Source: an uncultured Opitutia bacterium | GTDB taxonomy: Bacteria; Verrucomicrobiota; Verrucomicrobiia; Opitutales; UBA953 | Assembly: GCA_903850885.1 (NCBI GenBank) | Contig: CAINMU010000074.1 | Span: 1-49,762 of the forward strand | Direction: 5' to 3' | DNA length: 49,762 bases | Shown here: in pieces, positions 1 through 49,762 of the stretch | Numbering within the stretch: position 1 is the first letter of the stretch | How the letters are laid out: every line of letters starts with the position of its first letter | Made by a program: the position numbers and the translations under genes | Notes under the pieces: model-generated | The model's database searches: none | What the model saw: the letters and a program-made list of their open reading frames with translations, nothing else | What the model was told of the DNA's origin: nothing

Positions 1-3000
1 AGGACCCTTGAGCGAGATATTGGCATTGGCTACGGCGTCGTTCGAACCATCCAGTGCCAAGACGCTACGGAAGACGCCACCGAGCTGAACGGAGACAATC
101 GCAAGCTCGGGACTATCGCCCAAGGCGATGGCGAGCTTCTCGGCGACGGGGAATTCGATGTCGGCGACGGCGACGGATTTGTCCGCCAGGCCGGCCGCAA
201 TGGCCTTCGCCCCGGCCTTCGTGCCGCTGATGCCATCGAGCAAAACCTTGCGATCGTTCACGGTCAACGTCGGGTAGAGCTTCATCGCCAAGGCGGCGGC
301 CTGCGGAGAACGAGAGCCGACTAAAGCGCGTAGGGCTAGATTCGAGATTTCCACCGGCGTTGTGCCAACAAGCGCAGCGATAGCCTCGGGCTTAGTCGTG
401 CGGAGCTGCTGAAGTCCGACCAGAGCATCGCGACGTGAATCCTCGCGGGCGACCATGGCGAGCAGATCGTCCTCCAACTCGAGTAATTGGAATCCGCCGA
501 TGAGTTGGGCGGCCAAGGCACGCTCAGCGGCACCCTGTGCAAGCAATGTATGCACGGCCTCAGTAACGACGGGCCCGACCTTCACTGCATCGAGATCGGT
601 GCGGGTGACAAGCAGGAGCTCCACAACGCGATTACGCACCGCCGCATCGGCCAGGAGCTTGCGCAGCACGGTGACGCTCGCGGGCTGATCCAACGTCTTG
701 GCAACGGCGAAGAGTTCATCCGGGCCGGGAGCGCGGTTCAGCTGGCCGACAAGTTCGGCGATGAGCGGTGCGCCGACCTTCGGGTCGAGTGCGAGCGCGG
801 CAAACATGCGTCCTTCGGCGGGGAGCGATTTAGCTATATCTGAAGCGAGGAATGTCGCGACGGCCTCGGGCTGACGCTCGAGATACATGCGAATAAGGAA
901 ACGTTCGAAGTCGCGCTCATAGGCGACGCCGACCTTGATCGGCTTGCCGCGACGGTCCGGGGCGGTGGGAGCGTCGAGAGAAGGACCAGCAAAACGCATC
1001 AAGGCGCCGAGGGTGGCAGGAGACTTAACCGAAGCCTCGCCGAGTGTCTTGATCGCGGCGGCGCGAACTTCCGCGTCAGGGTCGGCCGCAAGAGCGACGA
1101 GAGCATCGAGATGAGGAGCCCACGCCCCGAAATGGCGTAGCGCGTTCACGGCCTCGCGACGAACATTTCGATTCGAATCAGCCAAAAGACGCACCACCAA
1201 AGGTCCGACCTTGTGGCCGTACTCGGTCAGGACCCAGAGGGCCTGGATGCGGCGAGCGGGCGAAGCGGAGGCGTCTTCGGCGATGGCCAAGAGCGCGGCG
1301 GATGTCGCTTCTTCGTGACCCCGGTCGGCTAGCGTCTGCCAGGCGAGATGGGCGTCAGCGGTCACCTTGGAGCCCAGGCGGGCGACGAGATCAGAGGAGG
1401 AGAGCTTGGTGTAATCCGGCACCGCCTGCGGCACGAAGCCCTTGGGCTTGATACGCCAGATGCGACCCGACTGCTTGTCGCGGTCGGGGTGATTACGGGC
1501 GACTTCGTTGTGACTGATAATCTTATTATACCAATCAATGACGTACAGGCATCCGTCCGGACCCATCGTCATCGCGATCGGACGGAAGAAAGGGTCGTCG
1601 CAGGTGACGAACTCATCGAGATGCTCGAGGCGATAGCCGGAACCCTCGCGGTGCTGGCGGATCGCGTTGACCTTCGAGGTGATCGGATTGGCGACATACA
1701 TCACGCCGTCGTAGCCTTTCGGCCACACGCCGACATCGGAAAGCGCGAGGCCGCTCAAGCCCGTGCCGCCCATCTTGAAATCAGGGGCTTGGATCGGGAA
1801 AGGCGGCTGATAGGATTTCGCCAGACGATCCGCACAACCGGGATATAATGCATACTCGTGGAATGGCATCACCGGGTAGCCAAAATCGTTGGCCTCCTGG
1901 ATGAACACTTCCCCTTCGCCCGTCAGGACGAGACCCCAGATATTACAAGGGCCGACGCTGGTAGGCTCAAAGAAGCTGCCGTCCGGACGAAAACGCGCCA
2001 TGCGGGTACTAGGGAAATCGATCTGGTCGCCTTTCGCGGTGACGACCGTACCCTTATTGAAGGCGCCTTGCGCGAGCCACATCCATCCGCCAGGCGCACG
2101 CGTGAACTGGTGCGGGAAGAGGTGCGAATCCTGCACGCCAAAACCCGTCAGTAGTACCTCGCGCTTATCGGCCTTGCCGTCGCCGTCGGTGTCGCGAAGG
2201 AAGACGATATCATGGCCATGCTGAACGATGGCGCCGTCCTTGTAAGGCAAAACGCCCTCGGGAATGGCAAGCCCATCGGCATAGGTGCGCGGCTGATGCA
2301 GACCCGATTCAAAGGGCTTATCAAAGATGATGACCTTATCGCGGGCGTGAGATTTATAAAGCGCTTCGGCGGCCGCCGGGTTCTCGTTGGCATCAACCGG
2401 ATACTCCAGTGCGGTGCTGGACCAAGCCCTGCCCTGCTGGTCGAAGATCAGCATAATGAACTTACCGAGGTCGGCGGACTCCTTGGCGAAAAGCTCGATC
2501 TCAAATCCTTCCGGAAGTTTGAATAACTTCTGCTGCTCCTCGGCGGAACGACGTACGCCCTGCACGTTGTTGTAGCTCGTGTCGCGTTTCGCTGGTGCGG
2601 CCGCGGCCTTCGCCGGCTCGGTCTTCTGTTCCGTCGGCTTCACTTTATCCCACGTCAAAGCACCCGGCGTAGGCGGAAGTTCTTCGATTGAGACATCCTT
2701 CACTTGGACTTCGGCCGGGCCACCGGCATGAATCTGGAGTCCGATCTTACCGTCTTGGGCGATATTAGCTTCAGTCTCGGTGAAATCGAGCGCCGGCACT
2801 CCGTTGATCCAGCTACGAATCCGTGGGCCTTCAGCGAGGATACGATATTCGTTCCAATCGCCTTCTTTAATCGCCGCGAGCACCGCCGCCGGATTGACGG
2901 CATCAGCGACGACCTTTTTACGGCGACTCTCATCATAGAGCTTTCCGTACCAGCCCTTGCCGTAGTCGACCTGATAGCCACTCATCTCCGAGCTATTCGG

Positions 3001-3297
3001 AACGCGCACGCTACGCATCTGAACGCCGCTGTTGACGAAGCCTGTGCCCGTGAGACGTAACTTCACGCGTAAATCAAAATTCTGATAAGACTTCTCGGTC
3101 GCGAGGAATAAATTCTTGGGCACCTTCTCCTTAAGAGATCCGCCGCGGATTTCGCCGCCTTCCACGCGCCACCAGGCCGTGTCACCCTCCCAACCGGTAA
3201 GCGACTTGCCATCAAAGAGCGGGGCAGGAGCAGCGTTTCCAAGAGCCATCAGACCGAGTAACATCAGGGCGGTGAGGAATAATCGGGGCGTCGACAT
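1..3297 (-). CDS. Secreted DUF1080 / PVC-type beta-propeller dehydrogenase with HEAT repeats (partial)
   Basis: The reading frame is open from an ATG at 3297 to the left edge (1099 codons, no stop), so the C-terminus lies outside the window. Residues 1 to about 23 form a signal peptide ending near GNA-A. Residues ~27-200 are a DUF1080 (3-keto-disaccharide hydrolase-like) jelly roll, with the typical LFDGKSLTGWEG opening and a GDWNEYRI segment. Residues ~255-625 resemble the membrane-bound-dehydrogenase beta-propeller common in Planctomycetes and Verrucomicrobia (LPEGFEIELFAKE, GPDGCLYVIDWYN, GRIWRI). From ~640 onward there are Ala/Leu-rich HEAT-like repeats (for example VRREAVNALRHFGAW). Relatives usually end in a CxxCH haem-binding cytochrome domain; that part is not visible here. 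The likely role is periplasmic or cell-surface sugar oxidation or hydrolysis. The substrate is unknown. Confidence 0.88.
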   Translation of the reverse strand, partial: MSTPRLFLTALMLLGLMALGNAAPAPLFDGKSLTGWEGDTAWWRVEGGEIRGGSLKEKVPKNLFLATEKSYQNFDLRVKLRLTGTGFVNSGVQMRSVRVPNSSEMSGYQVDYGKGWYGKLYDESRRKKVVADAVNPAAVLAAIKEGDWNEYRILAEGPRIRSWINGVPALDFTETEANIAQDGKIGLQIHAGGPAEVQVKDVSIEELPPTPGALTWDKVKPTEQKTEPAKAAAAPAKRDTSYNNVQGVRRSAEEQQKLFKLPEGFEIELFAKESADLGKFIMLIFDQQGRAWSSTALEYPVDANENPAAAEALYKSHARDKVIIFDKPFESGLHQPRTYADGLAIPEGVLPYKDGAIVQHGHDIVFLRDTDGDGKADKREVLLTGFGVQDSHLFPHQFTRAPGGWMWLAQGAFNKGTVVTAKGDQIDFPSTRMARFRPDGSFFEPTSVGPCNIWGLVLTGEGEVFIQEANDFGYPVMPFHEYALYPGCADRLAKSYQPPFPIQAPDFKMGGTGLSGLALSDVGVWPKGYDGVMYVANPITSKVNAIRQHREGSGYRLEHLDEFVTCDDPFFRPIAMTMGPDGCLYVIDWYNKIISHNEVARNHPDRDKQSGRIWRIKPKGFVPQAVPDYTKLSSSDLVARLGSKVTADAHLAWQTLADRGHEEATSAALLAIAEDASASPARRIQALWVLTEYGHKVGPLVVRLLADSNRNVRREAVNALRHFGAWAPHLDALVALAADPDAEVRAAAIKTLGEASVKSPATLGALMRFAGPSLDAPTAPDRRGKPIKVGVAYERDFERFLIRMYLERQPEAVATFLASDIAKSLPAEGRMFAALALDPKVGAPLIAELVGQLNRAPGPDELFAVAKTLDQPASVTVLRKLLADAAVRNRVVELLLVTRTDLDAVKVGPVVTEAVHTLLAQGAAERALAAQLIGGFQLLELEDDLLAMVAREDSRRDALVGLQQLRTTKPEAIAALVGTTPVEISNLALRALVGSRSPQAAALAMKLYPTLTVNDRKVLLDGISGTKAGAKAIAAGLADKSVAVADIEFPVAEKLAIALGDSPELAIVSVQLGGVFRSVLALDGSNDAVANANISLKGP

Positions 3298-3452
3298 AAG
3301 CAGGGGGTAACGGGGAATCTAGACAACATCCAGCAATCGACAACCCTGCTCATGCCCGCAAAGCACAACTCGATTACCGCTAAATGCACATCCGGAGGGG
3401 CAAACAACCAAGCCACGCTTGCATCTCTGCCCCGAACCCCAAGGTTAAGGCC

Positions 3453-3998
3453 ATGTCGGCATCCCATAAGCTTGTTCGTGATTGCGAGGCCACCCTCATC
3501 CCGGCGGGTGACGTGGTCATCCTTGAGGCTGGCACCGAAGTGCAAGTCGCCCAAGCCTTGGGCAATTCGGTGACCGTCCGCACGACCATGGGTCTATTTC
3601 GGATTGCCGAAGCCGACATCTCAGCCCTCGGACCAGAGGCACAATCGCTCTATGGCAGAAAGGGAAATGCGACGAGCACGAGACCGCTCGATCAAGATGC
3701 GCTCTGGGAAGCCCTGAAAGAATGTTTTGATCCGGAAATTCCTGTCAACATCGTCGACCTCGGCCTGATCTATCATCTGGAATTATCACCCGGCGAAAGA
3801 GGCGGACAAAAAGTCGCCGCCAAGATGACGCTGACGGCCCAAGGCTGCGGCATGGGACCGGTCATCGCGGCGGATGCCAAATCCAAATTGGAAGCACTTC
3901 CCGGAGTCGAATCCGCCGAAGTTGAAATCGTCTGGGACCCAGTCTGGAATCCGCGGATGATTTCCGAAACGGGACGCAAGCAGTTGGGTCTCGAATGA
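3453..3998 (+). CDS. sufT: Fe-S cluster assembly protein SufT (MIP18/DUF59 family)
   Basis: This 181-residue protein has the SufT layout: an N-terminal small beta domain (~1-70) followed by a DUF59/MIP18 domain. The hallmarks are CFDPEIPVNIVDLGLIY at ~91-107 and TLTAQGCGMGP with the conserved Cys near residue 131, then a VWDPVWNP motif at the C-terminus. The family helps mature or traffic iron-sulfur clusters in the cytoplasm; the exact step is not settled. I chose the ATG at 3453 because the 23 codons upstream in the same frame do not look like the family. The stop overlaps the hemW start (ATGA), so the two are probably translationally coupled, which fits because HemW is itself a [4Fe-4S] protein. 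No suf operon genes are nearby. Confidence 0.9.
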   Translation: MSASHKLVRDCEATLIPAGDVVILEAGTEVQVAQALGNSVTVRTTMGLFRIAEADISALGPEAQSLYGRKGNATSTRPLDQDALWEALKECFDPEIPVNIVDLGLIYHLELSPGERGGQKVAAKMTLTAQGCGMGPVIAADAKSKLEALPGVESAEVEIVWDPVWNPRMISETGRKQLGLE

Positions 3999-5137
3999 TA
4001 CCTGAGCTCATCCAGCATGGCACGGGGCTATACCTGCATGTGCCCTTCTGTGCTTCGACCTGCGATTTTTGCGCCTTCTACCAAGAACAACCGAAGCGCG
4101 GCGATATTGACCGATACCTTGATGCGATCGAGCGTGAGATGGAAATCAATCCTCCAGGCCGAGTGGAAACCGCTTTCTGGGGCGGCGGCACGCCCGGCTT
4201 ACTGCCGGCGGAAGATTTGCTCAGGCTTGGCCAGGCCATGGTGAAAGCCGGTGGACAGCCCAACGAGTGGACTGTCGAACTGGCACCCTCCTCGGTGCGT
4301 GCCGACAAACTGGCGGCCCTAAAAGAAGTCGGTGTGACGCGGGTATCCATGGGTGTGCAGAGCTTCGACGAGGCCACGCTTGACGTACTGGGCCGCCGAC
4401 ATTCTCCAAAACAAATTATGGAAGCCTGGGATGCCATCGAATCGACCGGCTTCCAGAGTCGTAACTTGGATCTGATCTTCGGTATCCCCGGACAGGACGA
4501 AAAGCGTTGGGCGGCGGACTTAAGTCGCGTCATGGAACTGAAACCTGATCATATTTCCACCTACTGCCTGACCTTCGAGGAAGACACGGCGATGTTCGTC
4601 AAACTCTCGCAAGGTAAGGTTAAGATCGATAAAAACCTCGAAGCTCGGCTTTACCGCGGGACTTGGGAGATGCTCGAAGCGCACGGTTACGCGCAGTACG
4701 AGACCTCGAACTTCACCAAGCCCGGGCATGCTTGCCGACATAATCTTATCACTTGGGAGATGGGGTCGTGGATCGGCTACGGCCCCTCCGCGTCCTCGCA
4801 ATGGAAGGGCCGGCGGTGGACCAACCCCTCTAACCTTGAAGGTTGGATGAAAGGCATCGAAGCGGGTAAACCCGTCTGCGAACAGATCAAAGATCTTAAC
4901 GAAAGCGATCTGCTCACCGATGCGCTCATCTTTGGCTTACGGCTGAACGCCGGCGTCAAACCAGCCGAACTCGCCGCACGCTTTCGAGCCGAACTCCCGC
5001 CGGGCGTATCGCGCCTCTTCAGCCATCTGATTGAAGAAGGATTAATGGAAGCGAACGGGGACAGCTTCCGCCTCACCGGTGAAGGTCGGATGCGGGCCGA
5101 CGCCGTAGGCGTCGCGGTCTTAGAGCAATTTGACTAA
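3995..5137 (+). CDS. hemW: Radical SAM family haem chaperone HemW
   Basis: This 380-residue protein belongs to the HemN-like radical SAM family. The cluster-binding motif is CASTCDFC (Cys19, Cys23, Cys26, spacing CxxxCxxC). FWGGGTPGLL is the SAM-binding glycine motif, and VSMGVQSFDEATLDVLGR and the segment HNLITWEMGSWIGYGPSA match HemW. HemW proteins were often annotated as oxygen-independent coproporphyrinogen III oxidases, but they lack the extra N-terminal and C-terminal parts of true HemN and act as haem chaperones for respiratory enzymes. The start ATG overlaps the sufT stop. The gene ends tail-to-tail against the next minus-strand gene with no gap. Confidence 0.92.
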   Translation: MIPELIQHGTGLYLHVPFCASTCDFCAFYQEQPKRGDIDRYLDAIEREMEINPPGRVETAFWGGGTPGLLPAEDLLRLGQAMVKAGGQPNEWTVELAPSSVRADKLAALKEVGVTRVSMGVQSFDEATLDVLGRRHSPKQIMEAWDAIESTGFQSRNLDLIFGIPGQDEKRWAADLSRVMELKPDHISTYCLTFEEDTAMFVKLSQGKVKIDKNLEARLYRGTWEMLEAHGYAQYETSNFTKPGHACRHNLITWEMGSWIGYGPSASSQWKGRRWTNPSNLEGWMKGIEAGKPVCEQIKDLNESDLLTDALIFGLRLNAGVKPAELAARFRAELPPGVSRLFSHLIEEGLMEANGDSFRLTGEGRMRADAVGVAVLEQFD

Positions 5138-6757
5138 TTACTTCGCCTCGGCAGCGGCAAGTTCTAGCATCGTGCGGATCACCAACAGCTCGCAGTTGAA
5201 CCACATCGGGCCAGGCGACTGCATCACCCAAGTCTGATAGCGACCGGGCGCTTTAGGATTGCCCTGCGTCCGAGTGAGCGTGGCTCCGAGGGCGCGGGCT
5301 TTTTCCAGATGCAAGCAATCGCCCGTCACGCGCCAGGCAGCCAGGTAGGTCAGGATCAGCTTGGACGAACTCGCACACACGGGGGCATAACAACGGTATT
5401 GCTCTAGCACGCATGGCAGGAGCCATTTCTGCGACTTGGCACCAGCCGCTCCGTCCGCGCTCTGCTTCAACGGAGACTCCGTCGGCGGTTGCGACCACAT
5501 GACAAATTGATCTTCTGCGTAACGCAAGAGATCCAAAGCTAAGGCTTTATCAACTGAGTTTATTTCCTTTTGCTCCAAAAGATGAATCGCGAAATCGCAG
5601 GCCTCATGCTTCGTCAGGTTATCGTAAGCCGGCGTCGGTCGGACGTCTTCGAACTGTCCCTGCCAATTCCAGGTGCGCACGGGATTACGCATGATCCATT
5701 GCAGAGCCTTATTCCGCATTCCATCAAAACGCCGATCGCCGGTGACTTTTTGAAGATGGTCGAGGAAATCTACGATACGGGTGGGGATAAGCGTGTTATC
5801 CGTAGCCGCCAAGCCGTCCTTTGGGTTTACAAAAAGCAACCAGCTGCCTTCCGGAGATTGCCGTCGCTCATAAGTTTCGGCGATAAGCACGGCGGCCTCT
5901 AGGTATTTCGAATCCTTCGTAGCGCCATAGACGTCGAGAAAATAGCCTCCGCTTTCCGCTCCGCAGTTCGTCATGTAATGCCCCGCACCCATGTGGGCGC
6001 GCAACCGATCGCGATAAAGCGTCGGATGATAAGTCGGCGGATGGAAAGCCCAGGCCGAGCCCGCGGGCTCGCGCAGATTCAACAGGTAGTCGGCCGCGCG
6101 TCGCGCGGCCACAAGTGCTTCAGCGCCATCAGAGGGCGCTGGCTGTTGGGCTCCGTAGATTGCCAAGGCAGCGGCGGCGGCACCAATCACCTTGGCAGGA
6201 TAACGGTAGAGATGAAAGACCGCAGGAGGTTCGCCGTCGGTGAACCAACATTTTAAGTCGGGTGAGTGCGCCAAGGCGCTTAGAGCTGTTCGAGCACTCT
6301 CTTTGGCAGGTTGCGCCGGTGCCGGATAGTTTCCCGCAAAAACTGCTGCACGGTGAAAGGTGCGCGTTCCGACCAAGCCTAACTCAACGCCGGCTGCGTC
6401 CCGCGCTTCGACCGTCAAGGTCGTCTTGCCCACGGGCACCTGCGCCCACACGGCCGACAAGGGCGCCCAAGGACTCTCTGCCATGAAGTCCAAACTCTTT
6501 CCATCGCTGGTCAAAATGCGGAAATGGTAATTCTTAGCCTTGGCTAAGGGCTTGAAGTCAAAAGCGGGGGCATAACTAAATTGCACAGCATGCTTGTTCC
6601 AAAACGGTTGCCGACCAGGGACGCCAGGCTGAACCGAGACCGCGGACTCAGCCAAGGCTTGCGCATTCAACTCCGGATCTGGTGGTGTCGCGGCTGACAA
6701 TGGAAAAGCCGAGCCAAGCAATAAGAAAAAGCAGAAAATCGCCAAGGGGGGTGACAT
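5138..6757 (-). CDS. Secreted alpha/alpha-toroid-like protein of unknown function
   Basis: The protein has 539 residues when started at the ATG at 6757, which gives a clear signal peptide (hydrophobic run IFCFFLLLGSAFPLSA, cleavage near SA-AT). The frame is open further upstream, but that extension would run into the preceding transporter gene and has no signal sequence. Residues ~45-120 look like a small beta-sandwich (fibronectin III-like). The rest is helix-rich, with Trp- and Tyr-rich segments (WAFHPPTYHPTLYRDR, WNWQGQFEDVRPTPAYDN) of the kind seen in alpha/alpha toroids such as polysaccharide lyases, epimerases and unsaturated glycoside hydrolases. I could not assign a family. It lies 83 bases behind the symporter gene on the same strand and may be co-transcribed with it. 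Confidence 0.75.
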   Translation of the reverse strand: MSPPLAIFCFFLLLGSAFPLSAATPPDPELNAQALAESAVSVQPGVPGRQPFWNKHAVQFSYAPAFDFKPLAKAKNYHFRILTSDGKSLDFMAESPWAPLSAVWAQVPVGKTTLTVEARDAAGVELGLVGTRTFHRAAVFAGNYPAPAQPAKESARTALSALAHSPDLKCWFTDGEPPAVFHLYRYPAKVIGAAAAALAIYGAQQPAPSDGAEALVAARRAADYLLNLREPAGSAWAFHPPTYHPTLYRDRLRAHMGAGHYMTNCGAESGGYFLDVYGATKDSKYLEAAVLIAETYERRQSPEGSWLLFVNPKDGLAATDNTLIPTRIVDFLDHLQKVTGDRRFDGMRNKALQWIMRNPVRTWNWQGQFEDVRPTPAYDNLTKHEACDFAIHLLEQKEINSVDKALALDLLRYAEDQFVMWSQPPTESPLKQSADGAAGAKSQKWLLPCVLEQYRCYAPVCASSSKLILTYLAAWRVTGDCLHLEKARALGATLTRTQGNPKAPGRYQTWVMQSPGPMWFNCELLVIRTMLELAAAEAK

Positions 6758-6840
6758 GGATGAGCCTAAACTATCCTCGAACCGACAGAGGTCAATCTGC
6801 ATGCCGGCAACAGTCGTTTCGAAGGGCACCCCAATCGACA

Positions 6841-8154
6841 CTAAGCCAAGTCGGCTTTTCGTTCTTGCGCGTCCACCACGACTGTCGTGACCAAATCGGA
6901 GCCGACATTCGTCATCGAGCGAGCCATATCCAAAATACGATCTACGCCAAGGACGATGCCGATACCTTCGGGAGGAATGCCGAACGTGACCAACAAGCCG
7001 GCAATAAGCGGCAGGGATCCGCCCGGAATCCCAGCCACGGCGACGGCGCTCAGGACGGAAAGGAAAAGCAGAGTCAGCTGTTGGGCGATAGTCAGATCGA
7101 CCCCGAAGACCTGCGCCACAAAGAGCACCACGCACCCTTCGTATAACGCCGTACCGCTCATATTCATCGTGGTACCTAGCGGCAGGACGAATCCCGCGAC
7201 ACTCGGCTTAAGGCCGAGGGTATTCTTAGCGCACTCCAAGGCGGCGGGCAGGGTCGCATTGCTTGAACTCGTCGAAAATGCCGTGATGAGCACGCCGCGG
7301 ATGTCGCGGAAAAATTCCAGCGGCCGCCGGGTCGTCCAGAGACGCAACCAGATCGACATCGTCCCGAAGAGATGGAGCAGCATCACGGCGAGACAGCCGA
7401 GGGCGAAGACACCGAGGGCGACCAGGATGTCGACCCCGATCTTGACGATCACGCTATAGATCATCGCAGGCACGGCATAAGGCGCCAGGTTCAAAGCCAG
7501 TTTCACGATGCCGGTCATGAGCTCCGACACCATGTCGAGCGCCGTGAGTAATTGCAGCCGCTTCGTCTCGGCGAGCTGCGTGCCGACCACTCCGACCAGG
7601 ATTGCAAAAACGATCAAGGGGAGCACGTCGCCAATCGTGCTATTCGAATGCCCCATCACCGCGCCGAAAAGATTCTTAGGCATGAACATCTCGACCAGCC
7701 CGCCCAGGCTTAAAGAAGTCGCCGAAGACGAGGCCACGACATGCTTCTGCGCCGCGCCGCCATATTCCTGCATCAGCATGACCTTAGCGGCCGGATCGAG
7801 ATGGTCGCCAGGGCGCAGCACATTCATCATCAACAAGCCAAGGCCGACCGCGATGGCCATATTCAGGAAGAATAAAGCGAAAGTGCGACCCGCCAAAGGC
7901 CCGAGGCGATCCAGGCGGCCGAGCTGCGCCACCCCGGCGGCCAGCGAGGCGAAAACAAGCGGAATCACCACGAAGAACAAAAGTCGGAGAAAAACCTGAC
8001 CAAACGGATCGAAAATATTTACCGCGACTTTGCGCATAAACTCCAGCGAAGGTGGCGAGTAATGTCCGAGGCCGAGGGTCGCGAGACCAGCGACGACCCC
8101 GAAGAGCAGTCCGAAGAGGATACGATTAGCGAGCGGTCGATTGGTTTCTGCCAT
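6841..8154 (-). CDS. Dicarboxylate/amino acid:cation symporter (DAACS family)
   Basis: This 437-residue inner-membrane transporter is of the GltP/DctA/GltPh type. Diagnostic parts are the serine-rich hairpin STSSSNATLPAA (~residue 290-300), the TM7 motif LGTTMNMSGTALYEG, the second hairpin AGIPGGSLPLIAG and the TM8 motif GVDRILDMARSMTNVGSD. The family couples uptake of C4-dicarboxylates, glutamate or aspartate to Na+ or H+. The TM8 asparagine/aspartate substrate-binding positions are present but the motif reads NVGSD, where characterised members have NVTGD or NVAGD, so the substrate cannot be inferred. The start ATG at 8154 is followed by a cytoplasmic MAETNRPLAN leader and the first membrane span. 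No metabolic partner gene is adjacent. Confidence 0.92.
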   Translation of the reverse strand: MAETNRPLANRILFGLLFGVVAGLATLGLGHYSPPSLEFMRKVAVNIFDPFGQVFLRLLFFVVIPLVFASLAAGVAQLGRLDRLGPLAGRTFALFFLNMAIAVGLGLLMMNVLRPGDHLDPAAKVMLMQEYGGAAQKHVVASSSATSLSLGGLVEMFMPKNLFGAVMGHSNSTIGDVLPLIVFAILVGVVGTQLAETKRLQLLTALDMVSELMTGIVKLALNLAPYAVPAMIYSVIVKIGVDILVALGVFALGCLAVMLLHLFGTMSIWLRLWTTRRPLEFFRDIRGVLITAFSTSSSNATLPAALECAKNTLGLKPSVAGFVLPLGTTMNMSGTALYEGCVVLFVAQVFGVDLTIAQQLTLLFLSVLSAVAVAGIPGGSLPLIAGLLVTFGIPPEGIGIVLGVDRILDMARSMTNVGSDLVTTVVVDAQERKADLA

Positions 8155-8219
8155 AGACTAGGGGTAAGGGCTTTTAAGAGCGACTCCGCCGCAGTTCCAC
8201 TTAATTTCTTACAGACCCC

Positions 8220-8951
8220 ATGAAAACCTTACTTCCGTTGCTGATTTGCAGTTTATTATTTGCGGCCGACGACCCCGGTCCGGCCAAGCCTAAGCAAACG
8301 ATGCCGATACCTTCTGACGAATCGGCACTTGGTTGGAAAAACCTCTTCGACGGCAAGACGTTAAAAGGCTGGTCGGCCGACCCCAAATACTGGCGCTGCG
8401 AAAACGGCGCCATCGTCGGTGAAATCACCCCGGAGACATTAGTAAAAAATAATACGTTCATCATCTGGGAGGGCTCCGTCGCCGGTGACTTCGAATTAAA
8501 GGCGGAGTATCGCATCACCGATAAAGGCAATAGCGGCATCAACTACCATAGCACCGATGTCGTGGGTCTACCGTTCGCCTTGACGGGCCCTCAGGCCGAC
8601 ATCGACGGCCAGAACAAGCATACCGGGCAAAATTACGAAGAGCGCGGTCGCACCTTTAACGCATTACGCGGACAGATCACCCGCATTCGGCCCGGGGTCA
8701 AAGCGGAGATCATCGGTAGCGTCGGCGACCCCAAGGAACTCGTCGCTTTTATCCACAACGGAGACTGGAACGAATACCACTTGGTCGTCCGGGCCGGCAC
8801 TCAAATTCATATCCTTAACGGACACGTCATGAGCGTGGTCATCGACGATGAGCCGGCGCTCCATCACCCCGAGGGCAAAATCGGCGTGCAAGTCCACGTC
8901 GGCCCGCCGATGAAGGTCGAATACCGGAATCTCCGCCTCAAGACTCCGTAA
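8220..8951 (+). CDS. Secreted DUF1080 (3-keto-disaccharide hydrolase-like) protein
   Basis: This 243-residue single-domain protein has a short signal peptide (MKTLLPLLICSLLFA, cleavage before ADD). A Cys lies at residue 10, but the residue before it is Ile, so it is not a lipobox. The domain carries the standard DUF1080 features: NLFDGKTLKGW, a FELKAEYRI strand, NSGINYHS, a GDWNEYHLVV strand, LNGHVMSVVIDD and the closing GKIGVQVHVG. Members of PF06439 include enzymes that hydrolyse 3-keto-glycosides, and many are abundant secreted proteins in Planctomycetes and Verrucomicrobia. It is divergent from the symporter gene (66 bases apart) and convergent with the Na+/sugar symporter. Confidence 0.88.
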   Translation: MKTLLPLLICSLLFAADDPGPAKPKQTMPIPSDESALGWKNLFDGKTLKGWSADPKYWRCENGAIVGEITPETLVKNNTFIIWEGSVAGDFELKAEYRITDKGNSGINYHSTDVVGLPFALTGPQADIDGQNKHTGQNYEERGRTFNALRGQITRIRPGVKAEIIGSVGDPKELVAFIHNGDWNEYHLVVRAGTQIHILNGHVMSVVIDDEPALHHPEGKIGVQVHVGPPMKVEYRNLRLKTP

Positions 8952-8963
8952 GCTGGAGCTGGC

Positions 8964-10562
8964 CTACCAGAAGACGATATAAAGCGCGGCGACCGCTCCC
9001 ATAAAGAGCACTGAGCCGACGATGAAACCTTGGCCGGGATTAAAGTCTTTGGCCTCCCACTGGAGCGCCTTGGCTTCGTCCTCCTCGTTTTTACAAACCA
9101 GACTGATCACCACCATCAAGACCGCGAGGATGACTGTAACCCAGCCCATGCGATCCATGAAGGGCATCGCAGGCGTGAAGATCTTGAAACCTGCGGAGAG
9201 CGGAATAGTCAATAATGCGACGGTCAGGGCGCCAACGGAGGTCGCCCCGCGCCAGAAGAAACCGAGCAGGAAAATCACCACGACGCCGGGGCTGATAAAG
9301 CCCGTGTATTCCTGGATGAATTGGATTGCCTGATCGAGGCGACTTAATTGCGGAGCGATCACGACGGCGATCAGCATCGCCACCGCGATGGCGATGCGTC
9401 CGACGCTGACCAAGCGCACCTCAGACGCCAAGGGGTTCACGTAGCGCTTGTAAAGATCGAGCGTGAAAATCGTCCCAATGCTATTCGCCTTGCCCGCCAA
9501 CGAAGCCACGATTGCGGCCGTCAAGGCCGCGAAGGACAAACCTTTGAGTCCTGCGGGCAGCAGGCCGATGAGCGCAGCATAACTCTTGTCCGGCTTCACG
9601 GCGCCGCTGGCATCGAGTAATTCCGTAGCGAACTGGCCCTGCTGGTGCAGCACATAGACGGCAATGCCGGGGATGACGACGATGAGCGGCATCAGCAATT
9701 TCAAGCCTGCGGCGAAAAGAATTCCCTTCCGGGCCGTACCCACTTCCGCCCCCAGCGCCCGCTGCGTGATATACTGGTTGCAGCCCCAATAATTCAGGTT
9801 CGCCACCCACATGCCGCCGATGACAACGCTCAACCCCGGCAAATCGCTATAATACTTATGACCTTCGTGTAAGATCATATGGAAGTGCGTCGGCGCCTTC
9901 TCGGTCAGCAATGAAAGGCCAGCCAGCACGCCTTCCTGACCGAATTGCGTCGCGACTAAGCTAAGTGCCAGCCAAGTCGTGGCGAGACCACCGACGACGA
10001 GGACAAAGACCTGGAGCACATCCGTATACCCGATCACCTTCATGCCGCCGAGGGCGATGAAAAGGGCGAAGGCGGCCAGAAAGAAAACGCAGAGATTAAA
10101 CGATAGGCCGGTCATGCCTTCGGCGGTGAGAGCACCGAGGTATAAAATGCTGGTGAGATTCACGAAGACGTAGACCAGCAACCAGAAGACCGCCATAATG
10201 GTAGCGACGAGCTTGCCGTAACGTTGCGTCAGAAACTGCGGCATCGTGAAGATGCGGTTCTTCACGTAGCCTGGCATCATGAAAATCGCGACGATGAGCA
10301 AGGCCGCTCCTCCGCCCCACTCATAGCCGGCAATCGCCAGACCCAGAGCGAAACCCGAGCCCGACATGCCGATGAACTGTTCGGCGGAAATATTAGAGGC
10401 GATGATGGAGGCCCCGATGGCCCACCATGTCAAAGCTCCCTCCGCCAGAAAGAAATCGGCCGATGACACGACATCAGCTCGCTTCTTGCGATAGATCCAA
10501 AATCCGTAAGTCGTCACGACGACGAAATAGGCAAGGAAGACAAGATAGTCGGAGGTATGCAT
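8964..10562 (-). CDS. Sodium:solute symporter, probably Na+/galactose (SSS family)
   Basis: This 532-residue polytopic membrane protein is of the SGLT/vSGLT type. It opens with YLVFLAYFVVVTTYGFWIYRK and has the conserved ADFFLAEGALTWWAIGASIIASNISAEQFIGMSG region of TM1-TM2 (residues ~35-67), the IALGGMKVIGYTDVLQ segment and an RLDQAIQFIQEYTGFISPG stretch, with about 14 predicted spans. vSGLT-type transporters carry galactose or glucose with Na+. The gene starts 12 bases after the galactokinase stop and is surely co-transcribed with it. That context makes galactose the likely substrate (inference). No Leloir-pathway partners (galT, galE, galM) are in the window. Confidence 0.9.
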   Translation of the reverse strand: MHTSDYLVFLAYFVVVTTYGFWIYRKKRADVVSSADFFLAEGALTWWAIGASIIASNISAEQFIGMSGSGFALGLAIAGYEWGGGAALLIVAIFMMPGYVKNRIFTMPQFLTQRYGKLVATIMAVFWLLVYVFVNLTSILYLGALTAEGMTGLSFNLCVFFLAAFALFIALGGMKVIGYTDVLQVFVLVVGGLATTWLALSLVATQFGQEGVLAGLSLLTEKAPTHFHMILHEGHKYYSDLPGLSVVIGGMWVANLNYWGCNQYITQRALGAEVGTARKGILFAAGLKLLMPLIVVIPGIAVYVLHQQGQFATELLDASGAVKPDKSYAALIGLLPAGLKGLSFAALTAAIVASLAGKANSIGTIFTLDLYKRYVNPLASEVRLVSVGRIAIAVAMLIAVVIAPQLSRLDQAIQFIQEYTGFISPGVVVIFLLGFFWRGATSVGALTVALLTIPLSAGFKIFTPAMPFMDRMGWVTVILAVLMVVISLVCKNEEDEAKALQWEAKDFNPGQGFIVGSVLFMGAVAALYIVFW

Positions 10563-10574
10563 GGGGATGACGGT

Positions 10575-11708
10575 CTATTGGGAAATTTTCGTGACCGATG
10601 GTCCGCCCGCCGGCCGGGTGACGAACATCACGGGGTCGATCTTGGTGCGTGCCAGATAAGCTTGGTGGAAAGAAGCGGCGGCGGATTCGAGCTTATCGCT
10701 GGCGACGAGGGCGATGACGCAGCCGCCGAAACCGCCGCCCGTCATCCGGCAGCCATAGACTCCGGGAATACTTCTCGAGATATCGACCAGCGCATCCAGT
10801 TCGGGACAACTAACCTCATAGTCGGCCCGCAGGGATTCGTGACTGGCAAACATCGCCTCGCCGGCGGACTTCCAATCCGCCCGTTCAAGCGCTGCCACAA
10901 AAGTAAGCGTACGGTCATGCTCGCCGGTCACATGACGCACGCGCTTGCGTTCAAGTTCCGGCAAGACGCCGCCGCGCGAAAGCAGATCAGCCGAGGTGAT
11001 ATCCCTTAAGGAACTGACTCCGAGTAAACGCGCCGCATGAGCGCACTGTGCCCGCCGGCGCGCATACTCACCATCGACCAAGGCATGCTTGACGCCGCTA
11101 TTAATCACCAAGACGGAAACCGCCTGGTCATCAATCGGTACGTAACGTACCGATTGATCTCGGCAATCCAGCAACAAAGCATGTCCTGCGCGGGCGAGCG
11201 TCACTGCAAACTGATCCATGATGCCACACGGCACGCCGGCATACTCATGCTCGGCCTGCTGACAAAGCAAGGCCTTCACGGGTAGCGGCAAAGATATTTC
11301 GCCCAGAACCTCCAAGACCGTGGCCGTGGCGACTTCGAGGGCGGCGCTACTGCTCAACCCTCCGCCGGCCGGAAGGTCGGCGGACACCGCGGCATCAAAG
11401 CCGGGAATTTCCCATCCGAGCTTCTGGAAACCAGCGATAACCCCTGCCGGGTAAGCCGCCCAACCGCGAACATCACGACTGATGTCAGAAGAAAGGTCAA
11501 AAGTGACGACCTCAGATTCACGAGCGGAACTCCAGACGGCGAGACGATCAGCCCGAGGCGTGACCCGGATGCTCACATGACGGTCGATCGCCATCGGTAA
11601 AACCAGCCCATCATTATAATCCGTGTGCTCTCCGATAAGGTTGATCCGGCCGGGAGCCGTCACCACGAACCCCTGCGTCACCGCCGAATCAAGGGGAGGA
11701 AAACTCAT
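10575..11708 (-). CDS. galK: Galactokinase
   Basis: This 377-residue GHMP-family kinase phosphorylates galactose at C1 with ATP, the first committed step of the Leloir pathway. The galactokinase signature APGRINLIGEHTDYNDG lies at residues 18-34, the ATP-binding GGGLSSSAAL at ~115, and the C-terminal GHMP motif GCRMTGGGFGGC near 330. Length matches the family. The start at 11708 gives the usual short leader before the signature. The Na+/sugar symporter follows 12 bases downstream, forming an uptake-and-activation pair. The coding sequence contains a 29-bp near-perfect palindrome, listed separately. Confidence 0.95.
   Translation of the reverse strand: MSFPPLDSAVTQGFVVTAPGRINLIGEHTDYNDGLVLPMAIDRHVSIRVTPRADRLAVWSSARESEVVTFDLSSDISRDVRGWAAYPAGVIAGFQKLGWEIPGFDAAVSADLPAGGGLSSSAALEVATATVLEVLGEISLPLPVKALLCQQAEHEYAGVPCGIMDQFAVTLARAGHALLLDCRDQSVRYVPIDDQAVSVLVINSGVKHALVDGEYARRRAQCAHAARLLGVSSLRDITSADLLSRGGVLPELERKRVRHVTGEHDRTLTFVAALERADWKSAGEAMFASHESLRADYEVSCPELDALVDISRSIPGVYGCRMTGGGFGGCVIALVASDKLESAAASFHQAYLARTKIDPVMFVTRPAGGPSVTKISQ
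11130..11158. repeat. 29-bp inverted repeat inside galK
   Basis: Two 14-base arms (ATCAATCGGTACGT and its exact reverse complement) flank a single base. The element lies wholly inside the galK reading frame and codes for residues in the DQSVRYVPIDD segment. Symmetry ends abruptly at both sides. It could be an operator-like site or a transcript hairpin, or chance. Confidence 0.9.
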
Positions 11709-11859
11709 GCAAACGGAATGGCGGGGCGACCAAGCATCTTACGCCCAACCTAAGCCGCGAAAACGACGGAGCAAGACCAGACCCAATCGCCGAGGTTTAG
11801 TTTGCTCACCCTGGTTTATCGGAAATCATCAAATCAAGCCCGCCCCGCCTACCCTAACC

Positions 11860-13152
11860 ATGTACCTCATCCGCTGGTCGCTCACCACCGTCCTACTGAC
11901 GCTTAGCCTTCATGCCTCCTCCGGGCTACCCGCGGGCTGGAGTGAGATCTCGCCCCGAGATGAAATCCGGCCGGCCTTCACCTACGACGAAAAAGCCTCC
12001 ACCTTCTCCATCGTCCATGATGACCGGCAAGGCCTGGATGGTTGGTTCCAGAAAACCTTCCCTGTCACCGGCGGCGACTTCGTAAAGTTTTCAGCCCTTC
12101 GTAAAACACAGGACGTCGAAAACCCGCGCCACAGCGGACTGTCGCGGGTCGTCTGGAAAGATGCGAAAGGCAAAGCCGTCGCCTCCGACACGCTAGGTGC
12201 GAGCGCCGAACCAGAACATCCGATGGACGGCACGACGGATGGCCAAGGCCGCACCATGATTTCAGGCATCTACCGCGTGCCAGCGAAAGCCACGCAGGCG
12301 ACCATCGAACTTCATCTCCAGCACGCGCCGAAGGGACGCGTCGAATGGAGCGAGGTCGTCTTCGAAAAAACCTCGGCTCCCGTCGCCCGCAAAGTACGAC
12401 TCGCGACGGTGCAGTACATTCCGACCGGCAAATCGCCGCGACAGAACTGCGAAGAATACGCCCCGATGATCGCCGAGGCCGCCAAGCAGAAGGCCGACCT
12501 CATCGTGCTCGGAGAAACCGTCCCATACGTCCACACCAAGCTATCCCCGGCCGAATGCGCTGAGTCCATTCCCGGCCCGACGACAGAATATTTCAGCGAC
12601 CTCGCCGCCAAGCTTTCCATTCATATCGCCCTGAGCCTTTACGAGCGCGAAGGCCATCTGGTCTACAATACCGCCGTACTCTTAAGCCCGGAAGGCAAAC
12701 TACTCGGGAAATATCGCAAGGTCTGCCTACCGCACGGTGAAGTCGAGAAAGGCGTGGCGCCCGGTGCAGACTATCCCGTCTTCGACACGAAGTTCGGCAA
12801 AGTCGGCCTGATGGTCTGCTACGACGGCTTCTATCCCGAAGTTGCGCGTTCGCTGACCGCCAACGGCGCCGAGGTCATCGCGTGGCCGGTCTGGGGCTGC
12901 GACCCCCTGCTCGCCCGTGCTCGCGCCTGCGAAAACCGCGTCTTCATCGTCAGCAGCACTTTCAGCGACCCGAAAAGCAATTGGATGATTTCCGCCGTCA
13001 TCGATCGCACCGGCAAGGTCTTAGCCCAAGCCCAGCAGAACGGCGCCATCGTGATTTCCGAAGTCGATCTAGCCGAAGCGAACGTCGGCCCCTATAATCT
13101 CGGGGATTTCCACGCCATCGTCCAGCGACACCGCCCTGAAGCGCAGAAGTAA
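11860..13152 (+). CDS. Secreted jelly-roll/nitrilase-superfamily fusion protein
   Basis: This 430-residue protein has a signal peptide (RWSLTTVLLTLSLHASSG) and an N-terminal domain (~25-170) that looks like a beta-sandwich or carbohydrate-binding fold (WSEVVFEK ends it). A carbon-nitrogen hydrolase domain fills ~178-425. The nitrilase catalytic triad is visible: Glu219 in VLGETVP, Lys287 in KYRKVCLP and Cys320 in LMVCYDGFYPE. The superfamily cleaves nitriles, amides, ureas or carbamoyl groups. A secreted form with a binding domain suggests action on an extracellular amide, but the substrate is unknown. The start at 11860 was preferred over an upstream in-frame start that would overlap galK and bury the signal peptide. 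It is divergent from galK by 151 bases. Confidence 0.87.
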   Translation: MYLIRWSLTTVLLTLSLHASSGLPAGWSEISPRDEIRPAFTYDEKASTFSIVHDDRQGLDGWFQKTFPVTGGDFVKFSALRKTQDVENPRHSGLSRVVWKDAKGKAVASDTLGASAEPEHPMDGTTDGQGRTMISGIYRVPAKATQATIELHLQHAPKGRVEWSEVVFEKTSAPVARKVRLATVQYIPTGKSPRQNCEEYAPMIAEAAKQKADLIVLGETVPYVHTKLSPAECAESIPGPTTEYFSDLAAKLSIHIALSLYEREGHLVYNTAVLLSPEGKLLGKYRKVCLPHGEVEKGVAPGADYPVFDTKFGKVGLMVCYDGFYPEVARSLTANGAEVIAWPVWGCDPLLARARACENRVFIVSSTFSDPKSNWMISAVIDRTGKVLAQAQQNGAIVISEVDLAEANVGPYNLGDFHAIVQRHRPEAQK

Positions 13153-13159
13153 GCCGGGG

Positions 13160-13924
13160 CTAGGCGAGCTTCGTCGAAATCGCATCCCAGAGTGCGATCC
13201 GTGACTCGATGGCGGCGACGGCCGCTTCGGCCGCTTCGGCCCATTTGCGATCGTCGTCACCGCAGAGGAGCTCGACCATACGGAGCGAGATGGCGCCATG
13301 ATGGCCGCCATCGACCTCGATGTGCCGTTCGAGGTAATACCGGAAGGTATCGAGTTTGCCCGGGTATTCGCGACTGAGTCGCGTGACCAGTTCGGTGAAC
13401 ATGTCTGGAATCAAGTCTTCTCGCCCAAAGGTGAAAGCCGCGGCGACCTGGTGCGACCTGCCGTTCACCGCCAGGGCGAAGGTCGCGCCGGAGAAAGCGG
13501 CGGCACCGGACGGAACGCCGGCGGAGACCAGCGCGGCGGCGGTCGAGCCACCCGCGCGGACGGACGCGAGTGCCTTATCCACCGCGGCCGTATCGGAGCC
13601 AGCCTCATGCATCGCCCGCAGATAGAGATCGAAGTGCGCGATCCGCCCGCCGCGCGGATCGACGTCGGATTCCTCGCCGCACACGATCTCGTTGATCAGG
13701 AAGCGGACTTCGGCATCGCCGACTGGGACCCAAGGCACGGTCACGCAAGTCAGGTCGCGCTGCAGGCGCTTCAAGAGCGACATAAAATCCCAGACCGCGA
13801 AGACGTGCGAACACATGAAGACGCGCACGTCATCAAGCGAGGCCATGCGCGCATAGAGCGGATGCGCGAGCAGGCGCTGACGGGCAGGCGCAATGCGGGA
13901 GCGGACGTCATCGAGTCGGGACAT
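13160..13924 (-). CDS. DUF3050 family protein (haem-oxygenase-like fold)
   Basis: This 254-residue cytoplasmic protein matches the DUF3050 pattern: LLAHPLYARMASLDDVRVFM at the N-terminus, then HVFAVWDFMSLLKRLQ, FLINEIVCGEESDVDPRG, and a C-terminal YYLERHIEVDGGHHGAIS. The spaced His and Glu residues (SHVFAVWDF, GEESD, RHIEVDGGHH) resemble the metal-binding set of haem-oxygenase-like di-iron oxygenases and oxidases, so a metal-dependent oxidative role is plausible but unproven. The gene stands alone, convergent with the nitrilase-fusion gene with only a 7-base gap. Confidence 0.82.
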   Translation of the reverse strand: MSRLDDVRSRIAPARQRLLAHPLYARMASLDDVRVFMCSHVFAVWDFMSLLKRLQRDLTCVTVPWVPVGDAEVRFLINEIVCGEESDVDPRGGRIAHFDLYLRAMHEAGSDTAAVDKALASVRAGGSTAAALVSAGVPSGAAAFSGATFALAVNGRSHQVAAAFTFGREDLIPDMFTELVTRLSREYPGKLDTFRYYLERHIEVDGGHHGAISLRMVELLCGDDDRKWAEAAEAAVAAIESRIALWDAISTKLA

Positions 13925-14114
13925 ACAATCGAACTTAACAGATTCTACATAAAAGCAAGCAGGGGCGACATCCCGATTTTATCCTTCTATGGCGCCATCA
14001 CCGCCTATAAATCGTTCGAAGAACTTAGTCGTCCCCCACGCCATCATCCCAGACCGTAGACGGAACTGTAACATAAGACTTTATTATGCTGAGAACGGAA
14101 CTTAACTCATCGCC

Positions 14115-14819
14115 ATGACCCGCCTCCTTGCCCTGCTCTGCCTGACCGCCATCGCCCTGCCTGCCGAAGATTTCGGCAAGCTTATCTTCTCCGACGATTT
14201 TCAGCGCGCCGAATCTCAAGAAACGAAAGATGAACCCGGCAACGGCTGGGGCACGAATAGCGCCGGTCGCGCCAAGAACAACAAGCAGGTCGACCTCCGC
14301 AACGGGGCGATGTATATCTATATTCATAAAGAGGCCAACCACGCCGTCTCCGTCACCCACCCCGCTGTCTTCACCGACGGTACCGTCGCCATGCGCTTCA
14401 TGCTCGAAGACGCCAAGGACAGCCTCGGCCTCGATTTCGCTGACATGGAATGCAAGACCGTGCACGCCGGCCATCTTTTCAAGGCCACCTTCGGTGCCAA
14501 GAGCGTGGCTCTGGCCGACCTCAAGACCGGCAACATGGATCTGAAGATCCAGGAAGCCCGCCTCGCCAAGACCTTGACGAAAGAACAGACCGCCGCCCTG
14601 AAGGAAAAAGAAAAGTCCTTCCATTGGCCGATCGAGATCGGCAAGTGGCACGAATTGACCGTCAAGGTCGAAGGCGCTGAGATTTCGGCGACCGTCGACG
14701 GAAAATCCGTCGGGAGCCTGAAATCCGCTGGCATCGCGCACCCGACCAAACAGATGCTTCGCTTATCCGTACCGCGCAATGCGGTCGTGGACGACGTGAA
14801 GATCTGGTGCAAAAAATAA
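14115..14819 (+). CDS. Secreted jelly-roll (DUF1080/LamG-like) protein
   Basis: This 234-residue protein has a signal peptide (MTRLLALLCLTAIALPA, cleavage before EDF). The mature part begins KLIFSDDFQRAES, typical of secreted concanavalin A-like or DUF1080-like jelly-roll domains in Verrucomicrobia and Planctomycetes, and ends with WHELTVKVEGAEISATVDGK and a final VVDDVKIW strand. A central charged segment (LAKTLTKEQTAALKEKEK, ~160) is probably an inserted helix. No catalytic motif was recognised, so binding of a carbohydrate or surface role is only a guess. It is a single gene facing the desaturase gene. Confidence 0.75.
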   Translation: MTRLLALLCLTAIALPAEDFGKLIFSDDFQRAESQETKDEPGNGWGTNSAGRAKNNKQVDLRNGAMYIYIHKEANHAVSVTHPAVFTDGTVAMRFMLEDAKDSLGLDFADMECKTVHAGHLFKATFGAKSVALADLKTGNMDLKIQEARLAKTLTKEQTAALKEKEKSFHWPIEIGKWHELTVKVEGAEISATVDGKSVGSLKSAGIAHPTKQMLRLSVPRNAVVDDVKIWCKK

Positions 14820-14828
14820 GGCGAGTCG

Positions 14829-15629
14829 TCAGCCACGGCGCCCGGTGACTTCGCGAAACTTCGCCTCGTAGTCCTTATGGTTCGTGCCCATGAGCCGGTC
14901 CCAAATATTAAAGTAGAGGCTATAGTTCCCGCGGAAAACCTCGTGATGTTGGATATGGTTGGTGGGCGTGTTCAAGAACTTGCCCAACCATGAATCCATT
15001 AGCCAACGCGGGTGATATTCGTACCCCGTGTGGCCCAGCACATTGAAAGCCAATTGCCAGAACATGAAGAGCCCGAAGGCCGCGGGGTGGATCGGCATCA
15101 CCAAAATCACCAACGGAAAGATGCCGGCCTGTACGGCGGCTTCGAGCGGGCTGAAACAATAGGCCGCCCACGGACTGGGATTAACGCTTTCGTGATGGAT
15201 GCGATGAAACCAACGGAAGAGACGCGGGTGATGCATCAGACGATGCGTCCAATAAAAATAGGCGTCGTGGATGAAAATCGCCAAGAGGATGCTAGCCCAG
15301 AACCATAGCGCACCGTGCGCATCGATCTTGAAATACATCTGCGTCCAACCCTGCTTTGTCATCCAAAGTGAGCTGGCTCCCACCAGCCCGTAAATCAATA
15401 CCGTTAGGAGAGACCAGCCCATTTCCCGCCGGACATCCGCGCTCGTCGGATAAGTCGGGATGATTTTCCGCCGTGCCCACTGGCGCTTGAACCAGACGTA
15501 ACCGAGCAACCAAGCCACGGCGGCGAAGAGAAAGTATTTCACCAGATCGGTGACGGCGATGCCGAAGACTACGATCGGGAAATCCGATAATAAGAAAGGT
15601 AACTTTATTTCGGCGAACAATATCATCAC
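14829..15629 (-). CDS. Sterol desaturase / fatty acid hydroxylase family protein
   Basis: This 266-residue membrane enzyme has the histidine motifs of the ERG3/SUR2-like superfamily: HDAYFYWTHRLMHH, then HRIHHES, HTGYEYHP and HIQHHEVFRGNYS. These bind a di-iron centre used for O2-dependent hydroxylation or desaturation of lipids. Four hydrophobic spans surround the His clusters. The frame opens with GTG at 15629, giving a GTGA overlap with the trmL stop; an ATG one codon later (15626) is equally possible. Lack of a ribosome-binding site points to translational coupling with trmL. The lipid substrate is not predictable from sequence. Confidence 0.88.
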   Translation of the reverse strand: MMILFAEIKLPFLLSDFPIVVFGIAVTDLVKYFLFAAVAWLLGYVWFKRQWARRKIIPTYPTSADVRREMGWSLLTVLIYGLVGASSLWMTKQGWTQMYFKIDAHGALWFWASILLAIFIHDAYFYWTHRLMHHPRLFRWFHRIHHESVNPSPWAAYCFSPLEAAVQAGIFPLVILVMPIHPAAFGLFMFWQLAFNVLGHTGYEYHPRWLMDSWLGKFLNTPTNHIQHHEVFRGNYSLYFNIWDRLMGTNHKDYEAKFREVTGRRG

Positions 15630-16102
15630 TGGGGGCTGTGCTTGATTTGACGCAAAGCCTCATAGGTCGCAATCCCGCAGGCGGTCGAGAGGTTGAGCGA
15701 ACGGGTCTTGTCGTTGAAATGCGGAATCTTCACTTCGCGCTCCGACCCAAACCACGCATGAATCTCCTCGGGTGTACCCGAGCCTTCATTGCCGAAAACG
15801 AGCCCATCACCTTCCTGGAATTGCGCATCCCAGAGGCCGCGCGTCGTCTTGGTCGTGAAGAGCCAGAGACGCTCCGGACGGCCAGGCGAGGCCAGAAAAG
15901 CTTCCCAGTTATCGTGGTGGCGGACATCAAGCTCGTGCCAGTAATCCATGCCTGCCCGGCGGAGCTTCGCGTCGTCGATTTTGAAGCCCAGCGGGTGAAC
16001 GAGGTGCAGCACGCAACCGGTGACGGCGCACATGCGACCGACATTACCCGTGTTAGGCGGGATCTCCGGACGGAGCAGGACGAGATGCAGGGGCGGCTTC
16101 AC
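15626..16102 (-). CDS. trmL: tRNA (cytidine(34)-2'-O)-methyltransferase TrmL
   Basis: This 158-residue SPOUT methyltransferase 2'-O-methylates the wobble base of tRNA-Leu isoacceptors in characterised members. Family motifs are LVLLRPEIPPNTGNVGRMCA at the N-terminus (residues ~7-26), LVFGNEGSGTPEE in the middle and the knot-forming C-terminal segment SLNLSTACGIATYEALRQI. Length matches the short TrmL form without an RNA-binding extension. The start overlaps the smpB stop by 4 bases (ATGA), and the stop overlaps the desaturase start, giving a three-gene coupled unit. Confidence 0.92.
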   Translation of the reverse strand: MKPPLHLVLLRPEIPPNTGNVGRMCAVTGCVLHLVHPLGFKIDDAKLRRAGMDYWHELDVRHHDNWEAFLASPGRPERLWLFTTKTTRGLWDAQFQEGDGLVFGNEGSGTPEEIHAWFGSEREVKIPHFNDKTRSLNLSTACGIATYEALRQIKHSPQ

Positions 16103-16566
16103 CGGCGGCGGCTCATCGCGCGCGAGATCTCGCGCTTGGATTCACGTTCCTTGATGTCCTGCCGCTTATCGTGCTGCTTCTTGCCCTTGCCGACCGCGAG
16201 CAGGCATTTGGCCAAACCGTGCTTGAAATAAATTTTAAGCGGGACAATCGCATGGCCGCCAGACTGGATTTCAGCCACAATCTTATCGACCTCGGACTTC
16301 TTGAGAAGCAGGGGCCGCGTCCGGTAGGTGTCATGGTTATTGTGACTCCCGAAATCATATTCCGCGATATGCGCGTGGTAGAGCATCACACCCTTGGGAC
16401 TGATCTTGATGAAAGCGTCGGCGATATTAGCCCGACCGGCCCGCAAGGCCTTCACCTCGGTGCCCAACAAAATCATGCCGGCTTCGTAGGTCTGGCCAAT
16501 GAAGTAATCCCGCCCAGCCTTAGGATTGCTGACTTCGGGAAGAGTATGCTCTCGGCGGGCGGCCAT
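16099..16566 (-). CDS. smpB: SsrA-binding protein SmpB
   Basis: This 155-residue tmRNA-binding protein is needed for trans-translation rescue of stalled ribosomes. It shows the OB-fold signature (NPKAGRDYFIGQTYEAGM, LLGTEVKALRAGRANIADAF, and YDFGSHNNHDTYRTRPLLL) and a basic C-terminal tail (KQHDKRQDIKERESKREISR) that enters the ribosomal decoding centre. Length is normal. The gene is followed by trmL with a 4-base overlap. The tmRNA gene itself (ssrA) was not found in the window. Confidence 0.95.
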   Translation of the reverse strand: MAARREHTLPEVSNPKAGRDYFIGQTYEAGMILLGTEVKALRAGRANIADAFIKISPKGVMLYHAHIAEYDFGSHNNHDTYRTRPLLLKKSEVDKIVAEIQSGGHAIVPLKIYFKHGLAKCLLAVGKGKKQHDKRQDIKERESKREISRAMSRRR

Positions 16567-16617
16567 CGGAAACGAAAAGACTACGCGCCGGAAAAACCGG
16601 CTGGAGCGGACCGGCGC

Positions 16618-16863
16618 TTAGGTAGGCAAGCGATCTTCGGGACGGAACTCCCAAGTGATGCGGCCTTCGATGATTTCGCGCAATGCCACGTCTTCCGGTG
16701 AGAGTTTTTCGAAAACGTCACCCAAGAGGTGATTGAACTTAGGAGGGGTGACGGAATAGTCAGCCGTCGCCCGGAGCTGCTTCACGCGCTTGGAGACGAC
16801 ATTGATCAGAATGTTTGCATCTGGGATGACTTTACGGGCTTCCTGGAGGTATTCGTCGCGCAT
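16618..16863 (-). CDS. rpoZ: RNA polymerase omega subunit
   Basis: This 81-residue protein resembles the small omega subunit that helps assemble RNA polymerase: it has DANILINVVSKRVKQL at ~15-30, matching the omega motif in which the chain wraps the beta-prime tail, and a later VALREIIEGRITWE segment. The call rests on length and this motif, because omega sequences diverge strongly. The gene lies 51 bases upstream of smpB on the same strand. Its leader contains a hairpin (GGTTCCC paired with GGGAAACC, one bulge) only a few bases before the ATG. Confidence 0.8.
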   Translation of the reverse strand: MRDEYLQEARKVIPDANILINVVSKRVKQLRATADYSVTPPKFNHLLGDVFEKLSPEDVALREIIEGRITWEFRPEDRLPT

Positions 16864-16982
16864 GGTGGTTTCCCGACTAGGGAACCACTGAACCTAGGGC
16901 AGCACCCCCCTCTGGCAAGCGATTTTTGGGGGCAAAATTGCCTTTGCCCTCCCCTTTAACCGCCAATAACTCTCCTTAGCGC

Positions 16983-17384
16983 ATGCAAAACCCGAAGCCT
17001 TACGGCCAAACTATGAAATCAAAGGGGGGCCTATTTCGTCTGATCAACGCCCTTCGTTACACCTGGGACGGACTTCGAGCAGCGGCCAAGCACGAGGAGG
17101 CCTTCAAGCAGGAGCTCATGATTGTCATCCCCTTGTCAGTCCTCGCGTGGCTCATCCCTGGCATCAGCCTGCTCGAGCACGCCCTCCTCTTTTCGGTCCT
17201 ACAACTCATCCTCATCGTCGAGCTCATCAACTCGGCCATCGAAGCGAATACGGATCATATCTCACTTGAGCGCCACCCTTTGGCCAAACGCGCCAAAGAC
17301 ATGGGCAGTGCCGCTGTCTTCCTGACAATCGTGATCGCCGTGGCCATCTGGGGCGCTGTCCTCTGGCACCGTTTTGCCAACTAA
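16983..17384 (+). CDS. dgkA: Diacylglycerol kinase DgkA
   Basis: This 133-residue integral membrane kinase phosphorylates diacylglycerol to phosphatidic acid for phospholipid recycling. Family features are NALRYTWDGLRAAAKHEEAF near the N-terminus, three membrane spans and the signature ELINSAIEANTDHI followed by AKRAKDMGSAAV, which carries the catalytic Glu and ATP-binding residues. Two ATG codons are possible. The second (17013, MKSKGGLF) aligns best with the length of known DgkA, while the first adds ten residues. The gene is divergent from rpoZ. Confidence 0.9.
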   Translation: MQNPKPYGQTMKSKGGLFRLINALRYTWDGLRAAAKHEEAFKQELMIVIPLSVLAWLIPGISLLEHALLFSVLQLILIVELINSAIEANTDHISLERHPLAKRAKDMGSAAVFLTIVIAVAIWGAVLWHRFAN

Positions 17385-17390
17385 ATAACT

Positions 17391-17942
17391 TCAGGCTTTC
17401 GGAGCAGAGTCATCGCTGGCCGATGGCTTGGCGCTCAGGCGAAGCATGCGGGCGCGCGCATCCGGCGACGATTCGTTAAGTGCGACGGTCACCCAATCAA
17501 GCAAGCCGTGGCGGACTTCACCGAGCGTCTCGCACTTACGAAGCGATTCGATGCCGCCCGATGCCGTGATCGCCTTGGCTAACCCGGACATCTCCTTGAG
17601 AAAACCGACGCGCTGACAGTCAGGAATCCAGTAGGCTACGACCAAGTGGACGCGGTTGCCATCCTCCGCGGCGTAATCGATGCCAGAAGCCGACCAACCC
17701 AACGCGCAAAATATTTCGGCATTGATGCCTTCGACGCGGGCATGCGGACAGGCTACGCCTGGCGCGATGGCGGTGTTGCCGGTCTCCTCGCGAGCGAACA
17801 TGGCCTCGACCACGCCAGAGTCGTCGGGAATCTCAGGAATAGCTTCGAGTACGCGGCCCAGGAATTCGAAAGCTCCGCGCTTGGAAGTCTCAGTGAGCTC
17901 GAACAGACGGCCGGCTTGGAGGGCCTCAAGAAGGATGCGCAT
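17391..17942 (-). CDS. PTS EIIA (PtsN-like) domain protein
   Basis: This 183-residue protein has a single PTS_EIIA type-2 domain. The likely phosphorylated histidine is His67 in GVACPHARVEGI, preceded by the typical EETGNTAIAPG stretch. EIIA-Ntr proteins accept phosphate from HPr or NPr and often regulate ion transport rather than sugar uptake. I used the ATG at 17942 because the longer frame would overlap the ATPase gene. The start lies 13 bases after the Mg2+ ATPase stop, so the two are almost certainly one operon. No EIIB or EIIC gene is nearby, which favours a regulatory role. Confidence 0.85.
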   Translation of the reverse strand: MRILLEALQAGRLFELTETSKRGAFEFLGRVLEAIPEIPDDSGVVEAMFAREETGNTAIAPGVACPHARVEGINAEIFCALGWSASGIDYAAEDGNRVHLVVAYWIPDCQRVGFLKEMSGLAKAITASGGIESLRKCETLGEVRHGLLDWVTVALNESSPDARARMLRLSAKPSASDDSAPKA

Positions 17943-17955
17943 GGAAGGGTTTGGG

Positions 17956-20598
17956 TCAGGCGGCCTGAAGGCGCGGACGAGCAATCAAGTGAGCGAGGGT
18001 CACGTAGGCAACCGTCATCAGCGCGAGGGCGGCCCAATAGGTCGCGCCCAAGGACGCACCCGCAAGCCCAAGCCCCTTGGTCCAAGGCGAGAAGGTCAGC
18101 CAACAAGCGAAGCAGATTGCGGCGCAGGTGGTCAGCGTAAGCTGCCAAGAGGCTCGGGAACGGATGAAGGGCATCTGCGCCGAACGGATGACGTGCACGA
18201 CGAGCGTCTGAGTGATGTTCGACTCGATGAACCAGCCAGTATGGAAGAGGATCACGAACTGAAGCCGGCCGGCCTCATCGAGCTGCCCCCAAGCGCCGCC
18301 GCAGGCGGCCGGGCAGACCACAAAAAACATTAGCGCGAAGGTGAGATAATCGAAAAGCGAAGACACCGGACCAAGCCAGACCATGAAACCGCGGATACCA
18401 CTGATATTCCACTGACGCGGCTTGGAAATCTGGTCGCTCTCCACCCGGTCGAACGGAATCGCCGTCTGCGAAAAATCGTAGATGAAATTGTTGAGTAGGA
18501 TCAGGATCGGGCTGAGCGGCTGGAACGGCAGGAGTATCGCAGCGCCCAAGACCGAGAACATGTTGCCAAAGTTGGAGGAGGCGCCCATCCGGATATATTT
18601 TTCAATATTACAGAAGATGCGCCGGCCCTCATCGATGCCGTCAACCAAGACCAGGAGCGATTTTTCAAGCAGGACGGCGTCGGCGGATTCCTTGGCGACA
18701 TCGACGGCCGTATCGACGGAGATGCCGACGTCGGCGGCCTTAAGGGCGAGCACGTCATTAATCCCGTCGCCCATGAAGCCGACCGTATGCCCTTGGGCCT
18801 TGAGCGAACGGATGACCTGCTCCTTCTGCGAGGGCGTCAAGCGGGCCATGATGTCAGCCTCGAGCACGGCGGCGTCAAAGGTCGTCTTATCCATCGCGGC
18901 CAACTGAGCTCCCGTGAGGATGCGCCCCACGGGCATGCCGACATCCGCGCAGACCTTGCGGGAAACCAGTTCGTTATCACCCGTCAGGATTTTCGCCCGG
19001 ACGCCACGGGCACGGAGCCCGGCAAGAGCCGTAGCGGCGGTTTCTTTGGGCGGATCAAAGAAGGCAAGATAACCGAGCAAGACCAGACTGGCTTCATCGG
19101 CCGTGCCGAAAACTTCCTTCGAACGATCGAACTCCCGATAACCAAGCGCGATGACCCGGAAGCCTTGAGAGGAAAGCGAGCGATATTCCTCCATGACTTC
19201 GTCCTTGATCAACGGAATCATGGTGTGGATTTCGTCGTCGATCTGATAGCGATCGCAGACGGAAAGAATTTCTTCCACGGCACCTTTGCAGATCAGCAAG
19301 TGGTCGCCTTCGTGGTCGACGACGACCGACATCCGTCGGCGCTGGAAGTCGAAGGGAATTTCGTCGACCTTACGGCAGCTCCGCTCGACGTCGAGGTCGG
19401 TCCGGTTAAGAATCGCACGGTCGAGCAGATTGCGGAGGCCCGTCTGGTAATAGGAATTCATCCACGCGTAACGCAGAACGTCTTCGGAGTCGCGGCCGAT
19501 GACGTCGACATGGCGCTGAAGCACGATGTGGTCCTGCGTGAGCGTGCCGGTCTTATCCGTACAGAAGATATCCATCGCCCCTAGGTTCTGAATGGCATCA
19601 AGCCGTTTCATTACGACCTTGAGCCGGGCGAGCGAACGGGCGCCTTTCGAAAGACAGGCCGCCAGGATCATCGGCAACATTTCCGGCGTAAGACCGACTG
19701 CGACCGTCAGGGAGAAAAGGAAGGCGTCAGTTAAATAACCATTGGGATTTGAGTTATGCGTACGCCAGGCGCTGAACCCGAAAGTCAAAGTGACCATCAC
19801 GAGCATCATGCGGATCATCATCCACACGAACTCGCGAGTCCCGCGCTCGAAGGCCGTGGCATCCTTACGTTCGACCAGCCGGGCGGACATCGCGCCGAAC
19901 TGCGTATCGCGGCCGGTGGCGAGCACGAGGGCCTTGGCCGAACCGCTTTGCACATTGCTCCCCATCAGGCAACCGTTGGGGCACTCTTGGGCGGAAACAT
20001 CTCCCGTGACCGTCGCCATCACCACACGCTCGACCGGCATGGATTCGCCCGTGAGCGCCGACTGCGAAAGGAAAAAGTCCTTAGCCTGAATCACGCGGCA
20101 ATCCGCCGGAATGATTGAACCCGCCGCCAGCACCACGATATCCCCGGGGACGATTTCGTCGATGGGCACGGTGATTTCGACTCCGTCGCGGATGACATCG
20201 CAGGTCGATTTCACCATCGCCTGCAACTTCGCGATCGTCGCGGCGGAGCGGCTTTCCTGGAAATAAGAGAGGAAGACCGAGAAGAACACCATGCCGCCGA
20301 CTAGCGTAGTGCTAAGGATACGCTTAGTTTCGTCGTCCTCGAAGATGAACGAGAGTACGCAGATCACGATTAGCTGTACGACCAGTGGCTCCTTGAACTT
20401 GCGGAGCAATTCGATGATTGGGCGCGGGCGAGGAGCGGTGACCGAATTGGGCCCGAAAGCCTCCAGACGCTCAGCGACCTCGGCCGCCGTCAGGCCCTCC
20501 CGACGGGCGTTTAAGGCGACAAATGCCTCTTCCTCCGGACCACATAGCAATCTGGCCGTGCGGTGCGGGGCTTCCGCGATGGGCTTCTTTTCGGACAT
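17956..20598 (-). CDS. mgtA: Magnesium-translocating P-type ATPase (MgtA/MgtB type)
   Basis: This 880-residue P-type ATPase of the P3B type mediates Mg2+ influx. It has the actuator motif LTGESMPVE, the phosphorylation site CTDKTGTLTQDH with Asp348, and the hinge motif GDGINDVLALKAADVGIS. Before the phosphorylation site lies the MgtA-like GLTPEMLPMILAACLSKGA, and the C-terminal membrane region has the NNFIYDFSQTAIPFD segment specific to Mg ATPases. I chose the ATG at 20598; a TTG seven codons upstream is possible. A PTS EIIA gene follows 13 bases later. I did not recognise an M-box riboswitch or mgtL-like leader in the ~120 bases upstream. Confidence 0.93.
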   Translation of the reverse strand: MSEKKPIAEAPHRTARLLCGPEEEAFVALNARREGLTAAEVAERLEAFGPNSVTAPRPRPIIELLRKFKEPLVVQLIVICVLSFIFEDDETKRILSTTLVGGMVFFSVFLSYFQESRSAATIAKLQAMVKSTCDVIRDGVEITVPIDEIVPGDIVVLAAGSIIPADCRVIQAKDFFLSQSALTGESMPVERVVMATVTGDVSAQECPNGCLMGSNVQSGSAKALVLATGRDTQFGAMSARLVERKDATAFERGTREFVWMMIRMMLVMVTLTFGFSAWRTHNSNPNGYLTDAFLFSLTVAVGLTPEMLPMILAACLSKGARSLARLKVVMKRLDAIQNLGAMDIFCTDKTGTLTQDHIVLQRHVDVIGRDSEDVLRYAWMNSYYQTGLRNLLDRAILNRTDLDVERSCRKVDEIPFDFQRRRMSVVVDHEGDHLLICKGAVEEILSVCDRYQIDDEIHTMIPLIKDEVMEEYRSLSSQGFRVIALGYREFDRSKEVFGTADEASLVLLGYLAFFDPPKETAATALAGLRARGVRAKILTGDNELVSRKVCADVGMPVGRILTGAQLAAMDKTTFDAAVLEADIMARLTPSQKEQVIRSLKAQGHTVGFMGDGINDVLALKAADVGISVDTAVDVAKESADAVLLEKSLLVLVDGIDEGRRIFCNIEKYIRMGASSNFGNMFSVLGAAILLPFQPLSPILILLNNFIYDFSQTAIPFDRVESDQISKPRQWNISGIRGFMVWLGPVSSLFDYLTFALMFFVVCPAACGGAWGQLDEAGRLQFVILFHTGWFIESNITQTLVVHVIRSAQMPFIRSRASWQLTLTTCAAICFACWLTFSPWTKGLGLAGASLGATYWAALALMTVAYVTLAHLIARPRLQAA

Positions 20599-20722
20599 GA
20601 CGACAAAAGAGAGGCTCAAGCGTAGGTAGCGCCTTGTCGACCAGCCAGCCCATACTCACCGACCTCCCCCACTTTGAGTAGCAAGAGCGTTACGGACAGG
20701 TGACCGGCGGAGGCCTAAGGCA

Positions 20723-20748
20723 CAAAAAAACCCGCCAGTTGGCGGGTC
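20723..20748 (-). terminator. Intrinsic terminator after rpmB
   Basis: Read on the minus strand, a 7-bp stem (ACCCGCC with GGCGGGT, loop AACT) is followed directly by a run of seven T. It lies about 30 bases after the rpmB stop and separates rpmB from mgtA on the same strand. Confidence 0.92.
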
Positions 20749-20776
20749 TTTATTTCTCCGCTATCGGAGAGAGGGC

Positions 20777-21007
20777 TTAGGCCTTGGTGACGAGACCAGC
20801 CTTGATCGCCTTGACGGACACCCACTGGCGCTTAACCGAGCCGTTAGGCTGGAGCACGCGGATGCGTTGGACGTTGGGGCGGAATACGCGCTTGGTCTGT
20901 TTGACCAGCTGGAAGCCGATACCACCGCTCTTCTTGGATTGACCGCGGTGAATGATACGACGGCCTTTGTGAGGGCGCTTGCCGGTGACGCTGCAGATAC
21001 GGGACAT
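20777..21007 (-). CDS. rpmB: 50S ribosomal protein bL28
   Basis: This 76-residue basic ribosomal protein has MSRICSVTGKRPHKGRRI at the N-terminus and ends KRQWVSVKAIKAGLVTKA, matching bL28. The CxxT-type N-terminus keeps a single Cys and lacks a four-Cys zinc set. The longer open frame upstream is not coding: the ATG at 21007 is preceded at a spacing of 10 by a strong ribosome-binding site. It is a single-gene unit with its own terminator. Confidence 0.96.
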   Translation of the reverse strand: MSRICSVTGKRPHKGRRIIHRGQSKKSGGIGFQLVKQTKRVFRPNVQRIRVLQPNGSVKRQWVSVKAIKAGLVTKA

Positions 21008-21017
21008 AGTGTTCGAG

Positions 21018-21023
21018 CTCCTT
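21018..21023 (-). promoter_or_regulatory. Strong ribosome-binding site of rpmB
   Basis: On the minus strand the sequence AAAAGGAGCTC contains AAGGAG, the ideal anti-16S match, 10 bases before the rpmB ATG. It fixes the rpmB start and stands out because most genes here lack a clear Shine-Dalgarno sequence. Confidence 0.85.
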
Positions 21024-21078
21024 TTGGAAAGTCGGAGCAAAGGAGTGCTGAGCCGCTTGGCAAGCGGTAATTGGTCGA

Positions 21079-22247
21079 CTAACTCCGTTTCAAAGCCCGA
21101 TCCAAGGCCTGAAGCCCTGCCGAAAGCGTGTCCGGCGGGGTCAAAAGGCTTAAAACGACACTCTGAGTGATAGCCGCCATCCCGTAAAAATAACCCGGGT
21201 GAGCCCAAACCCCCTCATCAATTGCATTAAGAAGGAGCTTCTCCTCCGAAACCCCGGGAGGGAGGGTGATAATCACAGACCAGCCAGAGGCCCGGGGTAA
21301 AACAGTGCAACGGCTGCCCGAATTGGTCGCCCAAAGACGGACGGCCGCATCACCTTGGGCCACCCGCGCCCGCACCGAAGCCCGCAATGGCTCAGCCCGG
21401 CGAAGCAAATCAGGCAGGGCTAACTGAGCAGGGGTATTTACCGAAAGAAAAGCGTCCGCGATATGCTCCAGGCGACGACAGGCTTCCATTGCGAAATCAA
21501 TCGGCCCGGCGACGGCGATCCAACCGAGCTTTAATTGAGGGGTCAGGGCGACCTTGGAAAGCCCGCTCAAAACAAACGTGGCGACTTGCGCCTCCCCTGC
21601 CCACGTACCTGGCGAAGCGACGCCTTCTGCCGGATAATCCAGAAAGACTTCATCGCACAAAATGGCCAAGCCGTGTTTCTGGGCGAAGCCACGCAAGACA
21701 TCGCGATCGCGGCGGCTCACAAAAGAACCCGTAGGGTTGGAGGGATTAATGCAGACGATGGCCTTGGTCTGCCGTGTCACGGAAAGACTGGCGGTGTCGA
21801 TGACCCACTCGCCGGCCAGTTGCACGACCTGATACGGCCTTAACGTCACGCCTTCGAGGGCGGCGATCACTTCGAGTAACGGATAAGCGGGCTCCGGCAC
21901 GAGGACTTCGTCGCCAGGATTGCACAATAATTTAAATAACCAGCTGTAACTCTCACTGGTACTCGCCGATATAAATAACCGATCCGTGGGCACGCGGGCT
22001 CCGCGCACGGTATAATAATCGGAAATCGCCGTGCGCGTCACGGCCAGGCCATGCGGATCTGGATCTTGGCGCTGGATACCCTCACGACGGAGCAAGGAAC
22101 CCAAATCGGCGACCGACCAGGAGAACCCCGCGTTGGCCGGATTGGAGTCGGATAAATCAATGGTCGTTTGCCTGCCACTTTACGCCGATCACGCGCCTTG
22201 CTTAAGGCGTTGGTGGTATCTGCAAAATCAAGCCTGGAGCTGAACAT
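21079..22247 (-). CDS. PLP-dependent aminotransferase class I/II, apparently frameshifted near its N-terminus
   Basis: The bulk (21079-22104) is a fold-type I aminotransferase: VCINPSNPTGSFVS, AILCDEVFLDY and the PLP lysine in LSGLSKVALTPQLKLGW. That frame lacks an ATG; it opens only at a TTG (22104), and reading back gives TIDLSDSNPANAGFSWSVAD before a stop at 22180-22182. A second frame starts with ATG at 22247 and encodes MFSSRLDFADTTNALSKARD, a typical family N-terminus, then runs out of register after AGKRPLI. Joining the two near 22158-22168 gives a complete protein, so I read this as one gene with a net one-base loss (a 1- or 4-base deletion at the repeated GATT is possible). It may be a pseudogene or a sequencing/assembly error. 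If functional, it would transfer amino groups with pyridoxal phosphate; substrate unknown. Confidence 0.78.
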
Positions 22248-22371
22248 GCCCAGAAGAGACGGCAAGAAAGCGGCACAAGCGAGAGGAAACCATACAGGCG
22301 CGGTCCGCTGACCATCCCTGCCCTCATACTTACGGATTGAACTCAGTATCTGCCTCTTCAAAGGTGGAGTC

Positions 22372-23574
22372 ATGTCCCAGCAAGTCGTGAAACCCCGTGT
22401 CCGTGGGTTCATCTGCATCACCTCCCACCCCGACGGCTGTGCCGCCGCGGTCCGCGAGCAGATCGCCTATGTGAAATCCCGCCAGCCCCTCCAAGACGGA
22501 CCCAAGTCGGTCTTGGTCATCGGCGCCTCCACGGGCTACGGACTCTCTTCGCGTATCGCCGCCGCCTTCGGATCTGGGGCCGCAACCTTGGGCGTATTTT
22601 TCGAACGTAACGGCGAAGGCGATAAGCCCGGTTCGCCCGGCTGGTATAATACCACTGGGTTTCACGCCGAAGCCAAGAAGGCGGGCCTCAAGGCAGTCTC
22701 CATCAATGGCGATGCGTTTTCCGCTGAATTAAAAACCCAAGTCATCGACGCCATCAAAGCCAAGATGCCTGGCGGCAAGATCGACCTCGTCATCTACTCG
22801 CTCGCCTCTCCTCGTCGTACCGCGCCCGATGGCGTGACTTACAAGTCCGTCCTTAAACCGACGGGCGCTGCTTTCCACGCTAAGAATCTCGATACCGATC
22901 GCAAGATCGTGAACGACGTCACGCTCGAAACCGCCTCCGCCGACGATATCGCGCAAACGGTCAAGGTCATGGGCGGCGAGGATTGGGAAATCTGGATGAA
23001 CGCGCTCGACCAAGCCGGCGTGATCAAGGAAGGCTGCCAGACCGTCGCCTATTCATATATCGGACCTCAAGTCACTTGGCCCATCTACAAGGACGGCACT
23101 ATCGGTAAGGCCAAGGAAGATCTCGAGCGCGCCGGCCGCAAAATCGATAGCCTGATGAAGCTCCATCGTGGTCGTGCCTTCGTTTCGGTGAACAAAGCCG
23201 TCGTCACCCAGGCCAGCTCCGCCATCCCCGTCGTCCCTCTCTACGTTTCATTGCTCTTCAAAATCATGAAGGCCAAGGGCACCCACGAAGGTTGCATCGA
23301 ACAGATCCAACGCCTCTTTGAAAAGCAGATGTACAACGGCAACGCCCTAGACTTCGACGAGAACGGCCGCGTCCGCATCGACGACCGGGAGATGGCGCCT
23401 GACGTCCAGAAGTCGGTCTTCGACATCTGGCCGACGATCACGACGGAAACCTTCGATGCGCACGCCGACTTCGCCGGCTACCAGACCGACTTCCATAAGA
23501 ACTTCGGCTTCGGCCTCGCCGGCATCGATTACGAAGCCCCCACCGAAGTCGAACGCCCAATCGAGGACGCTTAA
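22372..23574 (+). CDS. fabV: Enoyl-ACP/enoyl-CoA reductase FabV
   Basis: This 400-residue NADH-dependent reductase carries out the last step of the fatty-acid elongation cycle. It has the FabV N-terminus (RGFICITSHPDGC), the nucleotide-binding motif VLVIGASTGYGLSSRIAAAF, an IDLVIYSLASPRRT strand and the active-site segment YSYIGPQVTWPIYKDGTIGK with the Tyr-x8-Lys pair of FabV rather than the spacing of FabI. FabV enzymes are known to be naturally tolerant of triclosan. A ribosome-binding site (GGTGGAG) precedes the ATG. The stop abuts the parA GTG with no gap. Confidence 0.95.
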   Translation: MSQQVVKPRVRGFICITSHPDGCAAAVREQIAYVKSRQPLQDGPKSVLVIGASTGYGLSSRIAAAFGSGAATLGVFFERNGEGDKPGSPGWYNTTGFHAEAKKAGLKAVSINGDAFSAELKTQVIDAIKAKMPGGKIDLVIYSLASPRRTAPDGVTYKSVLKPTGAAFHAKNLDTDRKIVNDVTLETASADDIAQTVKVMGGEDWEIWMNALDQAGVIKEGCQTVAYSYIGPQVTWPIYKDGTIGKAKEDLERAGRKIDSLMKLHRGRAFVSVNKAVVTQASSAIPVVPLYVSLLFKIMKAKGTHEGCIEQIQRLFEKQMYNGNALDFDENGRVRIDDREMAPDVQKSVFDIWPTITTETFDAHADFAGYQTDFHKNFGFGLAGIDYEAPTEVERPIEDA

Positions 23575-24351
23575 GTGGCTAAAATATTTTCCATCGCGAA
23601 CCAGAAAGGCGGCGTCGGCAAGACGACGACGACGATCAACCTCGGCGCTGGGCTCGCCCGACTCGGCATCCCCACCCTCGTCATCGACCTCGACGCGCAA
23701 GCCAACGCCACCAGTGCGCTCGGTATCGAAAAGACCGAAGGTAAATCGCTTTATAAAGTGCTACACGGCGAAGCAAATGCCGCTGACATGGTCGTCGCGA
23801 CCTCCACCGATAAGCTCGACCTGATTCCTTCCGAGGTCGATCTCGCCGCCGTCGAATCCGAACTCGCCCAAGCCGAAAACTACCTGACCCGCTTACGAGA
23901 TGCGCTCGCCCCACTCCTCGCCGCCGGCAAGTACAAGGCCATCCTCATTGATTGCCCGCCCGCCCTGGGCATGCTCTCGATGAACGCGCTGGCTGCGTCG
24001 GATCATCTCATCGTCACCCTGCAGACCGAATACCTCGCGATGGAAGGCCTTGGCCAAATCCTCGGTGTCGTCGATCAGCTGAAAGCCGCGGGAGCCGGCG
24101 ACAAACTGTCCGTCGGCGCGATTGTGATGACGATGTATGACGTGCGTACGAATCTTTCGCGGCAGGTCGTCGAAGAAGTGAAGACCCACTTCCCTGAGCT
24201 CGTCATGAAGGCGATGATTCCCCGGACGATTCGGCTTTCGGAGGCCCCCAGTCACGGCAAGACCATCTTCCAATACGACATTCATTCCCCGGGCGCCGTT
24301 GCTTACAACGCACTCGCCAAGGAATTCGCCATCCGCTTCGCGCTGAAGTGA
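23575..24351 (+). CDS. parA: ParA/Soj family ATPase
   Basis: This 258-residue ATPase has the deviant Walker A NQKGGVGKTTTTINLG, including the signature lysine, then LVIDLDAQANATSALG, the Walker B-like ILIDCPPALGMLSMNAL and RLSEAPSHGKTIFQYD near the C-terminus. It matches chromosomal Soj-type ParA used in origin segregation. The start is GTG, directly after the fabV stop. A parB gene, the usual neighbour, is absent here; instead a DUF1826-like gene overlaps the stop. It could therefore act in chromosome segregation with a distant ParB, or as a positioning ATPase for something else. Confidence 0.9.
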   Translation: MAKIFSIANQKGGVGKTTTTINLGAGLARLGIPTLVIDLDAQANATSALGIEKTEGKSLYKVLHGEANAADMVVATSTDKLDLIPSEVDLAAVESELAQAENYLTRLRDALAPLLAAGKYKAILIDCPPALGMLSMNALAASDHLIVTLQTEYLAMEGLGQILGVVDQLKAAGAGDKLSVGAIVMTMYDVRTNLSRQVVEEVKTHFPELVMKAMIPRTIRLSEAPSHGKTIFQYDIHSPGAVAYNALAKEFAIRFALK

Positions 24352-25043
24352 GCGACGCCGGCTCACCCCGCGTTCGTAAAGTACTGAGCTTCGAGGAACT
24401 CAGGTCCACGCGCTTCGCCGACGGCGTCAACTCGCTCTGCTGGGAACGCACATTGCCCGGCGATTACGCCGAGGTGATTACAAAGATCGGACCTGGCGAA
24501 GGTATCGTGCCGCTCGAGGATGAACGCATCCGCTCGCTCGACCTAACTCCGGCCGGACAACTCGCCGCCGAAGCGATGCTCGCCGACCAGCAATTGCTCC
24601 GCGACCACGACCTCGCACCGTCGCTTAATTGCGTCTACGACTGCGTGCGAGGCCCGGATGCCGGTACCGTGCCGACGGACGTCACTTCTTTCCATGTCGA
24701 CAGCGCGCCCGTCGAGGTCGACACCTGGCTCTGCACTTACTACGGCGCCTGCAGCGAAGGCCTCCGTAACGAGGACGCCGTACTCAAGGTTGAGATCCCG
24801 GAGATCCGCGCGGCGCTGCTCAAGGAATACGGCGGCGCGGATGATGCGGTGTTCGCCGAGTTCCTGCACGAACATAGCTACGACTCGCATTACGCGCCCA
24901 AGCCCGGTGCGACGCCCTACCCGTTCGGCACCTTCACGCTCTGGCGAATCGCGACACGCTGGCCTGGCAGTCTAGTACCGCCCTGCATCCACCGCGCCCC
25001 GGAAAACCGCCCCGGCTCTCCGCGTCTGCTGCTGATCAGCTAA
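24348..25043 (+). CDS. DUF1826-like protein
   Basis: This 231-residue protein starts with GTG overlapping the parA stop (GTGA). It resembles DUF1826 proteins: VNSLCWERTLPGDYAEVI near the N-terminus, a central SFHVDSAPVEVDTWLCTYYG in place of the family's FHVD...TYxG block, and the C-terminal CIHRAPENRPGSPRLLLIS. The pattern of His-x-Asp, a distal His and a late Arg suggests a cupin- or oxygenase-like metal site, but this is inference. Function is unknown. The stop lies one base before the minus-strand remnant. Confidence 0.6.
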   Translation: MSDAGSPRVRKVLSFEELRSTRFADGVNSLCWERTLPGDYAEVITKIGPGEGIVPLEDERIRSLDLTPAGQLAAEAMLADQQLLRDHDLAPSLNCVYDCVRGPDAGTVPTDVTSFHVDSAPVEVDTWLCTYYGACSEGLRNEDAVLKVEIPEIRAALLKEYGGADDAVFAEFLHEHSYDSHYAPKPGATPYPFGTFTLWRIATRWPGSLVPPCIHRAPENRPGSPRLLLIS

Positions 25044-25044
25044 G

Positions 25045-25252
25045 TTACTTAGCCAGCGTGAACTTGAACGGGTAACGACGGTCGGCGTTCCACACGCCGA
25101 GGTAGATGTCGCCGATGGAGTCGATGAAGAGTTCGCGATCGTGCTTGAAGACGGGCTTTGCCTGGCTGTTCAGAATGCAGTTTGTCGACGACAACCTTGG
25201 GCTCGTTACTGCCCAGCGAAAATAGAACGACAATCTTTGACTTAGGCCAGCC
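25045..25252 (-). pseudogene. Decayed gene remnant (C-terminal part in two frames)
   Basis: On the minus strand one frame encodes PKSKIVVLFSLGSNEPKVV and continues to DKLHSEQ, and a second frame continues AKPVFKHDRELFIDSIGDIY through YPFKFTLAK before a stop. Both look like real protein, they join naturally near 25165 if one extra C is removed, and there is no start codon: the first frame is closed by TGA at 25253-25255. This looks like the tail of a larger gene that lost its 5' part and was frameshifted. I do not recognise the family. Confidence 0.6.
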
Positions 25253-25281
25253 TCACTCCAGAAATATATGAGCGCTTACCC

Positions 25282-26025
25282 ATGCTATCTCATTCCGAAC
25301 TTCTGCAACTCAAACGCTGGAACACGCCCACAATCTTCAACGGCTGGGAGCAGATCACCCGCCGCGACCCGGCCAAGGAAGGCTTCAATCTGGAGGAGAC
25401 GCGCGACTTTATGCCGCAGATGGGCCCGATGGTCGGCTACGCCGTGACCGTGGTCATCGAACCCAGCAACTCGGCGCACCGTCAGAGCAACCCAAAGGCC
25501 TGGGATGAGTATCGCTATTACCTCGCCAGCATCCCTGGCCCCAAAATCGTCTGCGTCCAGGATCTAGATAAGCCCCACACCGTCGGGGCATTCTGGGGCG
25601 AGGTGAATAGCAACGTCCACCGTTCGCTCGGATGCGTCGGCACGATCGTCGACGGGGCGATTCGTGACGTCGACGAGATGACCAACGCTGGCTTCAAGGC
25701 CCTGGCCCGCCGGATGTGCGTCGGCCACGCCCACACCCATCCTGTGCGTTGGAATTGTGAAATTGAAATCTTCGGGCGCAAAGTAACCCCGGGCGATCTA
25801 CTCCATGCCGATAAGCACGGGTTCATGGTGATCGCACCCGAGGATCAACCGCGCCTGCTCGAGGCGGCGAGTTTCATGGATGCCAACGAGTGCCAGACCA
25901 TCATCCCGGCCGCGCGCAACACCGCCGGACTATCCACAGAACAAATCATCACCAACCTATCCGAAGCTGGCGCGCAGTTTGGCCGCAACGCCAAGGCCAA
26001 GTTCAGTCGCAGCGGTGAATGGTAA
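25282..26025 (+). CDS. RraA family protein (aldolase/decarboxylase-like)
   Basis: This 247-residue protein carries the RraA/HMG-aldolase signature: GAFWGEVNSNVHRSLGCVG followed by TIVDGAIRDVDEM, where the Arg-Asp pair binds substrate and metal in 4-hydroxy-4-methyl-2-oxoglutarate aldolases, and KVTPGDLLHADKHGFMVI. Family members cleave or decarboxylate 2-oxo acids; others inhibit RNase E, so the name RraA does not fix the function. A downstream sialidase-like gene starts 10 bases after the stop, forming a probable operon. A role in sugar-acid breakdown fits the context but is inference. Confidence 0.87.
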   Translation: MLSHSELLQLKRWNTPTIFNGWEQITRRDPAKEGFNLEETRDFMPQMGPMVGYAVTVVIEPSNSAHRQSNPKAWDEYRYYLASIPGPKIVCVQDLDKPHTVGAFWGEVNSNVHRSLGCVGTIVDGAIRDVDEMTNAGFKALARRMCVGHAHTHPVRWNCEIEIFGRKVTPGDLLHADKHGFMVIAPEDQPRLLEAASFMDANECQTIIPAARNTAGLSTEQIITNLSEAGAQFGRNAKAKFSRSGEW

Positions 26026-26035
26026 ATCGTTTACC

Positions 26036-27256
26036 ATGCGCCTCACGCCTTTCATTGCTTTAGTCCTGTCCGCTTTCGCCCAAGCGGGGGAACCCTTCCT
26101 CGAGAAGCTCGATCTTTTCACCGTGGGCGAAGACCCCGCCTACAAACTTTACCACATCCCGGGCGTCGTGGTGACCGCCAAAGGAACGGTATTAGCCTGG
26201 TGCGAGGCCCGCAAACGCGCCTCCGGGGTCACCGACTGGGATGACATTCGCATCCTCCTGCGGCGCAGCACGGACGACGGCCTGACCTGGAGCAAGCCGC
26301 AGAGCATCGCCGACGTGCCCGGCCCGAAGACCAAGAACCCCACCGCTTTGCTCGTCAAGAGCGTTGACCCGAAAGACGTCACTTACGACAACCCCGTACT
26401 CATCGCTGATAAGAGCGGCGCGGTGCACATGCTCTTCTGCCTCGAGTACATGCGCTGCTTCTATCAACGCAGCGACGACGACGGCCTGACTTGGAGCAAA
26501 CCGACGGAGATCACCTCCGCCTTCGAGGGTTTCCGGAAAAACTACGACTGGAAAGTCCTCGCGACCGGGCCGAACCACAGCATCCAACTCCGCACCAGCC
26601 GGCTGGTCGTGCCGGTCTGGCTCTCCCTTGGCACAGGTTCGAACGGCGGACATCACCCGAGCGTCGCGGCGACGATTTTCAGCGATGACGCTGGACGGAC
26701 CTGGCAAGCGGGCGAAATCGCCGCCCCAGCCACGACCGAGTGGGTCGACCCCAACGAGACCACCGCCGTGGAACTCAGCGACGGACGCGTCATGCTCAAC
26801 GTCCGCAACGAATCCAAACCGAATCGCCGTCTCGTGACCGTCAGTGTCGACGGCGCGACCGGATGGAGCACCCCCCGCTTCGACGAAGCCCTCTGGGAAC
26901 CCGTCTGCATGGCCAGCTTGATCCGCTACGATTTTGGCGGACAGAAACTGCTCCTCTTCTCCAACCCGCACAATCTCGAGAAAGCGAAGGGCAAGGCCGA
27001 ACCCGGCAAGTATCGCGACCGCAAGAACATCAGCGTTAAGATCAGCCGCGATGAAGGCCAGACCTGGATTTCCAACAAGACCATCGAGGCCGGGCCCGGC
27101 ATGTATTCCGACCTGGCCGTGACCCACGCCGGCACAATTCTCTGTTTCTACGGCCGTAGCGGCGAGAGCCAAGGATCGGCACCCGGTTTAGCTGCCATGG
27201 CGGGCGGACGCCTAACCCTGGCCCGGTTTAATCTCGAGTGGCTGAGTAAACCATAA
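26036..27256 (+). CDS. Secreted sialidase-like BNR-repeat protein (GH33-type fold)
   Basis: This 406-residue protein has a short signal peptide (MRLTPFIALVLSAFAQAGE). The six-bladed sialidase propeller is shown by four Asp boxes: STDDGLTW (~78), SDDDGLTW (~146), SDDAGRTW (~216) and SRDEGQTW (~337). The family's RIP motif, which supplies an arginine of the catalytic triad, reads YHIPG with His40 in place of Arg. The C-terminal SDLAVTHAGTILCFYGRSG resembles the region carrying the catalytic Tyr. The changed RIP motif raises doubt that it cleaves sialic acid; it may act on another sugar or only bind. The start at 26036 sits 10 bases after the RraA-family stop. Confidence 0.85.
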   Translation: MRLTPFIALVLSAFAQAGEPFLEKLDLFTVGEDPAYKLYHIPGVVVTAKGTVLAWCEARKRASGVTDWDDIRILLRRSTDDGLTWSKPQSIADVPGPKTKNPTALLVKSVDPKDVTYDNPVLIADKSGAVHMLFCLEYMRCFYQRSDDDGLTWSKPTEITSAFEGFRKNYDWKVLATGPNHSIQLRTSRLVVPVWLSLGTGSNGGHHPSVAATIFSDDAGRTWQAGEIAAPATTEWVDPNETTAVELSDGRVMLNVRNESKPNRRLVTVSVDGATGWSTPRFDEALWEPVCMASLIRYDFGGQKLLLFSNPHNLEKAKGKAEPGKYRDRKNISVKISRDEGQTWISNKTIEAGPGMYSDLAVTHAGTILCFYGRSGESQGSAPGLAAMAGGRLTLARFNLEWLSKP

Positions 27257-27262
27257 CCGCGC

Positions 27263-27553
27263 TCACTGCACTTCGGCTGCAATCTCATCCCAAAGTTCGT
27301 CGATTTGGGCCGGCTTACGCACCGGCCGGCCAGCTTCGATGAACCAGTATCGGGCATTGCTGAGGTCGCCCTCGATGAGATGCAGCAACGCATGCAACCA
27401 AGAGCCGATCGGCGTCTCCATGTCTTGGGCGATCTGATGCGCCGCATCCCATTCGCCTTTCTTGATCAACCAGAGGGCCTTCGCCTCCAGCGAAAGGCTC
27501 TTGGGCGGCACAGCGTCCTTAAGCGCTGATGCTTTCAGTTCAGCCAACGTCAT
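27263..27553 (-). CDS. Small conserved protein of unknown function
   Basis: This 96-residue cytoplasmic protein has a helix-rich sequence with SLEAKALWLIKKGEWDAAHQ, then GSWLHALLHLIEGDLSNARYWF, and the ending LDEIWDEI-like DELWDEIAAEVQ. Tetratricopeptide-like helical pairs are likely. I recall similar short proteins annotated as hypothetical in many bacteria, always with the ALWL...GxWDxAH and GDLxNAxYWxxxAGR pattern. Function is unknown. It is convergent with the sialidase-like gene and divergent from mfd by 59 bases. Confidence 0.75.
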   Translation of the reverse strand: MTLAELKASALKDAVPPKSLSLEAKALWLIKKGEWDAAHQIAQDMETPIGSWLHALLHLIEGDLSNARYWFIEAGRPVRKPAQIDELWDEIAAEVQ

Positions 27554-27612
27554 GTGGCCACCCTAATGACGGGATGCCTTGACGCAAGAAGGCTTCCCAA
27601 CTCGATAGAAGC

Positions 27613-30600
27613 ATGTCCGCTCAGTCACGCCGTGCCCTGACCGGCGTGCCCGCGCACGCTTGGGCGGCCTGCGCCTGCTCGGAAGGCGCCGACCGCAGCG
27701 TCCTCGTATTACTCGCTTCAAATCTCGGCGCAGCCGAAACCCTGGCCGAAGAAACCGCCCAACTCCTGAGCGAGATCAACGGCAGCAAGCCAACCGCACG
27801 CACGCTCACCGAAGCCGATGCCGCGGTGCCCGCCTTCGAAGCCGACTGCGATTTGCTGGGCGTCCTTTCCGCCCTCCGGCACGGCCAGCATACCGCGCAA
27901 CGGCCGTTGCTCATCGCCTGCACTCCGGGCTCGCTTGTTCGCCGGGCGCCCGACCTCGCATCGACTGCCGAACGCGAACTTGTCGTGCGTAAAGGCGGCA
28001 AACTTTCCATTCAAAAATTTGCCCAACGGTTGGCCGAAGATTTCGGCTATGCCCACGAAGCACTCTGCGAACAACCCGGAGAGTTCGCGCTCCGTGGCGG
28101 CATCCTTGATGTCTATCCGCTGAACGCGCAGATGCCCGTGCGCATCGACCTTTTCGGCGATACGGTCGAATCACTCCGGCCCTTCGATCCGGCCACCCAA
28201 CGCAGCGAAGGCGAAGTTGAAGGCCTCGTCATCTGTGCGCCGCGCGATGATTCGGGCGAAGCCAACGAAGTCTCCTTTTTTCATCACCTGCCACCCGAGA
28301 CTCTGATCATCGCCGTCGATCAAAGCCTGGAAGACCCTGCCTGCGTGGCAGTACACGCGAGCGGCCTGGCGGAATTAATCTTCGAGGAAACCGACGAAGC
28401 CCCGGCCGATTATCTCGCCCAGGCCTTGGATTCAGCCCCAGCGGAATCGCTCTTAATCGGCGCCGCGGAAGATCCGGCACACGCCCGCGTGTCCCTGCTC
28501 CGCGGTGCGGCCGCGCTCGCCAAAGACGGCCGCCTTTGCCTATTGGCCGGCGACACCGACGGTTCAGTGGAACGGCTGTCAGCCGATGTAGCGTCGATTC
28601 AAGTGCGGGGCTTCAATCCGCGGATCATTCATGCGCGCTTCGGCGGCGGCATCATCATTCCCCCCGGCGCGTTGTCGGGTCTATTAAAGAGCGGCCTCGT
28701 CCTCTTGACCGAACGCGAACTATTTGGCCGACGCAAGAGACCTCTCGCCTCCCTGCCCCGTCGCCGTACCGCCGTCCGCGCTGCGGTGGGTAGAGCACTC
28801 GACTTCGGCGAAGTCGTCGATGGCGATGCCTTAGTGCACGCGACCCAAGGGGTCTGTCTCTTTAAGGGAATCCGACCCTTTGAAAATGACGGCCGCACCG
28901 AAGATTATATCTCGCTGGAATTCGCCGAGAAATCGATGCTCCACTTGCCGCTGCGGGAGTCGCATCTCCTGACGCGCTACATCGGTATCGGCCGGGCGCA
29001 TCCCAAACTTTCGAAACTCGGGGGCGGCGGTTGGGAAAAATCGCGCCGAGCGGCGGAAAAAGCGACGGGCGATCTTGCGGCCCAATTACTCGCCATGCAG
29101 GCCGAGCGTTCATCTCGTCCGGGCATCGCTCATCCCAAGGACGAGGACAATCCCTGGATGGGTGAATTCGAACGCTCATTCCCGCACCGTGAGACACCCG
29201 ACCAGGCCCGTGCCATCGAAGAATGCAAACGTGACATGGAACGGCCAGCGGCGATGGACCGCCTGGTCAGCGGCGATGTCGGCTTCGGTAAGACCGAGGT
29301 AGCCTTACGAGCGGCCTTCAAGTCCGTTCTCGGCGGCCGACAGGTCGCGATCCTCGCCCCGACGACCGTCCTTGCGCAGCAGCATTTCGAAAGCTTCAAG
29401 GAGCGCCTCGCCCGCTGGCCGGTTTCCGTCGAACTTCTCAGCGGTTATCGTACGGCTAAACAGAAAGCGGAAGTGCGCGCCCGCGCTGCGGCGGGCACCG
29501 TTGATATCGTCGTCGGCACGCATGCCTTGCTTTCGGATGGAACCAGCTTCGGCCGACTCGGCCTCGTCATCATCGACGAAGAGCACCGCTTTGGCGTGCG
29601 GCACAAAGAACGGCTCAAGCAATTACGGGCGGAAGTGGACGTGCTCGCCATGAGCGCGACCCCCATCCCCCGGACGCTTTACCTCGCACTCGTCGGTGCA
29701 CGCGACCTTAGCGTGATTGAAACGCCCCCGCGCGAGCGGCTCCCCATCCGCACCATCGTACGTAGCTATGATGAGCGTCTAGTCCGCGATGCCGTCAAAG
29801 CCGAACTCGCCCGGGGCGGCCAAGTTTTCTACCTGCACAACCGCGTCGAAACCATCCAAGCCGTTGCCGAACGCCTCGCCGCCCTACTCCCCAAGGCACG
29901 TATCATCGTCGGGCATGGGCAGATGGGGGCGGGGGAACTGGAGGAGACCATGTCGGCCTTTGTCGCCGGGGAATACGATGTTCTGGTGTGCACGACTATC
30001 ATTGAGACCGGCTTAGATATTCCAAATTGCAATACCCTCATCATCGAAGGCGCGGACCGCTTCGGCTTGGCACAACTCTACCAACTTCGCGGTCGGGTCG
30101 GACGCTTTAACCGACAGGCCTACGCTTACCTCTTCCTCCATCGTCACGCCAACCTCGTGGGCACGGCGCACCGTCGGCTTTCAGCCATCCGCCAATACAA
30201 CCAGCTTGGGGCCGGTTTCCGCATCGCCATGCGAGACCTGGAACTTCGCGGCGCCGGCAACATCCTGGGCTCCGAACAAAGCGGCCACGTGGCCACCGTC
30301 GGGTTTGATTTATATTGTCAATTATTACGCCGGAGCGTCGCCAAACTCCGGGGGGACAAAGGCGCGGCGGTCGACCGCTGCGAGATTCAGTTGGATTTCG
30401 TCATGCACACCCAAGGGCCCTTGGGCATCGCATCCGACAAGTCGGGCGACGGCGAGGCCCCCATTCTCACCGCCACCTTGCCGGCAGATTGGATTCCCGA
30501 AACCCGACTACGCATCGAAGCTTTCCGCAAGATCGCCCTCGCGATTGATGATACCGAGGTCGCTGAATTACGCAGTTCCTTGCTGGATCGCTATGGACGG

Positions 30601-30846
30601 CTGCCACCCGAAGCGGACGCCCTTCTACAACTCGCTGACATCCGCTGCCTGGCTGAGCAAAAAGGCGTCACCTCGATTTCGACCGAAGGCAGCATTCTTA
30701 AGTGCTTGGCCATAGGGAAAAAGAACTTTGCCGAGCCAATCCTCATCGGGAACCGCTTTCCCCGCTTGACCGTAAGGGACCCCCTGCGGAAACTTAAAGA
30801 AATCCGTGGCTTTTTATCCCGGATACCTGAACCTACCGGAAAATGA
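27613..30846 (+). CDS. mfd: Transcription-repair coupling factor Mfd
   Basis: This 1077-residue SF2 translocase removes stalled RNA polymerase and recruits UvrA for strand-specific repair. It has a UvrB-homology N-terminal part (RGGILDVYPLNAQMPVRIDL near 160), a CarD-like polymerase-interaction domain with RYIGIGRAHPKLSKLGGGGW (~455-475), the Walker A GDVGFGKT with Lys560, the DEEHRFG box near 655, SATPIPRTLY, GLDIPNCNTLIIEGADRFG and the QLRGRVGR motif. The C-terminal TRCF domain follows. It is somewhat shorter than the usual ~1150 residues, mostly at the N-terminus. The stop overlaps the start of the SurA-like gene (ATGA). Confidence 0.95.
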   Translation: MSAQSRRALTGVPAHAWAACACSEGADRSVLVLLASNLGAAETLAEETAQLLSEINGSKPTARTLTEADAAVPAFEADCDLLGVLSALRHGQHTAQRPLLIACTPGSLVRRAPDLASTAERELVVRKGGKLSIQKFAQRLAEDFGYAHEALCEQPGEFALRGGILDVYPLNAQMPVRIDLFGDTVESLRPFDPATQRSEGEVEGLVICAPRDDSGEANEVSFFHHLPPETLIIAVDQSLEDPACVAVHASGLAELIFEETDEAPADYLAQALDSAPAESLLIGAAEDPAHARVSLLRGAAALAKDGRLCLLAGDTDGSVERLSADVASIQVRGFNPRIIHARFGGGIIIPPGALSGLLKSGLVLLTERELFGRRKRPLASLPRRRTAVRAAVGRALDFGEVVDGDALVHATQGVCLFKGIRPFENDGRTEDYISLEFAEKSMLHLPLRESHLLTRYIGIGRAHPKLSKLGGGGWEKSRRAAEKATGDLAAQLLAMQAERSSRPGIAHPKDEDNPWMGEFERSFPHRETPDQARAIEECKRDMERPAAMDRLVSGDVGFGKTEVALRAAFKSVLGGRQVAILAPTTVLAQQHFESFKERLARWPVSVELLSGYRTAKQKAEVRARAAAGTVDIVVGTHALLSDGTSFGRLGLVIIDEEHRFGVRHKERLKQLRAEVDVLAMSATPIPRTLYLALVGARDLSVIETPPRERLPIRTIVRSYDERLVRDAVKAELARGGQVFYLHNRVETIQAVAERLAALLPKARIIVGHGQMGAGELEETMSAFVAGEYDVLVCTTIIETGLDIPNCNTLIIEGADRFGLAQLYQLRGRVGRFNRQAYAYLFLHRHANLVGTAHRRLSAIRQYNQLGAGFRIAMRDLELRGAGNILGSEQSGHVATVGFDLYCQLLRRSVAKLRGDKGAAVDRCEIQLDFVMHTQGPLGIASDKSGDGEAPILTATLPADWIPETRLRIEAFRKIALAIDDTEVAELRSSLLDRYGRLPPEADALLQLADIRCLAEQKGVTSISTEGSILKCLAIGKKNFAEPILIGNRFPRLTVRDPLRKLKEIRGFLSRIPEPTGK

Positions 30847-31925
30847 AAGCCCTCCTGACCACCGCCGCCTTAATACTGACCGCCGTCTTGGCGTTCGCTC
30901 AAAAGGCTTCGCCGACCCTCGAAGAAGTGGCTGCCAAGCGTTGGTCGGAGATGCATGCGGATCGCATCGCCGCTACCGCCGACGGACAGGGCATCACCCT
31001 TTCCGATATCCGACGTCAAATCGAACCGGTGATCGGACAGATTCGCGCCTCAGTGCCTACTGATTCCGAATTCGATAAAGCCCTCGGGGCCGCGGCGGAA
31101 GACACCTTGCGATCGATGACCGAGCGACAGCTTGTCATCGCAGACTTCCGCTCCGGGACTGGCAAACTACCGGCGATGTACATCGACGCGGATATCGAGG
31201 AAACCATCCGCCGAGATTTCTCCGGCGACCGAAATCGCTTTGTCGCCTCCCTGCGGAGCGCGGGGACGACGCCCTTGGCACATCGCAAATTCATCGAAGA
31301 TCGTATCATTTTTGATTACATGGTGGGCCAGATTCGCCGGACGGCCACGGAAGTAAGCCCAGGAAAAATCCAAACCTACTACGCGGCACACCGGTCCGAG
31401 TTTGAGCGCAAAGAGCAGATTCAGGTCCGCCAGATCACCTTGGCCCAAGGAGCTGCCGAGACCTTGGCCGAAGCCAAAACCCGTGCCGAGGCCTGGGCCG
31501 AGGCCTTACGCCACCCGGAGAAAATCAATGATGCCGTGGCGCTTTTCAAAATCACGGGACCAAAAATGTCCGCCACCCCCTCCTTTGCCGAAATCGCCGA
31601 ACGCATCAGCACCGACGATTACGCTAAAAAAGGCGGCGATGCCGGCTGGCATAATTGCGATGAACTCAACGAACGCGTGATAACGAAGCTCAAAGCCATG
31701 AACGATAAAGACATTTCCGCCCCCCTGCAATTTGACATTCCTGGAAGCAAGTCCGTCTGGTTTATCTTCTGCCGCGAAGGCTATCGGCCTAAAGGCTTCG
31801 CCACCATCGCCGACCCTGAAGTACTGATTGAAATCGAAGACAAAGTCCGGACGGAAAGCATGAAAGAAGCGGTGAAGAGCTGGCTCGGCGAACTGCGCGA
31901 TAAGCATCTCGTCGAAATTCGCTAA
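30843..31925 (+). CDS. SurA-like periplasmic chaperone/PPIase
   Basis: This 360-residue protein has a signal peptide (MKALLTTAALILTAVLAFAQ). It has a SurA N-terminal chaperone-type domain (about 35-180; ADGQGITLSDIRRQIEP, MTERQLVIADF), then a parvulin-like region (IQVRQITLAQGAAETLAEAK, GGDAGWHNCDELNERVITKL). The parvulin core is degraded in part, so isomerase activity is uncertain. SurA helps outer-membrane proteins fold. Its start overlaps the mfd stop, and malQ follows one base after its stop, so the three genes are likely co-transcribed. Confidence 0.82.
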   Translation: MKALLTTAALILTAVLAFAQKASPTLEEVAAKRWSEMHADRIAATADGQGITLSDIRRQIEPVIGQIRASVPTDSEFDKALGAAAEDTLRSMTERQLVIADFRSGTGKLPAMYIDADIEETIRRDFSGDRNRFVASLRSAGTTPLAHRKFIEDRIIFDYMVGQIRRTATEVSPGKIQTYYAAHRSEFERKEQIQVRQITLAQGAAETLAEAKTRAEAWAEALRHPEKINDAVALFKITGPKMSATPSFAEIAERISTDDYAKKGGDAGWHNCDELNERVITKLKAMNDKDISAPLQFDIPGSKSVWFIFCREGYRPKGFATIADPEVLIEIEDKVRTESMKEAVKSWLGELRDKHLVEIR

Positions 31926-31926
31926 G

Positions 31927-33417
31927 ATGAAGTCCCGGGGCCGCGAAGAAGCCGCGACTTTCAGCTGCCGGGCATTCCCTCGCCGTAGCGCCGGCCTGCT
32001 ACTTCATATCAGTGCCCTTCCAGGGAACGGGCCAATTGGCTCACTCGGGAAAGCCGCCCGCCAATTCATCGACGCCCTGCAAGTCGCCGGCTTTAGCTGG
32101 TGGCAAGTCTGCCCGCTTGGCCCGACAGGCTATGGAGATTCTCCTTATCAGGCCCTGTCGGTCTTCGCCGGCAACCCATACCTGCTCGATCTCGACGACC
32201 TCGTCGCACGCGGCATGCTGACGGCCGCCGAAATCGCCCCGCTTAAGCGTCACGGAGACGAAGGTACGGATTACGGACGACTCTGGAATGACCTGCGCCC
32301 GCTCTTACGCCGTGCGGCTGCGCGCGGTGCCGTGCGGCTAAAAGGCGATCCAAAGTTCGAAGCTTTCCGCCGCGAGGAGGCTTACTGGCTCGACTCTTGG
32401 ACCCGTTTCTCGGCTCTGCGTGAGACTAATAGTTTTACGGCCCCGACTTCATGGACGATACAAACGGTCGACGAGGGTTTGATAACCGAAGCCGCCGTCT
32501 TGCAGTTCTTATTCAGTCAACAATGGCAGGCCCTTCGGACGTATGCGCGCCAACGGGGCGTCTCCCTGTTTGGTGATGAGCCCATCTATGTCTCGGCCGA
32601 TGGCAGTGATGCGAAGTTCAGGCCTGAACTCTTTCAGCTTGATGCAAGCGGGCGACCGACCGCTGTCGCCGGCGTCCCGCCTGACTACTTCTGCGAAGAC
32701 GGGCAGCTTTGGGGCAACCCCCTCTATCGTTGGGAACGACATGCTACCGATGGGTACCAATGGTGGAAATCGCGCGTCCACCACGACCTAAAGTTATTCG
32801 ATGCCATTCGCATCGATCATTTTCGCGGTCTGCATGACTACTGGAGCGTGCCCGCCGACTCGCCCAACGCGCGGGTCGGCGAATGGATGCCGGGGCCAGA
32901 TGTGGATTTCACCCGCGCGCTCGGAGATCTCCCGCTGGTCGCCGAGGATCTTGGCCTACTCACTCCCGGGGTCGAGGTCTTGCGCGAAACTGCCGGCCTG
33001 CCAGGAATGTCCGTCCTCCAATTCGGATTTGGCGGACCGCCCGAAGGCAACCCGCACTTCCCAGCCAACATCACTCCGGATCGCATCGTTTATACGGGCA
33101 CGCACGACAATGATACGGTCGCGGGGTGGTTCGCCCAAGCCCAGCCGGAAGAACTTGAACGGCTTGAGCAATTATTTGGCCAGATGACCGAACCTCATGT
33201 CACCTTGGCCGAAGCGGCCCTAGCCTCGCCTGCTGTGGGTGCCTTCATTCCCGTCCAAGACCTGCTCGGCCTTGGCACCGAGGCCCGCTTCAACACGCCT
33301 GGGAATCCACAGGGGAACTGGACGTGGCGGATGACGGAGAGCCAGATGAAAAAGCTTTACACGCAGATGCCCGCTTGGCGCGAACGCCTCAAAGCCTCGG
33401 GAAGAATTACCGCGTGA
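31927..33417 (+). CDS. malQ: 4-alpha-glucanotransferase (amylomaltase, GH77)
   Basis: This 496-residue GH77 enzyme transfers alpha-1,4-glucan segments and recycles maltodextrins and glycogen. Catalytic residues are visible: nucleophile Asp297 in FDAIRIDHFRGL, acid/base Glu340 in VAEDLGLLTPG and Asp394 in YTGTHDNDTVAGWF. The N-terminus shows RRSAGLLLHISALPG and the family's SWWQVCPLGPTGYGDSPYQ. Length is normal for the bacterial type lacking extra starch-binding domains. It lies one base behind the SurA-like gene. The 3' end overlaps the ettA 3' end by 11 bases on the opposite strand. Confidence 0.95.
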   Translation: MKSRGREEAATFSCRAFPRRSAGLLLHISALPGNGPIGSLGKAARQFIDALQVAGFSWWQVCPLGPTGYGDSPYQALSVFAGNPYLLDLDDLVARGMLTAAEIAPLKRHGDEGTDYGRLWNDLRPLLRRAAARGAVRLKGDPKFEAFRREEAYWLDSWTRFSALRETNSFTAPTSWTIQTVDEGLITEAAVLQFLFSQQWQALRTYARQRGVSLFGDEPIYVSADGSDAKFRPELFQLDASGRPTAVAGVPPDYFCEDGQLWGNPLYRWERHATDGYQWWKSRVHHDLKLFDAIRIDHFRGLHDYWSVPADSPNARVGEWMPGPDVDFTRALGDLPLVAEDLGLLTPGVEVLRETAGLPGMSVLQFGFGGPPEGNPHFPANITPDRIVYTGTHDNDTVAGWFAQAQPEELERLEQLFGQMTEPHVTLAEAALASPAVGAFIPVQDLLGLGTEARFNTPGNPQGNWTWRMTESQMKKLYTQMPAWRERLKASGRITA

Positions 33418-35083
33418 GTCGGCGATACTTCGGTCGGCGCGGCGTATCGGAATCAAGCCCGAGCCGCTTCCGGCGGTCTTCCAAGTAGTCGCCGTAATTG
33501 CCCTCGTGCCAGACCACCCGGCTATCGCCTTCAAAGGCGAGAATGTGGGTCGCCACGCGATCAAGAAACCAGCGGTCGTGCGTCACGATCACCGCGCAAC
33601 CCGCGAAACCCTCAAGGGCGTCTTCCAAAGCGCGGATTGTATTCACGTCTAAATCATTGGTCGGTTCGTCCAGCAGCAAGACGTTGGCCCCGGCCTTGAT
33701 GAGGCGAGCGAGGTGGATGCGGTTACGCTCTCCGCCAGACATGATACCGACCTTGCGCTGTTGCACATCGCCGGTGAAACCAAAGCGCGCCGCGTAAGCG
33801 CGAGCCGGCACCATAATCTTACCGAGGTGCACCATATCTTGGCCGTCGGAAATCGCCGACCATAAAGGGGCTTCGGCTGGCAAGGAATCGCGCGACTGAT
33901 CGACGTAGGCGAGTTTGACCGTATCCCCTAGCGTCAAAGTTCCGCGATCGGGCTTCTCCTGCCCCGTGATCATGCGGAACAACGTCGTCTTACCAGCGCC
34001 GTTAGGGCCGACCACGCCGACGATACCTCCGGCGGGTAGAGAGAAATTGACCTCTTCCATCAGCACCCGGTCACCATAGGCTTTCATCAGACCGCGTGCT
34101 TCGATAACGGCGCCACCGAGACGGGGGCCAGGAGGAATCCATATTTCCGCCAGTTTTTCCTGCAGATTCTGATCTTGGGTCAGCATCTGCTCGTAGGCTC
34201 GGATGCGGGCTTTGTTCTTCGCGACACGCGCCTTCGGCGAGGCGCTAGCCCATTCTCGTTCGCGCTCCATGGAACGCGAACGGGCCACCGATTGCTTTTC
34301 TTCCATCTCCACCCGGGCGCGCTTCTGGTCGAGCCACGATGAGTAATTCCCCTTCCAGGGAATACCGCGGCCGCGGTCGAGCTCGAGAATCCAGCCCGCC
34401 ACGTTATCAAGGAAGTAGCGGTCGTGCGTGATCGCGATGACCGTTCCCTTATAACTTTGCAAATGACGTTCGAGCCAGGCGACCGTATCGGCGTCTAAGT
34501 GGTTGGTTGGCTCATCCAGGAGAAGGATGTCCGGCTCCATCAGGAGTAATCGACATAAAGCCACGCGCCGCTTTTCGCCGCCGGAAAGCGAGGACACGAT
34601 CGCCTCGGCGGGCGGACAGCGCAGGGCTTCCATCGCCATGTCGATACGGGCGTCGAGGTCCCAGCCGCCACGCGTGTCGAGGATCGCCTGAATCTCGCCT
34701 TGGCGCGCGAGAATTTTTTCCTGCTCCTTGGCATCATCCGTCTCGGACACCTTGACGAACGTATCGTCATATTCTTCTAACAAAGCCTTCATGGCGGCCG
34801 CCGCCTGCATCACGCATTCGTGGACGGTGAGATGCTCATCGAGCCGTGGCTCCTGCGCCAAATAGCCCAGAGTATACCCGGGCACCTGACTGATGGTGCC
34901 ATCGAAGTCCGCATCCTCTCCGGCCATGATTTTAAGCAAAGTGGACTTACCTGAGCCATTTAGGCCCAAAACACCGATTTTAGCCCCAAAGAAGTAAGAA
35001 AGTGAAATATCGCGGAAAATCGGCTTCTTTTCAAAAGACTTGGTCACCCCTGTCATCGTGAAGATTACCTTTTCGTCAGCCAT
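33407..35083 (-). CDS. ettA: Energy-dependent translational throttle protein EttA (ABC-F)
   Basis: This 558-residue ABC-F protein has two ATPase modules and no membrane part. Module 1 has Walker A GLNGSGKSTLLK (~39-50), signature LSGGEKRRVALCRLLL and Walker B ILLLDEPTNHLD. The arm and P-site tRNA-interaction linker lies between (~240-310). Module 2 has VVGPNGAGKTTLF, MSGGERNRIHLAR and VLLLDEPTNDLD. EttA binds the ribosomal E site and gates early elongation according to energy status. Length and the first GVTKSFEKKPIFRDISLSYF match EttA rather than Uup or YheS. It is divergent from the nusA operon. Confidence 0.95.
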   Translation of the reverse strand: MADEKVIFTMTGVTKSFEKKPIFRDISLSYFFGAKIGVLGLNGSGKSTLLKIMAGEDADFDGTISQVPGYTLGYLAQEPRLDEHLTVHECVMQAAAAMKALLEEYDDTFVKVSETDDAKEQEKILARQGEIQAILDTRGGWDLDARIDMAMEALRCPPAEAIVSSLSGGEKRRVALCRLLLMEPDILLLDEPTNHLDADTVAWLERHLQSYKGTVIAITHDRYFLDNVAGWILELDRGRGIPWKGNYSSWLDQKRARVEMEEKQSVARSRSMEREREWASASPKARVAKNKARIRAYEQMLTQDQNLQEKLAEIWIPPGPRLGGAVIEARGLMKAYGDRVLMEEVNFSLPAGGIVGVVGPNGAGKTTLFRMITGQEKPDRGTLTLGDTVKLAYVDQSRDSLPAEAPLWSAISDGQDMVHLGKIMVPARAYAARFGFTGDVQQRKVGIMSGGERNRIHLARLIKAGANVLLLDEPTNDLDVNTIRALEDALEGFAGCAVIVTHDRWFLDRVATHILAFEGDSRVVWHEGNYGDYLEDRRKRLGLDSDTPRRPKYRRLTR

Positions 35084-35174
35084 AGGGAGAGATTTCTAAG
35101 TTCGGGGGCGGGGCGCAAGCGGAACCCACGAGCCTGGAAACTTTACCGTTCTTGACAAGAAAGGGGGCGTGCCC

Positions 35175-35230
35175 AAGGTAAAACGCAGTTCACCTTTACC
35201 GAGGTGGGCCCGTCTGGGCCCGCTTTTTTT
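35175..35230 (+). promoter_or_regulatory. Predicted transcription attenuator in the nusA leader
   Basis: Upstream of nusA are three overlapping hairpins. Hairpin A pairs GGTAAA (35177-35182) with TTTACC (35195-35200). Hairpin B pairs CACCT (35191-35195) with AGGTG (35202-35206) and cannot form with A. A terminator stem (GTGGGCCC with GGGCCCGC, 35204-35223) followed by seven T shares bases with B. This three-state layout is typical of attenuation. A TTGACA at 35152-35157 could be the -35 box, but no convincing -10 was found. Attenuators are known upstream of rimP-nusA-infB operons (rimP leader). Confidence 0.6.
35204..35230 (+). terminator. Intrinsic terminator 38 bases upstream of nusA
   Basis: An 8-bp stem (GTGGGCCC with GGGCCCGC, one G-U pair) with a GTCT loop is followed by seven T. 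No plus-strand gene lies between the divergent ettA start and this point, so it can only act on the nusA leader transcript. Confidence 0.85.
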
Positions 35231-35267
35231 GTCCCTAAATCATTTCACCGCCAACACCGCATATACC

Positions 35268-36515
35268 ATGAGCGTCGACATCAAACAATTCCTCCAATAC
35301 CTCGAAAAAGAGAAGCACATCCCCAAGGATGAAGCCTGCGCTCTCATCGTCGAGGCCATCAAATCCTCCGTCGAGAAGTCGGTCATGTCCGGACAAAACG
35401 TCGACATTACCGCCGACCCCGTCTCCGGTAAGCTCGAGGCCTACGTCATCTATAAGGTGACCGATGCCGTCTCGGACCCCCTCCAGGAGATGAACCCGGT
35501 CTCAGCCGTGGCCTTCCGCGCCGACGCCAAGGTCGGCGAAGAGATCCGCAAGCCCATCAACGTCGCTGACCTCGGTCGTATCGCGGCCAAGACCACGCAG
35601 CAGCTTCTCAATCAACGCTTCCGCAAAATCGAGAAAGACCAAGTCTTCCAAGAGTATAAGGACAAGGTCGGCGATATCGTCACCGGCATCGTGCGTCGCA
35701 CCGAGCGCGGTAACGTCATCATCGAACTCGGCACCGCCGAGGCCGTACTCACTCACAAGGAACGCTGCCACGGCGACGAGTTCCGTACCGGCGATCGTAT
35801 CCGCTGCCTCCTTCTGGAAATCCGCGACGACCCACAGCGGGGTCGCGAGTTCGTTCTCTCCCGCGCCAACCCGCAATTCGTCCGCCGCCTCCTCGAGCTC
35901 GAAGTCGCGGAAATCGCCGACAAGACCGTCACCATCGCTGCCATGGCGCGCGACCCGGGTTACCGCACCAAAATCGCCGTTGATTCGCGCGATCCTAAGG
36001 TCGACCCCGTGGGCGCCTGCGTCGGTGCTCGTGGTGCTCGAGTGCGCAACATCGTCAAGGAATTGGGCGGAGAAAAAATTGATATCATCCGCTACCATCC
36101 TGAGCCGCTCAAGCTCTTGGAAGAAGCCATCCGCCCGGCCCGTCCGCGCAATGTCCGCATCGACGAACGTACCCGTTCGATCTTCTTCGAAGTAGACGAA
36201 GACGACATGCGCATCGCCATCGGCAGCAAAGGCCGCAACGCCCGCCTGACCTCCAAGCTCATGGGCTGGGGCCTCAACATCTCCAAGTCCACCCACAGCG
36301 AACAAAGCTTCGAAGCCAAAGCTGGCGACGTCGCCGTTCGTCTGGCCGAACAACTCGGCGTCAGCCCGGAGCTGATCGCGAAGTTCGTCGGCCTGGGTAT
36401 CTCGGGACTCGAAGCCTTTGAAGGCACCACGGTTGAAGACTTTAAGGAAAGCGGCATCCCGACCGAAGAAGTCGAAGCCGTCCTCGCCGCCGTCGCCAAG
36501 ACGCGTAAGGCCTAA
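35268..36515 (+). CDS. nusA: Transcription termination/antitermination factor NusA
   Basis: This 415-residue protein has an N-terminal RNA polymerase-binding domain (1-130; LLNQRFRKIEKDQVFQEYKD at its end), an S1 domain (~135-200; VTGIVRRTERGNVIIELG) and two KH domains (DPKVDPVGACVGARGARV at ~240 and IAIGSKGRNARLTSK at ~320). A C-terminal helical repeat follows. NusA binds nascent RNA and elongating polymerase, promoting pausing and termination or, with Nus factors, antitermination. The start at 35268 was chosen over an upstream in-frame GTG, which would put the leader terminator inside the gene. infB follows 47 bases later. No rimP gene precedes it. Confidence 0.95.
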   Translation: MSVDIKQFLQYLEKEKHIPKDEACALIVEAIKSSVEKSVMSGQNVDITADPVSGKLEAYVIYKVTDAVSDPLQEMNPVSAVAFRADAKVGEEIRKPINVADLGRIAAKTTQQLLNQRFRKIEKDQVFQEYKDKVGDIVTGIVRRTERGNVIIELGTAEAVLTHKERCHGDEFRTGDRIRCLLLEIRDDPQRGREFVLSRANPQFVRRLLELEVAEIADKTVTIAAMARDPGYRTKIAVDSRDPKVDPVGACVGARGARVRNIVKELGGEKIDIIRYHPEPLKLLEEAIRPARPRNVRIDERTRSIFFEVDEDDMRIAIGSKGRNARLTSKLMGWGLNISKSTHSEQSFEAKAGDVAVRLAEQLGVSPELIAKFVGLGISGLEAFEGTTVEDFKESGIPTEEVEAVLAAVAKTRKA

Positions 36516-36562
36516 TTTCCTTATTTTCTTAAGACCTATCGCCGCAACTATCGAACGAGCAC

Positions 36563-38965
36563 ATGACCGAGAAGAAGAAAAAGCCTGAAGCCAAGAAAGC
36601 AGTTGCGCCCCAACGTTACAGCGACGTCGCCAAAGATCTGGGACTCGAGGTCAAGGCCCTCATCGCCTTGGTTGATCAATTCGTAGAAGTACAGCCGGAA
36701 TGGAGAGACTACGTTTACTCCGAAGGAAAAAAGCCCGCCGCCTCGAGTAATTTTGGCAAGACCTATCGTGAGGCGTTCATGACCTTCGCGGAAGATAAGT
36801 TGCCGAAGAAAACACCGGAACCGGAAATCGTCGTGGCTCCTGAGCCCGTCAAGCCAGTCGTAGTTGAAGCCCCGAAGCCAGTGGCGCCGAAGGCGAATAC
36901 GCCCACGCCGGTTAGCTTGCCCCCTCGCCCGACGATGGCTCCGCCTCCCGTCAGCCTACCGCCCCGCCCTCCGGTCATTCCAGCGCGCCCGATTGCGCCG
37001 ACCCCGAGCCGCTCAGATTTTCCTCCCGTCGTCATCAATTCGCCGACACCGCCACCGGTTCGCCCGCCGAACATGCCGCCCGTTCGTCCGCCCATGACGG
37101 CCCCCGTGGTCAATCGTCCTACCGCCACCGGCAGCCAAGTCGCACCAGGCAGCAAGGGGACCATCACGGTCCGCCCTCCCATCGTCGTGCGCGACTTCGC
37201 CATCGCACTCAACCTCAAGCCATTTCAGGTCATCGGCAATCTGATGGAATTGAACAAAGTTGTCAGCGTGACTTCCGTCATCGAAGAAGCCGACGCCCGC
37301 AAGGTGGCCGAGCGCCATGGTTATACTTTAGAAATTCGCCACCGCGGCGAAGGCGTCCAAGCCGTTAAGAAAGTCGAGAAGCCCGCCGAAGACGATCCGG
37401 CGCTGCTAACTGTACGTCCGCCAGTTGTTTGCGTACTGGGTCACGTCGACCACGGTAAGACGACTCTGCTCGACTATTTCCGCAAGACCAACGTTGTCGC
37501 GGGCGAAGCTGGCGGCATCACCCAGCACATCGGCGCCTACTCCGTGGCCTACCAGGGCGAGAAGCCTGAGTACAAAGGACGGACCGTCACTTTCCTCGAC
37601 ACCCCGGGTCACGCCGCTTTCGCCAAAATGCGCGAGCGTGGTGCCAGCGTGACCGATATCGCCGTCCTCGTCGTCGCCGCCGATGACGGTTTCATGCCCC
37701 AGACCGAAGAGGCTTTGAAATTCGCCCAGAAGCATGCCGGCTCCATCGTGGCGGCGATCAACAAGGTCGACGCCAAGGGTGCCAACATCGATCGCGTTAA
37801 GCAGCAGATGCAGCAGCGCGGCATCACCCCGGAAGACTGGGGCGGCGAAGTCATCACGAGTCCCGTCTCCGCACTTAAAGGAACGGGCATGAATGAATTG
37901 ATCGAATCCATTCTTCTGCAGGCCGAAGTCCTCGACCTGAAGGCTAATCCGAAATGTCCCGCCCAAGGCGTGGTCATCGAATCACAGATGGAAACGGGCC
38001 GCGGACCAACCGCGACCGTCATCGTGCAAAAGGGCACCCTGAAAACGGGAGACTCTTTTGTCTGCGGCGAAACCTGGTGCAAAGTCCGCGCCCTGATGGA
38101 TGAGCATGGCACCCGGATGCCCAGCGTCAGCCCTGGCCGCCCGGCTCTTGTCTTAGGTTGGGACGCCGTCCCAGCGCCCGGCACCAAATTCCAGACCGTC
38201 AAGAACGACCGCGAAGCTCGCGAGATCGCCGAAGAGGCTGCTCTCGCCGGTCGCAAGCTCGCCGAATCCCAACAGTTGGCGCCTAACACGGGTGCCCGCC
38301 CTGGCATGTCAGACCTCGAGCGCTTGATGGCTGCCCTCGACAAAGATAAGGAAAAGATTCTCCGCGTCCTACTTAAGGCCGACGTCAATGGCACCCTCGA
38401 AGCTCTCGAAGGTTGCTTGCTTGAAATCAAGTCGACCAAGGTGCGCCTCGAAATCGTCGGGGGTTCCGTCGGACCGGTCACCCAAAGCGATGCCGATTTG
38501 GCTGCCGCAGCGAAGGCCTCCATCGTCGCCTTCGACACCAAGGTGGACAACGGCGTGCAGGCGCAACTCAAGCGCACCGCCGTCCGCCTGATTACGCATG
38601 ACATCATTTACGAACTCATCACCCTTGTGAAAGAGGCGATGGCTGAGATGCTCGACCCCGAAGTCCGCGAAAGCAAGCTGGGTGCCGCCGAAGTACGCGC
38701 CGTCTTCCCGCAGGGCAAGGAACACAAGGTCGCCGGTTGTATGGTCACCGAAGGCCTTATCCGCCGTGCCGCCAAGGCCCGCGTGGTGCGCAACGGCAAG
38801 ATCATCCACAATGGACCGGTCGAAACGTTGCGTCGCTTCAAGGACGATGCTTCCGAAGTCAAAGCGGGCTTCGAATGCGGCATCAAGCTCGGCGGTTACG
38901 ACGAGTATCAGCCGGGTGACATCATTGAGGCCGTCGAGATGCTTCAGATTCGTCCCAGCCTTTAA
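36563..38965 (+). CDS. infB: Translation initiation factor IF-2
   Basis: This 800-residue GTPase brings initiator tRNA to the ribosome. The N-terminus has a small IF2_N-like region (SDVAKDLGLEVKALIALVDQ), then a strikingly proline-rich linker (~85-205, with repeats such as SLPPRP and PPPVRPP). The GTPase domain has G1 GHVDHGKT (293-300), G3 DTPGHAAF and G4 NKVD. The C-terminal domains II-IV end GYDEYQPGDIIEAVEML. Poly-proline runs make it a likely EF-P client (inference). It lies in the nusA-infB-rbfA order, with rbfA 5 bases downstream. Confidence 0.96.
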   Translation: MTEKKKKPEAKKAVAPQRYSDVAKDLGLEVKALIALVDQFVEVQPEWRDYVYSEGKKPAASSNFGKTYREAFMTFAEDKLPKKTPEPEIVVAPEPVKPVVVEAPKPVAPKANTPTPVSLPPRPTMAPPPVSLPPRPPVIPARPIAPTPSRSDFPPVVINSPTPPPVRPPNMPPVRPPMTAPVVNRPTATGSQVAPGSKGTITVRPPIVVRDFAIALNLKPFQVIGNLMELNKVVSVTSVIEEADARKVAERHGYTLEIRHRGEGVQAVKKVEKPAEDDPALLTVRPPVVCVLGHVDHGKTTLLDYFRKTNVVAGEAGGITQHIGAYSVAYQGEKPEYKGRTVTFLDTPGHAAFAKMRERGASVTDIAVLVVAADDGFMPQTEEALKFAQKHAGSIVAAINKVDAKGANIDRVKQQMQQRGITPEDWGGEVITSPVSALKGTGMNELIESILLQAEVLDLKANPKCPAQGVVIESQMETGRGPTATVIVQKGTLKTGDSFVCGETWCKVRALMDEHGTRMPSVSPGRPALVLGWDAVPAPGTKFQTVKNDREAREIAEEAALAGRKLAESQQLAPNTGARPGMSDLERLMAALDKDKEKILRVLLKADVNGTLEALEGCLLEIKSTKVRLEIVGGSVGPVTQSDADLAAAAKASIVAFDTKVDNGVQAQLKRTAVRLITHDIIYELITLVKEAMAEMLDPEVRESKLGAAEVRAVFPQGKEHKVAGCMVTEGLIRRAAKARVVRNGKIIHNGPVETLRRFKDDASEVKAGFECGIKLGGYDEYQPGDIIEAVEMLQIRPSL

Positions 38966-38970
38966 ACGAA

Positions 38971-39333
38971 ATGTCGCAACGTCAGCTCCGGGTCGCCGAA
39001 TTGGTCCAACGCGAAGTCTCTTCTGCGTTGCGTCAAGGCTGGGGCAACGAAGCGGCGCTCATCACCATCACGCGCGCCAACGTCTCGCCTGACCTCCGTC
39101 AGGTACGCGTCGGCTTTGCGGTCGCCGGCGATGACGCCGCGAAAAAGGCCGCTCGCACTTTGCTTAAACGGATCCGCAACGAGATTCGCGCCACGGTCGG
39201 CGGCATCTTGCAGATGAAGAATACGCCCGAACTCAGTTTCGCTGAAGATGATGTGACGGGCGGAGTCGCTCGCGTCCAGGCCATGCTCGATGACTTATCG
39301 CGCAAGGATGGGACGACCCCGAAATACGACTAA
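38971..39333 (+). CDS. rbfA: Ribosome-binding factor A
   Basis: This 120-residue KH-like protein is needed for late maturation of the 30S subunit and 16S rRNA 5' end. It has RVAELVQREVSSALRQGW at the N-terminus, TITRANVSPDLRQVRVGFAV in the centre and the C-terminal TPELSFAEDDV motif. It starts 5 bases after the infB stop, as in most bacteria. Its last four bases overlap the mcsB stop on the other strand. Confidence 0.93.
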   Translation: MSQRQLRVAELVQREVSSALRQGWGNEAALITITRANVSPDLRQVRVGFAVAGDDAAKKAARTLLKRIRNEIRATVGGILQMKNTPELSFAEDDVTGGVARVQAMLDDLSRKDGTTPKYD

Positions 39334-40403
39334 GCCGTCGGTGGTCCGGGTTCAGGGAATTCGCGTAACGCCTCGCGCACGACGGATGCCCGACGCAGAT
39401 CTCGTCCGTCGCTGTCCAGTTCGCCGCCCTGCCGCATCTGCACGTGGGCCGGCTGGCCCTCAATCATCAGACGGTCCACGATATGACGACGCTCTTCGGG
39501 CAGGCAGCCCATATCACAGGCCAGGCGAAGGTGAGATAACATGTTCATCGACTCCGCGCTCGTGAGCAGACGGGCATAACGCAATACGCCTAAGGAACGA
39601 GAGAGCCGATCGACGAACTTATCGCCCTCTTCCGTCGCGAGCTTACGACGCGCATTCCATTCCTGTTCGACGACATTCTTGATCCAACCGCCGAGGTGGC
39701 GCAGGATGGCATCTTCGGAAAGCCCTAAGGTCTGCTGATTAGATATTTGGAAGATATTACCGGCGGCCTCCGTGCCCTCGCCCAGCCAACCGCGGACCGC
39801 GAGCCCATCCTGGCTTAAGGCACGCGAAACTTTCTCCATGTGACCGGCCAGGCAAAGCCCGGGCAGATGGACCATCGCCGAGGCACGTAAACCCGTGCCG
39901 ACATTGGTCGGACAGGCGGTCAGGTAGCCGAGCTTTTCCGAGAAAGCGAATTTGAGATCGGGCCCAAGGGCATCATCCAATTGCTCGGCGATATTCCAGG
40001 TTCCGCGGAGATGCCAGCCGGCCTTCACGACCTGGATCCGCAGGTGGTCTTCTTCATTAATCATCACCGAACAGGTCTGGTCCTTACTGATCACCGCTGC
40101 CCCGAATTTACCGGAAGCAAGTTCCTTGGAAACCAAATGGCGCTCGACCAATACTGCCCGGTCCAAATCGGTTAATTCCCCCATCCGTAAGACGTGCCCG
40201 CGCCGAAACTTCGGCGAGCGGTTAAGCGCCTCGACGCAGCGTTCGGCGATCTCTTTCCGTTGCGGCACTTTCGCCCAACCCGGGAAAGGCATCCCGTCCA
40301 GATTGCGGGCCAGCCGAATGCGCGTACTGAGCACGACCGCCTGCTGCGCACCCAACATATGGGTGAGCTCATTTTCAGCGGAAAGGATGTCTTGGACGGA
40401 CAT
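39330..40403 (-). CDS. mcsB: Protein arginine kinase McsB
   Basis: This 357-residue protein is related to guanidino kinases and phosphorylates arginines on proteins, marking them for ClpCP degradation in Bacillus. It shows LSTRIRLARNLDGMPFPGW, MINEEDHLRIQVV, the active-site Cys164 in CPTNVGTGLRASAM, and the C-terminal phospho-arginine pocket motif RDLRRA near residue 335. The start is one base after the mcsA stop, so the two form an operon. A ClpC gene lies about 8 kb away on the same strand. No CtsR repressor gene is in the window. Confidence 0.93.
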   Translation of the reverse strand: MSVQDILSAENELTHMLGAQQAVVLSTRIRLARNLDGMPFPGWAKVPQRKEIAERCVEALNRSPKFRRGHVLRMGELTDLDRAVLVERHLVSKELASGKFGAAVISKDQTCSVMINEEDHLRIQVVKAGWHLRGTWNIAEQLDDALGPDLKFAFSEKLGYLTACPTNVGTGLRASAMVHLPGLCLAGHMEKVSRALSQDGLAVRGWLGEGTEAAGNIFQISNQQTLGLSEDAILRHLGGWIKNVVEQEWNARRKLATEEGDKFVDRLSRSLGVLRYARLLTSAESMNMLSHLRLACDMGCLPEERRHIVDRLMIEGQPAHVQMRQGGELDSDGRDLRRASVVREALREFPEPGPPTA

Positions 40404-40404
40404 A

Positions 40405-40887
40405 TCAAGAATGACGGAGTTGGAGTTCTAATTGGGCGATTTCGTCACGTAAGCGAGCGGCACCTTCAAAATCTTCGGCGGCGATGGCGACCTCCATCTC
40501 CGTGCGAGCGACTTCGAGGCGGTGTCGCAACTGCCCGACGGGGGCGACGCCCACGGGCGCCCGCCCGACGTGGGTCGCTTCGTGCTGCACCTTGATCAAG
40601 AGCCCGCCGAGCGCGTCGCCGAACGTCTTCCAACAATCCGGGCAACCCAGCCGACCGCGCTTGCGAAAGTCGATATCCGTAAACCCGCAATGCGGACAAA
40701 TCAGCGACGGCGCCACGGCCGGCGCGATTAAGGCATCGGCCAGTTGGAATATCGCCGGATCGGTAGCGCCGCCCTTTTGCGCACAAGCCTCGCATAGATG
40801 CACCTTCGTGACCTTCCCCTGAACGACCTGGGAAAGGTGAACGGTGGCGGCCTCCTCGCAAAGCGAACACTTGAGCGGCTGGGACAT
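40405..40887 (-). CDS. mcsA: McsA-like zinc-finger/UvrB-UvrC motif protein
   Basis: This 160-residue protein has four CxxC pairs: CSLC and CEAC near the N-terminus, then CPHC and CPDC at ~65-90, forming treble-clef-like zinc sites. A UVR motif lies at the C-terminus (LRHRLEVARTEMEVAIAAED, then AARLRDEIAQLE). In Bacillus, McsA is the activator of the McsB kinase. The ATG at 40887 follows eight codons opened by a TTG, which I excluded. It sits one base upstream of mcsB. Confidence 0.88.
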   Translation of the reverse strand: MSQPLKCSLCEEAATVHLSQVVQGKVTKVHLCEACAQKGGATDPAIFQLADALIAPAVAPSLICPHCGFTDIDFRKRGRLGCPDCWKTFGDALGGLLIKVQHEATHVGRAPVGVAPVGQLRHRLEVARTEMEVAIAAEDFEGAARLRDEIAQLELQLRHS

Positions 40888-40984
40888 CTCTAAACACAGA
40901 AAACACCCCAAGATAGATTGGCAAGGGCAAGCGGGGAGCGGGGTTTGACTTCATGCCCATGGGTCTCTTGATGGAAGCAGTCAG

Positions 40985-42226
40985 ATGTCCTCCAAACCCC
41001 GCATTGTCATCACTGGGCTAGGCCTAACCGCCCCCAACGGCAACTCCCTCCAAGAGTTTCGGGCCAACCTGCTCGCCGGCAAGGCGCGGATCGCCGAAAT
41101 CGAGGTTCGCCACATGGGCAAACACCCTGCCGGGGTCTGCGACTTTGATGCGACCAAATGGCAGAAGCGGAAGGAGATTCGGAATGGCACCCGCGTCGGT
41201 TCGATTTCGATTTTCTGTGCCCGCGAAGCCCTCGGCAGTTCCGGACTCGATTGGGACAAGGTAGATAAATCCCGCGTCGGCGTCTACCTTGGCATCACCG
41301 AGCACGGCAACGTCGAGACCGAGAATGAGATTTTCAATATCGCCCAATTCGGTAACGATACGAAATATTGGACGCACCACCATAATCCTCGAACGGTGGC
41401 GAATAATCCTGCGGGAGAAGTAACCATGAACATGGGCATCACGGGCCCGCACTACACGATCGGCGCCGCCTGTGCGGCAGGTAATGCCGGCCTGATCCAA
41501 GCGGCGCAAATGCTCCAGCTCGGGGAAGTCGACCTGGCCTTTGCGGGTGGCGTCTCTGAGTCCATTCATACCTTCGGCATTTTTGCCGGTTTCAAGAATC
41601 AAGGCGCCCTCGGTGCGCACGAAGACCCCAACAAGGCTTCGCGTCCTTTTGATAAAAACCGCAACGGCATCGTCATTTCAGAAGGAGGCGCGATTTACAT
41701 TTTGGAACGCCTCGACGACGCCCTGGCCCGCGGAGCACCTATCATCGCTGAAATCGCTGGCTGGTGCATCAACTCCGACGCCACTGACGCCGTGCTCCCG
41801 AATCCGGAACGCCAGGCTGAATGCGTGCAGATGGCCCTTAAACGGGCTGGCATGAAGCCGCAGGACATTCAGATCGTCTCCACCCACGCCACGGCGACCG
41901 CCTTAGGCGACATCCAGGAATGTACCGCCTTGCGATCGGTCTTCGCCGGCTGCCCCGAGACCAAGGTCAACAATACCAAGAGCTTTATCGGCCATTGCAT
42001 GGGTGCGGCGGGCGCGCTCGAATTGGCGGGCAATATACCCTCTTTTGACGATAATTGGGTGCATCCGACCATCAATATCGACGAATTAGACCCCGAATGC
42101 GACATGCCTGGGCTGGTTATTAACCATCCCATCAAAGTTGAGAGGGTAAACGCCATCCTGAATAACTCCTTTGGCATGCTTGGAATCAATTCTGCCCTGA
42201 TCGTTAAGAAATATGGGGTTGCCTGA
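40985..42226 (+). CDS. Beta-ketoacyl-ACP synthase (FabF-like)
   Basis: This 413-residue ketosynthase has the full catalytic triad: Cys163 in GAACAAGNAG, His301 in STHATATALGD and His337 in IGHCMGAAGA. The thiolase fold condenses malonyl-ACP with an acyl chain. The N-terminus (RIVITGLGLTAPNGNSLQEF) and length fit the FabF/KAS II family. It is followed within 40 bases by a separate acyl carrier protein gene and then a terminator. Because only these two genes form the unit, it could be either a housekeeping FabF or a dedicated pair for a special lipid; the sequence does not decide. Confidence 0.9.
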   Translation: MSSKPRIVITGLGLTAPNGNSLQEFRANLLAGKARIAEIEVRHMGKHPAGVCDFDATKWQKRKEIRNGTRVGSISIFCAREALGSSGLDWDKVDKSRVGVYLGITEHGNVETENEIFNIAQFGNDTKYWTHHHNPRTVANNPAGEVTMNMGITGPHYTIGAACAAGNAGLIQAAQMLQLGEVDLAFAGGVSESIHTFGIFAGFKNQGALGAHEDPNKASRPFDKNRNGIVISEGGAIYILERLDDALARGAPIIAEIAGWCINSDATDAVLPNPERQAECVQMALKRAGMKPQDIQIVSTHATATALGDIQECTALRSVFAGCPETKVNNTKSFIGHCMGAAGALELAGNIPSFDDNWVHPTINIDELDPECDMPGLVINHPIKVERVNAILNNSFGMLGINSALIVKKYGVA

Positions 42227-42261
42227 CAGGCCCAGCCTGTTTGAAACAAGCCCCTGACTAT

Positions 42262-42522
42262 ATGACCAAGGAAACCATCAAACAGGTCGTTCTCGACATC
42301 ATCTCCGACATTGCGCCGGACGAGGACCTATCCGTTGTTAAACCCGAGGTTCGCCTTCGCGACCAGCTTTCCCTGGATTCCATGGATTTCCTGGATATCG
42401 TAATGGAATTACGAAAAAAGCACGGGATTGAAGTACCGGAAGCTGATTACGTGCAATTGGCCTCCCTTGATTCGTGTGCCGACTACTTGCTCCCCAAGTT
42501 CTTGGCCAAGGCCAGCAAATAA
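42262..42522 (+). CDS. Acyl carrier protein
   Basis: This 86-residue acidic four-helix carrier has the phosphopantetheine site Ser40 in LSLDSMDFLDIVMELRKK. The serine sits in DSMD, where the common fatty-acid AcpP has DSLD, a variant also seen in specialised carriers. The ATG at 42262 avoids a TTG seven codons upstream. It is 35 bases behind the ketosynthase and ends before a strong terminator. Confidence 0.9.
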   Translation: MTKETIKQVVLDIISDIAPDEDLSVVKPEVRLRDQLSLDSMDFLDIVMELRKKHGIEVPEADYVQLASLDSCADYLLPKFLAKASK

Positions 42523-42543
42523 GCCTCACCACCGGCTCTCGCA

Positions 42544-42572
42544 GACCGCCCACCCGGGCGGTCTTTTGTTTT
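42544..42572 (+). terminator. Terminator after the ketosynthase-ACP unit
   Basis: An 8-bp perfect stem (GACCGCCC with GGGCGGTC, loop ACCC) is followed by TTTTGTTTT, 22 bases after the ACP stop. It ends the two-gene unit. Confidence 0.92.
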
Positions 42573-42653
42573 AACGGTAAACCTTAAGAAATTGAGCCGT
42601 ATTCTGGATTTACTCCCCCTTCATTCCGTTCAGATTAACCCCTGCCCACCCCC

Positions 42654-43616
42654 GTGAGAAACCTCCTCGCCCTGCTCTGCTTGAGCACTGTCATCGCTCA
42701 AGCGGAAACAGTCCAATTACGCCGCACCGGCAACCCCACCGTGATTACTTTTGAGTATATCACTCAGGACGAGCTTACGGTCATGGTAAAATTGGCGGAC
42801 AAGGACAACGTGCTCACTTACCGCTGGGAAGACCTTGACCAAGATTGGATCAAGAAAAATAACCCCAAGCTCTGGGCCGAACGGGAACTGCTCCTGACGC
42901 CCGTCGAAGTCAGTGACAAGAAAATGGGTAAGAAAGAGGAAGAGCTCGACCCCTTTGCCGTGGTCATCGTTCCCACTGACGTAAAAAGCTTACTTAAAAC
43001 CCTAAATGCCGCCCTTTACGACGGGCTGAAGGGTCTGCCGATCGAAAAAAACATCGTCGCCGCCTGCAAAGAAGTAGACCTCGAAGAGACTCTTTTTTGG
43101 AAAGGCTATGAAGAACTGAAACGGGCCAGCGCCAGCGACCCTTCCAAGATAGTCGAAGCGCCCGTGGTAGAGAAAGAACGTGAAGTGAAAGCCAAACCCA
43201 CCGTTAAGACCAAAAACTCCGCCGCCGTCGCAGTTGCGACCCGGAGCTTGGCTAATATCGAAAAAGAGACCAACGCCAAAAAAGACTTAACCGACGACCT
43301 GAAACCTTTCACCGGCTTTGGCTACCTCAAGCAAGCGTCCGAAGGGAATGCTAAGATGAAAATCGCCTGGATGATTCTTCGTCGCGCGCCAGATGACCGT
43401 AAGATCATCGTCGCTTGTCTTCGCAAGCATGAAGCGATGGCCAGCGAATTAGCCGATAAAACTGAATCCAAATCCATCAAGAGCGATGCCTTGGTCGTAA
43501 AGAAGATCATCTCGAACGTCGCCGAGGATATTGAGAAGATCAGCCGCGAAACCCTCACGATGGAGGTTAAGTTTCAGAACGACTGCCAGGCCCTCATCAG
43601 CCGGATGAGTCGGTAG
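42654..43616 (+). CDS. Secreted protein of unknown function
   Basis: This 320-residue protein starts with GTG and has a signal peptide (MRNLLALLCLSTVIAQA, cleavage before ETV). The mature N-terminus (~19-75) is a small beta-rich segment (NPTVITFEYITQDELTVMV, LTYRWEDLDQDWIKK) that resembles the short modules at the front of many secreted Planctomycetes/Verrucomicrobia proteins. The middle has a Lys/Val-rich low-complexity linker (KEREVKAKPTVKTKN, ~172-190), and the C-terminus is helical and charged, probably coiled coil (SVADKTESKSIKS-like ELADKTESKSIKSDALVV). I do not recognise a domain. A terminator follows. Confidence 0.7.
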   Translation: MRNLLALLCLSTVIAQAETVQLRRTGNPTVITFEYITQDELTVMVKLADKDNVLTYRWEDLDQDWIKKNNPKLWAERELLLTPVEVSDKKMGKKEEELDPFAVVIVPTDVKSLLKTLNAALYDGLKGLPIEKNIVAACKEVDLEETLFWKGYEELKRASASDPSKIVEAPVVEKEREVKAKPTVKTKNSAAVAVATRSLANIEKETNAKKDLTDDLKPFTGFGYLKQASEGNAKMKIAWMILRRAPDDRKIIVACLRKHEAMASELADKTESKSIKSDALVVKKIISNVAEDIEKISRETLTMEVKFQNDCQALISRMSR

Positions 43617-43646
43617 GCTGTAAGGCTTCCCTAAAAGTGTAACAGG

Positions 43647-43684
43647 TCCAGCCGCCTCCCCGAAGGAAGACGGCTGGTTTTTTA
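43647..43684 (+). terminator. Terminator after the secreted protein gene
   Basis: A 7-bp stem (CCAGCCG with CGGCTGG) encloses a 16-base loop that can pair partly, followed by six T. It ends the plus-strand transcript just before the tRNA gene on the other strand. Confidence 0.88.
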
Positions 43685-43685
43685 A

Positions 43686-43761
<76 letters not shown>

Positions 43762-43871
43762 TTAAAGGGAAAGTAGAACAAAGGTGTCGATAGGGGCACG
43801 GTCAACGCTTTTTTCCCTTATGAACCAAGTCTCGCGTTGCCAAAGGACAGCGGTACGGTTGCCCTTTCTGC

Positions 43872-44513
43872 GTGGAAGAACCTGAAGAACAGCCAACCGA
43901 GCCCAGCCGGGCCAATTCCTGGGGTATCCGCATCGAAAAGGAATTCATCGAGACCTTGCCGGTAGGCGAATGGACGGGGCCCATCGACCTCATCGAAAAC
44001 GAAAAAGATGCCGAGCGAGCAGTCGCCGCACTCCTCCGCGACCGCGTCCTAGGCTTCGACACGGAGACCAAACCCTCCCACACCCGGGGCGAATATAACC
44101 TGCCTTCCATTCTTCAGCTGGCCGGCGAGCACCATATTTTCATCTTCCGCCTCGACCATTGCGGCGGCATTCCACTGACCTTTCCGCTCCTCTGCAACGA
44201 CCGCCAAGCGAAAGTCGGCGTGGCAGTCCGCGATGACGTCAAAAACCTCCGCGCCCGGGCCCCCTTCGACGACCGAAGCTTCATCGATATTTCCGATCAC
44301 ACCAAGAAAGCCGGAGTCGAAAATACCGGCCTCCGCGCCCTCGCCGCCCATTACCTGGGATTGCAGATGAAGAAGTCCAAGAAAGTCCAGACTTCCAACT
44401 GGGCCAAGCCCCTTGATGAACGTCAGATTCAATACGCCGCCAATGATGCGTGGTTTGGTCGGGAGCTCTTCATTAAGCTCGAGAAAGACGGTCTGGTTCC
44501 AAGATTCGAATGA
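43872..44513 (+). CDS. 3'-5' exonuclease (DEDDy, RNase D/WRN-like)
   Basis: This 213-residue single-domain exonuclease has the four acidic residues of the DEDD superfamily: Asp63 and Glu65 in GFDTETKPS, an Asp in [10 protein letters not shown], and the final Tyr/Asp in [15 protein letters not shown], which makes it a DEDDy type. It lacks the HRDC domain of RNase D, so it may act on RNA or DNA. The start is a GTG at 43872 with no good ribosome-binding site; a 21-codon ATG frame just upstream is out of register. The stop overlaps the ferredoxin start (ATGA). Confidence 0.87.
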
Positions 44514-44884
44514 GCGCTGAAGCCTCCCGCGCCGCTAACGCGTTGAGCCTCAATTCCACTCAACGGCACATCTTCCTTTGCGTGAAATCCTCCGAGCAGG
44601 CCTGCTGTGCCGGAGAACTCGCGCTGAAATCTTGGGAGCATCTCAAAGTGCGCCTGAAGCAACTCGGGCTTTCCGAACAAGGCGGAGTCCAACGCACTAA
44701 GGCAGACTGCCTCCGGATTTGCTTCGATGGGCCTATCGCCGTCATCTACCCGGAAGGTATTTGGTACCGCAATTGCACTCCGGAAAATCTCGATCGTATC
44801 ATCACCCAGCACCTCATCGGGGGCAAGACGGTCGAGGAACTCCGGTTCGCCGGCCCTACTTCGCCTTCGTCTCTTTCTTCTTAG
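44510..44884 (+). CDS. Thioredoxin-like [2Fe-2S] ferredoxin
   Basis: This 124-residue protein has the thioredoxin-like ferredoxin fold: [20 protein letters not shown] supplies the first cysteines, and [20 protein letters not shown] the second pair, followed by [20 protein letters not shown]. Four Cys likely bind one [2Fe-2S] cluster. Its partner is unknown. The start overlaps the exonuclease stop. The last 29 bases overlap the opposite-strand FAD oxidoreductase gene. Confidence 0.87.
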
Positions 44885-46472
44885 GGATGTCGACCTTCTG
44901 GGCGAGTGCGCGAAGTTTCGGATAAAGTTCGGCGTAAGGGACATCCTGGACGGCTGACCCCGACTTGACGGCCATCGCCGCCGCGACCCCGGCCGATTCA
45001 CCAAGGATCATCCAAACGGGCTCCATCCGGATGGAAGTCATGGCGATATGGCTCGCCGAGACACAGACCGGAACGAGAAGATTCGCGCACTGTGCCTTCT
45101 TCGGGATAATCGCTCGGTACGGAATCTTATAAATACCGCGATGCTCTTCCTCAAGGTAGAGCATGGAGAAATAACCGCCCATCAGCGCGACTTTACCATC
45201 CAACGCGACCGTGGCATAAGGCCATTCGTCGACACCATAAGAGGCCAGGCCAATGGAATCCGCCGGCGCCGACATACCTTCCATGTCTTTTTGGGAGACG
45301 ACATAATCCGAGACCATGCGGCGGGCCTCGCGCACGTAGAGCTGATGAGGATAGCCCTTGGTCTCGTCGAACGCTCCTTTTTCCAATCCAGCACTGAGTG
45401 CGATTTCCTGCTGCTTCGCCGGAACCGACGGATCGGTACGCAAAAAATGCGTCATCCCACGGACAAAATCCTGCTGCTCTTTCCAAATGCGCGCCCGGGT
45501 AGCGTAATCGCCATCGGCGTAGTCGGCATTATGGCCGTAGTTGGTCGGTGCGAAAAGCGCCCGGGCGAGATTACCCGCGCCACCGGAATAAATCCGCCCA
45601 CCAGACTTCTCCCAACCATCGACTTTACCGCGCATCACGCGGCCCGACAAGATATCGACCCCCTGCTGGAACGCCCGGCGATAGAGTTCGAATTGCTTCG
45701 GATCGTAGTTCGCCGGCGGCTCAATCGGCAGGCTCTCGCCCTTGAAGACGAAGCGCCAACGGAAGCCGTAGCCCATCGTGAGTTTATCGGCCTCGCTGAC
45801 CGGAGCAATCGGGGTCGATTGTAGTCCCGGCAAGAGGCCGCTCTGCGGGTCGCCGGGCTTAACGTAAGGATCGATCGCGTAGACCGACATCGGCGGCTGC
45901 GCCCCCGCCAGACTCTCGCCGTAAGTCGATTTCGCTTCGCGACCGTAAGCGTAGGCGACGCCGGCACGTGCCATGAGATCGCCTTCATAAGAACAATCGA
46001 TGAAAACCTTCGCAGTGATTATGTGGGCACCAGCCTTGACCGGCAAAGCCGGCGGGCAGCCGTATTCGTCGAACGGCGCCAAATCCAAAATAATCGAACG
46101 AATAACTCCATCGGTCTTTTCAACAGAGCTCACCCGATGTTCGCGTAACACCGGAACCCCAGCGGCCTTAAGCAGCTCGCCAAACGCCGAGCGATATTGC
46201 GCATCGTTATAATCCTTCTTCAGGATCGGGCGGGTCGAACCACTGACCGCCTCTTCCCTGCCCCAGTCGACGTGCATCAAGCCTCCCCCGGTCATGCCGC
46301 CCAGCCAGCGGCTCGGCTCGACGACGATGACCTTGGCTCCCTCCTTCGCGGCGGCGCAGGCGGCCATCACGCCGCTCGCGTTGCCGCCATAGACGCAGAC
46401 GTCGTAAAGCTCGGGCTTTTCAGCGCGGAGGACCGTTAATCCAAGGAGAAAGGCGGAGACGAGGCGCATCAT
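44856..46472 (-). CDS. Secreted FAD-dependent oxidoreductase (xanthan-lyase-like family)
   Basis: This 538-residue protein has a signal peptide ([17 protein letters not shown]) followed by an FAD-binding Rossmann motif [19 protein letters not shown] (~28-45) and the [16 protein letters not shown] segment of the PF12831 FAD_oxidored family. The remainder includes [17 protein letters not shown] and a C-terminal [20 protein letters not shown] region that completes the FAD site. Related proteins are frequently secreted in Verrucomicrobia and linked to polysaccharide use; the substrate is unknown. ATGATG gives two possible starts. The gene is convergent with and overlaps the ferredoxin. Confidence 0.85.
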
Positions 46473-46519
46473 TGGGCTGACTCTTTGCTAGGCCGCCCCG
46501 ACCAAAAGTCAAAGCGGGC

Positions 46520-47056
46520 TTACTTCAATGCCTTCTCGATAGCCTTGGCCAGCTCTGCGGAGTCGGGCTCGACGTCGGAACTGAAACGGGCGAGCAACTT
46601 ACCGTCTGCGCCGATGAGGAATTTATTAAAGTTCCAGGTCACGGGTCCGGGATGCCCTTCCGCTTTGCTCGTCAGTTTTTCAAAAAGCGGGTGCGTGTCG
46701 CCCTTGATCGCGACCTTGGTGTACATCGGGAAGGTCACCCTGAACTCGGCTGTGCAGAACTTTTTAATCTGCGCTTCCGACCCGGGCTCCTGACCGCCGA
46801 AATCGTTGCACGGGAATCCTGCGACGGTCAGCCCCTTAGATTTATAAGTTTCATACAACGACTGGAGGCCGGCATATTGGCGGGTATACCCGCACTCGCT
46901 GGCGACATTGACGACCAAGGTCGCCTTGGATTTTAAGACGCCAAGCGTCGTCTCCCGTCCGTCGATATCGCGAACGGTAACTCCGAGCAGGCCCGGGGCG
47001 GAAGCAGCATAAAGGGAAGTCATGAGAAGGGTCGAAATCAGAAGGCGATAAACCAT
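46520..47056 (-). CDS. Secreted glutathione peroxidase
   Basis: This 178-residue thiol peroxidase has a signal peptide (MVYRLLISTLLMTSLYAASA) and the GPx catalytic residues Cys55 in VNVASECGYT, Gln89 in GFPCNDFGGQEPG, and a Trp near 141 in TWNFNKFLIG. It uses Cys rather than selenocysteine and probably takes electrons from thioredoxin. Export to the periplasm is unusual for the family but common in environmental Gram-negative bacteria. It reduces peroxides. It stands 47 bases upstream of the FAD oxidoreductase. Confidence 0.93.
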   Translation of the reverse strand: MVYRLLISTLLMTSLYAASAPGLLGVTVRDIDGRETTLGVLKSKATLVVNVASECGYTRQYAGLQSLYETYKSKGLTVAGFPCNDFGGQEPGSEAQIKKFCTAEFRVTFPMYTKVAIKGDTHPLFEKLTSKAEGHPGPVTWNFNKFLIGADGKLLARFSSDVEPDSAELAKAIEKALK

Positions 47057-47100
47057 GCTGGAATTGAAGCCCTTCCCTTCCAGAGGTCAAGCGGTCGGGC

Positions 47101-48030
47101 TTAGGGCATCTCGGCGCCGCGCGCCGCCGTGACCAGGTGATACCATTCCTCGCGGGTCAGCTCCACGTCGACGGCGGACGCAAGCTTACGGATCTGATCT
47201 GGGTCGGTGCTACCTACGATTGGTATCATCTTCGACGGATGCTTAAGCAACCAAGCCAAGGCGATGACCTCCCGCACGGTTCCGCGGTCTTGAGCGATAC
47301 GATCCAAGACAGGAATCACGCGGGACGGGTCGTAATGGCGTTGCCCGGGCAAAAGATCTTTCCCGCCTGAGGCCAGCAAGCCAGCACCCAACGGACTCCA
47401 AGCCAAAGGCGTCATCTGCCGCTCCTGGCACTGATCTAACGTCCCATCGTGCAACGCATAAAGCTGGAGCAGGCTCACCTCGACCTGATTGACGACGAGC
47501 GGGAAAGCGAGCCGCGACTGCAGCAAGGAAACCTGCGAAGGGCTGAAATTGCTGACGCCAAACTCGCGCACTTTGCCGGCTTGACGCAATTCGTCGAACA
47601 CCCCCGCGACCTCATCCGCATCCATCAAGTAATCTGGCCGATGAAGATGAAGGAGATCGATGACATCGACCCCGAGCTGCTTGAGGGAGAGTTCGCATTG
47701 CGCAATCAGATGACTTCGCGAGAAGTCATAGCGAACCGGAGCGCCGACCGGACGGCCCTTGAAACGGATACCACCCTTGGTCGCGATTGTCATGCGCTGC
47801 CGCAAGCCCGGGTTCTCGCGCAAGATGCGACCGAAGACCCGCTCCGCCTCGCCGTCGCAATAGATATCCGCGTGGTCAAAGAACGTGTAGCCAGCGTCAA
47901 TGGCCGCAAAGATAGCAGCTTTCGCCGTCGCATAGTTGACGGCCTGGTCAGCGTCGGTAGCGATACGCCAACAGCCGTAAGCGAGGCGACTGGAAACGAG
48001 AGAGCTCTGACCCAGCGGCAACGGTTTCAT
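47101..48030 (-). CDS. Aldo/keto reductase
   Basis: This 309-residue NADPH-dependent (beta/alpha)8 barrel has the catalytic tetrad motifs: Asp and Tyr in FFDHADIYCDGEAE, Lys in TIATKGGI and His in LHLHRPDYLMD. The GVSNFSPSQVSLLQ segment and the late PIVGSTDPDQIRKLA loop bind the cofactor. It resembles the YdhF type. The substrate is unknown. The gene is 44 bases upstream of the glutathione peroxidase on the same strand. Confidence 0.93.
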   Translation of the reverse strand: MKPLPLGQSSLVSSRLAYGCWRIATDADQAVNYATAKAAIFAAIDAGYTFFDHADIYCDGEAERVFGRILRENPGLRQRMTIATKGGIRFKGRPVGAPVRYDFSRSHLIAQCELSLKQLGVDVIDLLHLHRPDYLMDADEVAGVFDELRQAGKVREFGVSNFSPSQVSLLQSRLAFPLVVNQVEVSLLQLYALHDGTLDQCQERQMTPLAWSPLGAGLLASGGKDLLPGQRHYDPSRVIPVLDRIAQDRGTVREVIALAWLLKHPSKMIPIVGSTDPDQIRKLASAVDVELTREEWYHLVTAARGAEMP

Positions 48031-48101
48031 GCGGATTATTTTCGGCTAAATCCGACACTGACCGCAAGGCTTCAAAATACCTGCGGCAAAGAAGTCTGGA
48101 A

Positions 48102-48512
48102 TTACGCGTCCTCTTCATCAGCACCTGCGGGCCAGACAGCGGCCAACACGGCCCGAAAAGCCTCGACCTCGATCACGGCGGCAGGGTTATCGACGATTTC
48201 GATGCATTCATAGTTATCCCACATCTCTCCCACTTTCTTGACGTTCCAATAAGCCAAAGCGAGTGACTGCCATAGTTCAAAACCGTCCATCTGCCCGCGT
48301 GGTAACCAAGCGACCGCCACGGGGATTTCTTCGGTCAAGTCAGACTCCTCCCAAAGCACATCGAAGCCGCCACAAACGCTCGGACCGATATACTGCGAAG
48401 TGAATTCCGTATTCTCAATGCCGGCCTCCAGATAATATTGGCAGACTAACTGCTTGGATTCCGGCTCCAGCTCATCGCCGCCGTCGTCGTGATATGTGCA
48501 TGGCTCAACCAT
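48102..48512 (-). CDS. Hypothetical acidic protein
   Basis: This 136-residue protein begins at the ATG at 48512; the longer frame would overlap the DUF423 gene. It is strongly acidic and rich in Trp, with segments WEESDLTEEIPVAVAWLPRG, WQSLALAYWNVKKVGEMWDN and AVIEVEAFRAVLA. No domain was recognised and there is no signal peptide. It is 35 bases behind DUF423 and may be part of that transcript. Confidence 0.65.
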   Translation of the reverse strand: MVEPCTYHDDGGDELEPESKQLVCQYYLEAGIENTEFTSQYIGPSVCGGFDVLWEESDLTEEIPVAVAWLPRGQMDGFELWQSLALAYWNVKKVGEMWDNYECIEIVDNPAAVIEVEAFRAVLAAVWPAGADEEDA

Positions 48513-48547
48513 GCCCCACCGTTTAACGGTTACGGCCTCCCCGCAAG

Positions 48548-48913
48548 TCAGGATTCCTTGCGGCCAGCCCAAGCCAAAAGCACCCAACCGGTGATCAATA
48601 ATAGCCCGCCCACCGGAGTAATCGCGCCCAACCAACGCGGAGCACCCAGGGCCATGGCATACAGCGTCCCGCTAAAGATAATCGAGCCCCAACCCCAGTA
48701 ATGAGCTGGCCAAGAAGTCGATCGATCGCGCTCCGGCAATTCGATGGCACCTAAGGCGACGGCGTGAATCAAAAGATAGAAGGTGGCCGTTTGCCACCAT
48801 CCAGCGGCCTCCGGGTTAAGGGCCAATCGATCTTTGAGACCATGGGCACCGAAGGCCCCAAGGGCGACGGCGGTCGCACCCAGGAGTCCGGCACTCACCT
48901 GACGTAAGCGCAC
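48548..48913 (-). CDS. DUF423 membrane protein
   Basis: This 121-residue inner-membrane protein has four hydrophobic spans and the DUF423 hallmark GATAVALGAFGAHGLKDRL at the N-terminus, with LIHAVALGA and SGTLYAMALGAPRWLG further on. The family (YgdD/TMEM256-like) has no known function. The GTG start is 3 bases after the clpC stop, so co-transcription with clpC is likely. Confidence 0.88.
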   Translation of the reverse strand: MRLRQVSAGLLGATAVALGAFGAHGLKDRLALNPEAAGWWQTATFYLLIHAVALGAIELPERDRSTSWPAHYWGWGSIIFSGTLYAMALGAPRWLGAITPVGGLLLITGWVLLAWAGRKES

Positions 48914-48916
48914 GGC

Positions 48917-49762
48917 TTAGGTACCCGCGTCGGCACCGCTCTTCTTCTGCGTAAAGACGAGCCCCTTGTCGCCCACCGACACGATGACGGGCTCTTCCTT
49001 ATTAAATTCAGAACGCAGGATGGATTCAGCCAGCGGATCTTCCAGCAAACGCTCGACGGCACGACGCAACGGACGGGCACCATACTTTTCGTCCCAGCCG
49101 TTCTCGACCAAGTAGCCGCGGGCGGCCTCGTTGACCACAAGCTTGACGCCCAGATCGAGCAGACGCTTGGCCACTTTCGCGACCTCGATATCGACGATCT
49201 TGGTCATGTGCTCCTTTGCAAGCTGCTGGAAAATGACGATGTCCGTGAGGCGGTTAAGGAACTCGGGCTTAAAGGCACGCTTAGTCTCATCCATGATGCG
49301 TTCCTTGAGCTTCTCGTAGTCGCGCGTCGAACTGACGCCGACATCGAAGCCGACGGAGTTATTGCGCTGTAGGACATCGGCTCCAACGTTCGAAGTCATG
49401 ATGATGATCGTATTCCGGAAATCCACCACCCGACCCAAGGAGTCGGTCAAACGACCGTCTTCCAAGGCCTGCAGCAGAAGCTGGATGACATCAGGGTGGG
49501 CTTTTTCGATTTCGTCGAAAAGCACCACGGAATAGGGCTTCCGCCGCACCGCTTCGGTAAGCTGGCCGCCTTCGTCGTGACCGACGTAGCCGGGAGGCGA
49601 GCCGATGAGACGCGAGACGGTGAATTTCTCCATGTACTCGGACATATCGATCTGGATGACAGCTTCGCTTTCGCCGAACATGCGCTCCGCCAATGAACGA
49701 GCCAGAAGCGTCTTACCCACGCCGGTCGGGCCCAGGAAGAGGAAGGAGCCGATGGGACGGCG
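48917..49762 (-). CDS. clpC: ATP-dependent Clp protease ATP-binding subunit ClpC, C-terminal part (partial)
   Basis: The frame is open from the stop at 48917 to the right edge (281 codons), so the N-terminus is outside the window. It is the second AAA+ module: Walker A GPTGVGKTLLA at the edge, GSPPGYVGHDEGGQLTEAVR, Walker B VVLFDEIEKAHPD, sensor segment TIIIMTSNVGADVLQ, FKPEFLNRLTDIVIF with the arginine finger, and the C-terminal YGARPLRRAVERLLEDPLAE. The sequence resembles ClpC rather than ClpB (DEGGQLTEAVRRKPYSVVLF). ClpC unfolds proteins for ClpP. With mcsA-mcsB 8 kb away it likely receives arginine-phosphorylated clients. Confidence 0.88.
   Translation of the reverse strand, partial: RRPIGSFLFLGPTGVGKTLLARSLAERMFGESEAVIQIDMSEYMEKFTVSRLIGSPPGYVGHDEGGQLTEAVRRKPYSVVLFDEIEKAHPDVIQLLLQALEDGRLTDSLGRVVDFRNTIIIMTSNVGADVLQRNNSVGFDVGVSSTRDYEKLKERIMDETKRAFKPEFLNRLTDIVIFQQLAKEHMTKIVDIEVAKVAKRLLDLGVKLVVNEAARGYLVENGWDEKYGARPLRRAVERLLEDPLAESILRSEFNKEEPVIVSVGDKGLVFTQKKSGADAGT

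Follow-up and report, generated by a model that had tools for sequence, protein, structure and literature searches.

McsA and McsB form a tagging system for protein degradation that is best known from Bacillus, and the presence of both genes on a contig from an uncultured Opitutia bacterium (Verrucomicrobiota) raises the question of whether they encode a working arginine kinase in this lineage, and what has become of McsB among its relatives. The window analyzed here, 49,762 nucleotides in length, is the whole of one contig (C74) from a 2.34 Mb genome assembled in 152 contigs.

Both genes lie on the minus strand. The mcsA gene (40405–40887), with its ATG at 40887 and its end at 40405, encodes a 160-residue zinc-finger activator of McsB with CxxC pairs at residues 7, 32, 64, and 82 and a C-terminal UVR motif; in the solved complex 8wtb, it is the McsA chain that this protein matches (E = 7.5e-23). 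A single base separates its stop from the start of mcsB (39330–40403), whose 357-residue product, annotated as the protein-arginine kinase, matches Pfam PF00217 (E = 9e-63) and aligns over residues 18–347 with residues 22–354 of the solved Geobacillus McsB 6fh1 (E = 2e-78). We scored ten positions that count as catalytic in arginine kinase and McsB work; all ten, including C164, are as in the set of proteins with an intact site (active-type below). The alignment with 6fh1 also reveals the C-terminal dimerization domain with its phospho-arginine (pArg) pocket R-D-x-x-R, formed in the window protein by R334, D335, and R338 within RDLRRA (334–339). In B. subtilis McsB, the pocket residues are Arg337, Asp338, and Arg341, according to the available portion of PMC8370763. 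The first-pass annotation had reported an intact McsA–McsB pair with Cys164, RDLRRA, and four CxxC pairs, and we confirm it at these positions and residues. We predict, with considerable confidence, that mcsB codes for a functional protein-arginine kinase and mcsA for the zinc-binding protein that activates it.

Neither protein reaches the cut-offs of the NCBIfam models. McsB scores 371.9 of 385 bits for NF002194 and 352.7 of 500 for NF053707, and McsA 97.8 of 210; such a cut-off is a naming threshold that carries no biochemical criterion, and that of NF002194 is passed by 148 of the 288 genomes of the phylum. A further difference from B. subtilis concerns assembly, since phospho-Arg194 holds the B. 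subtilis McsB octamer together (PMC8370763, available portion). The positions aligned with Arg190 and Arg194 are Gly187 and Lys191 in the window protein, and among the 73 active-type McsBs (72 relatives and the window) each of the two positions is arginine only once. Because the aligned residue is a lysine, octamer assembly by the phospho-Arg194 route is unlikely in the window McsB. We also note that the pArg pocket is changed in 7 of the 73 active-type proteins despite an intact catalytic site. Two of the seven (G149 and G175; L039, L040) come from the one further genus of the window's family in the sample; they keep all ten catalytic residues, their pocket R-D has become E-N, and the allosteric phospho-arginine site is apparently gone. 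The allosteric part of McsB is thus not stable in that genus.

The surroundings of the pair differ from the class III operon order ctsR–mcsA–mcsB–clpC, with clpC directly behind mcsB, which is not seen in the window. The genes nusA, infB, and rbfA stand in a row on the plus strand (35169–39333), and the ends of rbfA and mcsB overlap by four bases on opposite strands. On the other side, a FabF-like ketosynthase gene (40985–42226, plus strand) begins divergently about 100 bases from mcsA, and the two may therefore share a promoter region. The first-pass annotation placed clpC nearby on the same strand; the strand holds, but what lies at 48917–49762 (minus strand) is only the 3′ part of the gene, 8 kb away and upstream instead of downstream of mcsAB. 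Plus-strand ORFs intervene over these 8 kb (the ketosynthase, one without a Pfam match, and a 3′–5′ exonuclease), so that mcsAB and clpC form no operon. The fragment encodes the last 281 residues, with AAA_2 and D2-small domains, and its best-scoring NCBIfam model is ClpB, no ClpC model being in the list. The remainder, a frame of 703 residues on contig C125, carries two Clp_N repeats, two GTEH motifs, a UVR motif, and AAA domains, a set that fits ClpC despite the ClpB model; the glutamate of GTEH in the N-domain is the pArg-binding residue. Within clpC, window positions 49416–49762 overlap positions 1–347 of C125 with 17 mismatches in 347 bases, while the 115 amino acids compared are identical. 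Since the contig ends differ in DNA yet agree in protein, the assembly probably mixes strains.

The other partners of a Bacillus-type pathway are encoded elsewhere in the genome. Four matches to PF00574 (ClpP) were found, two of which span the family model (E = 3.7e-80 and 1.6e-62). The search for a YwlE-type arginine phosphatase that the first-pass annotation had proposed returned four low-molecular-weight phosphatase (LMW-PTP) matches, one of which (L004) carries CTGNTCRSPMA, the YwlE-type P-loop with threonine at position 5. This gene is followed by rpiB and then glyA, an arrangement that resembles the B. subtilis order ywlE–rpiB–glyA. According to the available portion of PMC8001253, P-loop position 5 sets selectivity, with threonine for pArg (YwlE, PtpB) and isoleucine for phosphotyrosine (PtpA).

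The absence of CtsR, also claimed by the first-pass annotation, stands as a weak negative: none was found in the window's genome by a search that, among 14 control genomes, detected only that of Lactococcus and missed that of B. subtilis. When, at 14 further loci (nine from this phylum and five from other phyla), the two longest frames on the upstream side of mcsA were inspected by eye, none was recognizable as CtsR. In scans with operator patterns, we found one CtsR-operator-like match in the window against 0.6 expected, not above chance, and no CIRCE match. The simplest account of the window's lineage would be a Bacillus-type cycle in which no CtsR was found: McsB would phosphorylate arginines of damaged or regulatory proteins, the ClpC N-domain would read the phospho-arginine and pass the substrate to ClpP, and the YwlE-type phosphatase would erase the mark. 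The kinase activity, the substrates, and the targeting by ClpC are each inferred for this system.

The pair is not peculiar to this genome. McsB matches (E ≤ 0.001) occur in 281 of the 288 Verrucomicrobiota genomes; McsB is a core gene of the phylum, and the window pair is ordinary for it. The first-pass annotation saw the interest of the locus in the use of McsB by a Gram-negative-type cell, and as a novelty this does not survive these counts, nor the fact that the McsAB of Chlamydia has already been published. In the available portion of that study (PMC10128030), casein phosphorylated on arginine was degraded by the ClpC of Chlamydia together with ClpP2P1, and B. subtilis McsAB gave no help in the chaperone assay; elsewhere, ClpC overexpression raised mcsAB transcripts in Chlamydia (PMC11708050, available portion). 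When genomes were scanned with an Akkermansia ClpC query, McsB lay in the flank of 14 of 80 loci. Three of these are Akkermansia records, all with a catalytically degenerate McsB of the kind described below, and the other 11 come from nine Planctomycetota, one Omnitrophica, and one unclassified bacterium; both catalytic motifs tested are present in 11 of 11, and RDxxRA in 7 of 11.

Two other readings of the window pair can be weighed against these data. McsB, arginine kinases, and creatine kinases have a catalytic fold in common, and the enzyme could on that ground be a free-arginine (phosphagen) kinase that buffers ATP instead of a protein kinase. We consider this extremely improbable: the alignment with solved McsB covers almost the entire protein, C-terminal domain included, while the alignments with animal arginine kinases stop near residue 250, and the solved McsBs of Geobacillus, B. 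subtilis, and S. aureus are far stronger matches than the animal enzymes. In addition, mcsA adjoins the window mcsB, McsA is found in the fetched stretch of 68 of the 72 active-type relatives, and clpC comes after mcsB in many relatives. It is also very unlikely, if somewhat less so, that mcsAB was acquired horizontally from Firmicutes-like bacteria. Such a transfer has been proposed for the Chlamydia mcsAB from flanking tRNAs (PMC10128030, available portion), but here McsB is present in nearly the whole phylum and lies near clpC in the 11 planctomycete, omnitrophote, and unclassified loci, a distribution that would fit old vertical descent.

The first-pass annotation had named loss of catalytic residues in relatives as a result that would speak against its proposal. 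Such loss is absent from the window McsB and frequent elsewhere. The McsB sequences of 133 of the remaining 287 genomes were read; these comprise the 30 best-scoring genomes, low-scoring ones, and selected relatives, and are no random sample. We scored the ten positions in two alignments (MAFFT and a profile alignment), keeping the better score. Like the window protein, 72 of the 133 score 10 of 10, while 61 miss at least one catalytic residue (dead-type below): 47 score 0–2, 11 score 3–5, and one each scores 7, 8, and 9. In fact, weak-scoring McsB matches are mostly full-length frames without the catalytic residues. The 61 spread over 13 families, seven of which hold both states; the family labels are those of the tool, and monophyly is not assumed. 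The loss is uneven along the protein. Seldom kept are C164 (4 of 61), E117 (10), R28 (12), E118 (20), and R173 (22), and mostly kept are E248 (61), R252 (60), N34 (57), R338 (55), S290 (55), and G159 (54). Among the literature matches listed, drawn largely from open literature, no title or abstract opening mentions a catalytically dead McsB.

The genomic context of dead-type McsB is preserved. An McsA with at least three CxxC pairs lies in the fetched stretch of 55 of the 61 dead-type genes, as compared with 68 of the 72 active-type genes by the same measure, and in several lineages clpC stays beside a dead-type mcsB. In Akkermansia, a label taken from records L097–L099, which group with the genomes of genus g28, every one of the 23 loci fetched, 11 of them active and 12 dead-type, retains the order mcsA–mcsB–clpC. 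The 34-row ClpC tree, built without G101, G090, G104, and six f21 loci that have no ClpC in the stretch, gives the 11 active Akkermansia a supported clade of their own and puts all but one of the 12 dead-type in another; the partly decayed G096 is placed in neither with certainty. We also observe that the first GTEH of ClpC reads GAEH, a threonine-to-alanine change beside the glutamate, in 10 of the 12 dead-type Akkermansia (set L188–L196 and L097–L099) and in none of the 11 active ones; of the other two dead-type, one keeps GTEH and one shows a single motif. Since few lineages are involved, a tie between this change and dead-type McsB is suggestive only. The predicted structure of the dead-type McsB of L098 (mean pLDDT 76) matches solved McsB over 341 residues with Z = 34.4 and an rmsd of 2.7, although the input alignment includes active McsBs, which aids the fold.

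These genes might nevertheless be decaying pseudogenes under relaxed selection, which would then be silent on any second function. Signs of decay exist. Distant dead-type pairs, Akkermansia foremost, give dN/dS of 0.13–0.42 (trimmed frames; six pairs, dS 0.83–1.84), and the values of up to 0.84 that stop-to-stop frames gave before trimming, when some extended into mcsA, are superseded by the trimmed ones. Within Akkermansia, for which the dN/dS pairs are all distant, identity among dead-type McsBs falls to 30%, and mcsA evolves faster too. Six of the 61 dead-type frames are shorter than 340 residues, an in-frame TAG occurs in one of these six, that of G084, and the McsB match in G173 runs across a TGA. 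However, ten close dead-type pairs (f21, f23, f30, and f32; dS 0.06–0.77), compared over the McsB domain alone, give dN/dS of 0.05–0.18, as against 0.00–0.21 for 11 active pairs, and where the measure is reliable, that is, for close pairs, dead-type McsB is under clear constraint. Fifty-five of the 61 stop-to-stop frames reach at least 340 residues, and the retention of E248 (61 of 61), R252 (60), and R338 (55) contrasts with that of C164 (4). The adjoining McsA, the gene order conserved in all 12 dead-type Akkermansia loci, and the predicted fold of L098 argue in the same direction. We judge general decay to be unlikely, though less remote than either rival account of the window pair, and favor retention of dead-type McsB under selection.

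A writer–eraser cycle predicts that the signature of the eraser should be absent where the McsB active site is gone. We ran DNA patterns for the Thr- and Ile-type P-loops over the same 288 genomes. The McsB state was called active at 10 of 10, or by a catalytic-loop pattern where the protein had not been read (216 genomes, 143 by pattern only), and dead-type at less than 10 of 10, or for a weak match without the catalytic loop (66 genomes, 61 by sequence). A further six (G107, G132, G142, G162, G211, and G264), in which no McsB match was usable, were set aside; of these, G132 and G264 carry the Thr P-loop. The Thr P-loop occurs in 119 of 216 active-type and in 0 of 66 dead-type genomes, in accord with the prediction; broad-pattern matches in G090, G019, and G241, whose last codon is not Ser, are uncounted here and would change the figures to 121 of 216 and 1 of 66. 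None of 20,000 permutations within the seven mixed families gave so low a count, and Fisher's test, which ignores relatedness, gives p = 2.7e-19. The same split is seen in Akkermansia (11 of 12 active versus 0 of 10 dead-type) and in family f21 (5 of 5 versus 0 of 9). The Ile-type (tyrosine-type) P-loop serves as a control and is not depleted, with 101 of 216 active versus 37 of 66 dead-type genomes. Within the seven mixed families it is in fact commoner in dead-type (29 of 36) than in active genomes (39 of 81), an excess that comes mainly from f21 (8 of 9 versus 0 of 5) and f33 (9 of 11 versus 0 of 2). A Thr-to-Ile change of one phosphatase gene may have taken place in some of these genomes, although in f16 the active genomes include 17 with the Ile type and 31 of 46 with the Thr type.

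A protein search of 33 genomes gives a similar picture. Of the 12 active Akkermansia, 11 have a YwlE-like gene as a strong match (E no worse than 1.3e-37), while the ten dead-type Akkermansia show only weak LMW-PTP matches (E = 2.4e-7 or worse), with none in G193. Among the six other dead-type genomes in this search, the best phosphatase match in G249 is Ile-type, those in G055, G076, and G224 are weak, and G014 has none. In G173 (L297, L243), whose McsB is decayed (5 of 10), a YwlE-like gene remains with a drifted CTANSCRS for CTGNTCRS. These data show that an intact McsB active site and a phospho-arginine-type phosphatase are evolutionarily tied, and they lend support to arginine phosphorylation as a putatively working process in the active lineages. 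The Thr pattern is missing from 97 of the 216 active-type genomes, including all 24 sampled of family f3, which belongs to the window's order, and YwlE is therefore not always needed or has been replaced. Our confidence in the window kinase is tempered by these 97 genomes, by the unreached NCBIfam cut-offs, and by the changed pocket of G149 and G175.

Set beside known systems, the window pair resembles the McsB–McsA of Bacillus and Geobacillus (6fh1, 6tv6, 8wtb, and 8gqd) in its catalytic residues, C-terminal domain, RDxxRA pocket, and adjacent zinc-finger McsA. It differs in that no ctsR was found, clpC is not adjacent, Gly187 and Lys191 replace Arg190 and Arg194, and the NCBIfam equivalog cut-offs are unreached. 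The McsAB of Chlamydia trachomatis (CT675/CT676) shares with the window's genome an mcsAB apart from clpC, and ClpC with two ClpPs; unlike the window's genome with its YwlE-type phosphatase, the available portions of PMC10128030 and PMC11708050 contain no mention of YwlE. The window phosphatase is, like YwlE and S. aureus PtpB, an LMW-PTP with threonine at P-loop position 5, in contrast to the many active-type relatives that lack the pattern. For McsB acting without its kinase activity there is a likeness in B. subtilis, where, in the available portion of PMC5506225, oxidized McsA lets McsB remove CtsR from DNA independently of the kinase, whereas McsB stimulation of ClpC needs kinase activity. 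The B. subtilis protein, however, has an intact active site and CtsR as its target, while the active site of the dead-type relatives is gone; our CtsR search was confined to the window's genome.

Dead-type McsB is constrained, has mcsA and, in several lineages, clpC beside it, and occurs in genomes from which the Thr P-loop is absent, and on these grounds we infer that it has a function independent of the kinase. We hold it probable, with less confidence than for the window kinase, that McsB went non-catalytic several times in Verrucomicrobiota and took a kinase-independent role, most likely that of an McsA-dependent adaptor or regulator of ClpC acting via the surface of E248, R252, and R338.

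In sum, the window pair itself is less important than the comparison across the phylum that it prompted. This comparison provides controlled genomic evidence that phospho-arginine signaling is real in the Gram-negative-type Verrucomicrobiota, and both states of McsB are contained in Akkermansia, a gut genus. A kinase-free function of McsB has one precedent, from which an McsB that lacks the active site would differ markedly. The kinase-dead McsBs that are kept together with McsA and ClpC form a natural set, and thereby a test bed for roles of McsB beyond phosphorylation.
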